Below the pieces are notes generated by a model that saw nothing but the letters and a program-made list of their open reading frames with translations, was not told the origin of the DNA and did not search any database. The translations under genes and the position numbers were made by a program. A stretch of DNA of 64,000 nucleotides from Streptomyces halstedii (lineage in GTDB: Bacteria; Actinomycetota; Actinomycetes; Streptomycetales; Streptomycetaceae): positions 146,254 through 210,253 of the forward strand of contig JOAZ01000014.1 of assembly GCA_000720535.1 (NCBI GenBank), given 5' to 3'. The number at the start of each line of letters is the position of its first letter. Position 1 is the first letter of the stretch. Positions 1 through 64,000 of this stretch are shown here, piece by piece.

Positions 1-1
1 G

Positions 2-1075
2 CCGGGGCAGAGCCCCATAGCAGAAACGGCCCCGAAGTCCCTGTGCGCCCTCGAACCGCACGTCCCCGCCGACCGCCTGGTCGCGGAGATGGTGCCGCCG
101 CCGCGCTTCGACTCGGTGCGCTTCGAGACGTACGAGCCGGACCCCGGCCAGCCGAGTCAGCGCGAGGCCGTCGAGGTGCTCAGCTCGTTCGCCGCCGGGC
201 TCGGGGGCGCGCACGCCACGGGCACGGGCAAGCGCAGGTGGTTCGGGAAGAAGACGGCCGCGGCGCCCGCCGGACCGCGCGGGGTCTATCTCGACGGCGG
301 GTACGGCGTCGGCAAGACGCACCTGCTGGCCTCCCTCTGGCACGCCACCCCGGCGGCACCCTCGCTCAAGGCGTTCGGCACGTTCGTCGAGCTGACGAAC
401 CTGGTGGGGGCGCTCGGCTTCCAGCAGACCGTGCGGACCCTCGGCGGACACCGGCTGCTGTGCATCGACGAGTTCGAACTCGACGACCCGGGCGACACCG
501 TCCTGGTGTCCTCGCTGCTCAGCCGGCTGGTCGAGGCGGGTGTGGCGCTGGCCGCCACCTCGAACACACTTCCCGGCAAGCTCGGCGAGGGCCGGTTCGC
601 CGCCGCCGACTTCCTCCGGGAGATCCAGGGCCTGTCCGCACACTTCCGGCCGCTGCGGATCGACGGTGAGGACTACCGCCACCGGGGGCTGCCCGAGGCC
701 CCGCCGCCGTACTCCCCGGACCAGGTGACGCAGGCCGCGTACGCCACCCCGGGGGCGTCCCTGGACGACTTCCCGGCGCTGCTCGGCCACCTCGCCCGGG
801 TCCACCCGAGCCGGTACGGCGCGCTGACCGAGGGAGTCACGGCGGTCTGCCTCACGGACGTGGAGCCGGTGCCCGACCAGTCGACGGCGCTGCGGCTCGT
901 GGTCCTCGCGGACCGGCTGTACGACCGTGAGGTGCCGGTGCTCGCCTCCGGCATCCCGTTCGACCGGCTGTTCAGCGACGAGATGCTGAACGGCGGGTAC
1001 CGGAAGAAGTATTTCCGGGCGATCTCCCGGCTGACGGCACTGGCACGTGACGCGAAGGGCTTGGTGGCGCAGTAG
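2..1075 (+). CDS. zapE: ZapE/AFG1-family ATPase (5' end outside window)
   Basis: AFG1/ZapE-type P-loop ATPase. In proteobacteria ZapE acts on the Z-ring at division; mitochondrial AFG1 helps clear membrane proteins; the actinobacterial role is not established. The Walker A motif GGYGVGKTHL lies near base 300 and the Walker B stretch LLCIDEFELDD near 460, followed by the sensor segment AATSNTLP. The C-terminal part ends RKKYFRAISRLTAL, as in the family. The frame stays open to the first base of the window and the upstream residues (SLCALEPHVPADRLVAEM) look like the usual family N-terminus, so the gene most likely starts before the window; the ATG at 89 would be too short. Family call is firm, start is not visible. 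Confidence 0.85.
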   Translation, partial: PGQSPIAETAPKSLCALEPHVPADRLVAEMVPPPRFDSVRFETYEPDPGQPSQREAVEVLSSFAAGLGGAHATGTGKRRWFGKKTAAAPAGPRGVYLDGGYGVGKTHLLASLWHATPAAPSLKAFGTFVELTNLVGALGFQQTVRTLGGHRLLCIDEFELDDPGDTVLVSSLLSRLVEAGVALAATSNTLPGKLGEGRFAAADFLREIQGLSAHFRPLRIDGEDYRHRGLPEAPPPYSPDQVTQAAYATPGASLDDFPALLGHLARVHPSRYGALTEGVTAVCLTDVEPVPDQSTALRLVVLADRLYDREVPVLASGIPFDRLFSDEMLNGGYRKKYFRAISRLTALARDAKGLVAQ

Positions 1076-1161
1076 GTTCGGGGGTGCGTACCGCGTCCGT
1101 GGTGCCCTCGGCGCCGCGGACGGCGGCCGCACAACCGCGTACATCGTTCGAAGGGACCCAT

Positions 1162-1587
1162 ATGGCTACCACGCGTCAGGCGCACACGGTCTGGGAGGGC
1201 AACCTGCTGGAGGGCAAGGGTGTCGTGACCCTCGACTCCTCGGGGGTCGGGGAGTACCCGGTCTCCTGGCCGTCCCGCGCGGAGCAGGCGAATGGCAAGA
1301 CCAGTCCGGAGGAGCTCATCGCGGCGGCGCACTCCAGCTGCTTCTCGATGGCGCTCTCCAACGGCCTGGCCTCTGCGGGCAATCCGCCGGCCCGGCTGAA
1401 CACCAAGGCCGAGGTCACCTTCCAGCCCGGTACCGGCATCACCGGCATCCACCTGACGGTGGAGGGCGAGGTCCCGGGTCTGGACGAGGCGGGCTTCGTG
1501 AAGGCCGCCGAGGACGCCAAGGCGAACTGCCCGGTCAGCCAGGCGCTGACGGGCACGACGATCACGCTCAGCGCGTCGCTGGCCTGA
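1162..1587 (+). CDS. osmC: OsmC family organic hydroperoxide reductase
   Basis: Thiol peroxidase of the OsmC/Ohr family, which reduces organic hydroperoxides in the cytoplasm using two cysteines. Both cysteine contexts are visible: AAHSSCFSMAL near residue 54 and KANCPVSQAL near residue 120, and the 141-residue length is typical. I chose the ATG at 1162 (MATTRQAHTVWEG) because AAGGGA sits 5 to 6 bases upstream and family alignment begins there; an in-frame ATG/GTG further upstream at 1084 would add 26 unrelated residues. It follows zapE on the same strand after 86 bases and ends at a strong hairpin. Confidence 0.93.
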   Translation: MATTRQAHTVWEGNLLEGKGVVTLDSSGVGEYPVSWPSRAEQANGKTSPEELIAAAHSSCFSMALSNGLASAGNPPARLNTKAEVTFQPGTGITGIHLTVEGEVPGLDEAGFVKAAEDAKANCPVSQALTGTTITLSASLA

Positions 1588-1598
1588 TCCTGCCGTTC

Positions 1599-1636
1599 CG
1601 TGTCCCCGGGGTGGCGGTCGCCGCCCCGGGGACACG
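1599..1636. terminator. Bidirectional hairpin terminator between osmC and the MFS gene
   Basis: Arms 1599-1616 and 1619-1636 pair over 18 positions, with one position a G-U wobble and only a 2-base spacer. It lies between two convergent genes, so it can end transcription from both sides. There is no long T run, as is common in Streptomyces. Confidence 0.7.
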
Positions 1637-1674
1637 TGCGTCCGGTCCCGCCGTCTCCGGGGCGACGCGGCCTG

Positions 1675-3252
1675 TCACGGGGTGGCGGGCGTACGGGAGA
1701 CGGCCGGCAGCTCACCGGAGGGGGCCGGGGCGGGCGGGCGCAGCCGGCAGGCCGCCAGCACGGCGGCGACGGCGGTGGCCGCCCCCGCCGTGAGCGCGGT
1801 CACCGTCATGGCGTCGGCGAACGCCTCCCGCACAGCCGCGGCCACCGGGGAGCGCAGGGGTTCCGGCAGGCGCGCCAGGTCGAGGCCCAGGCCGTCGGCC
1901 GGCCGCGCGGGCAGGCGCCCCCGGTCGAGCACGGCGGTGAGGCGGTCGGTGAAGACGGTCGTCAACAGGGAGCCCTGGACGGCGATCCCGAGCGCGGAGC
2001 CGAGCTGGCGGGTGGAGTCGTTGACGGCGGAGCCGAGCGCCGCCGCGCCGGACGGTACGGCCCCCATGACGGACTCGGTGGCCGCGGCGGCGACGAGCCC
2101 GGCGCCGAAACCGGCGACGAGCTGGAAGACCAGGCAGCGGGGATAGCCGGAGCTGGCGCCGGTGGTCGCCAGCACCGCGAATCCGAGGGTGACGACGAGC
2201 AGGCCCGCGACGACGGGCAGCCGGACGGCACTGACCCCGGCGGCGCCCCGAGCGGCCCCACGGCGCGAGGACAGCAGCGGCAGGGCGCACGCGGCACCGG
2301 CGGCGAGCGCGGCGGGCAGCGGCATGGTGCGCAGCCCGGCCTCCAACGGCCCGTATCCCAGGACGCCTTGGAGATAGAGGGTCAGGACGAAGAGGGCGCC
2401 GAACAGGGCGAAGGACATCAGGGTGAGGGCCACGGCGGCCACGTGGACCTGAGGGGCACGCAGTACCGCGAGCGGAAGCATGGGCGTCGCGGTACGGGCC
2501 TGCCACCAGGTGAACGCGGCCAGCAGGACGGCGGCCGCGGCGAACCCGGTGAGGGTGGCGGGACCGGTCCAGCCGCGGTGCGGCCCTTCGGTCACCGCCC
2601 ACACCAGAGCCAGCAGACCGGCGGCCGACAGCACGGCTCCCAGGCCGTCGAACCCCCTCCGGCGTTCCGCGCGGGACTCGGGCACCACGAGGAGCGACCC
2701 CACGGCGATCGCGGCGGCGAGGGGGACGTTGATCCAGAACGCGGCCCGCCAGGAGAACTGTTCGACCAGCCAGCCGCCGACGACCGGCCCGCCGAGCCCC
2801 CCGAGCCCGCCGACGGCCGCCCACACCGCGATGGCCCGCGCCCGCAGCGCCGCTTCGGGGAAGATGTGGTGGATGACGGCGAGGGTGGCCGGCATCAGCA
2901 GGGCCGCGCCCGCCCCCATGCCGCAGCGGGCGGCGATCAGCTGCCACGGCTCGCCGGCCACGGCGCCCGCCCAGGACGCGGCGCCGCACAGCACCACCCC
3001 GCTCACGAACGAGCGTCTGCGCCCCCAGGTGTCCGTGAAGGCACCCACGGAGAGGACGGTGCCGCCGAGGACCAGGGCGTACCCGTCGACGATCCACTGC
3101 ACCTGGGCGGTGGTGGCGGGCAGGTCCTGGCGGAGGCCGGGGACGGCCACGTTGAGGATGGTGACGTCCATCCCGAGCATGAACAGTCCGGCGCAGACCA
3201 CGGCGGTGGCCCAGGCGCGGGGGGCCTGCCGCCGTCGCCTCGGCGGGGTCAT
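1675..3252 (-). CDS. MFS transporter, DHA2 (14-TM) family drug exporter
   Basis: Major facilitator of the drug:H+ antiporter-2 (EmrB/QacA) type, 525 residues, a usual length for 14 membrane segments. The first helix carries the family's GMDVTILNVAVPGL segment (Asp in TM1), followed by the loop motif A region FTDTWGRRRSF, and motif C appears as GGPVVGGWL near residue 155. The N-terminus is a short basic cytoplasmic tail (PPRRRRQ). The ATG at 3252 has AAGGA 6 bases upstream. No regulator gene is adjacent, so the substrate cannot be inferred; antibiotic or small-metabolite export is only a family expectation. Confidence 0.9.
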   Translation of the reverse strand: MTPPRRRRQAPRAWATAVVCAGLFMLGMDVTILNVAVPGLRQDLPATTAQVQWIVDGYALVLGGTVLSVGAFTDTWGRRRSFVSGVVLCGAASWAGAVAGEPWQLIAARCGMGAGAALLMPATLAVIHHIFPEAALRARAIAVWAAVGGLGGLGGPVVGGWLVEQFSWRAAFWINVPLAAAIAVGSLLVVPESRAERRRGFDGLGAVLSAAGLLALVWAVTEGPHRGWTGPATLTGFAAAAVLLAAFTWWQARTATPMLPLAVLRAPQVHVAAVALTLMSFALFGALFVLTLYLQGVLGYGPLEAGLRTMPLPAALAAGAACALPLLSSRRGAARGAAGVSAVRLPVVAGLLVVTLGFAVLATTGASSGYPRCLVFQLVAGFGAGLVAAAATESVMGAVPSGAAALGSAVNDSTRQLGSALGIAVQGSLLTTVFTDRLTAVLDRGRLPARPADGLGLDLARLPEPLRSPVAAAVREAFADAMTVTALTAGAATAVAAVLAACRLRPPAPAPSGELPAVSRTPATP

Positions 3253-3565
3253 CGGGGTCCTTCCGGGCGTACGGGGACGCGGGGCGGGTCCGTTGGACGG
3301 GTGGACGGGTGACCGGCGTCTCGCACTTCGGGCTCCCTCAGGACGTCACCAGCGTCGGCACAGGGGCAACGACCAGGCCCGGGGAAGGTGACGGTCCCGG
3401 CGCCGACGGCACGCCGGAAGCCCGGGAGCGCGCCACCCGCCGTTCACCTTCCGGCCATTCCCGATCCTCCCGCAATACACCCGGGTTTCTCATCGCTTCC
3501 TCATGCGCCGTTGGTTGCGTGTCCCGGGCCGGCAGGTCCGGCACGGACGACGAAGGAGGCGCGTG
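3253..3565. other. Divergent intergenic region upstream of the MFS and VTC genes
   Basis: These 313 bases separate two divergent genes and must hold both promoters, but I could not pick a convincing -10/-35 pair. The only clear element is the AAGGAGG ribosome binding site at 3553-3559. No open frame here has coding character. Confidence 0.5.
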
Positions 3566-4468
3566 GTGTCGCGACCCGACATGGCTCCGTCCCGGGGACC
3601 CGCCCCGGGCTCCCCCGAGGACGCCGAACCGCCGCATGTGGCCAGCAGGCTGCACGCGTTCAACAGGTTCGAGCTCAAGTACCTGGTGCCGGCCGAGCAG
3701 GCCGCCGAGATCCGTGACGAGCTCTCGGAGCGGATGGACCGCGACCTGAACAGCCCGGCCGGCGGTTACGGCGTGTGGAGCCTGTACTACGACTCGCCGC
3801 AGCTGCGGTTCTACTGGGAGAAGATCGAGGGCCTGAAGTTCCGGCGCAAGCTGCGCATCCGGCACTACGGAGACCTGGACGGCGTCTCCGACGAGTCGCC
3901 GGTCTGCGTCGAGATCAAGCAGCGCGTCAACCGGGTCACCCAGAAGCGCCGCATCACCCTCCCCTACGGAACCGCCCGTCAGCTCTGCGACGCGCGGGAG
4001 ATGGTGGAGCACTCCCCGAAGGAACGCGGCTTCGTCCACGAGGTGCTCGACCTCGTCGTACGGCTGAATCTGCGTCCGACCGCCATCACCGGCTACCAGC
4101 GTGAGGCGCTGGTCGGCCGTGGCTCCGACACCGGGCTCCGGGTGACCTTCGACCGGCGGATCCGGGGCCGTGACCGCGACTTCGACTTCTCCGTGGCCAC
4201 CCCCCAGAACCGGTTCACCCTCCCGCCCCACATGGCGGTGATGGAGATCAAGGTCAACGAGCGCACGCCGTACTGGATCACGGACCTGGCCGCACGCCGG
4301 AATCTCAACCTCGTCCGCGTCTCCAAGTACGTGCAGTCCATCGAGGCGTTCGGGCTGGCACCCCGGTCCGTCTTCCACGTCCACGAGGCGGACTGCCCGC
4401 CTCCCCCCACCCCCCTCGGCACTCGGCCGCCGGCGCACCAGGCGCCGGTGAAGGCAGGAGCACAGTGA
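3566..4468 (+). CDS. VTC domain-containing protein (polyphosphate polymerase-like)
   Basis: Member of the VTC/triphosphate tunnel metalloenzyme fold, the fold of the yeast vacuolar polyphosphate polymerase Vtc4. Basic and acidic tunnel residues are recognisable in order: FNRFELKYLV near residue 35, FRRKLRIRHYG near 93, CVEIKQRVNRVTQKRR near 115, GYQREAL near 178, VTFDRRIRG near 195 and VMEIKVNERTPYWI near 228. GTG at 3566 is preferred because AAGGAGG (3553-3559) lies 6 bases upstream; GTG 3563 and ATG 3581 are alternatives. The stop overlaps the next start (GTGA), so it is coupled to the DUF4956 and CotH genes. Bacterial VTC-CotH clusters are known, but whether this one makes polyphosphate or another phosphorylated polymer is not established. 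Confidence 0.9.
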   Translation: MSRPDMAPSRGPAPGSPEDAEPPHVASRLHAFNRFELKYLVPAEQAAEIRDELSERMDRDLNSPAGGYGVWSLYYDSPQLRFYWEKIEGLKFRRKLRIRHYGDLDGVSDESPVCVEIKQRVNRVTQKRRITLPYGTARQLCDAREMVEHSPKERGFVHEVLDLVVRLNLRPTAITGYQREALVGRGSDTGLRVTFDRRIRGRDRDFDFSVATPQNRFTLPPHMAVMEIKVNERTPYWITDLAARRNLNLVRVSKYVQSIEAFGLAPRSVFHVHEADCPPPPTPLGTRPPAHQAPVKAGAQ

Positions 4469-5142
4469 ACTTCGATCTGCAGGAACTCAGCGGGACGTTC
4501 AGCGTCACCGACGTCGTCGCGGCCATGGTGCTGTCGTTCGTCCTGAGCACGGTGATCGGTTACGTGTACCGGTACACGCACCGAAACGTGTCCTACAGCC
4601 AGTCCTACGTCCAGACTCTGGTCATCGTGGGCATGATCGTCGCCCTGATCATGCTGGTGGTCGGGTCCAACCTCGCTCGGGCGTTCTCCCTGGTGGGCGC
4701 GTTGTCGGTGGTCCGGTTCCGTAACGCGGTCAAGGAGACCCGGGACGTCGGCTTCATCTTCCTGGCCATGGCGATCGGTATGGCCTGCGGTGCCCGCTTC
4801 TACACGCTGGCGGCGGTCGGCGCCGTCGTCATCTGTGTCGTGATCGTCGTCATGCACAAGTTCGACTGGTTCGCCCTGAACGTCCAGCGCCAGGTGGTCA
4901 AGGTCCAGGTCCCGGCGGGCGAGGACTACACCCCGGCGATCCGGGACGTCCTGATCGCGTACACCACCGAGTTCGAGCTGGTGAGTACGGAGACGATCCG
5001 GGGCGGGGCGCTGAACGAGGTGTTCTACACGGTCCGGATGAAGAAGGGCACCGAGCCGGGCGAGCTCGTCACCGCCCTCCAGGAACGTACCTCCGGTCAG
5101 CGGGTGACGGTGCTCACCGGTTACGACACGACCGACCTGTGA
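4465..5142 (+). CDS. DUF4956 domain-containing membrane protein
   Basis: Integral membrane protein of 225 residues. About four hydrophobic segments occupy residues 12-125 (for example VVAAMVLSFVLSTVIGYVY and LVIVGMIVALIMLVVGS), with the conserved DUF4956 loop SLVGALSVVRFRNAVKETRDVGF between them. The C-terminal ~90 residues are a soluble alpha/beta domain. The start is GTG at 4465, with AGGAG at 4456-4460 and a 4-base overlap with the VTC gene; the stop overlaps the following CotH start (TGATG). The three genes are therefore one translationally coupled unit. A role as membrane partner or channel for the VTC/CotH products is inference from context only. Confidence 0.9.
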   Translation: MNFDLQELSGTFSVTDVVAAMVLSFVLSTVIGYVYRYTHRNVSYSQSYVQTLVIVGMIVALIMLVVGSNLARAFSLVGALSVVRFRNAVKETRDVGFIFLAMAIGMACGARFYTLAAVGAVVICVVIVVMHKFDWFALNVQRQVVKVQVPAGEDYTPAIRDVLIAYTTEFELVSTETIRGGALNEVFYTVRMKKGTEPGELVTALQERTSGQRVTVLTGYDTTDL

Positions 5143-6839
5143 TGCCCGGCGACAGCACGGCCCGCGGGCGCCGGTTGCGCGACCGGGTGCCCGTACGGCT
5201 GCGGCACCACTGGAAGCCGGCCGGCGCGCTGTGCGCGGGGCTCGCGGTGATGGTGTACGCGTTCGGCGACGCCCGTGTCTCCCCGTACGTCACCTCGGCC
5301 TCCCGGGTGGAGGCCGACACCGTCACGGAGGATGTCGCGGGCACGGTCGGCCTGTACGACACGTCGGTACGGCACTCGATCCAACTGGAGTACGACCAGA
5401 CGGACTTCGACAAGATGATGAAGGAGTTCAAGGACGACGGGACCAAGGAGTCGATCCAGGCCGACCTCACCGTCGACGGTGTCTTCCTCCAGGACGTCGG
5501 CATCCGGCTGAAGGGCAACTCCACCCTGATGTCCCTGCGGGGCACGGGCGGGATGCCGGGGGGCGGAGGCCGCGGCCCCGGAGAGGCCGGGGAAACCGGG
5601 CAGGGCGGCCCGCGGATGCCCCAGGGCGCGGGCGGCCCTCCGGACGGCGGCCAGGGTGCGGACGCGGGCGGCACGGGCGGTACAGCGGGCACGGGCGGTG
5701 CGGGCGCCGGTCAGGGCCCCGGCGGGGCGGCGGGCGGCGGCCGGGGCGGCGGCATGACCCAGTACGACCTGTCCGCCGACAAGCCCGAGGAGCTGCCCTG
5801 GCTCATCAAGATCGACGAGTACGTCGAGGGCCGGGCCTACCAGGGCGAGCGGGAGATCTCGCTCCGTCCGGGCAGCAACGCCGAGGTGCCGTTCAACGAG
5901 GCGCTGGCGCTGTCGCTGATGAAGGAGAGCGGCGAGCCCGCCGAGCGGTACGGCTTCTCGACCCTGAAGGTCAACGACCGGCCGGCCGCCGCCCGGCTGA
6001 TGGTCGAGAACCCCGACACCGAGTACGCCGAGGCCGTCGAGGGCGAGTCGGTGGTGTACAAGGCGAGGGCCGGCGGCAGCTTCGCCTACCAGGGGGACGA
6101 CCCCTCCGACTACGAGGCCTCCTTCCGCCAGTTGAACAAGGTCGGCAGCCAGGACCTCGAACCGGTGATGAAGCTGATCAAGTGGGTGAAGGAGGCGTCG
6201 GACGAGGAGTTCGCCGAAGACCTCGGCAAGCACCTCGACGTGGAGTCGTTCGCCACCTACGTCGCCGCCCAGAACCTGCTGATGAACTTCGACGACATGG
6301 CGGGGCCGGGCAAGAACTACCTGCTCGGGTACGACCTGGACACGAAGAAGTTCTCGGTTCTGGGGTGGGACTACAACCTCACCTTCAGCGGGGACGCGAC
6401 CGCCGGTCCCGACGACGAGATGAGCATGGGCGGCGGCCCGGGTGGCGGCCGGCCCGGAGAGATGCCCGAGGGCATACCGGAAGGCGTCCCCGAGGGCGTG
6501 CCGGAGGGCATGCCGGAAGGCTTCCCGGAGGGCATGCCCGGCGGGGCGGACGGCGGCGAAGGCCGGGGCGGTGGTCCCGGCGGGATGTCGGGGCACGCGC
6601 TCAAGGACCGGTTCCTGGAGCTCGACGCCTTCGACGAGGTGTACAAGACGGCCTACCGGGACCTGTACGAGGCGTTCTACGCCTCCGGCAAGGCGACCGA
6701 GGCCCTGAAGGACATCTCGGAGCAGGCCGTCCGCACCGGAATCCCGTCCCAGGACGTCTCCACGGCGGTGGACGCCCTGCGCACCACGGTGACCGAGCGC
6801 ACCACGGCGCTCGCGAAGGACGAGGAGGTCACCGGCTGA
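5142..6839 (+). CDS. CotH kinase family protein with Gly-rich and PEG-repeat inserts
   Basis: CotH-family protein; Bacillus CotH is an atypical kinase that phosphorylates spore-coat proteins. One membrane anchor (about residues 22-42) is followed by an extracytoplasmic domain. Recognisable CotH pieces are DVGIRLKGNST near residue 121, LPWLIKIDEYVEGRAYQGEREISLRPG near 218, the adenosine-site helix EALALSLMKESGEPAERYGFSTLKVN, SFATYVAAQNLLMNFDDM and FSVLGWDYNLTFSG (the DYN metal-binding Asp). Two low-complexity inserts interrupt it: a Gly/Pro-rich segment at about 134-205 and tandem PEGxPEG units at about 442-468. The ATG at 5142 overlaps the DUF4956 stop; GTG 5139 is an alternative. What it phosphorylates is unknown. 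Confidence 0.9.
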   Translation: MPGDSTARGRRLRDRVPVRLRHHWKPAGALCAGLAVMVYAFGDARVSPYVTSASRVEADTVTEDVAGTVGLYDTSVRHSIQLEYDQTDFDKMMKEFKDDGTKESIQADLTVDGVFLQDVGIRLKGNSTLMSLRGTGGMPGGGGRGPGEAGETGQGGPRMPQGAGGPPDGGQGADAGGTGGTAGTGGAGAGQGPGGAAGGGRGGGMTQYDLSADKPEELPWLIKIDEYVEGRAYQGEREISLRPGSNAEVPFNEALALSLMKESGEPAERYGFSTLKVNDRPAAARLMVENPDTEYAEAVEGESVVYKARAGGSFAYQGDDPSDYEASFRQLNKVGSQDLEPVMKLIKWVKEASDEEFAEDLGKHLDVESFATYVAAQNLLMNFDDMAGPGKNYLLGYDLDTKKFSVLGWDYNLTFSGDATAGPDDEMSMGGGPGGGRPGEMPEGIPEGVPEGVPEGMPEGFPEGMPGGADGGEGRGGGPGGMSGHALKDRFLELDAFDEVYKTAYRDLYEAFYASGKATEALKDISEQAVRTGIPSQDVSTAVDALRTTVTERTTALAKDEEVTG

Positions 6840-6844
6840 CCGGC

Positions 6845-6885
6845 GGTGTCCCGGGACGGGTGCCCCCCGCCCGTCCCGGGACGCC
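6845..6885 (+). terminator. Hairpin terminator after the CotH gene
   Basis: Arms 6848-6860 and 6870-6882 (GTCCCGGGACGGG and its complement) pair perfectly over 13 bases around a 9-base loop, and about three more weaker pairs extend the stem. It directly follows the CotH stop and would separate the VTC-DUF4956-CotH unit from the two-component genes. Confidence 0.6.
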
Positions 6886-7023
6886 GTCACCCACCGGGCG
6901 CCCGCCCCGGCACCGTCCGCCGCCCGTTCCTGTGCGTCCGCACATGTTCGGTCGCTAGCATCGCCGCGCGCCGCCTGACCCGGCGGCGCGTTCCCCGCGT
7001 AGCCCCCGAGGTGACCCCGTCCG

Positions 7024-7743
7024 ATGGCCGCCCAGTCCGCCCGGCACACCGTCCTGGTCGTCGAGGACGACCCGAGCATCCGCACCCTGCTCACCTCGGC
7101 GCTGCACGCGGCCGGATACCGCGTCGCGTCGGCGGCGAACGGCCAAGAGGCCATGTTCGAGACGGGCCGCTGCCGACCGGCCCTGATCGTGCTGGACGTG
7201 ATGCTCCCGGACACCGACGGCTTCGCCGTGACACGCGAGCTGCGGGCCCAGGGCGACTACACCCCGGTGCTGTTCCTGACCGCCCGCACGGAGGTCGAGG
7301 ACCGCGTCATCGGGCTCAGTTCCGGGGGCGACGACTACGTCACCAAGCCGTTCCACATCCAGGAGATCCTGCTCCGTGTCCGCGCCATCCTGCGGCGCAC
7401 CGGGGGTTCGCCCTCCGTACCGGCCGAGCGGCCCCCGCTGCGGTACGCGGACCTCGCCGTCGACCGGGACCGGCACACCGTGCGCCGTGCCGGGGACCTG
7501 GTACAGCTGTCCCCCACCGAATTCCGGCTGCTGGTGTGCCTGGTGTGCCACCCGGAGAAGGTGCTGGAGAAGCGGGAGATCCTCCAGGAGGTGTGGCAGT
7601 ACGGCTTCGCCGGGGACACCCGCATCGTCGACACGTACATCAAGAACCTGCGCCGCAAGATCGACCACGCCGGTCCGCAGCTGATCCACACCGTGCGCGG
7701 TGTCGGCTACTGCCTGCGGCTGCCGCGCGAGGGCCCGGCGTGA
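7024..7743 (+). CDS. OmpR/PhoB-type response regulator
   Basis: Two-component response regulator of 239 residues. The receiver domain has the acidic pair EDD at residues 13-15, the phosphoacceptor Asp in LIVLDVMLPDTDGF at about residue 58, Thr in LFLTAR and Lys in YVTKPF. The C-terminal winged helix (about 135-237) has the typical LSPTEFRLL, VWQYGFAGDTRIVDTYIKNLRRKI and RGVGYCL segments. Its stop overlaps the kinase start (GTGA), so the pair is coupled. The gene lies between the CotH unit and the PhoX-like gene; whether it senses phosphate, envelope state or something else cannot be told from the sequence. Confidence 0.93.
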   Translation: MAAQSARHTVLVVEDDPSIRTLLTSALHAAGYRVASAANGQEAMFETGRCRPALIVLDVMLPDTDGFAVTRELRAQGDYTPVLFLTARTEVEDRVIGLSSGGDDYVTKPFHIQEILLRVRAILRRTGGSPSVPAERPPLRYADLAVDRDRHTVRRAGDLVQLSPTEFRLLVCLVCHPEKVLEKREILQEVWQYGFAGDTRIVDTYIKNLRRKIDHAGPQLIHTVRGVGYCLRLPREGPA

Positions 7744-9299
7744 GACTCCGGCGCCCGCCGTGGCTGCGCTGTCCGCGCCCGCCGTCGCTCCGCACCCGGC
7801 TGGTGCTGATCTCCACCGTGCTGGCCACGGTCGCCGTGCTGGCCTCCCAGGCGGCCGGTCTGACGGTCATGCGCGCCTGGCTCACCGGTCAGGTCGACGA
7901 CCGTCTGACCCACTTCCGGCCGCCTCCCCCGGCCTACGGCGAGCTGGGCCGGGACGCGGCGGGCGGGGCGGGTCCGCCTCCTCGTGACGACGTCCTGCCG
8001 TCCGACTACCGGGTCTTCTTCTACGACCGGGACGGATCGCTCCTGCCCCACTCGCTGGGCAGCGGTGACAGCACCCCACGGCTTCCCACGGCCGAGCTGC
8101 GCCTGGAGGACGGACGGCCCGCCACCGTGCCCGCCGAGCACGGTGGGACGAGCTGGCGGGTGGTCGCCGAGTCCGCCCCCTCGGGAGAGCGCCTGGTCGT
8201 GGCGCTGCCCCTGGACACCGTCGAGGGGGCCACGTCCAAGCTGCTGTGGTTCAGCCTCGCCATCGGGGCCGTCACGGCCGCCGGTGTGATGCTGCTCGGA
8301 GGCGTGGCGGTACGCCTGGGGCTGCGCCCCCTGGACCGGATGGAACGCACCGCCCGGCGTATCACCGGCGGGGAACTGGCCCTGAGCGTCACCGACACCG
8401 ATCCCGGGACGGAGGTCGGGCGCCTCGGTATCGCCTTCAACACGATGCTCGACCAGGTACGGGCCGCCCTGCGCCGCAAGGACGCCTCGGAGCGACGGCT
8501 GCGCCGCTTCATGGCGGACGCCGGTCACGAACTGCGTACCCCCCTCACCTCCATCCAGGGGTTCGCCGAACTGCTCCTCCAGCAGCCCCGTACCCCGGCG
8601 GCGGACCGGCGTGAGGCCCATGAGCTGATCGCCCGGAACGCCGACCGGATGAGCCGGCTCGTCGACGACCTCTTCCTGCTGGCCAAGCTCGGGTACGCGC
8701 CCGTCGCCCACCGGGACACCGTCGATCTGCTCTCGCTGGCCGCGGACGGCGTCAGCGCGGCCGTCGTCGCGCACCCCTGGCGGGACGTACGGCTGGCCCC
8801 CCTGCCGGGCGGCGGCCGGGACCGCTCCCGCGACGAGCTGGACGTGATCGAGACGCTCGGTGACCCCCATCAGCTGTCCCAGGTGATCGCCAACCTGCTG
8901 TCCAACGCCTGTGTCCACACGCCTCCCGGGACACGCGTCGAGGTCCGGGTCGGCACCGTGCGTACGGGTCCGCGCACCGGCGGCACCGACCGTCCGGGCC
9001 GCAGCGGCCCGACCCCGCCGCTGCCCGAGGGCGTCCAGGCGTGCGTCGTGGAGATCGCCGACGACGGCCCCGGGCTGGCGGAGGAGGCCGCCCGGCAGGT
9101 CTTCGATCGCTTCTACCGCGCTCCCGCCGGGGGCGCGGACGGCCAGGACCCCGGTTCCGGGCTCGGCCTGTCCATCGCCGCCACCATCGCCGAGGCGCAC
9201 CACGGGCGGCTGGAGCTGGACACCCGGCCCGGTGCCGGGTGCGTCTTCCGTCTGCTGCTCCCCCGCAACGCCGGTCCGGAACCGGGCGCCCAGGGATGA
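7740..9299 (+). CDS. Sensor histidine kinase (HAMP-HisKA-HATPase)
   Basis: Cognate sensor kinase of the upstream regulator, 519 residues. TM1 (about 20-42), an extracytoplasmic sensor of roughly 110 residues with a proline-rich beginning, TM2 (about 162-188), then HAMP (RLGLRPLDRMERTARRI), the dimerisation/phosphorylation helix FMADAGHELRTPLTSIQGF with the phospho-His near residue 263, and an ATPase domain with N box (NLLSNACVHT), G1 box (EIADDGPGL) and G2 box (GSGLGLSIA). GTG at 7740 overlaps the regulator stop; the frame is open further upstream but has no coding character there. The HATPase domain has a Thr/Gly-rich insert between the N and G1 boxes. The stop codon falls inside the first unit of a 33-bp tandem repeat. 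Confidence 0.93.
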   Translation: MRLRRPPWLRCPRPPSLRTRLVLISTVLATVAVLASQAAGLTVMRAWLTGQVDDRLTHFRPPPPAYGELGRDAAGGAGPPPRDDVLPSDYRVFFYDRDGSLLPHSLGSGDSTPRLPTAELRLEDGRPATVPAEHGGTSWRVVAESAPSGERLVVALPLDTVEGATSKLLWFSLAIGAVTAAGVMLLGGVAVRLGLRPLDRMERTARRITGGELALSVTDTDPGTEVGRLGIAFNTMLDQVRAALRRKDASERRLRRFMADAGHELRTPLTSIQGFAELLLQQPRTPAADRREAHELIARNADRMSRLVDDLFLLAKLGYAPVAHRDTVDLLSLAADGVSAAVVAHPWRDVRLAPLPGGGRDRSRDELDVIETLGDPHQLSQVIANLLSNACVHTPPGTRVEVRVGTVRTGPRTGGTDRPGRSGPTPPLPEGVQACVVEIADDGPGLAEEAARQVFDRFYRAPAGGADGQDPGSGLGLSIAATIAEAHHGRLELDTRPGAGCVFRLLLPRNAGPEPGAQG

Positions 9300-9396
9300 C
9301 GACGTTCGCCGGGACGGTGCGCCCAGGGGTGACCACGTTCGCCGGGACCGTGCGCCCAAGGAGTGACCACGTTCGCCGGGACGGCCGACCGGGCAG
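9286..9396 (+). repeat. 33/34-bp tandem direct repeat between kinase and PhoX-like gene
   Basis: Three near-identical units begin at 9297, 9330 and 9364 (periods 33 and 34 bases), each containing TGACnACGTTCGCCGGGAC; the first two continue with GTGCGCCCA and a partial copy of that tail precedes the first unit at 9286. The first unit includes the kinase stop codon and the array ends about 60 bases before the PhoX-like start. It could be a cis-regulatory array: each unit carries GTTCGCC, one base away from the GTTCACC core of Streptomyces PhoP boxes. That reading is inference. Confidence 0.75.
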
Positions 9397-9456
9397 GCCT
9401 GTTCCCCACGACGTCATGTCACCGTCCCACCCCCACAGGCACCAGGAGCCGCCCTC

Positions 9457-10845
9457 ATGTCATCCGCACCCCTCAGGCCGTCCGCGCCCCGACGGCTCGC
9501 GACCCGCCGCCAGGTCCTCGCCGGGAGCGCCGCCGCCTCGATCGCCTTCACCGGGGCCTTCACCGAACTCTTCGCGGGGACCTCGGCCGCCCGGGGGCAC
9601 AGCGGCTACGGTCCGCTGGTGCCCGACCCGGACGGCCTGCTCGATCTGCCGAAGGGCTTCCGCTACCGGGTCCTCTCCCGGGAGGGCGACCCGTTGCGCT
9701 CCGGCGAGGGCCTGGTGCCCGGCAACCACGACGGCATGGCCGCCTTCGCCGGGCCTCGTGGCCGTGTCCGTCTGGTGCGCAACCACGAGAACCGGGACTA
9801 CGCCGCGATCGGGGTGCCCACGGTCGAGGGCCTGACCTACGACCCGGCGGGCAAGGGCGGTTGTACGGTCCTGGAGCTCGACGGCCGCGGCGAAATCCTG
9901 GGTGAGCGCGTCGCGATCGCGGGTACGGCGGTCAACTGCGCGGGCGGCCGCACCCCGTGGAACACCTGGCTGACCTGCGAGGAGACCGAGGACCGGGCCG
10001 GGACCAACGGATACACCAAGGACCACGGCTTCGTCTTCGAGGTGGACGGCGCCGACCCGCGTCGCACCGGTGCCGTCCCGCTGACCGCGATGGGCCGCTT
10101 CCAGCACGAGGCGATCGCGGTCGACCCCGGCAACGGCGTCGTCTACGAGACCGAGGACGCGTTCGAGCGGCCGTTCGGCCTCTTCTACCGCTTCCTCCCG
10201 GAGAGGCCCCTCGGCGGGACGGGCTCGCTGCGGGCGGGCGGCGCGCTGGAGGCCATGCGGGTGCCCGGGGTGCCGGACCTCTCCGTGGTCCAGGAGACCG
10301 GCGCGCGCTTCGACCGGGTCGAGTGGGTGCCCGTACCCGATCCGCGGGCCACCGGCACCCCGATCCGGTTCCAGGACTTCGGCCCGAAGGGGATCACGCA
10401 CGCCCAGAAGCTGGAGGGATGCTACTGGGGCGGCTCGTCGGTCTACTTCGTCTCCAGCTTCGCGCACAGCGCCGAGGGGTCGGCGGCGGACCACTTCGGT
10501 CAGGTGTGGCGGTACGAGCCCGCCCGGCGGCGGCTGACCCTGGTCGTCGTCTTCGGGCCGGACACGGACGTCGAGCTGCCGGGCGAGTCCCCGGACAACA
10601 TCTGCCTGGCCGCGGACGGCGGGCTGATGGTCTGCGAGGACGGCGGCGGCGCGCAGCACGTGTTCGGGGTGACACGGCGGGGCGAGGTCTATCCGATGGC
10701 CCGGGGGCGGCAGAACATCGGGACGGCCGAGGAGCCCGAGTGGGGTGAGTTCGCCGGGGTCACCTTCTCGCCGGACGGCGGGACGATGTTCGTGAACTGC
10801 TACACCCCGGGGACGACGTTCGCGGTGACGGGCCCCTGGCGCTGA
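9457..10845 (+). CDS. PhoX-like secreted phosphatase (DUF839 family)
   Basis: DUF839/PhoX family protein of 462 residues. PhoX enzymes are Ca/Fe-dependent alkaline phosphatases exported by the Tat route. A twin-arginine signal is present (TRRQVLAG at residues 17-24, hydrophobic stretch to about residue 45). Family landmarks are LLDLPKGFRYRVLS, LVPGNHDGMAAF, VRNHENRD, GRFQHEAIAVDP, LGGTGSLRAGGALEAMRV, the ESPDNICLAADGGLMVCEDG stretch near residue 375 and EFAGVTFSPDGGTMFVN at the end. It stands alone downstream of the two-component pair and the 33-bp repeats. The enzymatic activity is inferred from the family, since some DUF839 proteins are uncharacterised. Confidence 0.88.
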   Translation: MSSAPLRPSAPRRLATRRQVLAGSAAASIAFTGAFTELFAGTSAARGHSGYGPLVPDPDGLLDLPKGFRYRVLSREGDPLRSGEGLVPGNHDGMAAFAGPRGRVRLVRNHENRDYAAIGVPTVEGLTYDPAGKGGCTVLELDGRGEILGERVAIAGTAVNCAGGRTPWNTWLTCEETEDRAGTNGYTKDHGFVFEVDGADPRRTGAVPLTAMGRFQHEAIAVDPGNGVVYETEDAFERPFGLFYRFLPERPLGGTGSLRAGGALEAMRVPGVPDLSVVQETGARFDRVEWVPVPDPRATGTPIRFQDFGPKGITHAQKLEGCYWGGSSVYFVSSFAHSAEGSAADHFGQVWRYEPARRRLTLVVVFGPDTDVELPGESPDNICLAADGGLMVCEDGGGAQHVFGVTRRGEVYPMARGRQNIGTAEEPEWGEFAGVTFSPDGGTMFVNCYTPGTTFAVTGPWR

Positions 10846-10931
10846 GCCGCCCGGGCGATCCGTCCGGGGCCCGGCCGCCGCCTCCGGAGCGCCGCGTACT
10901 CCACCGACGGGCCGTCAGCTAACGTCCCCCA

Positions 10932-11864
10932 GTGATCAAATCGGTTCGTACGATGACAGCACTGGCAATCCTGGGCGGGGTGGCGCTCACGGGCTGCGGC
11001 GGCCCGGAGACCCCCCGCGCCGAGACCCTCGCACCCCCGGGAAGCCCGAGCCCCGCCGGCCCGTCCCCGGGGAGAGCGAGCCCCGCGAGTCCGTCCGCGG
11101 GGAGCCCCAGCCCGGCGGCGTCCGCCCCGGACCGGGCGGAGAAGCCGCCCACCCTGGCCCCCGGACCCGCCGGCCTGACCCCGGTGTTCGAACGCCGGGC
11201 ACCGGCCCCGTCCCCGTCCCCGGGACGGAACGACAAGGTCGTGGCGCTCACCTTCGACGCCGACATGACGGCGGACCAGGGGCCGCGCGCCGAGGCCGGA
11301 GAACACTTCGACAACCCCGGACTGATCTCCCTGCTCCGCCGGTCGAAGGTCCCCGCGACCGTCTTCATGACCGGCCGGTGGGCCGAGGAATACCCGTCCC
11401 AGGCCCGCTCGATCGGCACCGACCCCCTCTTCGAGATCGCCAACCACTCGTACAGCCACTACGCCTTCTCCACCCCCTGCTACGGGCTGCCGACCGTCGA
11501 GGAGGGCGAGATGCGCGGCGAGGTGGAGCGGGCGTTCGACGCGATCCGTGCGACGGGGGCGCGCCAGGTGGTGCCGTACTTCCGCTTTCCCGGCGGCTGC
11601 TACGACGACGCGTCACGCAAGGCGCTGGCCCCGACGGGGGTGACGGCGGTGCAGTGGGACGTCGTCAGCGGCGACGCCTTCGCCACCGACGCGGACGCGG
11701 TGGCCCAACAGGTGCTGGACGGCGTGGAGCCCGGCTCGCTGGTGGTCATGCACTGCACCCGCAGCGCGGCTCCGGTCACCGAGGAGGCGGTACGCCAGGT
11801 GGTCCCGGCGCTGCGCGAGCGCGGGTACCGCTTCGTGAAGGTCTCCGAGCTGATGCGGGGCTGA
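10932..11864 (+). CDS. Polysaccharide deacetylase family lipoprotein
   Basis: NodB-type carbohydrate esterase (CE4) anchored as a lipoprotein: a short signal peptide ends in the lipobox ALTGC (Cys22), followed by a Ser/Pro-rich linker of about 70 residues. The catalytic motifs are LTFDADMT near residue 107 (usually TFDDG), NHSYSHYAF for the metal-binding His pair, YFRFPGG, and a C-terminal MHCT. Expected role is removal of acetyl groups from an envelope glycan. The GTG at 10932 appears leaderless: TAACGT at 10920-10925 would be the -10 element with transcription starting at the GTG itself. The TFDADM variant resembles that of several Streptomyces homologues and does not by itself suggest inactivity. 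Confidence 0.88.
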   Translation: MIKSVRTMTALAILGGVALTGCGGPETPRAETLAPPGSPSPAGPSPGRASPASPSAGSPSPAASAPDRAEKPPTLAPGPAGLTPVFERRAPAPSPSPGRNDKVVALTFDADMTADQGPRAEAGEHFDNPGLISLLRRSKVPATVFMTGRWAEEYPSQARSIGTDPLFEIANHSYSHYAFSTPCYGLPTVEEGEMRGEVERAFDAIRATGARQVVPYFRFPGGCYDDASRKALAPTGVTAVQWDVVSGDAFATDADAVAQQVLDGVEPGSLVVMHCTRSAAPVTEEAVRQVVPALRERGYRFVKVSELMRG

Positions 11865-11904
11865 TCCGCCGGCCGCGCCGCACGAGGGCGTCTCGCTCTC
11901 TCCC

Positions 11905-12084
11905 TCAGCCGGAGCAGGCCGTGCGGGCCGCCTCCTGCCAGGCGCAGACCGGGCAGAGGGTGGCACCCTTCACCGACTCCGGGTACTCGGTCGGCTTCCC
12001 GCACAGCACGCACGCGGCGTACGGCCCGCCGGTGTCCTCGGGCACGGGCGCCGGGGCGAGCGTCCCGGGGCAGGCGTCGTCCAT
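11905..12084 (-). CDS. Small zinc-ribbon-like protein
   Basis: Short protein of about 59 residues with two CxxC pairs (CVLCGK and CPVCAW) separated by about 17 residues, the pattern of a small zinc ribbon. Function unknown; a nucleic-acid or protein docking role is only a possibility. I start it at the ATG at 12084 (MDDACPGT); the frame is open to a GTG at 12159, only 8 bases after the AIM24 stop, but the extra 25 residues look non-coding. No strong ribosome binding site supports either start, so translation may be coupled to the AIM24 gene upstream. Confidence 0.65.
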   Translation of the reverse strand: MDDACPGTLAPAPVPEDTGGPYAACVLCGKPTEYPESVKGATLCPVCAWQEAARTACSG

Positions 12085-12166
12085 GGGCACGAGCGTACTC
12101 ACTCCCGCGACGAGGCGAGCCGGGCGGTCAGGGAGGTAAGAGCCGTCAGGGGCGGTCACCGCGGGA

Positions 12167-12844
12167 TCAATTCGCCGAAGCCTTCTCCTGCTTGAGCTCG
12201 CTGGGCCGTACGATCACGAAGCCCTCGCCCTGGAGCATGAGCTGGACGGCCTCGCCGGAGCCGCCACGCACCATCGAACCGAAACTCTGGGAGCGGTGCA
12301 GCGAGGTGGAGAGCTGGGCGCTCCAGCCGACGACCGCGTCCGTGTCGACGTACACCGGCTGCTGCGGGGTGACGGGGATGACGATGGGGTGGCCGTCGCA
12401 TATCAGGCCGAGCTTGCCGGCGCCGGTGAAGACGCTGTTGAAGAGGCCGCCGCCGGCCATCCCGGCGCCCTTGACCGTCTTGATCTCGTAGGCGAGGCCG
12501 GGGTCGAAGCACAGCACGTTGCGGCCGTTGATCGTCAGGACGTCACCCTGCTCCATCTCCACGATGAAGCAGTTCGCCGCCTCGTGGGCGAACCAGGCCT
12601 CGCCCTGGCCGCGTACGGCCATGAGCGGCAGCCCCTCGCCGGTGAAGGCGCGCTTGAGCATGCCGCCGACGCCCTGGCCCTTGCGTTCGAACTGGAGGTT
12701 GCCCCGGAAGGCGATCATCGCTCCCTGGCGGGCGTGCATCTCACCGTTGACGGCGTACTTGATGGATTTGGCGTTCTGCAACGTCATACCCGGGGCGGTG
12801 GCCTGCTGGGCCATGTGCTCGCTGGAAAAGAGGTCGCTCTTCAT
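12167..12844 (-). CDS. AIM24 family protein
   Basis: Single-domain AIM24/TerB-linked beta-sandwich protein of about 225 residues. The landmarks are VNGEMHARQGAMIAFRG near the N-terminus, the glycine-rich FTGEGLPLMAVRGQGEAWFA, FDPGLAYEIKTVKGAGMAGGGLFNSVFTGAGKLGLI and a final LQGEGFVIVRPSEL. Streptomyces carry several AIM24 paralogues of unknown function; yeast Aim24 is a mitochondrial organisation factor. ATG 12844 (MKSDLFSSEHMAQQ) is preferred to ATG 12853 and the start at 12868 because homologues begin about there. It is divergent from the PTH2 gene with only 72 bases between starts. Confidence 0.88.
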   Translation of the reverse strand: MKSDLFSSEHMAQQATAPGMTLQNAKSIKYAVNGEMHARQGAMIAFRGNLQFERKGQGVGGMLKRAFTGEGLPLMAVRGQGEAWFAHEAANCFIVEMEQGDVLTINGRNVLCFDPGLAYEIKTVKGAGMAGGGLFNSVFTGAGKLGLICDGHPIVIPVTPQQPVYVDTDAVVGWSAQLSTSLHRSQSFGSMVRGGSGEAVQLMLQGEGFVIVRPSELKQEKASAN

Positions 12845-12916
12845 GGCGTGCATCCTCACCCGGAGCACCGGGTTCCGCCAACAGGCGCCGTCCGGGGGCC
12901 TGGCAGACTGGAATCC

Positions 12917-13660
12917 GTGAGCAGCGACGACACCCCCGAGACCCTTCCCGCGACGGCCGCGGCCGACCCGTTCCGTCCGGAGCCGGCCACCCGCGACGAG
13001 GCGCCCCAGTACGTGCTACCGCTGGTGGTGCGTCTGGAGAAGACCGATCCGCCCGCGCGCACCGACGCGCTGCGGACCGCCGCGCGCGCGGTGCTCACGA
13101 TGCTGTCGGACGAACGTTCGCTGGGCGACGGGGAGTGGGCGCGGGCGATGCGGGACTGGGAGGACGCCCGCATCCGCAAGGTGGTGCGCCGGGCGCGTGG
13201 CGCGGAGTGGCGCAAGGCGTGCGCGCTGCCGGGGATCACGGTCACGGGCGAGCGGGCCGAGGTCCGGGTGTTCCCGCCGGTCCCGCTGGACGGCTGGCCC
13301 AAGGAGCTGGCCAAGCTCCAGGTGTCCGGCACGGAGCTGGACGACCCCGAGCCCCCGCCGGTCCCCGACGGGACGGGGCCGGTGCTGTGGCTCAACCCCG
13401 AGCTGGACATGTCGGCGGGCAAGACGATGGCGCAGGCCGGGCACGGCGCCCAGCTCGCGTGGTGGGAGCTGTCCGGCGCCGAACGCGCGGCGTGGCGCGA
13501 GGCCGGGTTCCCGCTCTCCGTCGCCGCCCCGGAGGCCGAGCGCTGGCGCGAGCTGACCGTGAGCGGACTGCCGGTGGTCCGGGACGCGGGGTTCACCGAG
13601 ATCGCGCCCGGCTCGTGCACGGTCGTCGCGGACCACCCGGCCCTGCGCCGCCGCCGCTGA
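12917..13660 (+). CDS. PTH2-family peptidyl-tRNA hydrolase-like protein
   Basis: Two-part protein of 247 residues. The C-terminal ~120 residues match the PTH2 fold: LNPELDMSAGKTMAQAGHGAQLAWWEL (cf. the family's GKxxAQxxHA), a helix with the substrate-facing region, and the closing VRDAGFTEIAPGSCTVVADHP. PTH2 enzymes hydrolyse peptidyl-tRNA. The N-terminal half is helical and specific to actinomycetes. The GTG at 12917 follows CAGACT (12904-12909) by 7 bases, so the transcript may be leaderless. Cellular role besides the family activity is unknown; many Streptomyces also have a classical Pth1. Confidence 0.8.
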   Translation: MSSDDTPETLPATAAADPFRPEPATRDEAPQYVLPLVVRLEKTDPPARTDALRTAARAVLTMLSDERSLGDGEWARAMRDWEDARIRKVVRRARGAEWRKACALPGITVTGERAEVRVFPPVPLDGWPKELAKLQVSGTELDDPEPPPVPDGTGPVLWLNPELDMSAGKTMAQAGHGAQLAWWELSGAERAAWREAGFPLSVAAPEAERWRELTVSGLPVVRDAGFTEIAPGSCTVVADHPALRRRR

Positions 13661-13685
13661 CACCACGGGGGCGGGGGCGTCTGTG

Positions 13686-13709
13686 GGGCGGTCAGGAGAG
13701 CGACCGCCC
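13686..13709 (+). terminator. Hairpin after the PTH2 gene
   Basis: Arms GGGCGGTC (13686-13693) and GACCGCCC (13702-13709) with an 8-base loop. It sits 25 bases after the PTH2 stop and would separate it from the MNIO gene. The stem is short and no T run follows. Confidence 0.4.
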
Positions 13710-13855
13710 GGAATCCCGGCCTGCGCACCCCGGCCACCCTGCCCGGGAACCTCAAATCGAGCTCTGAACGTCCCTCTTCCCGGATTCGACGGCGCCCGGC
13801 GGGGCCATCACCCTCCCACGGGACGGGGACCCGTACGGGACGGGGAGGGGACATC

Positions 13856-15238
13856 ATGAAGCTGGGAATCGGCATCGGCTGGCGGCCCGAGATCGCGGAC
13901 GCCGTCGAGGCACTGCCGGGTGTCGACTGGGTCGAGGCCGTGGCCGAGAACATCTGCGCCGACCATCTCCCCGAACCGCTCGCACGGCTCCGGGAGCGTG
14001 GGGTCACCGTCGTCCCGCACGGAGTCTCGCTGGGCCTGGGCGGGGCCGGCCGGCCCGGAGCGGACCGCCTCGCGGACCTGGCGGCACGGGCCGCCCTGCT
14101 GGACGCGCCGCTGGTGACGGAGCACATCGCGTTCGTACGGGCCGGGGGGCCGCTCACCGCGTCACCCGGGCTGGAGGCGGGCCATCTGCTGCCCGTGCCG
14201 CGCACCTGGGACGCGCTGGACGTGCTGTGCGAGAACGTACGCGTCGCCCAGGACTCGCTGCCCGTGCCGCTCGCCCTGGAGAACATCGCCGCGCTGATCG
14301 CCTGGCCGGACGAGGAGCTGACCGAGGGCCAGTTCCTCGCGGAACTGGTCGAACGCACCGGCGTACGCCTGCTGATCGACGTGGCCAACCTGCACACCAA
14401 CCACGTCAACCGGGGCGAGGACCCCGCGACCGCGCTCGACGAACTGCCGGTGGAGGCCATCGCGTACGTCCATGTGGCGGGCGGGGTCGAGAAGGACGGC
14501 GTGTGGCACGACACACACGCCCACCCGGTGACGCGGCCCGTCCTGGACGTGCTGACCGAGCTCCGGGCGCGGGTGGATCCCCCGGGTGTGCTGCTGGAAC
14601 GCGACGACGCCTTCCCGCCCGCCGAGGAGCTGGCGGGCGAACTGACCGCGATCCGCGAGACCCTGGCGGCCGCCGCCCCGCCCGCCGCGTCGCGCTCCGC
14701 GCGGCCCGGCACGCGGCCCGGCACGCGGTCCGGGGAGCAGACCCCCGGGACGCGACCCGCTCCCGCGCCCGGGGCCCGGGAGCGGGTCGCGGTGGCGCAG
14801 ACCGCGGTGCTCTCCTCGCTGGTGGCGGGCACCCCCGTGCCCGAGGGCTTCGACCACCGGCGGATGGCGGTGCAGAGCCGCGCCCTGGCCGCCAAACGGG
14901 CCGACGTCGTCGCCAAGGTCGCCCCGGAACTGCCGCTGATCCTCGGCGACGGCTACCGGCTGGCGTACCTCGGGTACGCCAGGACCCGCCCGCTGTCCGG
15001 CGGTTACCGCCGCGACGCGCTGGACTTCGCGGAGCACCTCCTCATCGCGGGGCTCCCGGCCGACGACGACGCCCGCCGTGGGCTGACCCGGTGGTGGCAG
15101 GACCGGGCGGCCCCCGGACCACCGCGCCGCGGGGCCCGTCTGGTCCGGGCGGCGCGTGACATGCGGGTCGTCCGGGCGGCGCGTACCGCCCTGTCGCGAA
15201 CTCTGCCGGGAACCCGGTCGGGACGGGGGACCCGGTGA
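13856..15238 (+). CDS. Multinuclear non-haem iron oxygenase (MNIO, DUF692) with C-terminal extension
   Basis: DUF692/MNIO enzyme of 460 residues. Characterised relatives (MbnB, TglH, ChrH) use two or three iron ions to oxidise cysteine or other side chains in ribosomal peptides. The TIM-barrel iron ligand positions are intact: His55 (VVPHGV), His90 (VTEHIAF), Glu142 (LALENIA), Asp175 (LIDVANLH), His206 (AYVHVAGG), Asp219, His221 and His223 (HDTHAHPV) and Glu248 (LLERDD). After about residue 275 comes an Arg/Pro-rich linker and a ~150-residue helical domain (about residue 315 on) of the kind found in the S. coelicolor SCO6045 type, a plausible substrate-binding module. The ATG at 13856 follows GGGGAGGGG. 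The stop overlaps the next start (GTGA), coupling it to the Cys-tailed TIGR04222 protein, its likely substrate. Confidence 0.9.
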
Positions 15239-16254
15239 ACGCCCTCGCGCTCGTGTGCACCCTCGCCGTGGTGGTCTCCTGCGTCCTGCTGCTCGTCCTG
15301 CCCCCGGCATCGGGCCGCAGCAGGGGCGGCGGGGCAGGCGAACGGGTGCACGACCTCTCGGAGGCGGCCTTCCTGGGCGGTGGTCCGGCCAGGACGGTCG
15401 ACACCGCGCTCACCGCCCTCTACGCGGACGGCCGCCTGGTGGTCGGCGGCCCCGGCATCGTCGCCGTACGCCGGGCGGCGGCCCGTGACGTGGTGGAGCG
15501 TGCCGTGCTCCAGGAGGCGGCCGCCGCGCCGAGCGGCGCCCTGCGCCCCCTGCGGGAGGCCGCGATGCGGCACCCGGCGGTGCAGGAGATCGGGGACGGA
15601 CTGGCCGCCCGAGGGCTGCTGGCCCCACCGGGCGGCAACCGCGCGCGCCGCCGGTGGGCGCTCACCCAGGGCGTCGGGTGTGTCGTGGGCTTCCCCGTGA
15701 GCATCGGCCTGACCGTGGCTCAGTACGCCCTGCACGAGGGGTACGACGACGTGCCGTTCCCGTTCGTGGTCAAGGTGCTGCCCGCGCTCGTCCTGGGCGC
15801 CGTCGTCGGTCTGGTCGTCGCGGCGTCCGCCAGGGCACGGCTCACCCGGGCGGGACGCCGGGCCGCCGACGCCTACCGGGCCGCCCACGCCCAGGTCGCC
15901 CACCCGGCCCACCTCGTGGCCACCCGGGGACTCGCCGCACTGCCCTACCCCGAACTCCGGGAGCAGTTGCTGACCGCCGCCCGGCACAACTCCCCCGGCC
16001 GCACCGGCGGGATGGTCACGTCGGCGGGCGTGGGGGCGGGGGCGTACGCCGGTCACAGCGGGCCGCAGCCGGTGTGGTGCGCGGGGGCCGCTCCCGGCGG
16101 CGGGAGCTGCGGCGGCAGCGGTGACGCGGGATCCGGGTCCTCGTGCGGTTCGGGCGGCGGGGACGGCGGAGGGCCGAGCTGCGGCGGGGGCTCAAGCTGC
16201 GGGGGCGGATCGAGCTGCGGCGGTGGGGGCGGGGGCTGCGGCAGCAGCTCGTGA
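15235..16254 (+). CDS. TIGR04222 membrane protein with Gly/Cys-rich C-terminal tail
   Basis: Membrane protein of 339 residues in the TIGR04222 family. Three hydrophobic segments are visible (about residues 3-22, 143-165 and 178-200). The conserved domain includes the motif [20 protein letters not shown] and a helical part with ERAVLQEAA. From about residue 280 the sequence is almost only Gly, Ser and Cys, with cysteines at 282, 292, 304, 316, 322, 328 and 335 in SCGGG units and spacings that are mostly multiples of six. It starts with a GTG whose last bases overlap the MNIO stop. Function is unknown; the tail and coupling suggest that it is the MNIO substrate, which is inference. Confidence 0.88.
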
Positions 16255-16354
16255 CGGCGGGATTTCAGCCATCCACGACCACGTGTGACCCTTTTCTGTC
16301 CGGATCGTGAACAGACCATGGCGCACGCGTGCCCCTCTCGCATAGAAATCCGCC

Positions 16355-17176
16355 ATGCTCTGGGTCTTGTTCCTCCTGGTCGCATGGGGCGCGGCGGCCG
16401 TCTCCTGCGTTCGGCTCTGCCTCGTCACCGCGGGCGCCGCGCTGCGATCGTCCGACGCCCCGGGTGCCCCCGGTGCTCCCGGCACCCCGCTGCCCCGCGA
16501 TCTCAGCCTGTACGAGACGGCGTTCCTGGCCGGCGGACCGCACCGGGTGGCGGATCTGGCGCTGGTCTCGATGCATCTGCGGCGCCGGCTGCTGCTCGCC
16601 CACACGGGCTGGGCGACGGTCGTCGATCCGGTGGGCCGCGACGAGGTGGAGCGCACCGTGATCCGGGCGATCGGCCCGGAGGGGCAGTCCCGGATAGCGC
16701 CGATACGGGCGGCCGCTGCCGCCGCAGACACCGTGCGCGGGCTCGCGGACCGTCTGGTGGCCGCCGGACTGGCCGTACCGCACGGCACGCGGACCACCCT
16801 GGAGTCGGCCACCCGGGGAGTACGGGGCGCCGCGGTGCTGGTGGTGGTGCTGGCCGCGGTGACCGCGCTGATGCCCGGTCAGGACACGGGCGACGCGGGC
16901 CCGGTTGCCGCGTGGTTCGGGCTGCCGCTGGTACTGACCCTGGGGTGCCTGGCCATCGCCCACGCGGAGAGCAGGCCGTACAGCCCGTGGGCCTCGCCGC
17001 CCGGCCAGCGGTGGCTGGACTCGCTGCCCGCCCCGGCGCACGGCGCGGACCGCGAGATGCTGGCGGCGGTGGCCGTACGGGGGGTGGCGGCGGTGCGGGA
17101 CCCGCGGCTCCGGGCGGCGCTGCTCGGCGGCCGTCCCGCGCGTCTGCCCGGCCGGTCACCGGGCGTGGAGAGCTGA
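16355..17176 (+). CDS. TIGR04222 membrane protein without Cys tail
   Basis: Paralogue of the preceding gene, 273 residues. It shares the N-terminal membrane segment, the SLYETAFLAGGPHRVADLALVSM motif, the DEVERTVIRAIG helix and a pair of later membrane segments (about 152-170 and 185-205), but ends in an Arg/Pro-rich stretch with no Gly/Cys region. It begins 100 bases after the tailed paralogue and probably belongs to the same transcript. A role as a membrane partner or carrier for the modified tail is conceivable; nothing in the sequence fixes it. Confidence 0.82.
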   Translation: MLWVLFLLVAWGAAAVSCVRLCLVTAGAALRSSDAPGAPGAPGTPLPRDLSLYETAFLAGGPHRVADLALVSMHLRRRLLLAHTGWATVVDPVGRDEVERTVIRAIGPEGQSRIAPIRAAAAAADTVRGLADRLVAAGLAVPHGTRTTLESATRGVRGAAVLVVVLAAVTALMPGQDTGDAGPVAAWFGLPLVLTLGCLAIAHAESRPYSPWASPPGQRWLDSLPAPAHGADREMLAAVAVRGVAAVRDPRLRAALLGGRPARLPGRSPGVES

Positions 17177-17489
17177 GACCCGCGACGCGCACCGGAGACG
17201 ACGTGCGCTCCGGGCGGGTGCCGGAGAAAAAAGGGTGCCCCGAAAGACACCCGGAAGGCACCGGGAGGCACCCAGGACGTATGCGTCCCGGGACACATCG
17301 GCCCCGCCCGGCACGAGGCGGCGACCCGCGGGGAGGAATGGCTGACTCCCCCACGGGCCACCGCACTACGCCGGTCAGGGCCGATGTGCTCCCGGAACCG
17401 GACCCGGTGTCGCTGGAACGACGGGCGGCGTCACACGCGCCGTTGCCCGCCAACTGATCTTCCGGGTCGGGGTGGCCGGGAAACGCTGG
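17177..17489. other. Convergent intergenic region with a candidate hairpin and one tiny open frame
   Basis: These 313 bases lie between the TIGR04222 gene and hemQ. The hairpin 17271-17292 (CCCaGGACG, loop TATG, CGTCCcGGG) may act as a terminator for either side. A 39-codon frame at 17338-17457 is preceded by GGGAGGA but with almost no spacing to its ATG, so I do not call it. Otherwise I see nothing. Confidence 0.4.
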
Positions 17490-18203
17490 CTATGCGAGCC
17501 CCGCCACCAGGTCTGCGATCGCCTTCCGGCGGCCGGTGTAGAACGGGACCTCCTCGCGGACGTGCATCCGCGCCTCGGAGCCCCGCAGGTGACGCATCAG
17601 GTCGACGATGCGGTACAGCTCGTCCGCCTCGAAGGCCAGGACCCACTCGTAGTCGCCGAGCGAGAAGGAGGGGACGGTGTTGGCGCGCACGTCCGGGAAG
17701 CCGCGGGCCATCTTGCCGTGGTCCGCGAGCATACGGCGGCGGTCCTCGTCCGGCAGCAGGTACCAGTCGTAGCTGCGCACGAAGGGGTACACGCTGACGT
17801 AGGCGCGCGGCTCCTCGTCGGCGAGGAAGGCCGGCACGTGCGACTTGTTGAACTCGGCCGGGCGGTGCAGGGCCATGTTCGACCAGACCGGCTCCAGCGC
17901 GCGGCCGAGCGAGGTGCGCCGGAAGAGGTTGTAGGCCTCCTGGAGCGCGTCGGAGGTCTCGGCGTGCCACCAGATCATCAGATCGGCGTCGGCCCGCAGA
18001 CCGGAGACGTCGTAGGTGCCGCGGACGGTGACGTCCTTGGAGGCGAGCTGGTCGAACAGCTCCTGGACCTCGTCGGCGTAACCGGCGCGGTCGGCGGGAA
18101 GCACATCTCGCAGCTTGAAGACGGACCACAGCGTGTAGCGGATGACCTCGTTGAGGTCCTTGGCCTTCTTGCCTGCGTTCGGAAGCTTTTCTGGCGCACT
18201 CAT
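17490..18203 (-). CDS. hemQ: Coproheme decarboxylase HemQ (chlorite dismutase family)
   Basis: HemQ converts Fe-coproporphyrin III to haem b in Gram-positive bacteria, the last step of the coproporphyrin-dependent route. The 237-residue protein has the actinobacterial HemQ landmarks: [14 protein letters not shown] at the start, [24 protein letters not shown], the catalytic-tyrosine segment [20 protein letters not shown] near residue 135, [15 protein letters not shown] with the haem-ligating His (about residue 160) and [18 protein letters not shown]. It lies 4 bases downstream of hemY and is certainly cotranscribed with it, so consecutive pathway steps are adjacent. Confidence 0.95.
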
Positions 18204-18207
18204 ACGG

Positions 18208-19671
18208 CTATTGTCCCGCCTCGCTCCCGGCGCCCTGAACCCGGGTCGGCGTGGCGGTGATCTCCTCCGCGATCTCGTCCGCCGCCCGCCGGGCGCTCGC
18301 CACGCAGGCGGGGATGCCCACCCCGTCGTAGACCGCCCCGCACACCCGCAGCGCGGGGAGCTTCGCCACCTCCTCGCGGATCCGGGCGACCCGGCCCAGG
18401 TGGCCGACGGGGTACTGGGGCAGGCCGCCGATCCACCGGGTGACCACGGTGTCCACGGGCCGGGCCGTCAGCCCCGTCGCCTCGGCGAGGTCCCTCAGCG
18501 ACACCGCGACGAGCTCGGAGTCCTCGCGGTGCAGGTGGTCCTCCTCGCCGTAGCGGCCGACCGAGGTACGCATCACGAAGAGGTCGGGGGCCGCGTCCGC
18601 GACCCACCGCCACTTGTGGCTGGAGAAGGTGGCGGCCTTGATGGCGCGTCCGTCGACGGGCGGTACGAGGAAGCCGGAGCGGCCCCGCAGCGCCTCGGTC
18701 CCCTCGACGTCGGAGCGCCGGAAGGCCAGGGTGACCAAGGCCATCGAGGCGTACTCCACGGCGGCCAGCTCGACGGAGGCCGCCGGGCACTCGGCGGCGA
18801 GCAGCGTGGACGCGGACCAGGCCGGCGCGGCCATCACCACACCGTCGGCGGCGATCACCCCGGTCTCGGTGCGCACGTCCCAGCCCTGGCCGGTCCGGGT
18901 CAGACCGAGGACGGGGGTGGCGGTACGGATCCGCGCCCCGCCCGCCCGCACGGTGTCGGCCACGGCGTCCGGCAGGGTGCCGACGCCGCCGGCGATGCCC
19001 TGGAACACCGGGCCGGTCAGCTGCCGGGCGGCGGCCCTCTCCTGGACGCGGAGGACGCCGTCGAGCAGCGAGCCGCCCTCCTTCACCACCTCGAAGAGCT
19101 GCGGCACGGCGGCCCGCATCGAGATCCGGTAGGCGTCGCCCGCGTACACCCCGCCGAGCAGCGGCTCCACGAGCCGGTCGACGACCTCGCGGCCGAGCCG
19201 GTCCGCGACGTAGGCGCCGACCGCGACGTCGTCGCCGACGGCGGTCGGGGTGAGGTCGCGCTCCTCGGCGATCCGGGCCAGCCCCTCGGCGGAGAGGAGC
19301 TCGCCGAGTGCCGCCGGATCGCCGGGGACGCCCATGACGTGGCCCTTGGGCATGGGGCGCAGGGCGTCCCGGGTCCAGACCGAGGCGGTGGCGGTGGCGG
19401 GCGGCTGGAGCCGGTCGCCGAGACCGGCGGCGGTGGCCAGCTCCACCGCCTCGGGCCGGCGGGCGAGCATCGACTCGGCCCCGAGGTCCACCCGCGCCCC
19501 GGCGACCTCACCGGTCATCAGCTTGCCGCCGAGCCGCTCGGTCGCCTCCAGGACGGTGACCCGCAGCCCGGTGGCGAGCAGCCGGTGGGCGGCGGCGAGT
19601 CCGGCGATGCCGCCGCCGATGACGACGACATGACCCAGGGGCGAGGTGTCGTGCTGAAGAGAACGCTGCAT
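18208..19671 (-). CDS. hemY: Coproporphyrinogen III oxidase / protoporphyrinogen oxidase HemY (CgoX)
   Basis: FAD-dependent oxidase of 487 residues that removes six electrons from coproporphyrinogen III (HemY of Gram-positives, also called CgoX). The dinucleotide-binding motif [20 protein letters not shown] is at residues 14-33 and the glutamate [14 protein letters not shown] follows; the C-terminal FAD motif is [26 protein letters not shown]. It is upstream of hemQ with a 4-base gap. Expected location is cytoplasm, membrane associated. The start at the ATG 19671 gives about 13 residues before the GxGxxG motif, normal for the family. Confidence 0.93.
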
Positions 19672-19799
19672 GGGTCCACTCTCTCAAACCCGGAACGAGT
19701 CCCGAACGTGACCGCTTCGACACCGCGTTCCGGCAACCCGCGCACGGGCCCCGTACGTCGAACGGGCAGCATCGGCAAACGGCCCTGGGGGGACACGAC

Positions 19800-20771
19800 A
19801 TGACCGTCGGACACCACACGCGCGGCAGACCACCCGCCCGCTCCGCGGGACGCCTTCCGCGCGCCGTCCTGGCCGCGGGACTGCTGGCCGTCCTGCTCGG
19901 TACCGGAGCCTGCGGGGCCGGGGACTCCGCCGTCGACCGGGGGACGGCGGCCTCGGACGACAAGGCGGTGGCGTCCGGCGCCGAGAGGGACGGCCCGGCC
20001 GCCGCCCGGCCCGCCGCCGGGGCCACCTCCGAGGCGGCGCCGGACACCGCGGCCGCCGTCCACGTCATCCGTACGGCCACGCTCGACGTCGAGGTCACGA
20101 GCGTGCCCAAGGCGGTCGCGGCGGCACGGGCGACGGCGGAGGGCGCCGGCGGGCTGGTCTCGGAGGAGACCACGGAGCGCCTGGACGGCACCCACGAGAC
20201 GTCGCACCTGGTGCTGCGCGTGCCCCAGGAGCGGTACGAGGGCGTGCTGGACGAGCTGGCGGGGTCGGGCAAGCTCCTGACGCGCACGTCGGCCGCCAAG
20301 GACGTCACGGGGCAGGTCGTCGACGTCGAGAGCCGGATCGCCACCCAGCGTGCGAGCGTGGCCCGGGTCCGCGAGCTGATGGACAAGGCCGGGAGGCTGT
20401 CCGACGTGGTGGCCCTCGAAGGCGAGTTGAGCAGCCGTCAGGCCGACCTGGAGTCGCTGCTGGCCCAGCAGGCCTCCCTGAAGGACCGCACCTCGCTGGC
20501 GACGATCACCCTGGAGCTCAGCGAGCCGTACGCGGACGGCGCGGACCCCGGCGACGAGGACACCGGGTTCCTGGACGCGCTGGGCGGCGGCTGGGACGCC
20601 TTCGTGACGACGCTGCGGTGGATCACGGTGGCGATCGGGGCGACGGCGCCGTTCCTGGCCGCCGTGGCCGTCCTGCTCGTGCTGGGCCGGCTGCTGCGCC
20701 GCCGGCCGCCGCGCCGCCGTACGCAGGACCGGCCTCCGGCACCCGGGGCACAGGCGCCGCCCGCGCCGTGA
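19800..20771 (+). CDS. DUF4349 lipoprotein
   Basis: Membrane-anchored lipoprotein of 323 residues: signal peptide with lipobox LGTGAC (Cys38), an Ala/Asp-rich linker, the DUF4349 domain (HVIRTATLDVEVTSVPKAVAAARATAEGAGG about residue 83, continuing through a coiled-coil-like stretch RVRELMDKAGRLSDVVALEGELSSRQADLESL), one C-terminal membrane helix (about residues 274-303) and a basic tail. DUF4349 proteins are of unknown function; a helical hairpin carrying beta strands on both sides resembles adaptor proteins of efflux systems. GGGGGG upstream of the ATG may act as ribosome binding site. The gene is divergent from hemY. Confidence 0.85.
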   Translation: MTVGHHTRGRPPARSAGRLPRAVLAAGLLAVLLGTGACGAGDSAVDRGTAASDDKAVASGAERDGPAAARPAAGATSEAAPDTAAAVHVIRTATLDVEVTSVPKAVAAARATAEGAGGLVSEETTERLDGTHETSHLVLRVPQERYEGVLDELAGSGKLLTRTSAAKDVTGQVVDVESRIATQRASVARVRELMDKAGRLSDVVALEGELSSRQADLESLLAQQASLKDRTSLATITLELSEPYADGADPGDEDTGFLDALGGGWDAFVTTLRWITVAIGATAPFLAAVAVLLVLGRLLRRRPPRRRTQDRPPAPGAQAPPAP

Positions 20772-20816
20772 GCGCCGTAGCGTGGGCTCCCTGGTCCATC
20801 GACGAAGGGAGCCGGC

Positions 20817-22199
20817 ATGGCGGCGGAGCGACTGGTGGTCATCGGGGGCGACGCGGCGGGGATGTCCGCCGCGTCGCAGGCCCGCAGGCTCAAGGGGCCC
20901 GGCGAGCTGGACATCGTCGCCTTCGAGCGCGGCCGCTTCACCTCGTACTCGGCCTGCGGTGTCCCCTACTGGGTCGGCGGGGACGTCGAGGGTCCGGACG
21001 CCCTGATCGCCCGTACCCCCGAGGAGCACCGGGAGCGGTCCATCGATCTGCGCATGCGCACCGAGGTGACCGGGATCGACGTCGCCGGGCAGCGGGTGCG
21101 GGCCCTGGACCGCGACAGCGGTGAGGCGTACTGGACGGACTTCGACAAGCTGGTGATCGCGACGGGGGCCCGCCCCGTCCGCCCGGAGCTGCCGGGGATC
21201 GACGCCGCAGGGGTGCACGGGGTGCAGACCCTGGACGACGGTCAGGCGCTCCTGGAGACGCTGGAGCGCACCACGGGGCGGCGCGCGGTCGTGGTCGGCG
21301 CGGGCTACATCGGCGTCGAGATGGCCGAGGCGATGCTCAGGCGCGGGTACGAGGTGACGGTGGTCAACCGAGGCGCGCAGCCCATGGCCACCCTCGACCC
21401 CGACATGGGGCGTCTGGTCCACGAGGCGATGGACGGTATGGGCATCACCACGGTGAACGGGGCCTCGGTCACACGGATCCTCACCGGCCCGGACGGCCGG
21501 GTGTCGGCGGTCGCCACCGCCGACGCGACCTATCCGGCGGACGTCGTGGTGCTGGGCATCGGGGTCGAGCCGGAGACCGGCCTGGCCCGCGCGGCCGGTC
21601 TGCCGACCGGTCCGTCCGGCGGGCTGCTGACCGATCTGTCGATGCGGGTGCGCGGCCACCACAACATCTGGGCGGGCGGCGACTGCGTGGAGGTCCTGGA
21701 CCTGGTGGCGGGCCGCACCCGGCACATCGCCCTGGGCACCCACGCCAACAAGCACGGCCAGGTCATCGGCGCGAACGCCGGCGGCGGCTACGGGACGTTC
21801 CCGGGGGTCGTGGGGACGGCGGTGAGCAAGGTCTGCGACCTGGAGATCGGCCGCACCGGGCTGCGCGAGAAGGACGCGGCGGCGGTGGGCCTGCGGTACG
21901 TCACGGCGACGATCGAGTCGACCGGGCGGGCCGGCTACTACCCGGGGGCCCGGCCCATGACCGTGAAGATGATCGCCGAGTACCGCACGGGGCGGCTGCT
22001 CGGCGTGCAGATCGTGGGCCGTGAGGGCGCGGCCAAGCGTGTGGACGTGGCGGCCGTGGCGCTGACCGCCGGGATGACGGTGGAGGCGATGACGGCGCTG
22101 GACCTCGGGTACGCCCCGCCGTTCTCCCCGGTCTGGGATCCGGTGCTGGTGGCGGCGCGCAAGGCCGTCACGGAGGTACGGAAGGCCGGAAGCGCCTGA
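20817..22199 (+). CDS. FAD-dependent pyridine nucleotide-disulfide oxidoreductase (CoA-disulfide reductase/NADH oxidase type)
   Basis: Flavoprotein of 460 residues with the two-dinucleotide-binding fold. The FAD motif is VVIGGDAAGMSAASQARR at residues 6-23, the single active cysteine is in FTSYSACGVPYWVGG (about Cys44), the NAD(P)H motif is AVVVGAGYIGVEMAEAMLRRG, the second FAD segment is HHNIWAGGDCVEVLD and the C-terminal dimerisation domain ends in ALDLGYAPPFSPVWDPV. That pattern fits CoA-disulfide reductase or NADH oxidase/persulfide reductase, and substrate cannot be set further. GAAGGGA lies upstream of the ATG. Some Streptomyces annotations call relatives 'NADH oxidase'; the single-cysteine signature argues against a classical disulfide pair. 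Confidence 0.9.
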   Translation: MAAERLVVIGGDAAGMSAASQARRLKGPGELDIVAFERGRFTSYSACGVPYWVGGDVEGPDALIARTPEEHRERSIDLRMRTEVTGIDVAGQRVRALDRDSGEAYWTDFDKLVIATGARPVRPELPGIDAAGVHGVQTLDDGQALLETLERTTGRRAVVVGAGYIGVEMAEAMLRRGYEVTVVNRGAQPMATLDPDMGRLVHEAMDGMGITTVNGASVTRILTGPDGRVSAVATADATYPADVVVLGIGVEPETGLARAAGLPTGPSGGLLTDLSMRVRGHHNIWAGGDCVEVLDLVAGRTRHIALGTHANKHGQVIGANAGGGYGTFPGVVGTAVSKVCDLEIGRTGLREKDAAAVGLRYVTATIESTGRAGYYPGARPMTVKMIAEYRTGRLLGVQIVGREGAAKRVDVAAVALTAGMTVEAMTALDLGYAPPFSPVWDPVLVAARKAVTEVRKAGSA

Positions 22200-22278
22200 T
22201 CGGACGGCGATTTCCGGCCGAATTCCGGAGCCGCCTGGCCGCCCGGCACGGAAGGCCAGGAGGCCCCGGGGCGCCGGG

Positions 22279-22326
22279 CGCCGGTGGCACCGCGTCCCGT
22301 GGCCCCGGGACGCGGTGTCACCGGCG
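22279..22326. terminator. Strong bidirectional terminator between the FAD enzyme and hemE
   Basis: Arms 22279-22298 and 22307-22326 are complementary over 20 bases with one wobble position, around an 8-base loop. It lies between convergent genes, 5 bases from the hemE stop. Confidence 0.78.
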
Positions 22327-22331
22327 TGCGC

Positions 22332-23402
22332 TCAGCGCGCCGTCCGCTCGTGGACGTACTCCACCAGGCGCGTCAGGGCGTCGGCGTCGGTCGTCGGCAT
22401 GACGCCGTGCCCGAGGTTGAAGATGTGCCCCTCCAGACCGGCGGCGGCGTCGAGCACCTCCCGGGTCTTCGCCTCCACCGTCGCGGTCGGCGCGAAGAGC
22501 ACCGCCGGGTCGAGGTTGCCCTGGAGCGCCTTGCCGGGGCCGACCCGGCGCGCGCCCTCGTCCATGGGGACGCGCCAGTCCACCCCGACGACGTCCGCTC
22601 CGGCCTCGCCCATGAGCCCCAGCAGTTCGCCGGTGCCGACGCCGAAGTGGATGCGCGGGACGCCGTACCCGGCGACCGCGTCGAACACCTTGGCGGAGGC
22701 GGGCAGGACGGAGCGCCGGTAGTCGGCGGGGGCCAGGGCGCCCACCCAGGAGTCGAAGAGCTGGACCGCCGAGGCGCCGGCCTCGATCTGGACCCTGAGG
22801 AACGCCGAGGTGATCTCCGCGAGGCGGTCGAGCAGGTCGGCCCAGAGCTCGGGGTCGCCGTACATCATGGCCTTGGTGCGCTCGTGGTTGCGGGACGGGC
22901 CGCCCTCCACGAGGTAGCTGGCCAGGGTGAACGGCGCCCCCGCGAAACCGATGAGCGGTGTGGCGCCCAGCTCGGCGGTGAGCATGCCGATCGCCTCGGT
23001 GACGTAGGAGACGTCCTCGGGCGTGAGGTCGCGCAGCCGGGCCAGGTCGGCACGGGTGCGGACGGGCTCGGCGATCACCGGGCCGATGCCGGGCTTGATG
23101 TCCAGGTCGATGCCGATGGCCTTGAGCGGTACGACGATGTCGCTGAAGTAGATCGCGGCGTCGACCTTGTGCCGGCGCACCGGCTGGAGCGTGATCTCGG
23201 TGACCAGCTCCGGCATCATGCAGGAGTCGAGCATCGCGATGCCCTCGCGGACCTTCAGGTACTCGGGCAGCGAGCGCCCGGCCTGGCGCATGAACCACAC
23301 CGGGGTGTGCGGCACGGGTTCGCGCCTGCACGCCTTGAGGAAGGCCGACTCATGGGTGGCGGATGTCGTCTGCAGCCCCGAGGGGCCGTGGTTGGCACTC
23401 AC
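22332..23402 (-). CDS. hemE: Uroporphyrinogen decarboxylase HemE
   Basis: HemE removes four carboxyl groups from uroporphyrinogen III to give coproporphyrinogen III, the substrate of the HemY encoded 2.7 kb away. Signature segments are present: [15 protein letters not shown] near the N-terminus, [24 protein letters not shown], the second signature [30 protein letters not shown] and a final [25 protein letters not shown]. The 356-residue length is usual. GTG 23402 ([13 protein letters not shown]) is the likely start; the frame stays open upstream but loses coding character. It is divergent from the DUF3000 gene with 90 bases between. Confidence 0.95.
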
Positions 23403-23492
23403 ACCTGGAATCTTCGCATGGAGCGGCAAGGAGCCGACCCGGCCGGGTGTCCTTCCCTGCGCGAGACCCCGGTTCCGCCTACTCTTCCCCGC

Positions 23493-24152
23493 ATGGCTCC
23501 GGCTCAGGGACAATTTTCCGATCATTCCGATGGCGCCGACACCGAGGGGAGCGGGGAGGGCGAGTTGGTCCCGCCCGCGTTCCGGTCGGCGGTCGAAGGG
23601 CTGCGTTCCGCGCACCTGCGCCCCGAACTGGAGGTCGAACCGACACGGCCGCCGCAGCGGCTCGCACCGCACGCGTACGCCCTGGAGGCGGCGGTCGTGG
23701 ACGGTGACGACGATCTCGCCGACGGGCGGCTGGTGCTCCTGCACGATCCGTCCGGGCACGACGCCTGGCAGGGCACGTTCCGGTTGGTGACCCTGGTGCG
23801 GGCGGAGCTGGAGCCGGAGATGGCGGCCGACCCGCTGCTGCCCGAGGTCTGCTGGAGCTGGCTGACGGGGGCGCTGGACGCCCGGGGCCTGTCGTACGGG
23901 GAGGCCGGGGGCACCGTGACACGCGCCGGCTCGCACTACTTCGGCGCGCTGTCCGCGCGCCGTCCGGCGACCCAGATCGAGATCCGCGCCTCCTGGACTC
24001 CGCGCGAGGGGCGCGGCGGTGTCCCGGACGTGGCGGCGCACCTGGCCGCCTGGGGCGATCTGCTCTGCCAGCTGGCCGGGCTGCCGCCGTCGGACGCGAC
24101 CGACGCGGCGGTGGTGACGCTGCCCCAGCGGCGGGGGCCGCAGTTTCCGTAA
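23493..24152 (+). CDS. DUF3000 domain-containing protein
   Basis: Actinobacterial protein of unknown function, 219 residues. After an acidic, disordered N-terminus the conserved domain runs from [16 protein letters not shown] to the end, with the recognisable [48 protein letters not shown] and [17 protein letters not shown]. The ATG at 23493 appears leaderless: TACTCT at 23480-23485 would be the -10 element, placing transcription start at about the ATG. It shares a 90-base divergent promoter region with hemE and ends before a canonical terminator. Confidence 0.88.
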
Positions 24153-24169
24153 CGGTGTGTCACTTTCGG

Positions 24170-24202
24170 GAGAGCCGGTCGCACAGGCACCGGCTCTCTT
24201 TT
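24170..24202 (+). terminator. Rho-independent terminator after DUF3000 gene
   Basis: Perfect arms GAGAGCCGGT (24170-24179) and ACCGGCTCTC (24189-24198) with a 9-base loop, followed by TTTT. This is the most classical intrinsic terminator in the window. Confidence 0.88.
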
Positions 24203-24370
24203 CGTACAATCGATCGCCCGTCCGATTTGCCCGAATTGTTACTCACCAAATCGTGATCTTCCTCTAAAGGAGCACGGCTCTGCTGCCGAAGAGGTCAATG
24301 ACCCTTCAAGCACGGTTCGCCCCGGCTGCACCCCCGAGCCGGCCGTCCCGCCACTCCCCCAGGAGGCCTG

Positions 24371-25033
24371 GTGTCCGTTCTCCTTGAGCAGCCCGCAAGC
24401 CTGGTCGCCTACCGCCCGAACAAGCCGACGGCCATGGTCGTCGTGGCCGACCCGCGCGTCCGTTCCACCGTCACCCGCCATCTGTGGGCACTCGGAGTAC
24501 GTGACGTCATCGAGGCGTCGTCCATCGCGGAGGCCCGTCCCCGCGTCGGCAACCCGCGCGACATCTGCGTTGCCGACGTCCACCTGCCCGACGGTTCCGG
24601 GCTGACCCTGCTGTCCGAGACCCGAGCCGCCGGCTGGCCGAACGGCCTGGCCCTGTCCGCCGCCGACGACATCGGCGCCGTGCGCAACGCCCTCGCGGGC
24701 GGCGTCAAGGGCTACGTCGTCACCGGCACCCGCACCAACATCGGCCACCCCGGCCGGCCCGGCATGGCGCCCATCGGCGCCAACGCCGCCCGTATGCACC
24801 GCAGGCCCCCCGGTTCCCCGAGCCACCCGGGCGGCTACCGCGAACTGTCCGGCCGCGAGGTGGAGGTGCTCCGCCTGGTCGCCGAAGGCCAGTCCAACAA
24901 GGCCATCGGCGTCTCGATGGGCCTGTCCGCCCTCACGGTCAAGAGCCACCTCGCCCGCATCGCCCGCAAGCTCGGTACCGGGGACCGCGCCGGAATGGTC
25001 GCCGTCGCCCTGCGCACCGGCATCATCCACTGA
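24371..25033 (+). CDS. Orphan response regulator, LuxR-type DNA-binding domain
   Basis: NarL/LuxR-type regulator of 220 residues. The receiver-like domain has the Asp-containing VADVHLPDGSG (about residue 69), Ser in LALSAADD and Lys in VKGYVV, but the acidic pocket usually made by two acidic residues is only VVVADPRV. A Pro/Gly-rich linker precedes the helix-turn-helix: LSGREVEVLRLVAEGQSNKAIGVSMGLSALTVKSHLARI (about 158-196). AGGAGG is placed before the GTG at 24371. No kinase gene is adjacent; the reduced acidic pocket suggests a phosphorylation-independent or unusual receiver, which is inference. The gene lies downstream of 168 bases that must hold its promoter. Confidence 0.9.
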   Translation: MSVLLEQPASLVAYRPNKPTAMVVVADPRVRSTVTRHLWALGVRDVIEASSIAEARPRVGNPRDICVADVHLPDGSGLTLLSETRAAGWPNGLALSAADDIGAVRNALAGGVKGYVVTGTRTNIGHPGRPGMAPIGANAARMHRRPPGSPSHPGGYRELSGREVEVLRLVAEGQSNKAIGVSMGLSALTVKSHLARIARKLGTGDRAGMVAVALRTGIIH

Positions 25034-25084
25034 CCCGCGCGATCACGCGGGCACCCGCGTGGACGCCCACCCGGCCGGTTCGGG

Positions 25085-25130
25085 TGCGTGGCGTACGCCG
25101 ACGGAACGTTCCGTCGGCGTACGCCACGCA
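25085..25130. repeat. 46-bp perfect palindrome (likely terminator) upstream of ribonuclease D
   Basis: The 23 bases 25085-25107 are exactly reverse-complementary to 25108-25130 with no spacer. In RNA this makes a long hairpin between the LuxR-type gene and the ribonuclease D gene, most simply a terminator. The promoter of the next gene lies right after it (TACCCT at 25139). Confidence 0.85.
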
Positions 25131-25150
25131 TACACGGATACCCTTGGCAC

Positions 25151-26423
25151 GTGACCGACGCCCAAGAGACCGCAGCAGACACATCACTGCGAACCACCGG
25201 GGGCGCTCCCCCGGACGACGTCGCCCCGGCGCCGATCCCCTTGCTGGAACCTCGCGAGGGCATTCCCCCGGTGGTGGCGACCGACGACGCGCTGGCCGGG
25301 GTCGTCGCGGCGTTCGCCGCGGGGACCGGTCCCGTCGCCGTCGACGCCGAGCGCGCCTCCGGCTACCGCTACGGGCAGCGCGCCTACCTCGTGCAGCTGC
25401 GCCGCGAAGGCGCCGGGAGCGCGCTGATCGACCCGGTGGGCTGCCCGGACCTGTCGCCCCTGGGCGAGGCCCTGACCGGCACCGAATGGATCCTGCACGC
25501 CGCCACCCAGGACCTCCCCTGCCTGCGCGACATAGGCATGGTCCCCACCTCGCTCTTACACGGAGCTGGCCGGACGGCTGGCCGGGTTCCCGCGCGTCGG
25601 CCTCGGCGCCATCGTGGAGAACCTCCTGGGGTACGCCCTGGAGAAGGGCCACTCCGCGGTCGACTGGTCCACCCGCCCGCTGCCCGACCCCTGGCTGCGC
25701 TACGCCGCGCTCGACGTCGAGCTGCTGGTGGACCTGCGCGACGCCCTGGAGGCCGAGCTGGAGCGGCAGGGCAAGCTGGAATGGGCCCTGGAGGAGTTCG
25801 ACGCGATCGCCTCGGCGCCGCCCGCTCCCCCGCGCAAGGACCCCTGGCGCCGGACCTCCGGCATGCACAAGGTGCGCCGCCGCCGACAGATCGCCGTCGT
25901 ACGGGAGTTGTGGACGGCCCGGGACCAGGTCGCGCAGCGCCGGGACATCTCGCCCGGCAAGGTCCTCGGCGACGCCGCGATCATCGAGGCGGCGCTCGCC
26001 ATGCCGGCCAACGTGCACGCCCTGACCGCGCTGCCCGGTTTCGGCCATCGCATGGGACGCCGCCAGCTGGAACAGTGGCAGGCCGCCGTCGACCGGGCCA
26101 GGGCGCTGCCCGAGACCGAGCTCCCGCAGCCCGGCCAGCAGCCGGCCGGTCCGCCGCCGCCCCGCGCCTGGGCCGACAAGGACCCGGCCGCCGCGGCCCG
26201 TCTGTCGGCGGCCCGCACCGCGGTCTCCGGACTCGCCGAGGAACTCCACATGCCCCAGGAGAACCTCATCACTCCGGACACCGTGCGCCGGGTCTGCTGG
26301 GAGCCGCCGAAGACCCTGACGCCGGGCGCGGTCGAGACCGCCCTGGCCGGGTACGGCGCCCGCCGCTGGCAGATCGAACAGGTCGGTCCCCTGCTGCTGC
26401 GCGCGCTGGACACCGGCGCCTGA
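25151..26423 (+). pseudogene. rnd: Ribonuclease D with HRDC domain, interrupted by a 2-base frameshift
   Basis: 3'-5' exoribonuclease of the RNase D/DEDD family. The first 136 codons from GTG 25151 contain the exonuclease start (VAVDAERASGYRYGQRAYLVQL, EWILHAATQDLPCL) and run in one frame to 25557. The downstream part (VENLLGYALEKGHSAVDWSTRPLPDPWLRYAALDVELLVDL, the HRDC domain about 26000 and the C-terminal extension) is in a frame shifted by two. The expected TTCGACACG reads TTACACG at 25556-25562, so CG is missing between 25557 and 25558. Restoring the two bases would yield an intact gene of about 424 residues. This is either a real frameshift or an assembly error; all motifs otherwise look functional. 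The start is leaderless, 6 bases after TACCCT. Confidence 0.85.
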
Positions 26424-26528
26424 GCCCCGGGGGCGGGCGGTCCGTACTCCCGGGCCGCCGCGCGGCGCGCGGCCGGCACCTGCGGGCTTGTGGTGACATG
26501 TGACCTTCGCCGCTCCGGGCACGGGGGG

Positions 26529-26557
26529 TGGGCAGCTTGGTTACCCGCAAGTAGCAT
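26529..26557 (+). promoter_or_regulatory. Candidate promoter of fadA-fadB
   Basis: TGGGCA (26529-26534) and TAGCAT (26552-26557) are spaced by 17 bases, fitting a housekeeping-type promoter with 4 of 6 matches in each box. The predicted start leaves a leader of about 60 bases before the GTG of fadA. Confidence 0.45.
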
Positions 26558-26625
26558 GAGGGTGGCGGCGCGCTCATCGGCGCGCCCCGCAGCAGTGCCA
26601 TCCCGCACCCTGGAGGAGAGCCACC

Positions 26626-27852
26626 GTGCCTCGTACCATCCGGGACGTCGTCTTCGTCGACGGCGTCCGCACCCCGTTCGGCAAAGCGGGCCCGAAGGGC
26701 ATCTACCACGAGACCCGCGCCGACGATCTCGTCGTGAAGGCCATCCGGGAGCTGCTGCGCCGCAACCCGGACCTGGACCCCGCGAAGATCGACGAGGTCG
26801 CCGTCGCCGCGACCACCCAGATCGGCGACCAGGGCCTCACCCTCGGCCGTACCGCCGGAATCCTGGCCGGTCTCCCGCAGTCCGTCCCGGGCTACTCCAT
26901 CGACCGCATGTGCGCGGGGGCCCTGACCGCCGTCACGTCGACGGCCGGTTCCATCGCCTTCGGCGCGTACGACGTGGTCGTCGCCGGTGGTGTCGAGCAC
27001 ATGGGCCGCCACCCGATGGGCGAGGGCGTGGACCCGAACCCGCGTTTCGTCTCGGAGAAGCTGGTCGACGAGTCCGCCCTCTTCATGGGCATGACCGCGG
27101 AGAACCTGCACGACCGCTACCCCACGATCACCAAGGAGCGCGCCGACGCGTACGCGGTCCGCTCGCAGGAGAAGGCCGCCAAGGCCTACGCGAACGGCAC
27201 GATCCAGCAGGACCTGGTGCCGGTCGCCGTACGCCGCACCAACGAGGAGGGCGGGGAGACGGGCTGGGGCCTGGTCACCGCCGACGAGCCGATGCGGCCG
27301 GGCACCACGATGGAGTCCCTGGCGGGTCTGAAGACCCCGTTCCGCCCCCACGGTCGGGTCACGGCCGGTAACGCCGCGGGGCTCAACGACGGCGCCACCG
27401 CCTCGCTGCTCGCCGCCGAGGACGTGGCCCGCGAGCTGGGCCTGCCGGTCCGGATGCGCCTGGTCTCCTACGCCTTCGCGGGTGTCGAGCCGGAGGTCAT
27501 GGGCTACGGCCCGATCCCGGCGACGGAGAAGGCCCTGGCCAAGGCGGGCCTGACCATCGAGGACATCGGTCTCTTCGAGATCAACGAGGCGTTCGCGGTC
27601 CAGGTGCTCGCCTTCCTGGAGCACTACGGCATCGCCGACGACGACGCCCGCGTCAACCAGTACGGCGGCGCCATCGCGTACGGCCACCCCCTGGCCTCCT
27701 CCGGCGTCCGGCTGATGACGCAGCTGGCCCGCCAGTTCGAGGAGCACCCCGAGGTCCGCTACGGCCTGACGACCATGTGCGTCGGCTTCGGCATGGGTGC
27801 GACCGTCGTCTGGGAGAACCCCCACTTCGAGAACGCCGGAGGCAGCAAGTGA
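26626..27852 (+). CDS. fadA: Acetyl-CoA C-acyltransferase (thiolase, FadA)
   Basis: Thiolase of fatty-acid beta-oxidation, 408 residues: cleaves 3-ketoacyl-CoA with CoA. The acylated Cys is in YSIDRMCAGALTAV (about residue 92), the catalytic segments are EINEAFAVQ, QYGGAIAYGHPLASSGVRL (His) and TTMCVGFGMGATVVWE (second Cys near residue 387). GGAGGAG lies 7 bases before the GTG at 26626. The stop overlaps the start of the next gene, so FadA and the multifunctional FadB-like protein are translated together and probably form the trifunctional complex. Confidence 0.93.
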   Translation: MPRTIRDVVFVDGVRTPFGKAGPKGIYHETRADDLVVKAIRELLRRNPDLDPAKIDEVAVAATTQIGDQGLTLGRTAGILAGLPQSVPGYSIDRMCAGALTAVTSTAGSIAFGAYDVVVAGGVEHMGRHPMGEGVDPNPRFVSEKLVDESALFMGMTAENLHDRYPTITKERADAYAVRSQEKAAKAYANGTIQQDLVPVAVRRTNEEGGETGWGLVTADEPMRPGTTMESLAGLKTPFRPHGRVTAGNAAGLNDGATASLLAAEDVARELGLPVRMRLVSYAFAGVEPEVMGYGPIPATEKALAKAGLTIEDIGLFEINEAFAVQVLAFLEHYGIADDDARVNQYGGAIAYGHPLASSGVRLMTQLARQFEEHPEVRYGLTTMCVGFGMGATVVWENPHFENAGGSK

Positions 27853-29981
27853 GCACCACCACCACCGAGCTTCTGAGGGGCGCGGCCGAGCTGTTCCCCG
27901 GCGAGGTCGTCACGCGGGCGCACGTACGCCACCTCGACCTTCCGGCCGGGGCGGGCAGGTTCGCCCTGATCACGCTGGACAACGGCCTGGACCACACCAA
28001 GCCGACCACCGTCGGCCCGCAGTCGCTGGCGAACCTGGACGCCGCCCTCGACCAGGTCGAGAAGGAGGCCGCCGACGGCTCGATCGTCGGGGTCGGTGTG
28101 ACCGGCAAGCCGTTCATCTTCGCGGTCGGCGCCGACCTCAAGGGCGTCGAACTCCTGAAGAACCACTCGGACGCGCTCGCCATCGGCAAGGGCGGCCACG
28201 ACGTGTTCCGCCGGCTGTCCGGCCTCGCGGTCCCGACGTTCGCGTACTACAACGGCGCGGCCATGGGCGGCGGTGTGGAGATCGGTCTGCACTGCTCGTA
28301 CCGCACGGTCTCCACCGCGATCCCCGCCTTCTCGCTGCCCGAGGTCTTCCTCGGCCTGGTCCCGGGCTGGGGCGGCTGCTCGCTGCTGCCCAACCTGATC
28401 GGCGCCGACCGCGCCGTCTCGGTGATCATCGAGAACGCGCTGAACCAGAACCGCCAGCTCAAGGGCGCGCAGGTCTTCGAGCTCGGCATCGCCGACGCCA
28501 TCTTCGAGGGCGCGGACTTCCTGGAGCAGTCGCTGCTGTGGACGGCGTCCGTGCTCAACGGCTCGCTGTCGGTGGAGCGCCCGGAGGTCGACCGCGGGGA
28601 GGCCTGGGACCAGGCCGTCGCGCGCGGCCGGGCGATCGCCGACTCCAAGGTGCACGGGGCGGCCCCGGCCGCGTACCGCGCGCTGGAGATCGTCGCCGCG
28701 GCGAAGAGCGGCGACCTGGGCGCCTGCTTCGACGCCGAGGACCAGGCCCTCGCCGACCTGATCATGGGCGGCGAGCTGCGCTCGGGCATCTACTCCTTCA
28801 ACCTGGTCCAGAAGCGCGCCAAGCGCCCGGCCGGGGCCCCGGACAAGTCCCTGGCCCGTCCGGTGACCAAGGTCGGCGTGGTGGGCGCGGGCCTGATGGC
28901 CAGTCAGCTCGCACTGCTCTTCCTGCGCCGCCTGGAGGTGCCGGTCGTCCTGACCGACATCGACCAGGAGCGCGTCGACAAGGGTGTGGGCTACGTCCAC
29001 TCCGAGATCGACAAGCTGCTCGGCAAGGGCCGGATCAACCAGGACAAGGCCAACCGCCTCAAGGCCCTGGTGAGCGGTGTGCTGGACAAGGCGGAGGGTT
29101 TCTCCGACGCCGACTTCGTCATCGAGGCCGTCTTCGAGGAGATCGGCGTCAAGCAGCAGGTGTTCGCGGAGGTCGAGGCGGTCGCCCCGGCGCACGCGAT
29201 CCTCGCCACGAACACCTCGTCCCTCTCGGTCACCGAGATGGCGTCGAAGCTGAAGCACCCGGAACGGGTCGTCGGATTCCACTTCTTCAACCCGGTCGCC
29301 GTCCTGCCGCTGCTGGAGATCGTGCGCGGCGAGCTGACCGACGACGCCTCGCTGGCCACGGCGTTCGGTGTCGCGCGCAAGCTGAAGAAGACCGCGGTCC
29401 TGGTGAAGGACGCCCCGGCGTTCGTCGTCAACCGCATCCTCACCCGCTTCATGGGTGAGATCCAGAACGTCATCGACGAGGGCACCCCGGTCGGGACGGC
29501 GGAGAAGGCCGTCGAGCCGCTCGGGCTGCCGATGTCCCCGCTGGTGCTGCTGGAGCTGGTCGGCCCGGCCATCGGCCTGCACGTCTCGGAGACCCTGAAC
29601 CGCGCCTTCCCGGAGCGCTTCACCGTCTCGGAGAACCTGGCCGCGGTGGTCAAGGCCGGCAAGCGCGGCTTCTACGTCTACGACTCCGGCAAGCCGGAGC
29701 TGGACCCGGAGGTCGCCGCGCTCCTGAAGCAGGGCGACACCGTCCTGACGGAGGAGCAGGTCCGCGACCGCGTCCTGGACGCGGTCGCCCAGGAGATCGG
29801 GCTGATGCTCGACGAGGGCGTCGTCGCCGAGGCCCAGGACATCGACCTCTGCCTGATCACCGGCGCGGGCTGGCCCTTCCACCTGGGCGGCATCACGCCG
29901 TACCTGGACCGCGAGGGCGTCTCGGAGCGCGTCAACGGGAAGAAGTTCCTGGAGCGCGGCGTGGCGAGCGTCCCGGCGTAG
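27849..29981 (+). CDS. fadB: Beta-oxidation multifunctional protein: enoyl-CoA hydratase/3-hydroxyacyl-CoA dehydrogenase (FadB-like)
   Basis: Protein of 710 residues joining a crotonase domain (oxyanion pocket FAVGADLKGVEL, NGAAMGGGVEIGLHCSYR, FSLPEVFLGLVPGWGGCSL) to an NAD-binding 3-hydroxyacyl-CoA dehydrogenase (VGVVGAGLMASQLALLFL at about residue 338, EAVFEEIGVKQQVF, HFFNPVAVLPLLEIV with the catalytic-His context, DAPAFVVNRILTRF). It hydrates and oxidises the enoyl-CoA produced in fatty-acid breakdown, passing 3-ketoacyl-CoA to FadA. GTG 27849 overlaps the FadA stop by 4 bases. The architecture and order with FadA are typical of actinobacteria. Confidence 0.93.
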   Translation: MSTTTTELLRGAAELFPGEVVTRAHVRHLDLPAGAGRFALITLDNGLDHTKPTTVGPQSLANLDAALDQVEKEAADGSIVGVGVTGKPFIFAVGADLKGVELLKNHSDALAIGKGGHDVFRRLSGLAVPTFAYYNGAAMGGGVEIGLHCSYRTVSTAIPAFSLPEVFLGLVPGWGGCSLLPNLIGADRAVSVIIENALNQNRQLKGAQVFELGIADAIFEGADFLEQSLLWTASVLNGSLSVERPEVDRGEAWDQAVARGRAIADSKVHGAAPAAYRALEIVAAAKSGDLGACFDAEDQALADLIMGGELRSGIYSFNLVQKRAKRPAGAPDKSLARPVTKVGVVGAGLMASQLALLFLRRLEVPVVLTDIDQERVDKGVGYVHSEIDKLLGKGRINQDKANRLKALVSGVLDKAEGFSDADFVIEAVFEEIGVKQQVFAEVEAVAPAHAILATNTSSLSVTEMASKLKHPERVVGFHFFNPVAVLPLLEIVRGELTDDASLATAFGVARKLKKTAVLVKDAPAFVVNRILTRFMGEIQNVIDEGTPVGTAEKAVEPLGLPMSPLVLLELVGPAIGLHVSETLNRAFPERFTVSENLAAVVKAGKRGFYVYDSGKPELDPEVAALLKQGDTVLTEEQVRDRVLDAVAQEIGLMLDEGVVAEAQDIDLCLITGAGWPFHLGGITPYLDREGVSERVNGKKFLERGVASVPA

Positions 29982-30005
29982 CCTCTCCCCTCCCCGGGTA
30001 CCGCT

Positions 30006-30036
30006 CGGGCCGTACAGGGCTTGCCTGTACGGCCCG
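30006..30036. terminator. Terminator between fadB and the SGNH gene
   Basis: Perfect arms CGGGCCGTACAGG (30006-30018) and CCTGTACGGCCCG (30024-30036) with loop GCTTG. The flanking genes are convergent, and a few T/G bases follow on the plus strand. Confidence 0.8.
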
Positions 30037-30058
30037 TTCGCGTGCGGGGTGCCGGCTC

Positions 30059-31465
30059 CTACCAGTTCCCGCTGAACGGGCGGTGGTTGCACACCTCTCC
30101 GCATTCCTCGCGCGCGTTGCCGGCCGAGCGGATCCCGCTGGTCTCCGGGATGCCCACCACCTTGAACCGGACCTGCGCCGGGGGCGATTCCAGCGCTCCG
30201 AAGAGCGTGACGACCTCCACCGTGTGGTGTCCTGGCTTCCAGCGGTGGGCGTGCGTGTAATGCCATTCGCCCTTCTCGTCGACGGCGGTCGCCCCGATGA
30301 GCCGCCCGTTCTCCAGCAGGACGACCTTGCTGGTGCCCGGCTGGGCCCGTCCGGCGAAACGCACCTTGGGTCCGGCGAACTTGTCCTGCTTCGGGGCCGT
30401 GACGACGGCCGGGGCGACCTCACCGATCACCGTGAAGTGCTGTTCGGCCGTGGGTGTGCAGCCTCCGGCGGCCAGTCCGACACTCTGCACGAGGTGTTCT
30501 CCGGGGGCCCACTCCACGGACCGGCGCCAGAGCCACTGGCCGCCCGCGCCCACCGCCGTGCCGCCGACGTACTGCCCGTGCTCGAAGAACAGGAGGTAGT
30601 GGGTGCCGGGCGGGGCCGTGCCCGAGAACTTCGTCATCGGGCCGACCACCGCGCCGGGGGCGGGCCGCGCGGGGGTGGGGGCCGTACCGACCCGCTCGGT
30701 GTAGTTCAGGGCCGACTCGGGAGACTGCACGGTGAACTCCTGTGACACCGGCGGGAGTCCCTCCGGCTCCATCAGCGCGGCGACGTCCACGTCCGCCCGG
30801 TTCAGCACGGACCGCTCGACGAGCCCGGCGACGACCAGCCTGGCCACCTCGTAGGCTCCGGCGTGGTTGAAGTGGCTGGAGTCGATGTTCCCGTCGGGGT
30901 GCAGGGGGTGCTCTCCCGCGTCCACCCAGCAGAAGTACTGGCGCAGCCGGGTCGGACCGATCCTCGCCCACAGCGCCATGGTGATGCCCGTGAGGTCGAT
31001 CAGCGGTACCCCGCGTTCCATGGCGACGTCCGCCATGGCCCTCGGGTAGTCCCCCCGTGTGTCCTTCACCTCGCCCGTCGGGGAGAACGCGTAGCGGGCG
31101 GTGGGGGTGACCAGGACGGGTATGCCCCCCTCGCTCTGGATGTAGTCCACATACAGGGCGAGCAGTTCCTTGTACTCCGGGACGGGGACGTATCTCATGC
31201 CGTTGTGGATCATGTGGTCCACGCCGCCGAAGCCGATGAGGACGACGTCTCCGGGGCTCATCCGGTTGAGCATTCCGGCGAACCGCTCGGTGTAGTACTT
31301 ACGCGTCGTCATGGCGCTGCGGGCGTAGTTCGCGACCTCGATCGGGGCGACCAGGAGTTCCTGGATCTTCTGGCCCCAGCCGGCCATCGGTGCTTCCTCG
31401 TCCGTGCGCGGCGCCGGAACGGAGTCCCCGAGGACAAATATCATGCGTTTCATCGTCATCCCCAT
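30059..31465 (-). CDS. SGNH/GDSL hydrolase-like protein, probable acyl esterase
   Basis: Protein of 468 residues. The N-terminal half has the SGNH plan: IFVLGDSVPA with the nucleophile Ser, YARSAMTTRKYY (block II), LIGFGGVDHMI (block III, where Asn is replaced by Asp), and a final DSSHFNHAGAYEVA (block V Asp/His). The C-terminal half has two related beta-rich repeats (AEQHFTVIGEVAPAVV and PPAQVRFKVVGIPE) with the motif KFxGxAxPGT, resembling carbohydrate-binding or Ig-like modules. No signal peptide is visible, which is odd for an envelope esterase. It is the last gene of the Stealth operon, 11 bases after the glycosyltransferase stop. ATG 31465 is one of three close start options (31465, 31459, 31453). 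Confidence 0.72.
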   Translation of the reverse strand: MGMTMKRMIFVLGDSVPAPRTDEEAPMAGWGQKIQELLVAPIEVANYARSAMTTRKYYTERFAGMLNRMSPGDVVLIGFGGVDHMIHNGMRYVPVPEYKELLALYVDYIQSEGGIPVLVTPTARYAFSPTGEVKDTRGDYPRAMADVAMERGVPLIDLTGITMALWARIGPTRLRQYFCWVDAGEHPLHPDGNIDSSHFNHAGAYEVARLVVAGLVERSVLNRADVDVAALMEPEGLPPVSQEFTVQSPESALNYTERVGTAPTPARPAPGAVVGPMTKFSGTAPPGTHYLLFFEHGQYVGGTAVGAGGQWLWRRSVEWAPGEHLVQSVGLAAGGCTPTAEQHFTVIGEVAPAVVTAPKQDKFAGPKVRFAGRAQPGTSKVVLLENGRLIGATAVDEKGEWHYTHAHRWKPGHHTVEVVTLFGALESPPAQVRFKVVGIPETSGIRSAGNAREECGEVCNHRPFSGNW

Positions 31466-31476
31466 CCGGGAGTGTT

Positions 31477-33573
31477 CTAGCGGTCGACAACATTCATGGC
31501 CATGGCTCCGGACACGGAACAGTAGGGGCGCACCCGTACGGGCTTCGCCGGGTGGACGCAGGAGAACTCCGACGCCACGTCCCCGGTCATCGGGACAGCC
31601 GGGTAGACGTACGCGCCCTTGACGTCGGGGAAATCCTCCAGCAGGTGGCACACGCGCAGTTTGCGCCCGTCGTCCGGGGACGGCCGCAGCCACCAGTCCC
31701 AGTCCTCCCAGCGCTCCAGCCGCTGGTCGACCGCCTCCCGGACGGGCACGGCGACCCTGAAGGCGTTCCCGGGAAGGACGTCGACCGGCGCCGTGACCTC
31801 GGCCCGGTGCGGCCCTCGCCTGCTGATCACGAGGAGCGCGCCCGGCTCCACACGGCTCGCGCCGCGGAGCACGCCGGTCAGGACGATCATGTCGTCGCCG
31901 ACGTCGACGGAGGCCGATTCGACGTGGTCCTCGCGGAGCACGGTCCGCAGCATCAGCTTCCCGTTCGGCTGCGCGTACGGAAGGTTCCAGCCCACGGGCA
32001 CTGTCGACGGCGTCGCGAGGAACGCGGCGCGCGCGTCGATGAGCTTCCGGGTGTCCCGGATGCCCGCCTTCATGTGCACGCTCCCCGACTTGGCGGCCGC
32101 CATGGTCACCCGCCATCTGCCGTCGCCGAGGTCGTCAAGAGCCGACGGAGCGAGCGCGGCGGTGTAGAGGGTGCCGCCGTTCTCCAGCGGCTTGCGGGTG
32201 GTGGGCAGGACGAGGTCCGCGAGGCGTGTGCCGCCCGACTGGTTGTGCCGGAGCACGAACTGCCAGCGGCTCCTGCCCTCCTGGGGGCCGACGACGGAGA
32301 AGCGCAGCCAGCCGGCTCCGTCCACGGCGACGTCGGCGCTCGCCGCCTTCAGGGAGACCGGTGGCACCGTCGCCGCGCTGCCGGCGGCCTTGGGGGCCGA
32401 GGACGGTCGCCGGTGGCCCCGGTCCGCGGAAGCGCGGCGCCGTGACGCGTCCTCGAACAGATCGACGTACCTCTGGGCCACGGCCTCCGGGTCGTACCGT
32501 GCCGAGTTCCTGAGAGCCGCCGCCCCCATCTCCTGGCGCAGGGCGTCGTCGGACATCAGCCGGCCGAGTCCCCGCGCGATCGCGTCGGCGTCGCCCGTCC
32601 TGACGAGCAGGCCGTCCTCGCCGTCGCGGAGGATCTCACGCGGTCCGACGGGGCAGTCGGTCGAGACCACCGGGAGGCCGCATCTCATGGCCTCCACCAG
32701 TGTCATGCCGAACGACTCCGCGCTCGACGTCACGGCGGCCACCGAGCCCTTGGCCCATTCCGACTCGATCGGTGAGAAGCCGCCCATGAGGAGGGCGCGC
32801 CCCGACAGGCCGAGCTCGACGACCAGCGCGCGGAGCTTGGCCGCCTCGCCGCCGTCGCCGTAGATCCGCAACTGCCAGTCCGGGAAATCGTCGGCGAGCA
32901 TACCGAAGGCGCGGATCAGCAGGTCGTAGCGCTTGACGTGGTGCATGCGGCCCGCGCTCACCACCACCTTGTGGCTGCCGTCGGACGGCTCGACCGCCGG
33001 GCGGGGAACACTGTTGGGGATGCCCACCACGGGGATGCCGGGGATGGGGGTGTGGTCGAGGAACGACCGGGCGTCGGCCTCCGTCACCGTGGTGACGGCG
33101 TCGAGTCGCGGATAGACCCGCGCCATCTCCGCCCGTACCGCCGGCGGGATGGCCAGGTGGGTCATGTGCTCCTGCGCCACGCGGAGTGCCGTGTCGCGGG
33201 TGTGCGCGGCGACGAAGAGATTCAGGCTGGGCCTGGTCCCCACCACGACATCGGCGGTGGTCCGGCCGAGTTCCTGGATGATCCTCCGGTCGGTGAACCG
33301 GCTGTACTGGGAGTAGAACTCCTCCTGCCTCGGGACCACTTCGCTCGGCTCGTCGCTGCCTCGCGCGTTCCGGTCCGGTGACCCGGGACGGAGATCGACG
33401 AGCCCGCGCACGGTGATACGCGGAGAGATCTCGAACTTGGGCACGGCGGCGCGCCGGAAGACCGAGACGATCTCGATCTCGTGCCGTGCCGACAGGGCTT
33501 CGGCGAGGTTGATGACCGTACGGTTCGTGCCACCGATTCCGTAGATGTTGTTGATCAGGAACGAGATCTTCAT
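31477..33573 (-). CDS. GT4-family glycosyltransferase with C-terminal beta-rich extension
   Basis: 698 residues. The N-terminal ~400 residues are a retaining GT-B glycosyltransferase: INNIYGIGGTNRTVINLAEAL at the start, GRMHHVKRYDLLIRAFGML (donor-binding), and the EX7E motif in ESFGMTLVEAMRCGLPVVS near residue 290. The remaining ~285 residues are strand-rich with conserved-looking WLRFSVVGP and WRVTMAAAKSG, unlike GT4 proteins; this resembles C-terminal domains of actinobacterial glycopolymer transferases but I do not recognise a named family. ATGA overlaps the upstream Stealth gene stop, so it is coupled. It probably adds sugars to the polymer whose phosphodiester links are made by the Stealth proteins. 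Confidence 0.85.
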   Translation of the reverse strand: MKISFLINNIYGIGGTNRTVINLAEALSARHEIEIVSVFRRAAVPKFEISPRITVRGLVDLRPGSPDRNARGSDEPSEVVPRQEEFYSQYSRFTDRRIIQELGRTTADVVVGTRPSLNLFVAAHTRDTALRVAQEHMTHLAIPPAVRAEMARVYPRLDAVTTVTEADARSFLDHTPIPGIPVVGIPNSVPRPAVEPSDGSHKVVVSAGRMHHVKRYDLLIRAFGMLADDFPDWQLRIYGDGGEAAKLRALVVELGLSGRALLMGGFSPIESEWAKGSVAAVTSSAESFGMTLVEAMRCGLPVVSTDCPVGPREILRDGEDGLLVRTGDADAIARGLGRLMSDDALRQEMGAAALRNSARYDPEAVAQRYVDLFEDASRRRASADRGHRRPSSAPKAAGSAATVPPVSLKAASADVAVDGAGWLRFSVVGPQEGRSRWQFVLRHNQSGGTRLADLVLPTTRKPLENGGTLYTAALAPSALDDLGDGRWRVTMAAAKSGSVHMKAGIRDTRKLIDARAAFLATPSTVPVGWNLPYAQPNGKLMLRTVLREDHVESASVDVGDDMIVLTGVLRGASRVEPGALLVISRRGPHRAEVTAPVDVLPGNAFRVAVPVREAVDQRLERWEDWDWWLRPSPDDGRKLRVCHLLEDFPDVKGAYVYPAVPMTGDVASEFSCVHPAKPVRVRPYCSVSGAMAMNVVDR

Positions 33574-35333
33574 CCGGGCTCGCCGTCCTTCCGCTCGAAG
33601 GAGCTCGGCACCGGGAAGTAGGAATCCAGGAAGGAGTTGAGCATGAGGGTCTGCCGATTCACGTTAAACGAGTCGGAGACGGTGTCGTTGATACAGAAGG
33701 CCTGACGGTCGCGGCGCGCCAACAGGATTCCGAGCCGTCTCGCGATCTCCGGCTTCGCCAGATCGAGGTAGGCGAAACCGATGTCGGAGGGGACCGCCCT
33801 CCCGGTGAAGTAGCCGTAGTAGTGGTAGAGCGAGGAAGGGATGGAGATGTCGGTCGCGCTGCGGAACCGGCTGTGCGACGTGCTGTGGTGCGCCTCCGCG
33901 AATTCGTTCTCCATTTCGTAGAGGACGCTGCGCCTCAGCGCGTACGGGGCGTGCCGCAACTTCTGGACGAGGGCCGAGCCGAAGCTTTCGAGGATGATCC
34001 TGCGGTTGTTCTTCCCCGCGGCGTCGACGGGGCGGTCCCCGAGGGTGAGTTCCCAGCGCGGCACCTGGGAAGGGGAGAAGAAGGTGCGGGTCATGCCGTT
34101 GGACATGAAGAAGTCCGTGGGTGTGACGGGGCAGCCGAGGAACATGTCGTCGTTGAAGTACAGGAAGTGCTCGGACAGCCCGTCGATGTGGTGCAGTTGG
34201 CTCTCGATCGCGTGCGAGTTGTACGTCGGCAGGGCCGCCGGGTCGTCGAATATCTCCGTGTGGTCGACGACGGTCAGACGGGAACCGCGCAGGCTGAGCC
34301 ATTCGGGGCGCTGACGGTCCGTCACCAGGTAGACGTGGCGCACCCAAGGGGCGTTCTGCTCCAGGGCGCGCAGCGAGTAGCGCAGTTCGTCCCTGCTGAT
34401 GTAGCGGGCCGCGTTGGCGGATTCGGTGTGGTAGCCGCCGTGACCGAAGTCGGCACGCCGCCGCTGCCATGCCGGATCGGAGCCGTCCACCCAGGTGTAG
34501 ACGACGTCGATGGGAAAGCGCACGTCCTCGGGCAGCACGTCGGCGCACGCCCCGATGGTCCGCACCGACCGGGTGCGCCGGGTGTGCAGGGCGGCGAACC
34601 CGGTCAGCCTGCTGACGGGTACGCTCACCCGCGGTTCGTCGAAGGCGACGTCCTCGGTGACCCGGTTGGGCCGCGGTGCCACGAGACGCCCGCCGTCGGC
34701 CTTCCAGAACTCGATGTCGCAGCCGTACCTCAGCCCGAGAACCAGCGAGTTCCCCGGATCGCTCCAGACCATCCCGGTACGTACCACCGAGGCGGCCCGC
34801 GCGATGCGTCCGGCTCGCCGCGAGCCGCACAGCGCCGCCCGGCCGGAGAGCCTCTCGCCGTCGCACGCGGAGGCGTAGACGGGTGCGGACCGCCGGGTGG
34901 TGGCGAGCGCGGCCACGACACGCTCACGGTCCGTGTCGGCGACGGCGAGCACGGACCGGAAGTCGGAACTGCCCCGGACCGCGAAGTAGTCGATGCCCGC
35001 CTCGTCGAACAGCGAGATGATCAGCTCCAGGTTGGCCTCGCGCAGCCCGAGGGGCGACGCGGTCGACCGGACCAGCGCGATCATCCCGCCCCGCCCGGAG
35101 AGCACCGCCAGGCTCTCCGAGGCTCGGAAGAGGTGCGGCCAGCGGCGTCTGGCCAGGCGGCCGCGGACGAACCTCGCCGCCAGCGTGAGGACGTGCAGTC
35201 GGCGCAGCAGCCCCTTGAGCCCGCTGCGCAGCCGCATCGGCACCCGCCGGGCGACGCGGCGTCTGAGGTTTCTCGGGATGAAGGTGCGGTACAACCCGAC
35301 GACGGCGGAGGCCTCGGGGTTTCCTGTGCTCAC
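33570..35333 (-). CDS. Stealth family capsular polysaccharide phosphotransferase (C)
   Basis: Stealth proteins are hexose-1-phosphate transferases that link sugars in cell-surface polymers. All four Stealth regions are visible: CR1 FPIDVVYTWVDGSDPAW, CR2 beginning RDELRYSLRALEQNAPWVRHVYLVTD and ending YNSHAIESQLHHIDG, with LSEHFLYFNDDMFLG (catalytic Asp-Asp) following directly, CR3 NNRRIILESFGSALVQKLRHAPYALRRSV and CR4 about SSLYHYYGYF. A ~200-residue N-terminal domain (YFAVRGSSDFRSVLAVADTDRERV, APRPNRV) precedes CR1. It starts with GTG overlapping the stop of the degenerate paralogue (GTGA), and its stop overlaps the GT4 gene (ATGA). Confidence 0.93.
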   Translation of the reverse strand: MSTGNPEASAVVGLYRTFIPRNLRRRVARRVPMRLRSGLKGLLRRLHVLTLAARFVRGRLARRRWPHLFRASESLAVLSGRGGMIALVRSTASPLGLREANLELIISLFDEAGIDYFAVRGSSDFRSVLAVADTDRERVVAALATTRRSAPVYASACDGERLSGRAALCGSRRAGRIARAASVVRTGMVWSDPGNSLVLGLRYGCDIEFWKADGGRLVAPRPNRVTEDVAFDEPRVSVPVSRLTGFAALHTRRTRSVRTIGACADVLPEDVRFPIDVVYTWVDGSDPAWQRRRADFGHGGYHTESANAARYISRDELRYSLRALEQNAPWVRHVYLVTDRQRPEWLSLRGSRLTVVDHTEIFDDPAALPTYNSHAIESQLHHIDGLSEHFLYFNDDMFLGCPVTPTDFFMSNGMTRTFFSPSQVPRWELTLGDRPVDAAGKNNRRIILESFGSALVQKLRHAPYALRRSVLYEMENEFAEAHHSTSHSRFRSATDISIPSSLYHYYGYFTGRAVPSDIGFAYLDLAKPEIARRLGILLARRDRQAFCINDTVSDSFNVNRQTLMLNSFLDSYFPVPSSFERKDGEPG

Positions 35334-36946
35334 GTGTGGTTGTCCGGGTCCTCTGAGTTCCCGTGCTCGAACGGACTGGCCACGGGGAAGTAACGGTGCA
35401 GGAACGAGATGACGGCCTCGCTGCCGCCGGTGCCGAGAGCCTCGTCGCTCCCGAGCCCGAAGAACTGGAGCTGCTGCGTGTCCCGGCGCACCAGGAGACG
35501 TCTGAGCGGCTGTCCGATACCGGGCAGCGCCGCGTGCAGCACGACGGTCGTCTCCCCGGAGGGATCGGCCAGCCCGGAGGCGTACGCGACGTGGTGCACC
35601 AGTCCGTCACCGGGGTGCGCCCCGGGCAGGGTGGGCGCGGTCTGCCCGTCGACCGCCGGCCCGGCAGCCGCCTCCGTGGACGCCAGCCGGTTCAGCACCC
35701 GGCAGGTGTAGGGCTGCGGACCGGGAGCGAAGACCTGGGTGACCGCGCAGCCGGTGGCCGAGTACGCGGACGCGGTCCAGGGGGCGAACGACTCCTCGGC
35801 GGTCCACCGGCCCCGTCGCGGACGGGTGACCCCGTTCGGCGTGAAGTAGTCGAAGGGCCGCACGGGGCGGCCCAGGAGCGCGCCCGGCCGCATCAGGATG
35901 AAGTGTTCGGCGATCTCGGGCACATGCTGGAGGTGCGCGTCGGCCCCCGCACCGGCCGAGACGACGCTGAGCCTGCCCTCGTCCCCGCCGAGCCAGTCCG
36001 GCACCGGAGCCGTGGCCACGACGTGCACCACGTCGGTCCACGGCGCGTACTGGTGGATGGAGCGCAGCGAGGCCCGCAGCAGTTCCTCGCCCCAGGCGCC
36101 GGGGTGCTCCCAGAGCAGGACCGCGTCGACGGGGAAGGTGATCTCTTCGAGCCGGGGGATGTCGAACTGCTCCAGGGTGACCGTCGGCTCCCTGTCGCCG
36201 TCGATGTCGCAGTATCCGGAGAGCCGGTCGAACCCGATCTCGGTGCCCACGGCGTCACGGGACACGACCCGCTGGACGCGGTTGGGCCGCGGGCCCACCA
36301 GGCGTTCGTACGACAGGGTGTTGTTGACCGTCCAGAACTCGATCTCGATGCCCTGTTCCTCGCCGACCCAGAGGTTCTCGGTCGGTTCGGTGCGCAGCCA
36401 GGTGAGCCGCACGACCTTGGCCTTGCCGTAGTTCTTCCAGGCCCGGAGGTGGCTGCCGGGGATCATCCGGGTGTCGTCGCCGCTCGGGGACACCGAGACC
36501 ACGTAGCCCGTGTGCTCCTCCAGCAACGCGCGCAGGACCCGGCGGACCTGGCCCTTGTCCTGCTGCTCCACGGCCAGGCAGATCCGCCTGTCGTCCAGTG
36601 CGGGCACCGCGAACCACGCGATGCCCGCCGCGTCCAGTGCCGCGGTGACCAGGTCGTGGTCCAGGCGGCGGGCGAGATCGGCGGTCAGGCCGGAGTGCAC
36701 ATGGCCGACCCTGCCGTCGGGGGTACGCGTCCTGCGTTCGGAGGCGACGAGGTCCGACTTCCTGACCAGGCGCAGTGCCCGGCCGTGCAGGCGCGCCTCC
36801 CTGCGGTTCAGGGTCTTCACCAGACCGCGCTTGACCTTCCGCCGTACCCGGGGAGGAACCCTGCTGCTGGCGACGGCCCGTACGGGCTGCGGGACGATCC
36901 GACGGTACACCCGCCCCGCGGAACCGATCGACGGTGAACCGGCCAT
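35330..36946 (-). CDS. Degenerate Stealth-like protein, probable catalytically dead paralogue
   Basis: 538 residues lying between two intact Stealth genes and sharing their plan: N-terminal domain (FAVPALDDRRICLAVEQQDKG, GPRPNRVQ), then FPVDAVLLWEHPGAW in place of CR1 (WVDG is lost), APWTDVVHVVATAPVPDW for the start of CR2, AEHFILMRPGALLG in place of HFLYFNDDMFLG (the Asp pair is gone), and FDYFTPNG for the acceptor loop. The NSxxIE segment of CR2 is missing. I therefore infer a non-catalytic partner or scaffold, not a working transferase. The open frame is intact and coupled to its neighbours, so it is not an ordinary pseudogene. Confidence 0.8.
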   Translation of the reverse strand: MAGSPSIGSAGRVYRRIVPQPVRAVASSRVPPRVRRKVKRGLVKTLNRREARLHGRALRLVRKSDLVASERRTRTPDGRVGHVHSGLTADLARRLDHDLVTAALDAAGIAWFAVPALDDRRICLAVEQQDKGQVRRVLRALLEEHTGYVVSVSPSGDDTRMIPGSHLRAWKNYGKAKVVRLTWLRTEPTENLWVGEEQGIEIEFWTVNNTLSYERLVGPRPNRVQRVVSRDAVGTEIGFDRLSGYCDIDGDREPTVTLEQFDIPRLEEITFPVDAVLLWEHPGAWGEELLRASLRSIHQYAPWTDVVHVVATAPVPDWLGGDEGRLSVVSAGAGADAHLQHVPEIAEHFILMRPGALLGRPVRPFDYFTPNGVTRPRRGRWTAEESFAPWTASAYSATGCAVTQVFAPGPQPYTCRVLNRLASTEAAAGPAVDGQTAPTLPGAHPGDGLVHHVAYASGLADPSGETTVVLHAALPGIGQPLRRLLVRRDTQQLQFFGLGSDEALGTGGSEAVISFLHRYFPVASPFEHGNSEDPDNHT

Positions 36947-36961
36947 GTCATGAACTCCGAT

Positions 36962-38602
36962 TCATCGCTCGTAGGGGCTGGGGACGGGGAAGTACGCGTC
37001 GAGGAATCCGTCCAGCAGCTCCTGCTGGGCTTCGATGTCCTCGGGGGTGGAGAAGGCGTCGTTGAGGCAGAACGAGTCCTGGTCCCTTCCGTCCAGCAGC
37101 CGTTGCAGGCGGTCGGCGAGGTCGGGGACGGCCAGTTGGAGGTAGGTGAACGGCATCGAGCCCGGCTGGGCACGCCCGGTGAGGGCCGCGTAGTACAGCC
37201 CGAACGACGAGGTCGTGGACAGGTCGGTCATGGCGCGGAAGCGGCTGGCCGCGGTGCGGGCCCAGGCCTGGGGGAAGTCGCGCTCCGCCTCCTCCATGGC
37301 GCTCCGCCGCAGGGCGTACGGAATGTGCTCCATGGGTTGCGTGATCACCCGGCCGAAACGCTCGTGGAGGAGCGCCCGGTTGTTCTTGCACGCGGCGTCG
37401 ACCGGGGTGTCGGTCTCGACCACGGGCCCCTGCGGAATGCGGTTGCGGGACGGGAAATAGCGCGCCGTCCCGTTCGGTGTGAAGAAGGCGTGCGGGGTCA
37501 CGAGGCGACCGATGAACATGTCGTCGTTGAAGTACAGGAAGTGCTCGGAAAGGCCCTTGATGTGATGCAGTTGGCTTTCGATCGAGTGCGAGTTGAACGT
37601 CGGCAGGTCGGCGCCGTTCCGGAAGATCTCCCGATGGCTGACCACCCGGACGCCGGGCACGTCCTCACGCAGCCAGGCGGGCACCTGGTCGTCGGTGACG
37701 ATGTAGACGTTGGCGATCCAGGGGGCGAACATGTGCAGGGACCGGACCGAGTAGCGCAGCTCGTCGCGGCTGATGAAGCGGGCGTCGCTGGCGGACTCGG
37801 CGTGGTAGACCTCGCCCTTCGCCGACGCCTTCCGCTGCTTCCAGGCGGGGTCGTCGCCGTCGACCCAGGTGTAGACGGCGTCGACGGGGAAGGCGATGTC
37901 CTCGACGCACTTCACGAGGAACTCGGGGCGCGTGGCGAGCGGCGGGGCGTCGGACCGCGGTGTGTAGTCCGAGACGAAGCGGCTGAACAGGCGTGCCGCC
38001 CCGAGTACGTTCCCGCCCTCGCCCGAGACCGCCCAGGTGACCCTGTTGGCGCGGGGCGCCACGAGACGGGTGCCGTGCCGGCGCCAGAACTCGATGGCGC
38101 AGCCGTACTCGTGACCGAGCGTCAGGTGGCGGCCGACGTCGGCCCGGTGCCAGGAGACCTGGACGGCGGCGGCGGTACGGACCTGGCGCCACGCCTTGGG
38201 ATCGCGTGACGAACGGGGGGTCGTCGAGAAGCCCGTCTCCGGGGCGACGACGCTCAGATGGCCCGCGTACTGCCCGAGGCCGCGGAAGAGGGCGCCCAGG
38301 ACGGTTTCCCGGTCGTCCTCGGACACCGCCAGCACCGTGCCGTGGTCCGAGGTGCCCCGGACGGCGAAATGCGCCACACCCACGGAGGTGAGCAGGTCCA
38401 CGACGGCGGAACGATTCGCCTCGCGCGCTCCGAGCGGAGTCAGCCCGGGCTCCACGTACACGTCGTCCAGAACTCCGGCCGGCGCCGCCCGCTCCCGCGT
38501 ACGCCTCTGTTCGGGTGCCGGCGCGGAAGTCGGCGTGTGCGGACCGGCGAACTCCGACACGTCCCCCACGGCGGGCCCAGGGATGGTCGTCACACTCTCC
38601 AC
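36962..38602 (-). CDS. Stealth family capsular polysaccharide phosphotransferase (A)
   Basis: 546 residues, first gene of the operon. CR1 FPVDAVYTWVDGDDPAW, CR2 RDELRYSVRSLHMFAPWIANVYIVTDD through FNSHSIESQLHHIKG, then SEHFLYFNDDMFIG with the Asp pair, CR3 NNRALLHERFGRVITQPMEHIPYALRRSAM and CR4 around SSFGLYYAALTG are all intact. N-terminal region is Pro/Thr-rich then the shared ~200-residue domain. The GTG at 38602 follows GGCGGAGG closely; start choice is moderate. Fifteen bases separate it from the degenerate paralogue. A promoter candidate lies about 180 bases upstream (38783-38811). Confidence 0.92.
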   Translation of the reverse strand: MESVTTIPGPAVGDVSEFAGPHTPTSAPAPEQRRTRERAAPAGVLDDVYVEPGLTPLGAREANRSAVVDLLTSVGVAHFAVRGTSDHGTVLAVSEDDRETVLGALFRGLGQYAGHLSVVAPETGFSTTPRSSRDPKAWRQVRTAAAVQVSWHRADVGRHLTLGHEYGCAIEFWRRHGTRLVAPRANRVTWAVSGEGGNVLGAARLFSRFVSDYTPRSDAPPLATRPEFLVKCVEDIAFPVDAVYTWVDGDDPAWKQRKASAKGEVYHAESASDARFISRDELRYSVRSLHMFAPWIANVYIVTDDQVPAWLREDVPGVRVVSHREIFRNGADLPTFNSHSIESQLHHIKGLSEHFLYFNDDMFIGRLVTPHAFFTPNGTARYFPSRNRIPQGPVVETDTPVDAACKNNRALLHERFGRVITQPMEHIPYALRRSAMEEAERDFPQAWARTAASRFRAMTDLSTTSSFGLYYAALTGRAQPGSMPFTYLQLAVPDLADRLQRLLDGRDQDSFCLNDAFSTPEDIEAQQELLDGFLDAYFPVPSPYER

Positions 38603-38782
38603 CCTCCGCCCGAGCCCGGCCTGCGCAGCCGCACGCGGTCATCTCCCTCTGCCTCGCCTGCGGTCGGCGACCAGCAGAACCCCCGGACACACCTGTCGGT
38701 GCGCTCACCCCTCGCGTGTCCGTCGTCACGAGCAGCCGCACGGAGGCGATTGGAAGGCATTCAACCTTCACAGGGCAACCAC

Positions 38783-38811
38783 ATCTTCATCAGATGTAAG
38801 CCCTCTGTCAA
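38783..38811 (-). promoter_or_regulatory. Candidate promoter of the Stealth operon
   Basis: On the minus strand TTGACA (38806-38811) and GAAGAT (38783-38788) are spaced by 17 bases. It is inside the only AT-rich patch of the 386-base gap and implies a leader of roughly 180 bases before the Stealth start. Confidence 0.5.
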
Positions 38812-38834
38812 TGTCGGACTCAGAAGCGACAAAT

Positions 38835-38857
38835 CATAAAATGGATTGACATAAAAT
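38835..38857. repeat. Direct repeat CATAAAAT, 15-bp period, upstream of the Stealth operon
   Basis: CATAAAAT occurs at 38835-38842 and 38850-38857. The 7-base spacer and AT-richness in a G+C-rich genome suggest an operator or protein-binding site just upstream of the candidate Stealth promoter. The plus-strand TTGACA at 38846-38851 is inside the repeat. Confidence 0.5.
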
Positions 38858-38988
38858 AATCACCGCCCGGCACGATTCACCCATCGGCACCCAGGCGGCG
38901 GCCACACACCGACACCCTCGCCAGAGCCGTCGCGACCACCGGCGGTGGGACCACCCCCAGGCGGCACGGGCAGCGGCGAACCGGCCGG

Positions 38989-40113
38989 TCAGAAGCGTTC
39001 GGCGGGCGCCATGGCCAGGCCCGGCTCGTCGTTCTGCCGGGCGACGCGGAGGGCGCCGTCCTCGTCGATCACGCCGAGCACGACCCGTCCTCGGCCGTCG
39101 AGCGCCAAGGCGGGGGCGCTTGCGGCCCGTTCACCCGTCGGCGACCACCACACACCGCCGCTCTCGTTCTCGGTGCCGCACGCCGCGATCATGATCTGGC
39201 CGTCGAGATCACGATGGGCGAGGACGGTGCAGTCGTAGCCGTCGATCATGGCCCGGACCGCCGCGACCGGTCCTTCGGCGGGGGTGCCTCCCAGGGGGAC
39301 CACCCAGTCCCCGGGGCGGTGGGCCATCACACCCCCGGTGGCGGGGTCGGTCCAGTAGTAGGTGTGCCGGTCCGCGCCGGTCTCCAGTGCGACGACGCTG
39401 GAGGGGTTCATCGCGACGGGGATGTCCTCGGCCCGCTCGAAGGCACGGTCGGCGCCGGTCTGGCACCAGCGCATCGCCCTGTCCTCACCCTGCGCGACCA
39501 GCTCGATCCGCCCGGACGCACCCGTGGACACCGCCATTCCCGGCTGGGTGTCCCGGACATTCATGTTGTGCCACGACTCCCATTTCCCCTCCTTACCGTC
39601 GCGCCGCAGCATGACGCCGCCCGCGGCGGTCCGCACGAAGAGATGGGTCGATCCGGACGGACTCACGGCGCCCACCGGAGCGCCGATACCCGCGGCCTGG
39701 TCGGAGTTCTTGCGCGGATTGCCGAGGGAACGCCATTCACCGACGGCCATACCGGTCTGGTACTGCGTGGCGTGCACGATGTCGACGGTCGGCGGACCGT
39801 CGCCCTTTCGCACGGACCGGCGGCCCAGCAGGTGCGCGTAACCGTCGGCGCCCAGCGCCACCGAAAGGTCGGTCACATGGGGAACCGCGAAGCGGACCGG
39901 ACCCGACCACTCAGGCCCGCCGGGCCGCCTCTCGGTCCACCGCACGACACCGTCGCGATCGCGGGCGTAGGCGGTGAGCCGTCCGTCCTTCCCCCGCACC
40001 AGCCACCTGCCGGAGAACGGCGTCACGGTCTTGCGCGGTCCGGTGTTCCGGTGCCCCTGCGCCTCTGCCGCCGGAGCTCTCCCCCGGGCACCACGCCCCG
40101 CCCTGACCCGCAT
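38989..40113 (-). CDS. Uncharacterised beta-propeller-like protein
   Basis: 374 residues, function not recognised. The sequence is a series of ~45-residue strand-rich repeats with recurrent VAxG, GRxxL and Wxxx(L/M) features (for example GRWLVRGKDGRLTAYARDRDGVVRW, WRSLGNPRKN, SGSTHLFVRTAAGGVMLRRDGKEGKWESW, GRIELVAQGEDRAMRW, RHTYYWTDPATGGVMAH), the look of a lectin-like or PLL-type propeller. There is no signal peptide; the N-terminal ~30 residues are Arg/Gly-rich. GGAGGG lies about 11 bases before the ATG at 40113. Its position between the Stealth operon and the LCP gene suggests a surface-polymer connection, but this is context only. Confidence 0.6.
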   Translation of the reverse strand: MRVRAGRGARGRAPAAEAQGHRNTGPRKTVTPFSGRWLVRGKDGRLTAYARDRDGVVRWTERRPGGPEWSGPVRFAVPHVTDLSVALGADGYAHLLGRRSVRKGDGPPTVDIVHATQYQTGMAVGEWRSLGNPRKNSDQAAGIGAPVGAVSPSGSTHLFVRTAAGGVMLRRDGKEGKWESWHNMNVRDTQPGMAVSTGASGRIELVAQGEDRAMRWCQTGADRAFERAEDIPVAMNPSSVVALETGADRHTYYWTDPATGGVMAHRPGDWVVPLGGTPAEGPVAAVRAMIDGYDCTVLAHRDLDGQIMIAACGTENESGGVWWSPTGERAASAPALALDGRGRVVLGVIDEDGALRVARQNDEPGLAMAPAERF

Positions 40114-40497
40114 GATCTGAGGTCCCTCCGATCGTTCCCCGACCCCGGCTCCACAGCCGCCCGCTCCGCCGACTCACGACGGGTCAGCGCCGTCCATCAT
40201 AGAATCCTCGTACAATCTTCACCGACCGCGTGGGGGGATGTCGGCCTCCCGTTCTCCGGCGCGGGCTCAGGAACGGTTCCCGAGAAGCGCGCACACGGCC
40301 CTGCCGGACGTACCGGACGCGGGCCGCGCGTGGAGGGGCGGACCACGGGTGAGCGAGAACCGCGCGTGCGCGGGATTCGAGATCCTGCACACACGTGCCG
40401 ACGAATCTCTGTTCTATAGTGCTCGGTCAGTCAGACATTCACGGACCGGTCACACCCCCCACCCGAGTCCCACGCACTCCACCGCCCGCGCCGGGCC
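40114..40497. other. Divergent intergenic region upstream of the beta-propeller and LCP genes
   Basis: 384 bases. TATAGT at 40415-40420 is a likely -10 element for the LCP gene, though without a good -35. On the minus strand TATGAT (about 40196-40201) could serve the propeller gene. No coding frame or hairpin stands out. Confidence 0.4.
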
Positions 40498-41631
40498 ATG
40501 AGATTTGAGGACTCGAGCAGGATGAGCCACGACGCCATGACACCTGGTCCCTACGACGATCCGGGCTCCTCGTCCGAGGGCACGCGGTCCAGGCGGGCGC
40601 CCAAGCCCCGCAAGCGCCGCCGCGGTCTGAAGATCACGCTCGGGGTGCTGCTCGTCCTCCTGCTCGCCGGGGGCGGCACCGTCTACTGGCTGTACAGCCG
40701 GCTCGACGGCAACATCAAGGGCGTGGACATCAACAAGGCGCTCGGTGAGGACCGTCCCGAGAAGCTGCCCACCGCCGGCCAGAACCTGCTCGTCCTCGGC
40801 TCCGACTCCCGTGCCGGGGCGGAGAACAAGGAACTGGGCGGTGGCGGTGACGTCAGCGGGGCCCGGTCGGACACCGCGCTGGTGGTGCACATCCCCGAAG
40901 GACGGCAGAAGGCGGTCGCCGTCTCCATCCCGCGCGACACGCTGGTGACCCGGCCGGAGTGCGCGAAGACCGACGGCTCGACGGCGCCCTCCGCCGAGCG
41001 CGTCATGTTCAACTCCGTGTACGCGCAGGTCGGTCCGGCCTGTGTGGTCAAGACCGTGGAGAAGATGTCCGGGGTCCGCATCGACCACTACATGGAGATC
41101 AACTTCGCCGGGTTCAAGGACCTGGTCGACGCGATAGGCGGAGTCACGGTCGACGTCGAGGAGGCCATCCACGACAAGTCCTCCGGGCTCGACCTGACCG
41201 CCGGTACGCACAAGCTGAACGGCACCGAGTCGCTCTCGTACGTCCGTACCCGGCACGGTATCGGTGACGGCAGCGACCTCGGCCGGATCGGGTTGCAGCA
41301 GCAGTTCCTCCTGGCCCTGCTGACGGAGATCAAGTCGCAGGACCTGTTGGGCAGTCCGACGAAGACGTACAAGATCGCCAACTCCGCCACCAAGTCGCTT
41401 ACGACGGACGAGGAACTGGCGTCCCTCACCTCGCTCAGCGAGTTCGCCCGGTCGATGAACGGGGTGGACCCGGCGAGCATGGAGACGATCATGCTGCCGG
41501 TGGCGTACGACAAGAAGGACCCGAACCGCGTGGTGGCCGCCCAGCCGCAGGCCGACGACCTCTGGAAGGCGATCCGCGAGGACGCCACGATTCCGGAGTC
41601 CGCGAAGAAGTCCCCGGCCACCGGGGGCTGA
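40498..41631 (+). CDS. LCP (LytR-CpsA-Psr) family phosphotransferase
   Basis: LCP proteins attach secondary cell-wall polymers such as teichoic-acid-like glycans or capsules to peptidoglycan. 377 residues: a basic cytoplasmic tail, one membrane helix at about residues 43-63, then the LCP domain: NLLVLGSDSRAG, ARSDTALVVHIPE, VSIPRDTLV, MFNSVYAQVG and SYVRTRHGIGDGSDLGRIGLQQQFLLALL, with the conserved Arg/Asp polyprenyl-phosphate ligands. Two ATG starts are possible, 40498 and 40522; ribosome binding sites are weak for both. Located at the head of the locus that encodes Stealth polymer enzymes, it is the natural ligase for that product, which is inference. Confidence 0.92.
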   Translation: MRFEDSSRMSHDAMTPGPYDDPGSSSEGTRSRRAPKPRKRRRGLKITLGVLLVLLLAGGGTVYWLYSRLDGNIKGVDINKALGEDRPEKLPTAGQNLLVLGSDSRAGAENKELGGGGDVSGARSDTALVVHIPEGRQKAVAVSIPRDTLVTRPECAKTDGSTAPSAERVMFNSVYAQVGPACVVKTVEKMSGVRIDHYMEINFAGFKDLVDAIGGVTVDVEEAIHDKSSGLDLTAGTHKLNGTESLSYVRTRHGIGDGSDLGRIGLQQQFLLALLTEIKSQDLLGSPTKTYKIANSATKSLTTDEELASLTSLSEFARSMNGVDPASMETIMLPVAYDKKDPNRVVAAQPQADDLWKAIREDATIPESAKKSPATGG

Positions 41632-41651
41632 GCCTGTGTCACCCTTCGGGG

Positions 41652-42038
41652 GTGACGAACGAACGGGCCCTGGTCGTGGTGGACGCGGCGAACGTGGTCG
41701 GATCCGTCCCGGACGGCTGGTGGCACGACCGGCGCGGTGCGGCCGAGCGGCTGCGGGACTCCCTGGTCCCGTACGCCGCGGCCGGACTGCCGGGGCTCGC
41801 CGGCCCGCTCGACGTGGTCCTGGTCGTCGAGGGCGCGGCGCGGGACGTGGATTCCGTACCGGGGGTACGCGTGGTGAGCGCCCCCGGCGAGGGTGACGAC
41901 CGGATCGTCGAGCTGGTCGCCCAACGCGCCGCCGGCCGGGAGTGCCTGGTGGTCACGGCGGACCGCGGACTGCGCCGCCGGGTCGAGGCGCATGGGGCCC
42001 GGTGCGCGGGCCCGCGTACGGTGCGGCCCCGGGACTGA
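41652..42038 (+). CDS. NYN/PIN-like domain protein
   Basis: Protein of 128 residues with a NYN (PIN-like nuclease) plan: ALVVVDAANVVGS near residue 5 (Asp), LVVVEGAARD in the middle, and ECLVVTADRGLRRRVEAHGARCAGP near the end, with the Asp/acidic residues expected of PIN-family RNases. A small endoribonuclease role is the family expectation. GTG at 41652 follows the LCP stop by 20 bases and probably shares its transcript. Confidence 0.8.
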   Translation: MTNERALVVVDAANVVGSVPDGWWHDRRGAAERLRDSLVPYAAAGLPGLAGPLDVVLVVEGAARDVDSVPGVRVVSAPGEGDDRIVELVAQRAAGRECLVVTADRGLRRRVEAHGARCAGPRTVRPRD

Positions 42039-42098
42039 GCGGGGGCCCGGCGGCCGAGCGGGGCTCCGACGCCGGACGCGCGCCGGGGCCCGCGGGCC

Positions 42099-42199
42099 GG
42101 AATCCGTGAGCCGCGCGACCGGCATGACCGTCAGCGGCTCGACGGACTGGGCCCCGTCAGCGGCTCGCCCGGCTGGAATCCGTGAGCCGCGCGACCGGC
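42099..42199. repeat. 25-bp direct repeat in the gap before the amino acid permease end
   Basis: An identical 25-base segment begins at 42099 and at 42175 (76-base spacing; ends in GCGCGACCGGC). Between them GTCAGCGGCTCG also occurs twice (about 42130 and 42156). The copies lie in the 170-base gap between convergent genes and could contribute to transcription termination, or record local duplication. Confidence 0.7.
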
Positions 42200-42208
42200 T
42201 GGACTCCT

Positions 42209-43687
42209 TCAGCGGCGCTCCGCCTTCGCCAGGCCGCTGTTCCGGCGGCCGTACGCGAGGTAGATGACCACCCCGATCACCATCCAGACTCCGAACCGCA
42301 GCCAGGTCTCGGCCGGGAGGTTCAGCATGAGCCAGACCGACGCGGCCACCGAGACGATCGGCAGCAGCGGTACCCAGGGGGTACGGAAGGCCCGGTGGAG
42401 GTCGGGGCGGATGCGGCGCAGGACGATGACCCCGAGGGCGACGACCACGAACGCGAAGAGCGTCCCGATGTTCACCAGGGTCGCCAGTTCGTTGATGCTC
42501 GTGACGCCCGCGACGATCGCGATGACCACGCCGAGCAGGATGGTGGGGCGGTACGGGGTGCCGAAGCGCGGGTGGGTCTTGGAGAAGAAGCGCGGGAGCA
42601 GCCCGTCGCGGCTCATCGCGAAGAACACCCGCGTCTGGCCGAGGAGCAGGATCAGACAGACCGTGGTGAGCCCGACCGCGGCGCCGAAGCTGATGACCCC
42701 CGCGTAGAAGGGGTGCCCGATGGCCTTGAACGCGTCGGCCAGCGGGGCGCTGACGGAGAGTTCGGTGTAGTGCTGCATGCCGGTGACCACGATGGACACC
42801 GCGACGTAGAGCAGCGTGCAGATCAGGAGCGAGGCGAGGATGCCGCGCGGCATGTCCCGCTGCGGGACCCGTGTCTCCTCGGCCGCGGTGGCCACCACGT
42901 CGAAGCCGATGAAGGCGAAGAAGACGATGGAGGCCGCGGTGAAGATGCCCATGAGGCCGAAGTTGGTGGGCGCGTAGCCGAACAGCAGTTGGACCAGGGG
43001 CGCGTCCCAGCCGGAGCCGGAGGGCTGGGGTTCGGCAGGGGGGACGAACGGCTTGTAGTTGGCCGACTTCACGAAGAAGAGCCCGGCGACGATCACGATC
43101 CCGACGACGACCAGTTTGACGGCGACCACGACCGTGGTGACCCGGGCGGACAGCTTCATGCCGAGCACCAGGACGACGGTCAGGACGAGGACCAGCGCGA
43201 ACGCCAGGATGTCGAAGCCGAACCCCTGGGCGGCGTCGGGACCGGAGAGCGCCTCGGGCATCGACCAGCCGATGTTGTCCAGGAGCGAGCGTACGTAGCC
43301 GGACCAGCCGACCGCCACGACGGCCGTACCCAGCGCGAATTCGAGCACGAGGTCCCAGCCGATGATCCAGGCGACGAGTTCGCCGAGCGAGGCGTACGAG
43401 AACGTGTACGCCGACCCGGCCACCGGCACGGTCGAGGCGAACTCGGCGTAGCACAGTGCGGCCAGCGCGCAGACGGCACCGGCGACGACGAAGGCGAGGG
43501 CGGTGGCGGGCCCGGCGGTCTCCTTGGCGACCTTGCCGGTGAGGACGAAGATGCCGGTGCCGATGATGACCCCGACACCGAACACGGTGAGGTCGAGCGC
43601 GGAGAGGGACTTCTTGAGGGACTGCTCGGGTACCTCCGTGTCCTTGATGGACTGTTCGACCGACTTCGTCCGGAACAGTGTGCTCAT
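42209..43687 (-). CDS. APC superfamily amino acid permease (cationic amino acid transporter type)
   Basis: 492 residues, about 12 membrane segments. The first helix has the broken-helix motif FGVGVIIGTGIFVLTG, the second SAYTFSYASLGELVAWIIGW, and TM6 FIGFDVVATAAEETRVPQRDMPRGIL is the CAT-family hallmark. It is a single-gene unit in this window; the amphipathic N-terminus (LFRTKSVEQSIKDTEVPEQSLKKSLSALDL) is typical of the CAT subgroup. Substrate is not fixed; arginine/lysine or other amino acids are possible. The start ATG 43687 begins a 480-base gap. Confidence 0.92.
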   Translation of the reverse strand: MSTLFRTKSVEQSIKDTEVPEQSLKKSLSALDLTVFGVGVIIGTGIFVLTGKVAKETAGPATALAFVVAGAVCALAALCYAEFASTVPVAGSAYTFSYASLGELVAWIIGWDLVLEFALGTAVVAVGWSGYVRSLLDNIGWSMPEALSGPDAAQGFGFDILAFALVLVLTVVLVLGMKLSARVTTVVVAVKLVVVGIVIVAGLFFVKSANYKPFVPPAEPQPSGSGWDAPLVQLLFGYAPTNFGLMGIFTAASIVFFAFIGFDVVATAAEETRVPQRDMPRGILASLLICTLLYVAVSIVVTGMQHYTELSVSAPLADAFKAIGHPFYAGVISFGAAVGLTTVCLILLLGQTRVFFAMSRDGLLPRFFSKTHPRFGTPYRPTILLGVVIAIVAGVTSINELATLVNIGTLFAFVVVALGVIVLRRIRPDLHRAFRTPWVPLLPIVSVAASVWLMLNLPAETWLRFGVWMVIGVVIYLAYGRRNSGLAKAERR

Positions 43688-43840
43688 CGGCCCGCCTCCG
43701 TGGTGTCCGTCGCCGCGTCCTCGCGTGTCCCCGGCTCACGGTCATGATCGAGAGGGGGCGTGGCGGAGGAGCGGCGGGAGCGCGCGATTCACCCGATGGG
43801 GCCCGTGAGGGGGACGCACGCTCCGCCGAACGGCGTACCG

Positions 43841-43993
43841 GGGGGCGTGGGGGCGGGTCGGACCGGGCTCTACGGGCCCCGGGGGCGTGAGGGCGGGTCC
43901 GGCCGGCTTTGCGGACTCGGAGGGGGCGTGAGGACGGTCCGGCGGGACTCGGGGGCGTGAAGTCGCACCGGCCGCGCTCTGCGGGCTCGGGAG
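43841..43993. repeat. Degenerate tandem repeat (four GGGGGCGTG units)
   Basis: Starts at 43841, 43881, 43922 and 43951 with periods of 40, 41 and 29 bases. Copies 1, 2 and 4 continue with related GGnCCGGCCGGC-type and CTCTnCGGGC-type segments; copy 3 is shorter. It is a low-complexity G-rich array in a non-coding gap. Confidence 0.55.
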
Positions 43994-44103
43994 GCCACCG
44001 GCGCGCGGGCGCGCGCCGGGGTGGCGGGCCGGGCCCGCGGTCCGGACGCGCCCCCGGCGCCGCCCGTGAGCACCCCGTGAGCGCCCCGCACCACCCCGCA
44101 CAC

Positions 44104-44143
44104 GTCCGCGCCCCTCCGCCCGGGTGGGCGAAGGGGCGCGGAC
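44104..44143 (-). terminator. Terminator of dxs
   Basis: Arms 44104-44121 and 44126-44143 pair at 17 of 18 positions around loop GGGT. It directly follows the dxs stop (44165) on the minus strand. Confidence 0.8.
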
Positions 44144-44164
44144 GGTGCCTCGGGCGTGGCGCGG

Positions 44165-46114
44165 TCAGTCGCTGACCGGTGCGACGGCGGCGCTGCTCTC
44201 GTACCGGCCGTCGAGCTTGGCGACCAGGCCGGTCACCTGCCGGGCGATGTCCGGCGCCGTCAGCCCGATCTCGGCCAGGACCTCCTTGCGGGAGGCGTGG
44301 TCCAGGAAGACCGGCGGGATACCGAAGTCGCGCAGCGGTACGTCCACCCCGGCGTCGCGCAGGGACTGGGCGACGGCGGAGCCGACACCGCCGGCCCTGC
44401 TGTTGTCCTCGACGGTGACGACGACCCGGTGCTGCGCGGCGAGCGGGGCGAGCGCCTCGTCGACGGGCTTGACCCAGCGCGGGTCCACCACGGTGGTGGA
44501 GATGCCCTGGGCGTCCAGGAGGCCGGCGATCTCCAGACACATCGGGGCGAGCGCCCCGACGGAGACCAGCAGGACGTCCGGGGCGTCCGTGCCCGCCGTA
44601 CGCAGGACGTCCATGCCGCCGACCGTGCCGACGGCCTTGACCGCCGGGCCGACCGCGCCCTTGGAGAAGCGGACCACGGTCGGGGCGTCGTCGACGTCGA
44701 CGGCCTCGCGCAGCTGGGCGCGGACCTGGTCGGCGTCGCGCGGGGCGGCGATCCGGAGACCGGGCACGCACTGGAGGATCGACATGTCCCACATGCCGTT
44801 GTGCGAGGCGCCGTCCGTGCCGGTGATCCCGGCCCGGTCCAGGACGAAGGTCACCCCGCACCGGTGCAGGGCCACGTCCATGAGCACCTGGTCGAAGGCG
44901 CGGTTGAGGAAGGTCGCGTAGACCGCGAAGACGGGGTGCAGTCCACCGGTGGCCAGGCCGGCCGCGGAGACCGCGCCGTGCTGCTCGGCGATACCGACGT
45001 CGTAGACGCGGTCCGGGAAGGCCTCCTCGAACTTGCCGAGGCCCACGGGCTGGAGCATGGCCGCCGTGATGGCGACGACGTCCTCACGCTCGTGGCCCAG
45101 CTTGACCATCTCCTCGCCGAAGACCGAGGTCCAGTCCAGACCGGAGGTGGAGATGGGCAGCCCGGTGTCCGGGTGGATCTTGCCGACCGCGTGGAAGCGG
45201 TCCGCCTCGTCCTGGAGGGCGGGGGTGTAGCCGCGGCCCTTCTCGGTGATGCAGTGCACGATGACCGGGCCGCCGAAGCGCTTGGCCCGCTGGAGCGCGG
45301 ACTCCAGGGCCTCAATGTCATGGCCGTCGATGGGGCCGACGTACTTCAGGCCCAGGTCCTCGAACATGCCCTGCGGGGCGATGAAGTCCTTGAGGCCCTT
45401 CTTGGCGCCGTGCAGGGTCTCGTAGAGCGGCCTGCCGACGACGGGCGTGCGCTCCAGGATGTCCTTGCCGCGGGCCAGGAACCGCTCGTACCCGTCCGTG
45501 GTGCGCAGGGTGGCGAGGTGGTTGGCGAGGCCGCCGATGGTCGGGGCGTAGGAGCGCTCGTTGTCGTTGACGACGATGACGAGGGGGCGGTCCTTGGCGG
45601 CGGCGATGTTGTTCAGCGCCTCCCAGGCCATGCCGCCGGTGAGCGCGCCGTCACCGATGACGGCGACGACGTGGTCGTCCCGCTTGCGCACCTCGTTGGC
45701 CTTGGCGAGGCCGTCGGCCCAGCCCAGCACCGTCGAGGCGTGCGAGTTCTCGATGACGTCGTGCTCGGACTCGGCTCGGGACGGGTAGCCGGAGAGGCCG
45801 CCCTTGCTCTTGAGCTTCGAGAAGTCCTGCCGGCCGGTGAGCAGCTTGTGCACATAGCTCTGATGGCCGGTGTCGAAGAGCACCTTGTCCTTCGGAGACT
45901 CGAACACCCGGTGCAGGGCGATGGTCAGCTCGACCACTCCCAGGTTGGGGCCGAGATGGCCGCCGGTCTTGGACACCGCGTCGACGAGGAAGGTACGGAT
46001 CTCCTCGGCGAGCCGCTCCAGCTGCTCAAGGCTGAGCCGGTCCAGGTCGCGCGGTCCCCCGATGCGGGTCAGCAGGTCCACCCGTGCCTCCTTGCGTTTG
46101 AGCTGGTCGAGCAT
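44165..46114 (-). CDS. dxs: 1-deoxy-D-xylulose-5-phosphate synthase
   Basis: Thiamine-diphosphate enzyme condensing pyruvate and glyceraldehyde-3-phosphate, first step of the MEP isoprenoid pathway. 649 residues. Landmarks: [21 protein letters not shown] near residue 50, [15 protein letters not shown], the ThDP motif [16 protein letters not shown] around residue 150, the second domain with [14 protein letters not shown] and [20 protein letters not shown], and C-terminal [20 protein letters not shown] 46114 has TAGACT (46127-46132) about 12 bases upstream as a possible -10, giving a very short leader. It stands alone between the xyl operon terminator and its own terminator. Confidence 0.96.
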
Positions 46115-46285
46115 GCCGATCCGATGAGTCTAATGTTCCCCGCGCGACCGCGGGCATCGGGCGGGGTTTGTGCCGCCGCCCGGGACCTGGCGGCGGGCCG
46201 CGCCGTACGCCGCCTGCCGGGTCGCGCGGGCGGCCCCGGCCCGGAGCCCGTGTCCGGTCTCACCTGGGGCGTCGCCGGGGACGGG

Positions 46286-46334
46286 CGCACACCGGTGCCC
46301 GGCACCCGGGTCGGGTGCCGGGCACCGGTGTGCG
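46286..46334. terminator. 22-bp perfect stem terminator after xylFGH
   Basis: Arms 46286-46307 and 46313-46334 pair perfectly over 22 bases around loop GGGTC. It separates the end of the xyl operon (xylH stop at 46389) from dxs, which follows on the same strand. Confidence 0.82.
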
Positions 46335-46388
46335 GCCGGGATTTTCCGTACGCGGTCCGGGCCGACCGGGTCGCGTAAGAAAGGCGGG

Positions 46389-47666
46389 CTACGCGCGGCC
46401 CGCGGTCTTCTGCGTCTTGCGGCTGACGGAGTCGATGACGACCGTGGCGAGGAGCACGGCGCCGGTCACCATGTACTGGATCGGCGTGGCGATGCCCTCC
46501 AGGGCGAGGCCGTACTGGATCGAGACGATCACCATGACGCCGAGCAGGGCGTTCCAGGTGCGGCCCCGGCCGCCGAAGAGGCTGGTGCCGCCGATGACGG
46601 CCGCGGCGATGACGTTCATCAGGAGGTCACCGGTGCCGGAGCCCTGGTTGACCGCGGCGATCTTGGAGGCCCAGAACAGGCCGCCGACGGCCGCGAAGGT
46701 ACCGGCGATGGCGAACACCGAGACACGGATCGCGGTGACGTTGATACCGGCGCGGCGGGAGGCCTCGACGCTGCCGCCGAGCGCGAAGATCTTCCGCCCG
46801 TACGCGGTGCGGCGCAGGAGGAAGTCCGTGCCGACCAGGACGACGAGGAAGAGGACCAGGGCCAGCGGGAGGCCCCGGTGCTGGTTGAACATGAAGGCGG
46901 CGGCGAAGGCGAACACCGCGAGCACGACGGTGCGCACCACGATGTCGGTCACCGGCCGGGCGGGGATGCCCGCGGCCTCGCGGCGGCGGCTGTCCAGGAA
47001 GGCGGACAGGAAGAACGCCACGACGGCGAGGACGGCGAGGCCGTAGGACGCCGCGACGTCCGTGAAGTAGTACGTCGTCAGGTTGCCGACGACCCCGTCG
47101 CTGTCCAGGTTGATCGTGCCGGTGTCGCCCAGGAGTTGGAGCATGAAGCCCAGCCAGAACAGCAGGCCGGCCAGGGTGACGGCGAACGCCGGGGCTCCGA
47201 TCCGCGCGAAGAAGAAGCCGTGGACCGCGCCGATGACGGCGCCGCTGACGATCGCGACGACGATGGCGAGCCACTCGTTCATGCCGTGCGAGACGCTGAG
47301 GACGGCGACGACCGCGCCGGAGACACCGCTGACCGAGCCGACCGAGAGGTCGATCTCGCCGAGCAGCAGCACGAAGATGACGCCGACGGCCATCATGCCG
47401 GTGGCCACCATGGCCACGGCGATGTCGCTGATGTTCTTCGCGGAGAGGAACTCGGAGTTCAGGCTCTGGAAGACCACGCAGATGATGAGCAGGCCGATGA
47501 TCACGGGTATCGAGCCGAGGTCACCCCCGCGCATCTTGCGCTTGAACTCCGTGACGTATCCGCCGAGTCCCTGCTCGCGTACGAGCAGGCGGGGGTCGAC
47601 CACGGTGTCCGCGCCCTTGGCGGCCTCCGGGTTGACCACGGGTGTGGTGGTCTTGTCGGTCGTCAC
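46389..47666 (-). CDS. xylH: Xylose ABC transporter permease XylH
   Basis: Membrane subunit of 425 residues in the BPD_transp_2 (RbsC/XylH) family, about ten segments. Typical pieces are FLSAKNISDIAVAMVATGMMAVGVIFVLLLGEIDLSVGS, HGFFFARIGAPAFAVTLAGLLFWLGFM, and GTSLFGGRGRTWNALLGVMVIVSIQYGLALEG near the C-terminus. Its start overlaps the ATPase stop (47663-47666), and it is the last gene of the operon. Imports xylose with XylF and XylG. The assignment to xylose rather than another pentose is from synteny and the ROK/xylA context. Confidence 0.92.
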   Translation of the reverse strand: MTTDKTTTPVVNPEAAKGADTVVDPRLLVREQGLGGYVTEFKRKMRGGDLGSIPVIIGLLIICVVFQSLNSEFLSAKNISDIAVAMVATGMMAVGVIFVLLLGEIDLSVGSVSGVSGAVVAVLSVSHGMNEWLAIVVAIVSGAVIGAVHGFFFARIGAPAFAVTLAGLLFWLGFMLQLLGDTGTINLDSDGVVGNLTTYYFTDVAASYGLAVLAVVAFFLSAFLDSRRREAAGIPARPVTDIVVRTVVLAVFAFAAAFMFNQHRGLPLALVLFLVVLVGTDFLLRRTAYGRKIFALGGSVEASRRAGINVTAIRVSVFAIAGTFAAVGGLFWASKIAAVNQGSGTGDLLMNVIAAAVIGGTSLFGGRGRTWNALLGVMVIVSIQYGLALEGIATPIQYMVTGAVLLATVVIDSVSRKTQKTAGRA

Positions 47667-48442
47667 TTCTGGGCCTCCGCGTTGCGCGCCGCACGACGGG
47701 TCACGGCGTTTTCCGTGGCGCCCGTGATGGCGGAGATGATCTCTTCCTGCGAGGTGGTCTTCACGTCGAAGATCCCGTTGTTCCGGCCCAGCCGGAGCAC
47801 GGCGACCTTGTCCGCGACGGCCTTCACGTCGGCCATGTTGTGGCTGATGAGGATGACCGCGTGGCCGCGCTCGCGCAGCCGCTCCACGAGGTCGAGGACC
47901 TGCGCGGTCTGCTCGACGCCGAGTGCGGCGGTCGGCTCGTCGAGGATGACGAGCTTGGGCTCACCGAGCATCGAACGCGCGATGGCCACGGTCTGGCGCT
48001 GGCCGCCGGAGAGCGAGGCGATCGGGATGCGGACGCTCGGGATGCGGATCGAGAGGGTGCTCAGGAGTTCGCGGGAGCGGCGCTCCATCTCGATCTCGTC
48101 GAGGACCCCGAACCGGCGGATCTCCCGGCCGAGGTAGAGGTTGCCGACGACATCGATGTTGTCGCACAGCGCGAGGTCCTGGTAGACGGTCGCGATGCCC
48201 AGGTTCTGGGCGTCGTTCGGCTTGTTGACCTGGACCGGCCGGCCTTCCCACTCGATGACCCCGTCATCGATGGGGTGGACGCCGGCGATCGTCTTGACCA
48301 GCGTCGATTTGCCGGCGCCGTTGTCGCCCACCAGGGCGACCACTTCGCCGGAGTGGACCTCAAGCTCGACATCGGTGAGCGCCTGGACGGCACCGAATCG
48401 CTTGGAGACCCCTCGCAACGCCAACACGGGCGTAGCGGACAC
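47663..48442 (-). CDS. xylG: Xylose ABC transporter ATP-binding protein XylG
   Basis: Single nucleotide-binding domain, 259 residues: Walker A GDNGAGKSTLVKTI near residue 40, Q-loop QDLALCDNI, ABC signature LSGGQRQTVAIARS, Walker B KLVILDEPTAALG and the switch His in LISHNM. E. coli XylG has two fused domains; this form has one, as in many actinobacterial sugar importers, so two copies must pair. GTG 48442 is chosen because AAGGAG is 9 bases upstream; an ATG at 48451 lies directly against that site. The stop overlaps the XylH start. Confidence 0.92.
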   Translation of the reverse strand: MSATPVLALRGVSKRFGAVQALTDVELEVHSGEVVALVGDNGAGKSTLVKTIAGVHPIDDGVIEWEGRPVQVNKPNDAQNLGIATVYQDLALCDNIDVVGNLYLGREIRRFGVLDEIEMERRSRELLSTLSIRIPSVRIPIASLSGGQRQTVAIARSMLGEPKLVILDEPTAALGVEQTAQVLDLVERLRERGHAVILISHNMADVKAVADKVAVLRLGRNNGIFDVKTTSQEEIISAITGATENAVTRRAARNAEAQK

Positions 48443-48538
48443 GTGAACCATCTCCTTCGCCGCCTGACCCGGCGGGGATGCCGCGCCTGGGGGAAGGCGC
48501 GGTGGTCGAGCAGGAACATAGGAACTGCGGAAGCGTTC

Positions 48539-48590
48539 CGTCCGGTGCCCCGCCCGGTAGCGGGACAGTTGGTGGGCGGGGCACCGGACG
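48539..48590 (-). promoter_or_regulatory. Large intercistronic hairpin between xylF and xylG
   Basis: Arms 48539-48555 and 48574-48590 are perfectly complementary over 17 bases around an 18-base loop. It lies in the 200-base gap between xylF (transcribed first) and xylG. Such hairpins often lower downstream expression or stabilise the upstream binding-protein message, in keeping with the higher demand for XylF. Confidence 0.6.
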
Positions 48591-48642
48591 GGCTCTTCAC
48601 CTGCGGGACGGCCGGGTGCTGCGGGCCGGTCCGCGCCAAGGA

Positions 48643-49752
48643 CTACTTCAGGTCGATCGCGTCGCAGGCGGCCTTGTACTTGGCCGTGCAGATCTCCTCG
48701 ATCTTCCAGATGCCGTCCTTGATGATGGTCTCCTTGATGTTGTCCTTGGTCAGCGAGACGACCGGGACGAGCACCGTGGGGACGTCCTTCTGGCTGGCGT
48801 TGTCGGCCTTGGACGTGGCGATGGAGTCGAGCTTCTCGCCCTTGGCGAGCGCGACGGCCATCTCCGCGGCGACGATGCCCTCCTGCGGGTAGGACTTGTA
48901 GACGCTCATGAACTGCTCACCGGCGACGATGTGCTGCACACCGGCGAGTTCGGCGTCCTGGCCGGTGATCGGCGGGAGCTTGGAGACACCGGCGGACTTG
49001 AGGGCCTGGATGATGCCACCCGCCAGACCGTCGTTGGCGGAGTAGACGCCGTCGATCTTGTCCTTGCCGAGGGCGGTGATCGCGCCCTCCATGTTGGCGT
49101 TGGCGTTCTCCGCCTTCCACTCCTTGGTGTCGTACTCCTTGCCGTAGGTCACCTTGCCGTCGAGCACCGACTTGGCGCCCTTCTTGAAGAGCGCGGCGTT
49201 CGGGTCGGTGATCGCGCCGTGCATCATCACGATCGTGGGCTTGGTCTTGCCCTCCAGGGCCTCCAGGAGGGCGGTGCCCTGGGCGCGGCCGACCTCTTCG
49301 TTGTCGAAGGAGGTGTAGGCGTCGATCGGGCCCTCGGCGAGGCGGTCGAAGGCGACGACGGGGATCCCGGCGTCCTTGGCCTTCTTGACGCTGTTCTCGA
49401 TCGCCTTGGAGTCGACGGCGTCGATGATCAGCGCGTCCACCTTGTTGGTGATCATGGTCTCGACCTGCTGCGCCTGCGTGGTGGCGTCCTGCTTGGCGTT
49501 GGCGTAGACGACCTCCGCCTTGCCTCCGGTGAGTTCGCCGACCTTCTTCTCGATGATCGGCTTGTCGAACTTCTCGTAACGGGCGGTCCCGTTCTCGGGA
49601 AGGAGCAGACCGATCTTGAGATCGTCCCCCTTCTTGCCCGAGTCCTTGTCGGCCTTGTCGCCCGACTCCTTGGCGCTCCCGCACGCGGCGAGCGAGACGG
49701 CCATCGTGGTGGCGGCAACGGCAACGGCGGCACGACGTATACGCGTGTTCAT
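48643..49752 (-). CDS. xylF: Xylose-binding lipoprotein XylF
   Basis: Periplasmic-type sugar-binding protein, 369 residues, tethered as a lipoprotein (lipobox SLAAC, Cys24). The peripla_BP_4 plan is visible: IGLLLPENGTARYEKFDKPIIEKKV, YANAKQDATTQAQQVETMITNKVDALIIDAVDSKAI, PVVAFDRLAEG, a hinge with DGVYSANDGLAGGIIQAL and GQDAELAGVQHIVAGEQFMSVYK. It binds xylose and hands it to XylHG. ATG 49752 is preferred because GGGAGG is 6 bases upstream; the frame is open to 49806 but this would remove the signal peptide from the N-terminus. Confidence 0.93.
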   Translation of the reverse strand: MNTRIRRAAVAVAATTMAVSLAACGSAKESGDKADKDSGKKGDDLKIGLLLPENGTARYEKFDKPIIEKKVGELTGGKAEVVYANAKQDATTQAQQVETMITNKVDALIIDAVDSKAIENSVKKAKDAGIPVVAFDRLAEGPIDAYTSFDNEEVGRAQGTALLEALEGKTKPTIVMMHGAITDPNAALFKKGAKSVLDGKVTYGKEYDTKEWKAENANANMEGAITALGKDKIDGVYSANDGLAGGIIQALKSAGVSKLPPITGQDAELAGVQHIVAGEQFMSVYKSYPQEGIVAAEMAVALAKGEKLDSIATSKADNASQKDVPTVLVPVVSLTKDNIKETIIKDGIWKIEEICTAKYKAACDAIDLK

Positions 49753-49871
49753 TTCGAACCTCCCTGACGAGGCCGCGACGTTGCGGCCGAGGTGGCTGGA
49801 AGTCAACTCGGCCGCAGGGCCGCCGTCAAGGAGTAAATTCTTAACGAGATGACAACGGTGCCATCCGTTAT
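49753..49871 (-). promoter_or_regulatory. xylF promoter region with inverted repeat
   Basis: The 119 bases between rok7B7 (stop at 49872) and xylF are the only AT-enriched part nearby. The inverted repeat AACGG-TGCCAT-CCGTT (49854-49869) is a candidate operator for the adjacent ROK regulator. A strict -10/-35 pair was not assigned. Confidence 0.45.
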
Positions 49872-51071
49872 CTAAGTGAAGGCAGGAGAGGCCGCCGGGG
49901 CAGTGCTCTCCAAAAGGGTTGAATCCCCCATCTCGCTGAGCACGAGGGCCAGGGCGCCCAGCACTTCGGCCCGTCCGCCGAGCGCGCCGGGGAGCACCGA
50001 GAGCTGCCGGGCGGCGCTGGGGATGGCGTACCGCGAGACCGAGTCACGGATGGGCCCCAGCACGAGTTCGCCCGCCTCGGCGAGTGAGCCGCCGAGCACC
50101 ACCCGGCTGGGGTTGAGGAGGTTGCACAGGTTCGCCACGCCGCTGCCGATGTGCCGGCCGACGTCACCGATCACCCTGCGGCAGCCCGGGTCGCCCTCCC
50201 GGGCCAGCTGCACGACCCGGTCCATCGTGAGGTCGGGCCCGTGGCTCGGCCGGAGCAGCGGCAGCACGTACCGGGCGGCGGTGAAGGTCTCCAGGCAGCC
50301 GCGGTTGCCGCAGCGGCAGACGGGGCCGGACTCGTCCAGGGTGATGTGCCCGATCTCGCCGGCCGTCCCGCCCGGTCCGCGGTAGATGCGCCCGTCGATC
50401 ACCAGCCCGGCGCCGACACCGCTGGCGACCTTGATGTACGCGAGGTCCTTGACGCCCCGGCCGGCGCCCCAGACCAGCTCGCCCAGCGACCCCAGGTTGG
50501 CGTCGTTGTCCACGTACACCGGGACGCCCAGGCGGCCCGCGAGCTCCTGGCCGGGATTGATGCCCGTCCAGCCCGGCAGGATCGAGGTGGAGCCCAGGGT
50601 GCCGGACTCGACGTCGATCGGGCCCGGCACGCCGAGGCCGACGCCGATCACCTTCCCGGGCGCGATCCCGGTGGTCTCGACGAGGCGGTTGACCAGCTGT
50701 TCCGCCCGGCCGAAACCTTCCGCCGACGAGGCGTCCACGTCCAGCGGCTCGGACTCCTCGGCGAGGACCTGGTGGGCCAGGTTGCCGATGGCCACCCTGA
50801 GGTGCGTATGGCCGAAATCGACCCCGATGACGATGCCCGCGTCCCCGCTGAGGGAGACGCTCCTGGCCCGGCGCCCGCCCGCCGAGGTGGGGGTCACCTC
50901 GACCGTGCCGCCGTCCTTGAGTTCGCGGACGATGTTGGAGACGGTGGCCGCCGACAGGCCGGTGCTCCTGGCGATCTCGGCCTGGGTCAGCGACCCCGCC
51001 ATCCTCACCGCGCGCACGACCCGCTCAAGGTTGGCCCGATGCAGAGACGTCTGCGACCCCGGAGTCTCCAT
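49872..51071 (-). CDS. rok7B7: ROK family transcriptional regulator Rok7B7
   Basis: 399 residues: N-terminal winged helix (LTQAEIARSTGLSAATVSNIVRELKDGGTVEV) and ROK sugar-kinase-like domain with IVIGVDFGHTHLRVAIG, VYVDNDANLGSLGEL, GTAGEIGHITLD and the zinc-binding CRCGNRGCLETF. In S. coelicolor the syntenic Rok7B7 controls the neighbouring xylFGH operon and affects sugar and antibiotic metabolism (from memory). ATG 51071 follows GGGAGAGTCG by 5 bases; alternative starts at 51092 and 51104 are possible. It lies between ngcEFG and xylFGH on the same strand; its own effector, maybe a pentose or its phosphate, is unknown. Confidence 0.9.
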   Translation of the reverse strand: METPGSQTSLHRANLERVVRAVRMAGSLTQAEIARSTGLSAATVSNIVRELKDGGTVEVTPTSAGGRRARSVSLSGDAGIVIGVDFGHTHLRVAIGNLAHQVLAEESEPLDVDASSAEGFGRAEQLVNRLVETTGIAPGKVIGVGLGVPGPIDVESGTLGSTSILPGWTGINPGQELAGRLGVPVYVDNDANLGSLGELVWGAGRGVKDLAYIKVASGVGAGLVIDGRIYRGPGGTAGEIGHITLDESGPVCRCGNRGCLETFTAARYVLPLLRPSHGPDLTMDRVVQLAREGDPGCRRVIGDVGRHIGSGVANLCNLLNPSRVVLGGSLAEAGELVLGPIRDSVSRYAIPSAARQLSVLPGALGGRAEVLGALALVLSEMGDSTLLESTAPAASPAFT

Positions 51072-51221
51072 CGACTCTCCCACTCCTGCCATATTCTCCA
51101 ACATGTGAACTCTAAGCTGAGCGTTTTGGGGTGCCCCCCGTCAAGACCTTGAGCAGTGGCAGCCTCGGGTGAGCGCCGGACCTCCCCTCCCGGGCCCCGG
51201 CGAACACCCCGAAAACGCCGT

Positions 51222-51255
51222 GAACCGCCCACCGGTCGATGACCGGGGGCGGTTC
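51222..51255 (-). terminator. Hairpin terminator between ngcG and rok7B7
   Basis: Outer arms GAACCGCCC (51222-51230) and GGGCGGTTC (51247-51255) with inner arms CCGGTC and GACCGG form a two-part stem with a 1-base bulge. On the minus strand it would end ngcEFG transcription before rok7B7. Confidence 0.65.
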
Positions 51256-51419
51256 GCGGGCCGAGAGGCGTGTTCGTTTCTGGTGACTGTTGTTGCTTCT
51301 GCGGCGGGTGTGACTGATACGTGAACGCGGGGCCGGAGCCCGGTCCGCGCCTCAGGGGACGCGCGTCCGGGCCCGGTCCTGGGCGGACGCGAGCCCGGAC
51401 GCCTTCTCGCGGCGGCCGC

Positions 51420-52337
51420 CTACTTCAGCGCCCCCGCCGTCAGCCCCGCGACCACCTGGCGCTGGAAGACGATGTAGGCCGCGAGGACCGGCAGCATCGC
51501 CATGACCAGGCCGGCGAAGAGACCCGACCAGTCACCCTTGTACCCCTGGCTGGTGGCCAGTTCGACGAGCCCCTGGGAGAGCACCTTGCCGTCGGGGTCG
51601 GTGTTGAGCACCGTCGGCAGCATGTACTGGTTCCACTGGCCCAGGAAGTTGAAGATCCCGACGCTGATCAGGCCGGGCTTGGCCATGGGCAGCATCACCT
51701 GGAAGAAGGTCCGGGTGTGCGAGGCGCCGTCGAGCATGGCCGCTTCCGCGATCGAGGTCGGCAGCGTCCGGAAGAAGGAGGTGAGGAAGAAGACGGTGAA
51801 GGGCAGCGAGTAGGCGATGTAGACCAGGATCAGCCCGTGCACCGAGTTCAGCAGGCCCATGTTGTTCATGACGAAGAACAGCGGGACCAGCGCCAGGATG
51901 ATCGGGAAGCTCATCCCCCCGATGAAGAGGAAGTAGATGAAGCGGTTCCCGGGGAAGTCGAACCGCGCCAGCACATAGGCCGCCATCGAGCCGAGCAGCA
52001 GGGTGCCGATGAGGGAACCGCCGACCACCAGGATGGTGTTCAGGAAGTAGTCGCTCATATGGGCCTGGGTCCAGGCCCGCGACCAGTTCTCGAAGTGGAG
52101 CCGGTCGGGCAGCGACCACGGGGTCGAGAGGATCGCGTCGTCCGTCTTGAAGGACGCCATCACCGCCCACAGCAGCGGCATCACGACGAGCACGGCCCAG
52201 ATGACGAGCATCCCGTGCGAGAAGACGTTGAGGACGGTGCCCTCGGTGGCCTTGGCCGGTTCGCCCGCGGGGGTGTCCTTCTTCGTCACCGGCGAGCGCG
52301 GTGACGGGACGGCGGGAGGGGTCTCAGTGACCTTCAC
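51420..52337 (-). CDS. ngcG: N-acetylglucosamine ABC transporter permease NgcG
   Basis: Inner-membrane permease of 305 residues, six predicted segments after a Pro/Thr-rich N-terminus. The MalG-type EAA loop reads EAAMLDGASHTRTFFQVMLPMAKPGL (about 185-210), and the MalG-type VMASFKTDDAILSTPWSLP segment lies near residue 60. It forms the channel for GlcNAc and chitobiose together with NgcF and NgcE; the energising ATPase (usually MsiK) is not in this window. Followed by the terminator listed at 51222. Confidence 0.9.
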   Translation of the reverse strand: MKVTETPPAVPSPRSPVTKKDTPAGEPAKATEGTVLNVFSHGMLVIWAVLVVMPLLWAVMASFKTDDAILSTPWSLPDRLHFENWSRAWTQAHMSDYFLNTILVVGGSLIGTLLLGSMAAYVLARFDFPGNRFIYFLFIGGMSFPIILALVPLFFVMNNMGLLNSVHGLILVYIAYSLPFTVFFLTSFFRTLPTSIAEAAMLDGASHTRTFFQVMLPMAKPGLISVGIFNFLGQWNQYMLPTVLNTDPDGKVLSQGLVELATSQGYKGDWSGLFAGLVMAMLPVLAAYIVFQRQVVAGLTAGALK

Positions 52338-52434
52338 GTGTGCTCACCTCGTACAACTGTCGAGCCGGCCACCGGGACCGAACTGTTCTGCGCGTCGCCG
52401 GGAACCCGGTCGTCGTACCTGACGGGTCCCGGCA

Positions 52435-53358
52435 TCAGAACTCCAGCCGCTCGCGCCGGCCCAGCCGCATCACGATGCCCGCGAAGAGCATGGTGACGAT
52501 GAGCAGCCCGACACCGATCGTGGTGGCGTATCCGGCCTGGGCGTCCCGGAAGGCCGTCTGGTACACGTACAGCGGCAGGATGGTGGTCGAGTAGTCGGGG
52601 CCGCCGGGGCCCACGGTCATGACCTGGACCGCGGTGAACGCCTCCACCCCGAGGGCCAGGATGCCCATGTAGACCCAGCCGGACTGCACCGTGTCCCAGA
52701 GCAGCGGCAGCGTGATCTTGAAGAACGTCGTGACGCGGTCGGCGCCGTCCAGCAGCGCCGCCTCGTAGAAGTCCTTCGGTATGGAGGCCATTCCGGCGGA
52801 GAACAGCACGACGAAGAATCCGACGGTCGACCAGATGAGGACCACCATCACGCAGTACAGCGCGAGGTTCGGGTCTCCGAGCCAGTCCGGCTGAAGGCTC
52901 CTGAGACCGACGGCCTTCAGCGTCGAATTCAGCATTCCGGACGTCGGGTTGAACGCGAACTGGAAGAGCAGGGCGACGATCACGATCGACAGCACCTGGG
53001 GGAAGAAATAGGCGATCTTGTAGAACGAGGAACCCCGCACGCCGGCGACCGTGGCGTTCTTTCGCCGACGGCCGCCGACATTCAGCATGAAGGCGAAGAA
53101 GAGCGCGAGTCCCAGCGTCACCAGCGGCAGCAGCAGCACGAGCAGCACACTGTGCTGCAACGACTTCCAGAAGATGGGGTCGTCGAGCATACGGCTGTAG
53201 TTGTCGAAGCCGACCATCTTGAAGTCCGGGCTGAGCCCCGTCCAGTCCGTGAACGAGTAGTAGATGGACTGGACGAAAGGCCAGATGACGAAGATGGCGT
53301 ACAACGCCAGGGGGACCACGAGGAATCCCACGATGAAACGGTACTTGCCGTGCTGCAT
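52435..53358 (-). CDS. ngcF: N-acetylglucosamine ABC transporter permease NgcF
   Basis: MalF-type permease of 307 residues with about six membrane helices. FALYAIFVIWPFVQSIYYSFTDWTGL-like N-terminal part and the EAA loop YEAALLDGADRVTTFFKITLPLLWD near residue 205 are clear. It begins 50 bases after NgcE and is followed by a small imperfect hairpin (arms 52397-52408 and 52423-52433) in the gap before ngcG. Assignment to GlcNAc is by family and gene order (NgcE-NgcF-NgcG) next to rok7B7, not by residues alone. Confidence 0.9.
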   Translation of the reverse strand: MQHGKYRFIVGFLVVPLALYAIFVIWPFVQSIYYSFTDWTGLSPDFKMVGFDNYSRMLDDPIFWKSLQHSVLLVLLLPLVTLGLALFFAFMLNVGGRRRKNATVAGVRGSSFYKIAYFFPQVLSIVIVALLFQFAFNPTSGMLNSTLKAVGLRSLQPDWLGDPNLALYCVMVVLIWSTVGFFVVLFSAGMASIPKDFYEAALLDGADRVTTFFKITLPLLWDTVQSGWVYMGILALGVEAFTAVQVMTVGPGGPDYSTTILPLYVYQTAFRDAQAGYATTIGVGLLIVTMLFAGIVMRLGRRERLEF

Positions 53359-53408
53359 CGTTTACCGACCCCGATCTCTGAGCGGGTGCCGCCGCTGGTG
53401 ACGGTTGC

Positions 53409-54857
53409 TCACTGGTGCTTGTAGTGCTTGATGGACTGGTCCTTGGCGGCCGCGTCGGCGAACGCCTGGATCTTCTTGATGGTCTCCGCCGGGGTCGCGC
53501 GGCCGGCCATCATCTCGCCGAGTCCGGCGATGCCGATCTGCTCCTTCTGGAGCTTCACGTACCAGTCCTGCATACGGGGGTTCACCACGTTGTCCCCGGC
53601 CTGCTTCAGCACGTCCACGCCGGACTGCATGGCGGTCGACAGCTCCAGGCCGTCGGTGCCTCCGTTGTAGGCGCTGAGCGACTTCACCGCCTTGGTGAAG
53701 TTCTTCGAGGAGTCCTCGCTGAGCATGATGCGCAGCTGCTCCATGGCGCCCTCGGGGTTCTTCGACTTCGCCGGGACGATGAAGGGTTCGCCGCCGGAGG
53801 CCCAGATGGTGCCGTAGGGCATCTTGTCGGACGAGTCCAGGCTGGAGGGCGCGCCGACCATCATCTTGAAGTCGTCCGGCGTGGTGGGCGCGGCCTCGTT
53901 CTCCACCCACGAGCCGTTCGGGATGAACAGCGCCTTGCCCTTGGTCCACTCGGTCTGCGACTGGATGTGGGTGAGGCCGGGGGTGCCCTTGAGGATGTAA
54001 CCCTTCTGGTAGAGCTCGTAGTACGCCTCGAACGCGGCCTTGACGGCCGGGTCCTTCCAGGCGTTCGGCTCCAGGTTGTCGATCTTGTCGAGGACCTCGC
54101 GGCCGCCGATCTTGCCGATGAAGGGGTACAGCGAGAACGGCAGGTAGTACGGGTACTTGCCGGGGTACGTCCAGCCGGCGATGCCCTTGCTCTTCGCCTT
54201 CTTGCACAGCGCGAGCATGTCGTCCCAGTTCTCCGGGTACGTCGCGTCGAGCTTCTCCAGGGCCGTCTGCGAGTACCAGACGCCGTAGACCGTGTACGCG
54301 TAGTACATGATCCACACCGGGTCGCCGTCGAACTGGCCCATCTCCAGGACACCGGGGCGCAGCGTGTCACGGACCTTCTTGGCCGGGTCGTCGTAGGACG
54401 GGGCGTCCATCAGCGGGGTGAGGTCGAGCAGTTGGTTCTTGCCGACCAGGACCCCCATGTCCATCTGCTCGGCACCGGAGTTGTCGATCAGGTCCGGCGG
54501 GGTGCCGCCGTTGAAGCGCGGCTGAAGCGTCGACTGGATCTTCTCGGTCGCCGTGTGCTTGACCTTCGGCGCCTTGGGGAAGGCCGCGTTGTACTTCTTC
54601 TCCGCGTCGATGGCGTACTGCTCGCCGAAGCCGCCGTTGAAGATGACGACGTCGAGCGCCGCGGTCTCGTTGACACCCAGCGGATTCTTCGCGCTCTTGG
54701 TGCCCTTTTCGACCTTGTCGTCGCTCCCGCCGTCGCTGCTCGCACAGGACGACAGGAAGCCCATCGTCGGAACGGCGATCAGGCCGAGTGCGGCAGAACG
54801 CTTGATCACATCGCGACGGCCAAGGCCCTCATTCGTGTGGCCGGAGGTGGATCCCAT
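53409..54857 (-). CDS. ngcE: N-acetylglucosamine/chitobiose-binding lipoprotein NgcE
   Basis: Extracellular solute-binding protein, 482 residues. A twin-arginine-style signal (GRRDVIKRSAALG) ends in the lipobox FLSSC at Cys38. The family 1 binding-protein landmarks include VDVVIFNGGFGEQYAIDAEKKYNAAFP near residue 70, FNGGTPPDLIDNSGAEQMDMG, the Trp-rich VWIMYYAYTVYGVWYSQTALEK and WVENEAAPTTPDDFKMM. I take the ATG at 54857 because GAGG is 8 bases upstream; TTG 54863 is a weaker alternative. It binds GlcNAc and chitobiose for NgcFG. A DasR-type box overlaps its promoter (55095-55127). Confidence 0.92.
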   Translation of the reverse strand: MGSTSGHTNEGLGRRDVIKRSAALGLIAVPTMGFLSSCASSDGGSDDKVEKGTKSAKNPLGVNETAALDVVIFNGGFGEQYAIDAEKKYNAAFPKAPKVKHTATEKIQSTLQPRFNGGTPPDLIDNSGAEQMDMGVLVGKNQLLDLTPLMDAPSYDDPAKKVRDTLRPGVLEMGQFDGDPVWIMYYAYTVYGVWYSQTALEKLDATYPENWDDMLALCKKAKSKGIAGWTYPGKYPYYLPFSLYPFIGKIGGREVLDKIDNLEPNAWKDPAVKAAFEAYYELYQKGYILKGTPGLTHIQSQTEWTKGKALFIPNGSWVENEAAPTTPDDFKMMVGAPSSLDSSDKMPYGTIWASGGEPFIVPAKSKNPEGAMEQLRIMLSEDSSKNFTKAVKSLSAYNGGTDGLELSTAMQSGVDVLKQAGDNVVNPRMQDWYVKLQKEQIGIAGLGEMMAGRATPAETIKKIQAFADAAAKDQSIKHYKHQ

Positions 54858-55365
54858 GCTCAAGTCCTCGCCTTCTCCAGGACTCAGGCGGTGTACCGGT
54901 CACCCGTCGTGAATTCGCCTCAGGCGAAGGGTCCCGCCACCGCGGTCAGTTGCGCTTGGGTCGTGCAGATTGCCGGATTTCCAGGTGCAGTGGGGGAGTT
55001 TCCGGGGAGCGTGCTGCCGGCCGCCGCTTGGCGCCCCGCAGACGTGACCCGTCCCCCGTGCCCGCGGCCGTGAGAAACGGCTGGGCGGACGCCGACAGGT
55101 ATAGTCCACTTGCGGCCAACTGAGCAAGATCGAATGCAGGTTTGAGCGGCAGTCTTTCCCGAGTTGAGACCTCGCGGACGTGTCGGCACCGTCTGTCCGG
55201 GCAGCGGCCCACGCACCGGAATGCCCATTTCCGCTTTTCTGCCGTTCCGGCCCGCCGTTCCGGTGCAACACCCTTGACACACCGAGCCACTTACCTCCCT
55301 ACTGGTACCCGCGTCCCACAGTGACAACGTTGTCTCCGCGTGCCCCACAGGAGGATTTGCTTCGC
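54858..55365. other. Divergent intergenic region between ngcE and the GH92 gene
   Basis: 508 bases. It holds the minus-strand ngcE promoter listed separately at 55095-55127, a plus-strand TTGACA at 55274-55279 without a good -10 at the right distance, and GGAGG at 55350-55354 for the GH92 gene. No coding frame is convincing. Confidence 0.55.
55095..55127 (-). promoter_or_regulatory. Candidate ngcE promoter with overlapping DasR-box-like site
   Basis: On the minus strand TTGCTC (55122-55127) and TATACC (55098-55103) are spaced by 18 bases. The 16-base site at 55095-55110 (minus strand AGTGGACTATACCTGT) matches 12 of 16 positions of the DasR box AGTGGTCTAGACCACT and overlaps the -10. DasR represses GlcNAc genes in Streptomyces, so it fits an ngcE promoter. 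The leader to the ATG would be about 235 bases. Confidence 0.55.
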
Positions 55366-58300
55366 ATGCAGTCCCTACGCGCTCATCGGCAAGGCTCTCG
55401 AAAGAGACACGGCTACTGGGCCGCGGTCACCGCGGCCTCTCTCGTCCTCGTCGCCGCGACCCCCACGGCGGCTCTCGCGCATCCGTCGGGCTCTCCGGGG
55501 AAATCGCCCGGAAACACCTCGTTCAGCTCTTCCTTCGAAGCCGACGAGATTCAGCCGGACTGGCGGAACACCGTCGAAGAAGGCCCGGACGGAAAGAAAA
55601 GGACATCCGGTGTCGATGGCGGATTCTCCGCCGGAATACCGGGCAATGTCACCGATCAGGTCACGGAGCTGCGGGCCAGCGGCGAGAACACCGCCGGCGG
55701 CGAGGTGAAGGAGAACCTCGTCGACGTGGAGCCCGCCACCAAGTGGCTGGAATTCGCCTCCTCCGGCTGGGTCGAGTTCGACCTGGCCGCACCGGTCGAA
55801 CTCGCCGCGTACGCCCTGACGTCGGCGAACGACCACGACGAGCGCGACCCGAAGGACTGGACGCTGAAGGGGTCCGCCGACGGGAAGAGCTGGACGGACC
55901 TGGACACCCGGACCGGCCAGACGTTCGCGGAGCGGCTGCACACCACGTCGTACGACATCGCCCCGGGCCGGGCCTACCAGCACTTCCGGCTGGAGATCAC
56001 GAAGAACAACGGCGCCTCCGACGCGATCCAGCTCGCCGACGTCCAGTTCTCCGACGGCGACACCTCCTCCCCCGCCCCCGACGAGATGCGCACCCAGACC
56101 GACCGCGGCCCGTCGGGCTCCCCCACCGCCAAGGCGGGCGCCGGGTTCACCGGGACGAAGGCGCTGCGCTACGCGGGAACGCACCTGCCGAAGGGCCGGG
56201 CGTACGCGTACAACAAGGTCTTCGACGTGGACACGCTCGTCACCAGGGACACCCGGCTCTCCTACCTGGTCTATCCGCAGATGGGCGAGACGGACCTGAA
56301 CTACCCGTCGACCCACGTCGCGGTGGACCTGGCGTTCACCGACGGCACCTATCTGAGCGAGCTGAAGGCCACCGACAGCCACGGCGGACCGCTGACCCCG
56401 CAGGGCCAGGCGGACGCCAAGCGGCTGTACGTGAACCAGTGGAACAAGGTCGACGCGGGCATCGGCGCGGTCGCGGCGGGCAAGCGCGTCGACCGGATCC
56501 TGGTGGCGTACGACTCCTCCCAGGGCCCCGCGAAGTTCCAGGGCTGGATCGACGACATCACGATCGCCCCGAAGGCGCCGGAGAAGCGCCGGGCGCACCT
56601 GTCGGACTACGCCTCGACCGTCCGCGGCACGAACTCCAGCGGCAGCTTCTCGCGGGGCAACAACATCCCCGCCACGGCCGTCCCGCACGGTTTCAACTTC
56701 TGGACCCCGGTGACCAACGCGGGGACCACCAGCTGGCTGTACGACTACGCGCGGGGCAACAACGCGGACAACCTGCCCACGCTCCAGGCGTTTTCGGCCA
56801 GTCATGAGCCGAGCCCCTGGATGGGTGACCGCCAGACCTTCCAGCTGATGCCGTCGGCGGCCTCCGGCACCCCGGACGCCTCCCGGACGGCCCGCGCCCT
56901 GCCGTTCCGCCACGAGAACGAGACGGCGAGGCCGCACTACTACGGTGTGACGTTCGAGAACGGCCTCAAGGCCGAGATGGCGCCCACCGACCACGCGGCG
57001 CGGATGCGCTTCACCTTCCCCGGCGACGACGCGAGCGTGGTCTTCGACAACGTCAGCAACGACGGCGGTCTCACCCTCGACCCGGCCACCGGCTCCTTCA
57101 CCGGCTACTCCGACGTGAAGAGCGGCGGTTCCACCGGCGCCACCCGGCTGTTCGTCTACGGCGTCTTCGACGCGAAGGTGACCGACAGCGGCCGCCTGAA
57201 GGGCGGCGGCGGTGACGACGTCACCGGCTTCTTCCGCTTCGCCCCGGGCAAGGACCGCACGGTCGGCCTGCGGCTGGCCACCTCGCTGATCGGCGTCGAC
57301 CAGGCGAAGGAGAACCTCGCCGCGGAACTGCCGGCGAAGCACTCCTTCGAGCGGGTGGAGAAGGACGCGCGCAAGGCCTGGGACGCGATCCTCGGCAAGG
57401 TGGAGGTGGAGGGCGCCGACGCGGACCAGCTGACCACGCTCTACTCCAGCCTCTACCGCCTGTACCTCTACCCCAACTCCGGCTTCGAGCAGGTGAAGGG
57501 GAAGAGCGTGTACGCGAGCCCGTTCTCGCCGAAGGCCGGCGCCGACACCCCGACGCGGACCGGGGCGAAGATCGTCGAGGGCGAGGTGTACGTCAACAAC
57601 GGCTTCTGGGACACCTATCGGACGACCTGGCCGGCGTACTCCTTCCTCACCCCGAAGCAGGCCGGGAAGATGGTCGACGGCTTCGTCCAGCAGTACAAGG
57701 ACGGCGGCTGGGTCTCGCGCTGGTCCTCCCCCGGCTACGCCGACCTGATGACCGGCACCAGCTCGGACGTGGCCTTCGCCGACGCGTACGTCAAGGGCGT
57801 GGACTTCGACGCGGAGGCGGCCTACGACGCGGCGGTCAAGAACGCCACGGTGGCCCCGCCGTCCTCCGGCGTCGGCCGCAAGGGGATGGAGACCTCGGTC
57901 TTCACCGGATACGCGAACACCTCGACGCACGAGGGCCTTTCCTGGTCGCTGGAGGGCTACCTCAACGACTACGGCATCGCCCAGATGGGCAAGGCGCTCT
58001 ACAAGAAGACGAAGAAGGCGCGCTACAAGGAGGAGTCGGAGTACTTCCTCAACCGGTCCCGGAACTACGTCAAGCTCTTCGACGACCAGGCCGGATTCTT
58101 CCAGGGCAAGAAGCCGGACGGCGACTGGCGGCTGCCCTCCGGCCAGTACGACCCGAGGGTCTGGGGGTACGACTACACCGAGACCAACGGCTGGGGCTAC
58201 GCCTTCACCGCCCCGCAGGACAGCCGCGGTCTGGCCAACCTGTACGGCGGCCGGGACGGCCTCGCGAAGAAGCTGGACACCTACTTCTCCACGCCCGAGA

Positions 58301-59214
58301 CGGCGGGCCCGGAGTTCGTGGGCTCCTACGGCGGGGTCATCCACGAGATGACCGAGGCGCGTGACGTGCGGATGGGCCAGTACGGCCACAGCAACCAGGT
58401 CGCCCACCACGCCACGTACATGTACGACGCGGCCTCGCAGCCCCACAAGACGCAGGAGAAGGTCCGCGAGGTCCTCGGCCGGCTGTACACCGGCAGCGAG
58501 ATCGGCCAGGGCTACCACGGCGACGAGGACAACGGCGAGCAGTCGGCCTGGTTCCTCTTCTCCTCCCTCGGCTTCTACCCGCTGGTGATGGGCAGCGGCG
58601 AGTACGCGATCGGCTCGCCGCTCTTCACCAAGGCGACCGTGCACCTGGAGAACGGCCGCGACCTGGTCGTGAAGGCGCCGAGGAACAGCGCGAAGAACAT
58701 CTACGTCCAGGGCCTGAAGGTCAACGGCAAGAAGTGGACCTCCACCTCGCTGCCGCACGACCTGCTCGCCAAGGGCGGGGTGCTGGGCTTCGACATGGGC
58801 CCAAGGCCGTCGGCGTGGGGCACGGGCAAGAACGCGGCCCCGGTCTCGGTCACCCAGGACGACAAGGTGCCCTCCCCGAGGGGCGACGTCCTCAAGGGCG
58901 AGGGGGCGCTGTTCGACAACACCTCGGCCACCTCGGCGGCCGTCGAGTCCGTCGAGCTGCCGGTGCCCGCGCGCACGAAGGCGGTCCAGTACACGCTGAC
59001 GTCGGCCGCGGCGGACCAGGCTCCCACCGGCTGGGTGCTCCAGGGCTCGGCGAACGGGACCACCTGGAAGAACCTCGACAAGCGGTCCGGACAGACGTTC
59101 GCCTGGGACAGGCAGACCCGGGTGTTCTCGGTGGCCTCGCCGGGCACGTACGCGAAGTACCGGCTGGTGAGCACCGGGAAGGCGGTCCTCGCGGAGGTGG
59201 AGCTGATCTCCTGA
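55366..59214 (+). CDS. Secreted GH92 alpha-mannosidase with F5/8-type modules
   Basis: 1282 residues. Signal peptide to about residue 38 (ending TAALA), then an F5/8-type (discoidin-like) module at about 85-235, an intermediate beta module and the GH92 region (about 410-1140) with DYASTVRGTNSSG, SWMGDRQTFQLMPS-type context, GVTFENGLKAEMAPTDHAARMRF, NNGFWDTYRTTWPAYSFL, GQYGHSNQVAHHATYMYDAASQ and DEDNGEQSAWFLFSSLGFYPL (calcium/acid region), and a C-terminal F5/8-like module. GH92 enzymes release terminal mannose from N-glycans. The ATG at 55366 lies 11 bases after GGAGG. Mannose plus the GlcNAc importer next door suggest glycoprotein glycan use, which is inference. Confidence 0.9.
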   Translation: MQSLRAHRQGSRKRHGYWAAVTAASLVLVAATPTAALAHPSGSPGKSPGNTSFSSSFEADEIQPDWRNTVEEGPDGKKRTSGVDGGFSAGIPGNVTDQVTELRASGENTAGGEVKENLVDVEPATKWLEFASSGWVEFDLAAPVELAAYALTSANDHDERDPKDWTLKGSADGKSWTDLDTRTGQTFAERLHTTSYDIAPGRAYQHFRLEITKNNGASDAIQLADVQFSDGDTSSPAPDEMRTQTDRGPSGSPTAKAGAGFTGTKALRYAGTHLPKGRAYAYNKVFDVDTLVTRDTRLSYLVYPQMGETDLNYPSTHVAVDLAFTDGTYLSELKATDSHGGPLTPQGQADAKRLYVNQWNKVDAGIGAVAAGKRVDRILVAYDSSQGPAKFQGWIDDITIAPKAPEKRRAHLSDYASTVRGTNSSGSFSRGNNIPATAVPHGFNFWTPVTNAGTTSWLYDYARGNNADNLPTLQAFSASHEPSPWMGDRQTFQLMPSAASGTPDASRTARALPFRHENETARPHYYGVTFENGLKAEMAPTDHAARMRFTFPGDDASVVFDNVSNDGGLTLDPATGSFTGYSDVKSGGSTGATRLFVYGVFDAKVTDSGRLKGGGGDDVTGFFRFAPGKDRTVGLRLATSLIGVDQAKENLAAELPAKHSFERVEKDARKAWDAILGKVEVEGADADQLTTLYSSLYRLYLYPNSGFEQVKGKSVYASPFSPKAGADTPTRTGAKIVEGEVYVNNGFWDTYRTTWPAYSFLTPKQAGKMVDGFVQQYKDGGWVSRWSSPGYADLMTGTSSDVAFADAYVKGVDFDAEAAYDAAVKNATVAPPSSGVGRKGMETSVFTGYANTSTHEGLSWSLEGYLNDYGIAQMGKALYKKTKKARYKEESEYFLNRSRNYVKLFDDQAGFFQGKKPDGDWRLPSGQYDPRVWGYDYTETNGWGYAFTAPQDSRGLANLYGGRDGLAKKLDTYFSTPETAGPEFVGSYGGVIHEMTEARDVRMGQYGHSNQVAHHATYMYDAASQPHKTQEKVREVLGRLYTGSEIGQGYHGDEDNGEQSAWFLFSSLGFYPLVMGSGEYAIGSPLFTKATVHLENGRDLVVKAPRNSAKNIYVQGLKVNGKKWTSTSLPHDLLAKGGVLGFDMGPRPSAWGTGKNAAPVSVTQDDKVPSPRGDVLKGEGALFDNTSATSAAVESVELPVPARTKAVQYTLTSAAADQAPTGWVLQGSANGTTWKNLDKRSGQTFAWDRQTRVFSVASPGTYAKYRLVSTGKAVLAEVELIS

Positions 59215-59248
59215 GCCGACCCCTCTGACCCGGCGGACACCGCGCCGA

Positions 59249-59284
59249 GGACGGGCCACCCCGCAGCACGGGGGTGGCCCGTCC
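59249..59284 (+). terminator. Terminator of the GH92 gene
   Basis: Perfect arms GGACGGGCCACCCC (59249-59262) and its complement (59271-59284) with an 8-base loop, then TTCTGT. It lies 35 bases after the stop. Confidence 0.8.
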
Positions 59285-59452
59285 TTCTGTGTGACCGGCG
59301 CACGGACGCGCCCCGAACCTCCCCCTATCGGCTAGTCAGGGTACTTATGTGCTTTTTTACGGTGTCCCGACACACTTTTTTGGTGATCCATGGCATCTCT
59401 TAGGCGATCAGGTGATCAGTACGACAATCATCTCGGCTTGAAGGAGCCCAGC

Positions 59453-60157
59453 ATGCGCATTTCCGCTTCCGTCCGCTCCCGCAGCGTCCGTGCGGGCACC
59501 ACGGTGGCCGCCGCGGTCGCCGTCGCCGGAGCCACCCTCGCCGGAGCACCCGCCGCCTACGCCCTCCCCGGTGACAGCGGTGACATCGACGTCCGTTCGG
59601 TCGGCTGGCACTCGCGTGGCGACCGCGACGGGGTCGAGGTCTGCAAGTTCGTCCTCGTCGCCAGCAACTTCGAGTCGTTCCCCTCGGTCCCCTGGACGAT
59701 CACCGCACAGCCCCCGACCGTTCCCCCGGGGGACACCCTGCAGAGCACGCTGCCGCTGGTGAACGGCTCGGCGCGCAGCCAGGAGTACCTGCTCCCCGAG
59801 GGCACCTACCAGTTGGTGTGGACCGTCCCCGCCGGTCCGAAGCAGAAGAGCTTCGAGGTGGACTGCTCCAAGCCCGCCGACAACGGCGGCCGCGCGGACA
59901 ACGGCGGCCGCGCGGACAACAACGGCCGGGGAGCCTCGGAGTCGGGCGCCTCGAAGGGCGGCGAGAAGGGCGGCTGGGAGAAGCCGTCCGGCGCGGTCCC
60001 CGCGGGCGGCGGCGGCGTCCCGGACATGGAGAGCGTCAGCTCGGAGAGCGACTCGAACGTCGCGACCACCGCAGCGCTGGCCGCCGGCGCGGTCGGTATC
60101 GCGGGGCTGGTCATGGTCCGCCGATCCGCACGCCGCCGTGCCCGCAACGAGGCATAG
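59453..60157 (+). CDS. Secreted protein with C-terminal membrane anchor, next to sortase
   Basis: 234 residues, function unknown. Signal peptide with cleavage around residue 37, a ~105-residue beta-rich domain (from GDIDVRSVGWHSRGDRDGVEVCKF to KSFEVDCSKP, two Cys likely forming a disulfide), an 18-base-coded tandem linker (ADNGGR twice then ADNNGR), a Gly/Ser-rich part, then a hydrophobic helix (about 201-222) and a basic tail. The N-terminal domain, the anchor and sortase adjacency look like a surface protein, but no LPxTG-type motif precedes the helix. AAGGAG lies 6 bases before the ATG at 59453. Its stop overlaps the sortase start region. Confidence 0.78.
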   Translation: MRISASVRSRSVRAGTTVAAAVAVAGATLAGAPAAYALPGDSGDIDVRSVGWHSRGDRDGVEVCKFVLVASNFESFPSVPWTITAQPPTVPPGDTLQSTLPLVNGSARSQEYLLPEGTYQLVWTVPAGPKQKSFEVDCSKPADNGGRADNGGRADNNGRGASESGASKGGEKGGWEKPSGAVPAGGGGVPDMESVSSESDSNVATTAALAAGAVGIAGLVMVRRSARRRARNEA

Positions 60158-60860
60158 GGCCCCCAGCCGACGGCCGCGACGGCGGGGCCCGAGCCGGGCG
60201 TGCCGTCTCACCATGACGCTGAGCGTGACCTTCTCGCTGGTGACCGGCATCGTCTGGGCGAGCTCGGACTCGCCCGACGACCCGTCGGTCACCGCCGCCC
60301 GCGGCGGTGACGCCGCGGGCGGCGGGGCCCCGCCGTTCCAACGGGCCCCGCACAAGCCGCCGGAGAAGGTACCGGCCTCGCACGCGCCCCTGGTGCACTC
60401 CCGGCCGGTCAAGGTCGCCGTCCCCGCCATCTTCATCGAGGCCCCGGTCACCGGTCTGGGTCTCGACGCGAAGGGCCGGCTCGGCGCCCCGCCGCTGAGC
60501 AAGCCCAAGCTGGTGGGCTGGTACCAGGACGGCCCGTCCCCCGGGGAGGCCGGCACCTCCCTGATCGTCGGCCACCGCGACACCGAGACGGGGCCCGCGA
60601 TCTTCCTCAACCTCAACGCGCTGCGCCACGGGGACACCGTGAAGGTCACCCGGGCGGACAAGAAGACCGCGGCCTTCACCGTCGACGAGGTGAAGACGTA
60701 CACGAAGGACAAGTTCCCGGACGAGAAGGTGTACGGGCCCACCGGCCGCCCGGAACTCAGGCTCATGACGTGCGGCGGGCGCTTCGACAAGAAGAACGGC
60801 TACTCGGCCAACGTCGTGGTCTTCGCCCACCTGACGTCACTGAAGAAGATGGCGGCCTGA
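60138..60860 (+). CDS. Class F sortase
   Basis: Sortase of 240 residues. N-terminal Arg-rich tail, one membrane segment (about residues 27-42) and the catalytic domain with LIVGHRDTETGPAIF (His146), LMTCGGRFDKKNGYSANVVVFAHL (Cys212) and the Arg in CGGRF. Class F sortases in Streptomyces attach unknown substrates; the gene just upstream, which it overlaps by 20 bases, is the prime candidate. GTG 60138 lies within the end of that gene; a start at the ATG 60213 would remove most of the cytoplasmic tail. It ends before a perfect 12-bp hairpin. Confidence 0.88.
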   Translation: MPATRHRAPSRRPRRRGPSRACRLTMTLSVTFSLVTGIVWASSDSPDDPSVTAARGGDAAGGGAPPFQRAPHKPPEKVPASHAPLVHSRPVKVAVPAIFIEAPVTGLGLDAKGRLGAPPLSKPKLVGWYQDGPSPGEAGTSLIVGHRDTETGPAIFLNLNALRHGDTVKVTRADKKTAAFTVDEVKTYTKDKFPDEKVYGPTGRPELRLMTCGGRFDKKNGYSANVVVFAHLTSLKKMAA

Positions 60861-60882
60861 GCGCCGTCGGCGGTTCGGAACG

Positions 60883-60913
60883 GCCGGTACCCCGGGGGCG
60901 GGGGTACCGGCCT
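60883..60913. terminator. Terminator between the sortase and the phosphatase
   Basis: Arms GGCCGGTACCCC (60883-60894) and GGGGTACCGGCC (60902-60913) with a 7-base loop. The genes on either side are convergent. Confidence 0.72.
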
Positions 60914-60949
60914 CCGCGCGTCCGCCTCCGGGGCGGGTACGGCCCGCGC

Positions 60950-61576
60950 TCAGCACCCCACGGAGTCGAAGAGGCTCTTCGGGATGGCGACGTTCCACGC
61001 GGTGACGACCGGCTTGCCGTGTTCCCGGCCGAGGCGGGAGACGGCGCCCGTGGCGAGCTGGAAGAGTTCGCCGCCGGTGGCCGCCAGGCCCAGGTAGCGG
61101 GCCGTGAGGACGCGCAGGAAGTGGGAGTGGGCGACCAGCGCGATGTCGTCGTCACCGATGCGGGAGGCCGCCGCCCGCACCTCGGCCAGGACCCGGTCGG
61201 CGCGGGCCGCGACCTCGGCCGGGGATTCGCCGGGGTGCTCCTCGGGGCCGGGGGCGACCCCGTCGGTCCACAGGTTCCAGTCGGGCCGGGTGCGGCGGAT
61301 GTCCACCGTGGTGACGCCCTCGTAGGCCCCGTAGTCCCACTCGTGCAGGTCGGGAGTGACGCGGGGGGTGGCCAGGCCGGCCAGTTCGGCGGTGCGGCGG
61401 GCCCGCAGGAGGGGGCTGACCAGGGTCAGCCCGACGCGGCGTTCGGCGAGGACGGGGACGAGGGCGCGGGCCTGGCGCTCGCCGAGGTCCGTCAGCGGCA
61501 GGTCCGTGTAGCTCGTGTGCTGTCCGGAGCGGGACCATTCCGTCTCGCCGTGCCGGATCAGAAGCAGCTCGCCCAT
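60950..61576 (-). CDS. Histidine phosphatase family protein (phosphoglycerate-mutase-like)
   Basis: 208 residues with the RHGE motif LLIRHGETEWS at the start, EWDYGAYEG around residue 82 and the second catalytic His in LVAHSHFLRVLTARYLGL near residue 153. This fits acid phosphatase or sugar-phosphate phosphatase activity rather than glycolytic mutase. ATG 61576 (MGELLLIRH) lies 8 bases after AAGG; a GTG three codons upstream is an alternative. The substrate is not visible from the sequence. It lies downstream of the disrupted GH31 gene on the same strand, with a terminator between them. Confidence 0.85.
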   Translation of the reverse strand: MGELLLIRHGETEWSRSGQHTSYTDLPLTDLGERQARALVPVLAERRVGLTLVSPLLRARRTAELAGLATPRVTPDLHEWDYGAYEGVTTVDIRRTRPDWNLWTDGVAPGPEEHPGESPAEVAARADRVLAEVRAAASRIGDDDIALVAHSHFLRVLTARYLGLAATGGELFQLATGAVSRLGREHGKPVVTAWNVAIPKSLFDSVGC

Positions 61577-61606
61577 GGACTCCACCTTCGTGACGCTCGT
61601 GCCGGT

Positions 61607-61632
61607 GGGCCGGCCCCGGTCGGGGCCGGCCC
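61607..61632 (-). terminator. Terminator of the GH31 gene
   Basis: Perfect 11-base arms GGGCCGGCCCC (61607-61617) and GGGGCCGGCCC (61622-61632) with loop GGTC, six bases from the GH31 stop region and before the phosphatase gene. Confidence 0.78.
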
Positions 61633-61638
61633 GAAGGA

Positions 61639-63572
61639 TCAGCCTACGACCGTGACCGTGTACGGCCGGTCCGTGTCGGCGGCGACGCGGACGTCTCCGC
61701 CCTCACGGACCACCTCGTACGTCGCGGCGACCGCGCCCGTGTGGTCGGGGACCGTGACCGTACGGGTGAAGTCACCGCTTCCGGCGGGGGCGTACACCCG
61801 GAGTTCGAGGCCGTCGAGCCACGCGCCGTCCGGGCGGGAGTCGTCGGCGCCGAGGGCCAGCACCGCGCCCTGACGGACCAGCAGAGGCAGGCTGTCGTAG
61901 CCGTGGGTCTCCCGGTGCCAGGCGGGGCCGGTGACGGTCTCACCGGTGAGGAAGCGGGTCCAGGTGCCCTCGGGGACGTAGTACTCGACCTCGCCGTCCT
62001 CGGTGAAGACCGGGGCGACCAGGAGGTCCGGGCCCAGGAGGTACTGGCGGTCCACCACCCGGGCGGTCGGGTCGTCGGGGAACTCCAGCAGCAGCGGGCG
62101 CATGGTCGGGACGCCGGTGCGGTGGGCCTCGACCGCGGCGCCGTACAGATACGGCATCAGACGGTGCTTGAGCCGGGTGAACCGCCGGGCCACGTCCACC
62201 GCCTCCTCGCCGAACTCCCACGGCACCCGGTACGAGGAGGAGCCGTGCAGCCGGCTGTGCGAGGAGAGCAGGCCGAAGGCGAGCCACCGCTTGAAGACGG
62301 CCGGGTCGGGGGTGCCCTCGAAGCCGCCGATGTCGTGGCTCGGTCGCCGAGCGGGCGAAGAGGACGGCCTCACCGGCGCCGCGCTCCTCCTCCAGGAGTT
62401 CGAAGACGGCCTTGTTGTACAGGTGCGTGTAGTAGTTGTGCATGCGCTCCGGGTCGGAGCCGTCGTGCCAGACCACGTCGGTGGGGACGCGCTCGCCGAA
62501 GTCGGTCTTGAAGCCGTCGACGCCCTGGCCGAGGAGCCCCTTGAGCTTGCCCTGGTACCAGGCCGTGGCCTCGGGGTTCGTGAAGTCGACCAGCGCCATG
62601 CCGGCCTGCCACTTGTCCCACTGCCAGATGTCGCCGTCGGCGGTCTTGACGAAGTAGCCCTCGCGGGCCCCCTCTTCGTACAGGGCGCCCTTCTGCGCGA
62701 TGTACGGGTTGATCCAGACGCAGATCTTCAGACCCTTGGCCCTGAGCCGGGCGATCATGCCCTCCGGGTCGGGGAAGACGGCCGGGTCCCACTCGAAGTC
62801 GGACCACTGGTACTCGCGCATCCAGAAGCAGTCGAAGTGGAACACGCTGAGCGGGATGCCGCGTTCGGCCATGCCGTCGACGAACGAGGTGACGGTGGCC
62901 TCGTCGTAGGAGGTGGTGAAGGACGTGCTCAGCCAGAGGCCGAACGACCAGGCCGGCGGGAGGGCCGGGAGACCGGTGAGGGCCGTGTAGCGGGCGAGGA
63001 CGTCCTTGGGCGTCGGCCCGGCGACCACGAAGTACTCCAACGACTGGTCCTCGACGCTGAACTGGACCTGGCACGCCCAGGGCGAGTTGGGCGACCATGT
63101 GGTGGCTGCCGTCGTCGAGGGTGGCGAACGCGCTGCCCTTCGGCCCGGCGGCGGTCAGGAGCCGCCCGTCCTGGTCCAGGAACTCCAGGCCGAAGGCGCC
63201 CTCGGTCGGCAGCCTGAGGGTGAGCGGGCCGCTGGTCAGCTCGGCGGTGGTGCCCTCGGTACGGGTCGTGGCGGCGGACCCGGCTCCCGGGCCGTCGGCG
63301 GCCGGTGCCGCCGCTCCGGGCAGCGCGAAGTCGGGGCCCCTGCGGCGCTTGCCCGCGTGGTGGGTGAGGCGCACCGCGATGACGCCTTCGGCGGGCGCGT
63401 GGGCCTCGACGGTGATCAGCGGGGCGTTCAGCGTGTCGCCCCGGCGCCGGACGCGCTTGACGGCCGCGTAGGCGGCGAGACGGTCGTCGTCCAGGCGGAC
63501 GTCGCGGACTTCGGTGGCGTACGAGGCGTGCACACCGCTGCGCAACTGCCAGAAGCCGTCGGTGAACTTCAT
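61639..63572 (-). pseudogene. GH31 alpha-xylosidase (YicI-like), broken by two internal deletions
   Basis: YicI-type alpha-xylosidase normally of ~770 residues; E. coli YicI is my reference from memory. Three consecutive frames cover it: MKFTDGFWQLRSGVHASY to LALGV (63572 to ~63075), VQFSVEDQSLEYFVVAGPTPKDVLARY through KTDFGERVP (nucleophile Asp, intact) to LFARSAT (~63070 to 62358), and SHDIGGFEGTPDPAVFKRWLAF to the end. At ~63070 about 69 residues (GEYVYGLGERF ... in YicI) are missing, and at ~62345 about 40 residues including the HWGGDC acid/base Asp. Both gaps change frame, so no functional enzyme results unless they are assembly errors. It is divergent from xylA, the expected xylose partner. 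Confidence 0.88.
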
Positions 63573-63897
63573 GGGGGGTCCTTAGCCGATGAGGAAGTGC
63601 TGGACTGCGGGACGTCAGGGCGCCTGCGGCAAGCGCGGCTGCGGGTCCTCTCGATTTTGATCGTACACAAAACAAATATGACCGACAGGCCGGTGCGCGA
63701 CGGGAATTCCCGGATTGCCCAGGTAGTCGACCCCAGGTGAAGCGCTTCCGAGCAGCCATGTTCGCGCCACGTGACCGAAACATCACGGAAACGGTCTGGA
63801 AACCCTGGACGGGATGACGTATTAGTACTGCAAGCAAACAAATTGGGCCGGTCGGCAGAGCAGCCGGGCGGGCCCTCGTCGGACAAGAGGCTGAGCT
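63573..63897. promoter_or_regulatory. Divergent promoter region of the alpha-xylosidase and xylA
   Basis: 325 bases, AT-richer than its surroundings. Motif AAACAAAT recurs at about 63669 and 63836, in the contexts ACAAAACAAATATG and GCAAGCAAACAAATT, an attractive pair for a xylose-responsive regulator. No firm -10/-35 assignments; AGAGG precedes the xylA ATG. Confidence 0.5.
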
Positions 63898-64000
63898 ATG
63901 CCGGAGCGCTTCACTCCCACTCCTGAGGACAGGTTCACGTTCGGTCTGTGGACGGTGGGCTGGCGGGGGAACGATCCGTTCGGTGAGCCGACGCGGCCGG
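63898..64000 (+). CDS. xylA: Xylose isomerase XylA (3' end outside window)
   Basis: The first 34 codons ([21 protein letters not shown], continuing [13 protein letters not shown]) match the beginning of Streptomyces xylose isomerase, which converts xylose to xylulose in the cytoplasm. The ATG at 63898 has AAGAGG 7 bases upstream. The gene runs off the end of the window, so nothing can be said of its active site. Divergence from the alpha-xylosidase is consistent with shared xylose induction. Confidence 0.85.

Follow-up and report, generated by a model that had tools for sequence, protein, structure and literature searches.

The locus studied here raises the question of what an MNIO enzyme does beside a membrane protein that ends in a tail of Gly, Ser and Cys. 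In the window, by which we mean the whole stretch of 64,000 nucleotides of Streptomyces halstedii DNA that was analysed, a 460-aa MNIO (DUF692/MbnB_TglH_ChrH) enzyme is encoded at 13856..15238 on the + strand from an ATG start, and a 339-aa TIGR04222 membrane protein follows at 15235..16254 (+) from a GTG start. These ORF limits confirm the 4-base overlap by which an earlier note on this DNA had coupled the two genes. We think it fairly probable that the operon is a self-contained Cys-modifying system, in which an MNIO with its own partner domain would act on the tail of a membrane protein. Upstream of MNIO lies a PTH2-like gene whose start is uncertain (tested piece 12932..13660, +; PF01981, 36.9 bits), and directly downstream of the tailed gene lies a second TIGR04222 protein (16355..17176, +; 144.6 bits); the note had mentioned neither gene. 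This paralogue lacks the Cys tail, its only Cys being at positions 18, 22 and 198, and a tree of the domain places it with tailed Streptomyces proteins (SH-aLRT 93, short of the starred level). The host genome holds one MNIO gene and two TIGR04222 genes, both of the latter at this locus (E <= 1e-5). A TIGR04222 paralogue without the Cys tail adjoins MNIO in many loci and was not seen in several tailed ones, for example L013, L014 and L021.

By score the enzyme belongs to its family: the catalytic TIM-barrel domain (aa 4-270; 13865..14665, +; limits from PF05114) reaches 256 bits against a gathering cut-off of 25. The residues that the earlier note had named, at positions 55, 90, 142, 175, 206, 219, 221, 223 and 248, are H, H, E, D, H, D, H, H and E, and all nine are invariant in the 79 aligned MNIO proteins, that is, the window's own and those of 78 of the 80 related loci (L046 and L068 were left out). 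We take these invariant His, Asp and Glu positions to be the metal ligands of MNIO. The predicted model (mean pLDDT 83.4) finds its best PDB structural matches in TglHI (8hci/8hi7), the DUF692 structure 3bww and MbnABC (7fc0/7dz9/7tcr), with Foldseek E values of 5.8e-18 to 8hci_B and 3.0e-15 to 3bww. A bufferin or HvfB-type maturase is rejected, since both equivalog cut-offs were missed: 172.4 bits against 310 for BufB (NF050167) and 138 bits against 360 for HvfB (NF003818).

The candidate substrate is the Gly/Ser/Cys tail of the TIGR04222 protein (aa 282-339; 16078..16251, +). The protein scores 153 bits against TIGR04222, whose cut-off of 43 the paralogue also exceeds, and its Cys lie at 8, 16 and 149 and, in the tail, at 282, 292, 304, 316, 322, 328 and 335, so that the family and the seven tail Cys are as the note had described them. 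Hydropathy predicts three transmembrane segments (4-22, 143-161 and 177-195). Among the 94 tailed TIGR04222 proteins from all loci scanned, chosen because their tails contain 4 or more Cys, the number of tail Cys ranges from 5 to 11. Positive charge is biased in the 83 of these 94 with three transmembrane segments, the mean K+R count being 3.7 after the third segment vs 0.36 before it; outside Streptomyces, the bias points inward in 14 of 27. The Streptomyces tail thus probably faces the cytosol, which makes the surface structure that the note had considered unlikely in this genus. An ungapped substitution test on the tails yielded two pairs, which were misaligned.

The link between tail and enzyme can be followed across genomes. 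In 67 of 79 related loci, which is more than chance would give, the neighbour of MNIO is a TIGR04222 gene whose tail contains 4 or more Cys, and TIGR04222, MNIO and the C-terminal domain of MNIO occur together in eight further families (f5, f7, f56, f60, f61, f71, f78 and f87), where TIGR04222 lies upstream of MNIO; in Streptomyces it lies downstream. We examined 70 TIGR04222 proteins, a set that omits the Streptomyces ones at the MNIO locus, which were counted separately, as well as 14 weak or unfetched matches (G390, G354, G368, G449, G580, G386, G339, G462, G346, G326, G550, G358, the second of G544, and G402). By a criterion that we set ourselves (3 or more Cys among the final 60 residues, with Gly+Ser+Cys making up 60% or more, or a version of this for 30 residues), Gly/Cys tails were present in 26 of the 29 proteins adjoining MNIO, with G537, which is adjacent to MNIO and has a short real Gly/Cys end, scored as a miss. 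They were present in 4 of the 20 non-adjacent proteins in MNIO-bearing genomes, and in none of the 21 proteins from MNIO-free genomes; runs of Gly and Asp form the C-terminus of several of these 21. The earlier note had held that identical tails found mostly in genomes without the enzyme would speak against the pairing; the count of 0 of 21 is the opposite pattern, with weak phylogenetic control. The Fisher p for the association is 3e-11, a value that overstates it because few independent events lie in the tree. A control on a tree built from 62 of these proteins (out of 70) and 18 Streptomyces ones gave 4 contrasts for MNIO presence and 3 on supported branches for adjacency, and was not significant; since the tree allows so few independent contrasts, the tail distribution is not proof of a link.

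No enzyme is needed for a Cys-rich tail to bind metals. The tail could accordingly be a plain, unmodified thiol element for metal binding or disulfide formation, with MNIO acting elsewhere and the adjacency inherited or a regulatory convenience. Such a reading is compatible with the phylogenetic control, which allows coincidence by descent, and with the persistence of MNIO in loci that have no tail. We nevertheless consider it unlikely, given that all 21 TIGR04222 proteins from MNIO-free genomes lack the Gly/Cys tail, several of them while keeping a Gly-rich one, and that MNIO adjoins the tailed gene in two gene orders.

Of 77 related loci that are uncut, 10 keep MNIO but have no tailed gene next to it, and the same holds for 27 of 51 fused loci from our order-level sample; these 51 are non-random, being partly chosen, and in one batch mainly filled, from genomes without TIGR04222. 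(An MNIO match was found in 175 of the 197 genomes of this sample, nearly all Streptomyces; among those listed, 8 Streptomyces have no MNIO.) Of ten genomes with MNIO but no tailed neighbour, five have no TIGR04222 at E <= 1e-5. Because MNIO with all nine residues persists where the tail is missing, this TIGR04222 tail cannot be the only reason that the enzyme is kept. Class-wide adjacency, in two gene orders, supports a functional link between MNIO and the tailed TIGR04222 proteins, and the interpretation in the earlier note is to that extent supported. A hidden ORF with a Gly/Cys tail beside MNIO was rejected as an explanation: it was found in none of the 41 loci scanned out of the 44 that lack the tailed gene (L015, L043 and L124 were omitted), with a sensitivity of 8 in 10. 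Inspected by eye in three frames, the sequence after MNIO in ten loci held an alpha/beta hydrolase, a DUF4142 protein, an untailed paralogue or nothing recognised; in L043, the contig end falls inside the tail. DUF4142 was rejected as a simple stand-in for the tailed gene; of 83 loci with the tailed gene 31 have it close to MNIO, as do 19 of the 38 without, a count (121 loci) that omits those whose MNIO the simple gene caller missed.

The same tail recurs elsewhere. An unannotated small membrane protein, which we call SWWA-type, carries it away from the MNIO locus in at least 15 of the 34 MNIO-bearing genomes searched, the host genome included; 12 of these belong to the 30 searched genomes that have no tailed gene at the MNIO locus. 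It is possible, if doubtful, that the main Streptomyces substrate is this or some unknown protein, and that the tail of TIGR04222 serves only at times or did so in the past. The many loci that keep MNIO without the tailed gene fit such a reading, as do the genomes that carry the SWWA-type protein. It is opposed by the position of the tailed TIGR04222 gene as the immediate neighbour of MNIO in other families, and by six genomes (G012, G129, G084, G030, G123 and G051) that were listed in full and have MNIO but not the tailed gene: by matched letters no SWWA-type protein was evident in them, the G129 cluster alone being translated as well. A common promoter for the MNIO and SWWA-type genes was rejected, its strict form occurring in 0 and a looser form in 1 of 15 upstream regions.

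The target could also be an amino acid other than Cys, in the TIGR04222 domain or in another protein; Asp, Asn or Phe is the residue modified by some members of the MNIO family (PMC12452194). The untailed paralogue beside MNIO in many loci would suit this; its apparent absence from several tailed loci, and the way that tail presence follows MNIO adjacency, would not, and we regard a non-Cys target as quite improbable.

We return to modification of the tail, which we favour, and to the part of the enzyme that might recognise it. Beyond the barrel, MNIO carries a helical domain at about aa 305-420 (14768..15115, +), with helices predicted at 307-324, 334-355, 358-377, 383-397 and 404-418. In most of the Streptomyces loci examined, enzyme and domain form a single chain, whereas many other actinobacteria encode the domain by a gene of its own that follows MNIO. 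Among 40 MNIO loci fetched from outside Streptomyces, 34 have the domain, 10 of them fused (all in family f61) and 24 separate, and the order-level sample added seven cases of a separate gene beside MNIO. Its most frequent Pfam match is DUF2063, seen in 11 of 48 members with a best E of 0.0079; the window's own copy has no Pfam match, so that the gathering score of PF09836 (DUF2063), looked for as a mark of PME-type 1 partners (DUF2063 plus an RRE), is not reached, and no RRE module was found. Profile comparison with hhalign gave a weak but collinear similarity to DUF2063 (P 7.7e-5 and 5.3e-4), vs P >= 0.039 for every one of 18 controls, which comprised 17 gene clusters and the barrel of MNIO. 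A first mixed profile gave a P of only 1.8e-3, and the profile of separate domains comprised nine sequences, two of them (L090 and L091) being fragments of fused genes truncated where the locus stops. DUF2063 itself occurs in 1 of 119 Actinomycetota genomes and has no match in the host genome. A PDB sequence search with the C-terminal profile returned chance-level matches only, and plasmids searched with the domain yielded a single record, from Streptomyces. In bufferin-type plasmid loci, the partner gene directly follows and overlaps MNIO in five of the six that are annotated, and the sixth has an intervening gene. The separate gene in other taxa and the likeness to DUF2063 lend support to the substrate-recognition role that the note had suggested for this domain.

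Upstream of MNIO lies a conserved, putative ECF sigma-E-type promoter, GGAAC-N18-CGTC (13746..13772, +). The bare motif with a spacer of N16-18 occurs 8 times in the window, so the evidence lies in conservation and not in the motif. The exact pattern of 25 specified bases occurs once in the window, in none of 100 shuffles and in 31 of 80 related loci, and a relaxed form precedes the catalytic domain by no more than 300 bp in 70 of 136 loci vs 51 of 2720 random windows. The remaining 66 of 136 loci have no sigma-E-like promoter, and 3 of the 10 uncut loci without a tailed gene have one. We take SCO6045 to be the S. coelicolor orthologue. The promoter is similar to those listed for sigma-E in Table 1 of PMC6767563, and the string 'sco604' is absent from the main text of the S. 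coelicolor sigma-E regulon paper. An envelope-stress ECF sigma factor probably drives expression of the operon.

We suggest that the fused DUF2063-like, candidate PME-type-2 module would bind the membrane protein or its tail and present Cys to the iron site, which would oxidise some of them, most likely to thiooxazole or oxazolone-thioamide type products of the kind seen in bufferins and methanobactin. Because the Streptomyces tail is probably cytosolic, a finished membrane protein could be modified in place. The modified tail is a candidate multidentate, membrane-tethered ligand or sensor of soft, copper-type metals, and the same enzyme may act in trans on the tail of the SWWA-type protein. 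More tentatively, the Gly/Cys tail may be a portable tag on at least two unrelated membrane proteins, TIGR04222 in the operon and SWWA-type in trans; a single-chain MNIO with fused partner, under an envelope-stress sigma factor, might then make cytosolic, membrane-tethered modified-Cys metal ligands and not a secreted peptide. If the favoured reading is true, MNIO chemistry extends to resident membrane proteins. What the computation shows is the family, fold and conserved residues of the enzyme, the fusion of its domains, the gene linkage, how the tails are distributed and how far the promoter is conserved; the partner role, tail modification and its chemistry, metal binding, topology, control by an envelope-stress sigma and action in trans are inferred.

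Antoine et al. 2025 (PMC12452194) have already proposed the C-terminal Ser/Gly/Cys tails of TIGR04222 proteins as MNIO substrates, and their clusters share with ours an MNIO gene adjoining a TIGR04222 membrane protein with such a C-terminus. They infer a periplasmic tail, whereas the Streptomyces tail is predicted to be cytosolic, and many of their clusters seem to have no partner gene, which left open whether and how TIGR04222 is modified there; here, a partner-like domain is fused to MNIO. That domain looks like the missing partner, and it offers a concrete answer to how partner-less TIGR04222 clusters could work. In 12 of the 14 places where 'fusion' or 'fused' occurs in the main text of that paper, no MNIO-partner fusion is described, and among the publications since 2024 that we searched, none combined MNIO, Streptomyces, membrane protein and cysteine. 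The window's gene order resembles adjamnio-II in their Table 2 (peptidyl-tRNA hydrolase, MNIO, TIGR04222), except that our upstream gene matches PF01981 (PTH2) and the paper names PF01195.

The bufferin (BufBC) and HvfBC systems have MNIO followed by an overlapping partner gene, with Cys targets according to PMC12452194. Bufferin precursors are Sec-exported, however, and our enzyme misses the BufB and HvfB cut-offs in a genome without DUF2063. TglHI (pearlin) and MbnBC (methanobactin) provide the best barrel matches and the same two-part enzyme-partner architecture, but act on peptides and have the partner as a separate chain. MovX, in which an extra domain of MNIO may replace the partner, is similar in plan; its domain is a winged helix-turn-helix and its target Asn, whereas ours is a DUF2063-like helical domain (PMC12452194). 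PME-type 2 partners are short DUF2063-like helical proteins encoded after MNIO, with actinobacterial examples of 115 and 158 aa among them (PMC12452194); the domain described here would resemble these but is part of the enzyme in most of the Streptomyces loci that were examined. The pairing of MNIO with a tailed TIGR04222 protein is not new, and what our analysis adds to the known systems is the fused partner-like domain and a second tail-bearing protein.

The two genes are as the earlier note described them: the MNIO ORF (13856-15238) and the TIGR04222 ORF (15235-16254) overlap by four bases, and all nine MNIO residues and all seven tail cysteines lie where it placed them. Both families were confirmed with Pfam and NCBIfam, at scores well over the cut-offs. 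The nine residues do not vary in any of 79 aligned proteins (the window's own and those of 78 of the 80 related loci), and the best structural matches of an AlphaFold2 model of the enzyme (mean pLDDT 83.4) are TglHI, 3bww and MbnABC. At E <= 1e-5 the genome carries one MNIO gene and two TIGR04222 genes; a TIGR04222 paralogue at 16355-17176 lacks the Cys tail, groups with tailed Streptomyces proteins and persists in several genomes missing the tailed gene. A second, far higher-scoring MNIO class (PF05114 E about 1e-104 to 1e-110) was seen in a few actinobacteria (G037:C22, G104:C1, G173:C1, G013:C34, G113:C17, G528:C1 and G580:C34) and is possibly the classical BufB/HvfB type.

We think it fairly probable that this MNIO brings its own partner domain and modifies the Gly/Cys tail, and a recount of fused versus separate domains left that estimate as it was. 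Across 296 Actinomycetes genomes, MNIO was found in 66, its C-terminal domain in 51 and TIGR04222 in 86. When 70 TIGR04222 proteins were each read through to the stop, the tail was present in 26 of 29 adjoining MNIO, in 4 of the 20 located away from it in genomes that have MNIO, and in none of 21 from MNIO-free genomes, several of which retain Gly-rich tails ending in Asp. The difference between the MNIO-adjoining and MNIO-free groups gives a Fisher p of 3e-11 with proteins treated as independent though related. On a domain tree of 62 of these proteins plus 18 from Streptomyces, MNIO presence gave four independent contrasts (on average 0.7 agreeing, 0 opposing and 3.3 with no difference), and adjacency on supported branches gave three (2.6, 0.0 and 0.4, respectively); the association is thus without phylogenetic significance, since three or four contrasts are too few to reach it.

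The model places a helical domain at about residues 305-420 of the MNIO, and this domain is kept across the family (mean column identity 68% in alignment A2, 48 sequences). Seven loci of the 197-genome order sample have a short MNIO, with the domain encoded by a separate adjoining gene. In the Actinomycetes sample outside Streptomyces the domain accompanies 34 of 40 MNIO loci, 24 times separately and 10 times fused, as counted from mechanically picked ORFs, some of the separate ones exceeding the true gene length; all 10 fused cases belong to a single family, f61, where separate versions are found too. Outside Streptomyces the 29 MNIO-adjoining TIGR04222 proteins examined, from eight families, are encoded upstream of MNIO and the C-terminal domain after it, whereas in Streptomyces TIGR04222 lies downstream. 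Among Pfam families, DUF2063 was the commonest match in a scan of 48 members (11 of them, with a best E of 0.0079; the window's own domain had no match). In profile comparisons the domain aligns collinearly with the DUF2063 core, with P 1.8e-3 for a first mixed set, 5.3e-4 (72 columns) for a broader set and 7.7e-5 (85 columns) for mainly separate proteins; the 18 controls, made up of the MNIO barrel and 17 clusters of neighbouring genes, all had P of at least 0.039. Of 119 Actinomycetota genomes, one has DUF2063 itself. Bufferin-type plasmid loci have a similar layout, MNIO being followed by an overlapping partner gene in five of six annotated loci and by an intervening gene in the sixth. Because of the separate-gene versions, this layout and the DUF2063 similarity, which by itself is weak, the domain is in our reading a PME-type 2 partner, the short helical protein encoded after MNIO elsewhere, here fused to the enzyme.

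Of 94 tailed proteins of the Streptomyces type, 83 have three transmembrane helices predicted by simple hydropathy, with basic residues after the first, before the second and after the third, and acidic ones between the second and third. By the positive-inside rule this charge pattern would give a cytosolic tail, on the side of the membrane expected for the enzyme. The prediction disagrees with the periplasmic tail inferred in PMC12452194; outside Streptomyces the charge signal is unclear (inward bias in 14 of 27).

MNIO also occurs without the tailed gene. The order sample has MNIO in 175 and TIGR04222 in 154 of 197 genomes; comparing the two listings gave 23 genomes with MNIO alone and two with TIGR04222 alone (G044 and G169, the G169 protein lacking a Cys tail). 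The tailed gene is present in 67 of 79 related loci with a readable MNIO and absent from 12, two of which (L015 and L043) run off their contigs; with these set aside the count is 10 of 77 uncut loci. Five of those 10 genomes are without TIGR04222 at E <= 1e-5 and the rest carry, among the matches read, the paralogue that lacks the Cys tail; G199 has a second, weak match besides. Among 51 fused MNIO loci taken from the order sample, a set partly selected for absence, 24 have the tailed gene. All nine residues are intact in the 10 uncut loci, so the enzyme probably has another use there.

Scanning 42 Streptomyces genomes for a repeated Cys-Gly-Gly pattern led to a second tailed protein, with one N-terminal transmembrane helix, a basic stretch, usually Ser-Trp-Trp (the G158 copy has no Trp-Trp) and, after a linker, the same Gly/Cys tail; its charge pattern is that of the tailed TIGR04222 proteins in 15 of 15. 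Five members gave no meaningful NCBIfam or Pfam match. It is unannotated in the window's own genome (G000:C12, L307:4997-5284), has relatives at L308-L319 and is present in three copies in G127 (L310). In 13 fetched loci an aminotransferase gene lies on one side and DUF2617 and spermine-synthase-domain genes on the other, as identified by blastp clusters and by Pfam on L308. At least 15 of 34 MNIO-bearing genomes, including the window's own, encode it, and at least 12 of these come from the 30 whose MNIO locus has no tailed gene. Six genomes that lack the tailed gene were listed in full (G012, G129, G084, G030, G123, G051), and their matched letters showed no evident copy. Of eight MNIO-free genomes, all but G109 were covered. 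Three are fully accounted for and show no tail: G169 gave no match, the single match of G010 was translated, and of the two in G035 one was translated and the other assessed by its letters. Four more had no tail in the first match, the only one translated. Co-occurrence with MNIO is suggestive only, since the listed matches give a lower bound and the MNIO-free genomes were partly covered.

Upstream of MNIO lies a conserved promoter-like element, GGGAACCTCAAAT-NN-AGCTCTGAACGTCCC (core 13746-13772), exact in 31 of 80 related loci and with no second copy in the window even at three mismatches, nor any in shuffles. Of 136 loci, 70 have a relaxed GGAAC-N17-19-CGTC (51 of 79 related, 19 of 57 order-sample), compared with 51 of 2720 random windows. 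The 66 that lack it include many more distant loci, and of the 10 uncut loci with no tailed gene 3 carry it. With 16-18 spacing, the bare motif turns up eight times in the window. We take SCO6045 to be the S. coelicolor MNIO orthologue. The promoter-like sequence resembles S. coelicolor sigma-E promoters, as described in PMC6767563 and PMC10771440, in spacing and both elements. The string sco604 is missing from both main texts, so from these the MNIO gene is not known as a sigma-E regulon member; SCO6045 is named in an HbpS-SenS-SenR redox RNA-Seq table in PMC4991794.

Pfam assigns an AIM24-family gene upstream (12167-12868, minus strand) and a chlorite-dismutase-family gene downstream (17490-18203, minus strand), and a gene at 18208-19671 (minus strand) looks protoporphyrinogen-oxidase-like, judged by eye. 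Their clusters (c1, c5 and c0) recur around MNIO, and the flanking genes are possibly a haem-synthesis neighbourhood. Of 121 loci, 50 have a DUF4142 cluster close to MNIO, whether the tailed gene is present or absent (L016:5084-5875, L058, L074 and others).

That MNIO enzymes act on such Gly/Cys tails was already suggested by Antoine et al. 2025 (PMC12452194). By analogy with the Cys-targeting MNIO enzymes listed in that paper, the tail cysteines would most likely be converted to thiooxazole or thioamide/oxazolone, and the modified tail may have a copper role. The window resembles the MNIO-TIGR04222 cluster type published there, with a PTH2-like gene upstream; the hydrolase signature given in the paper is a different one.
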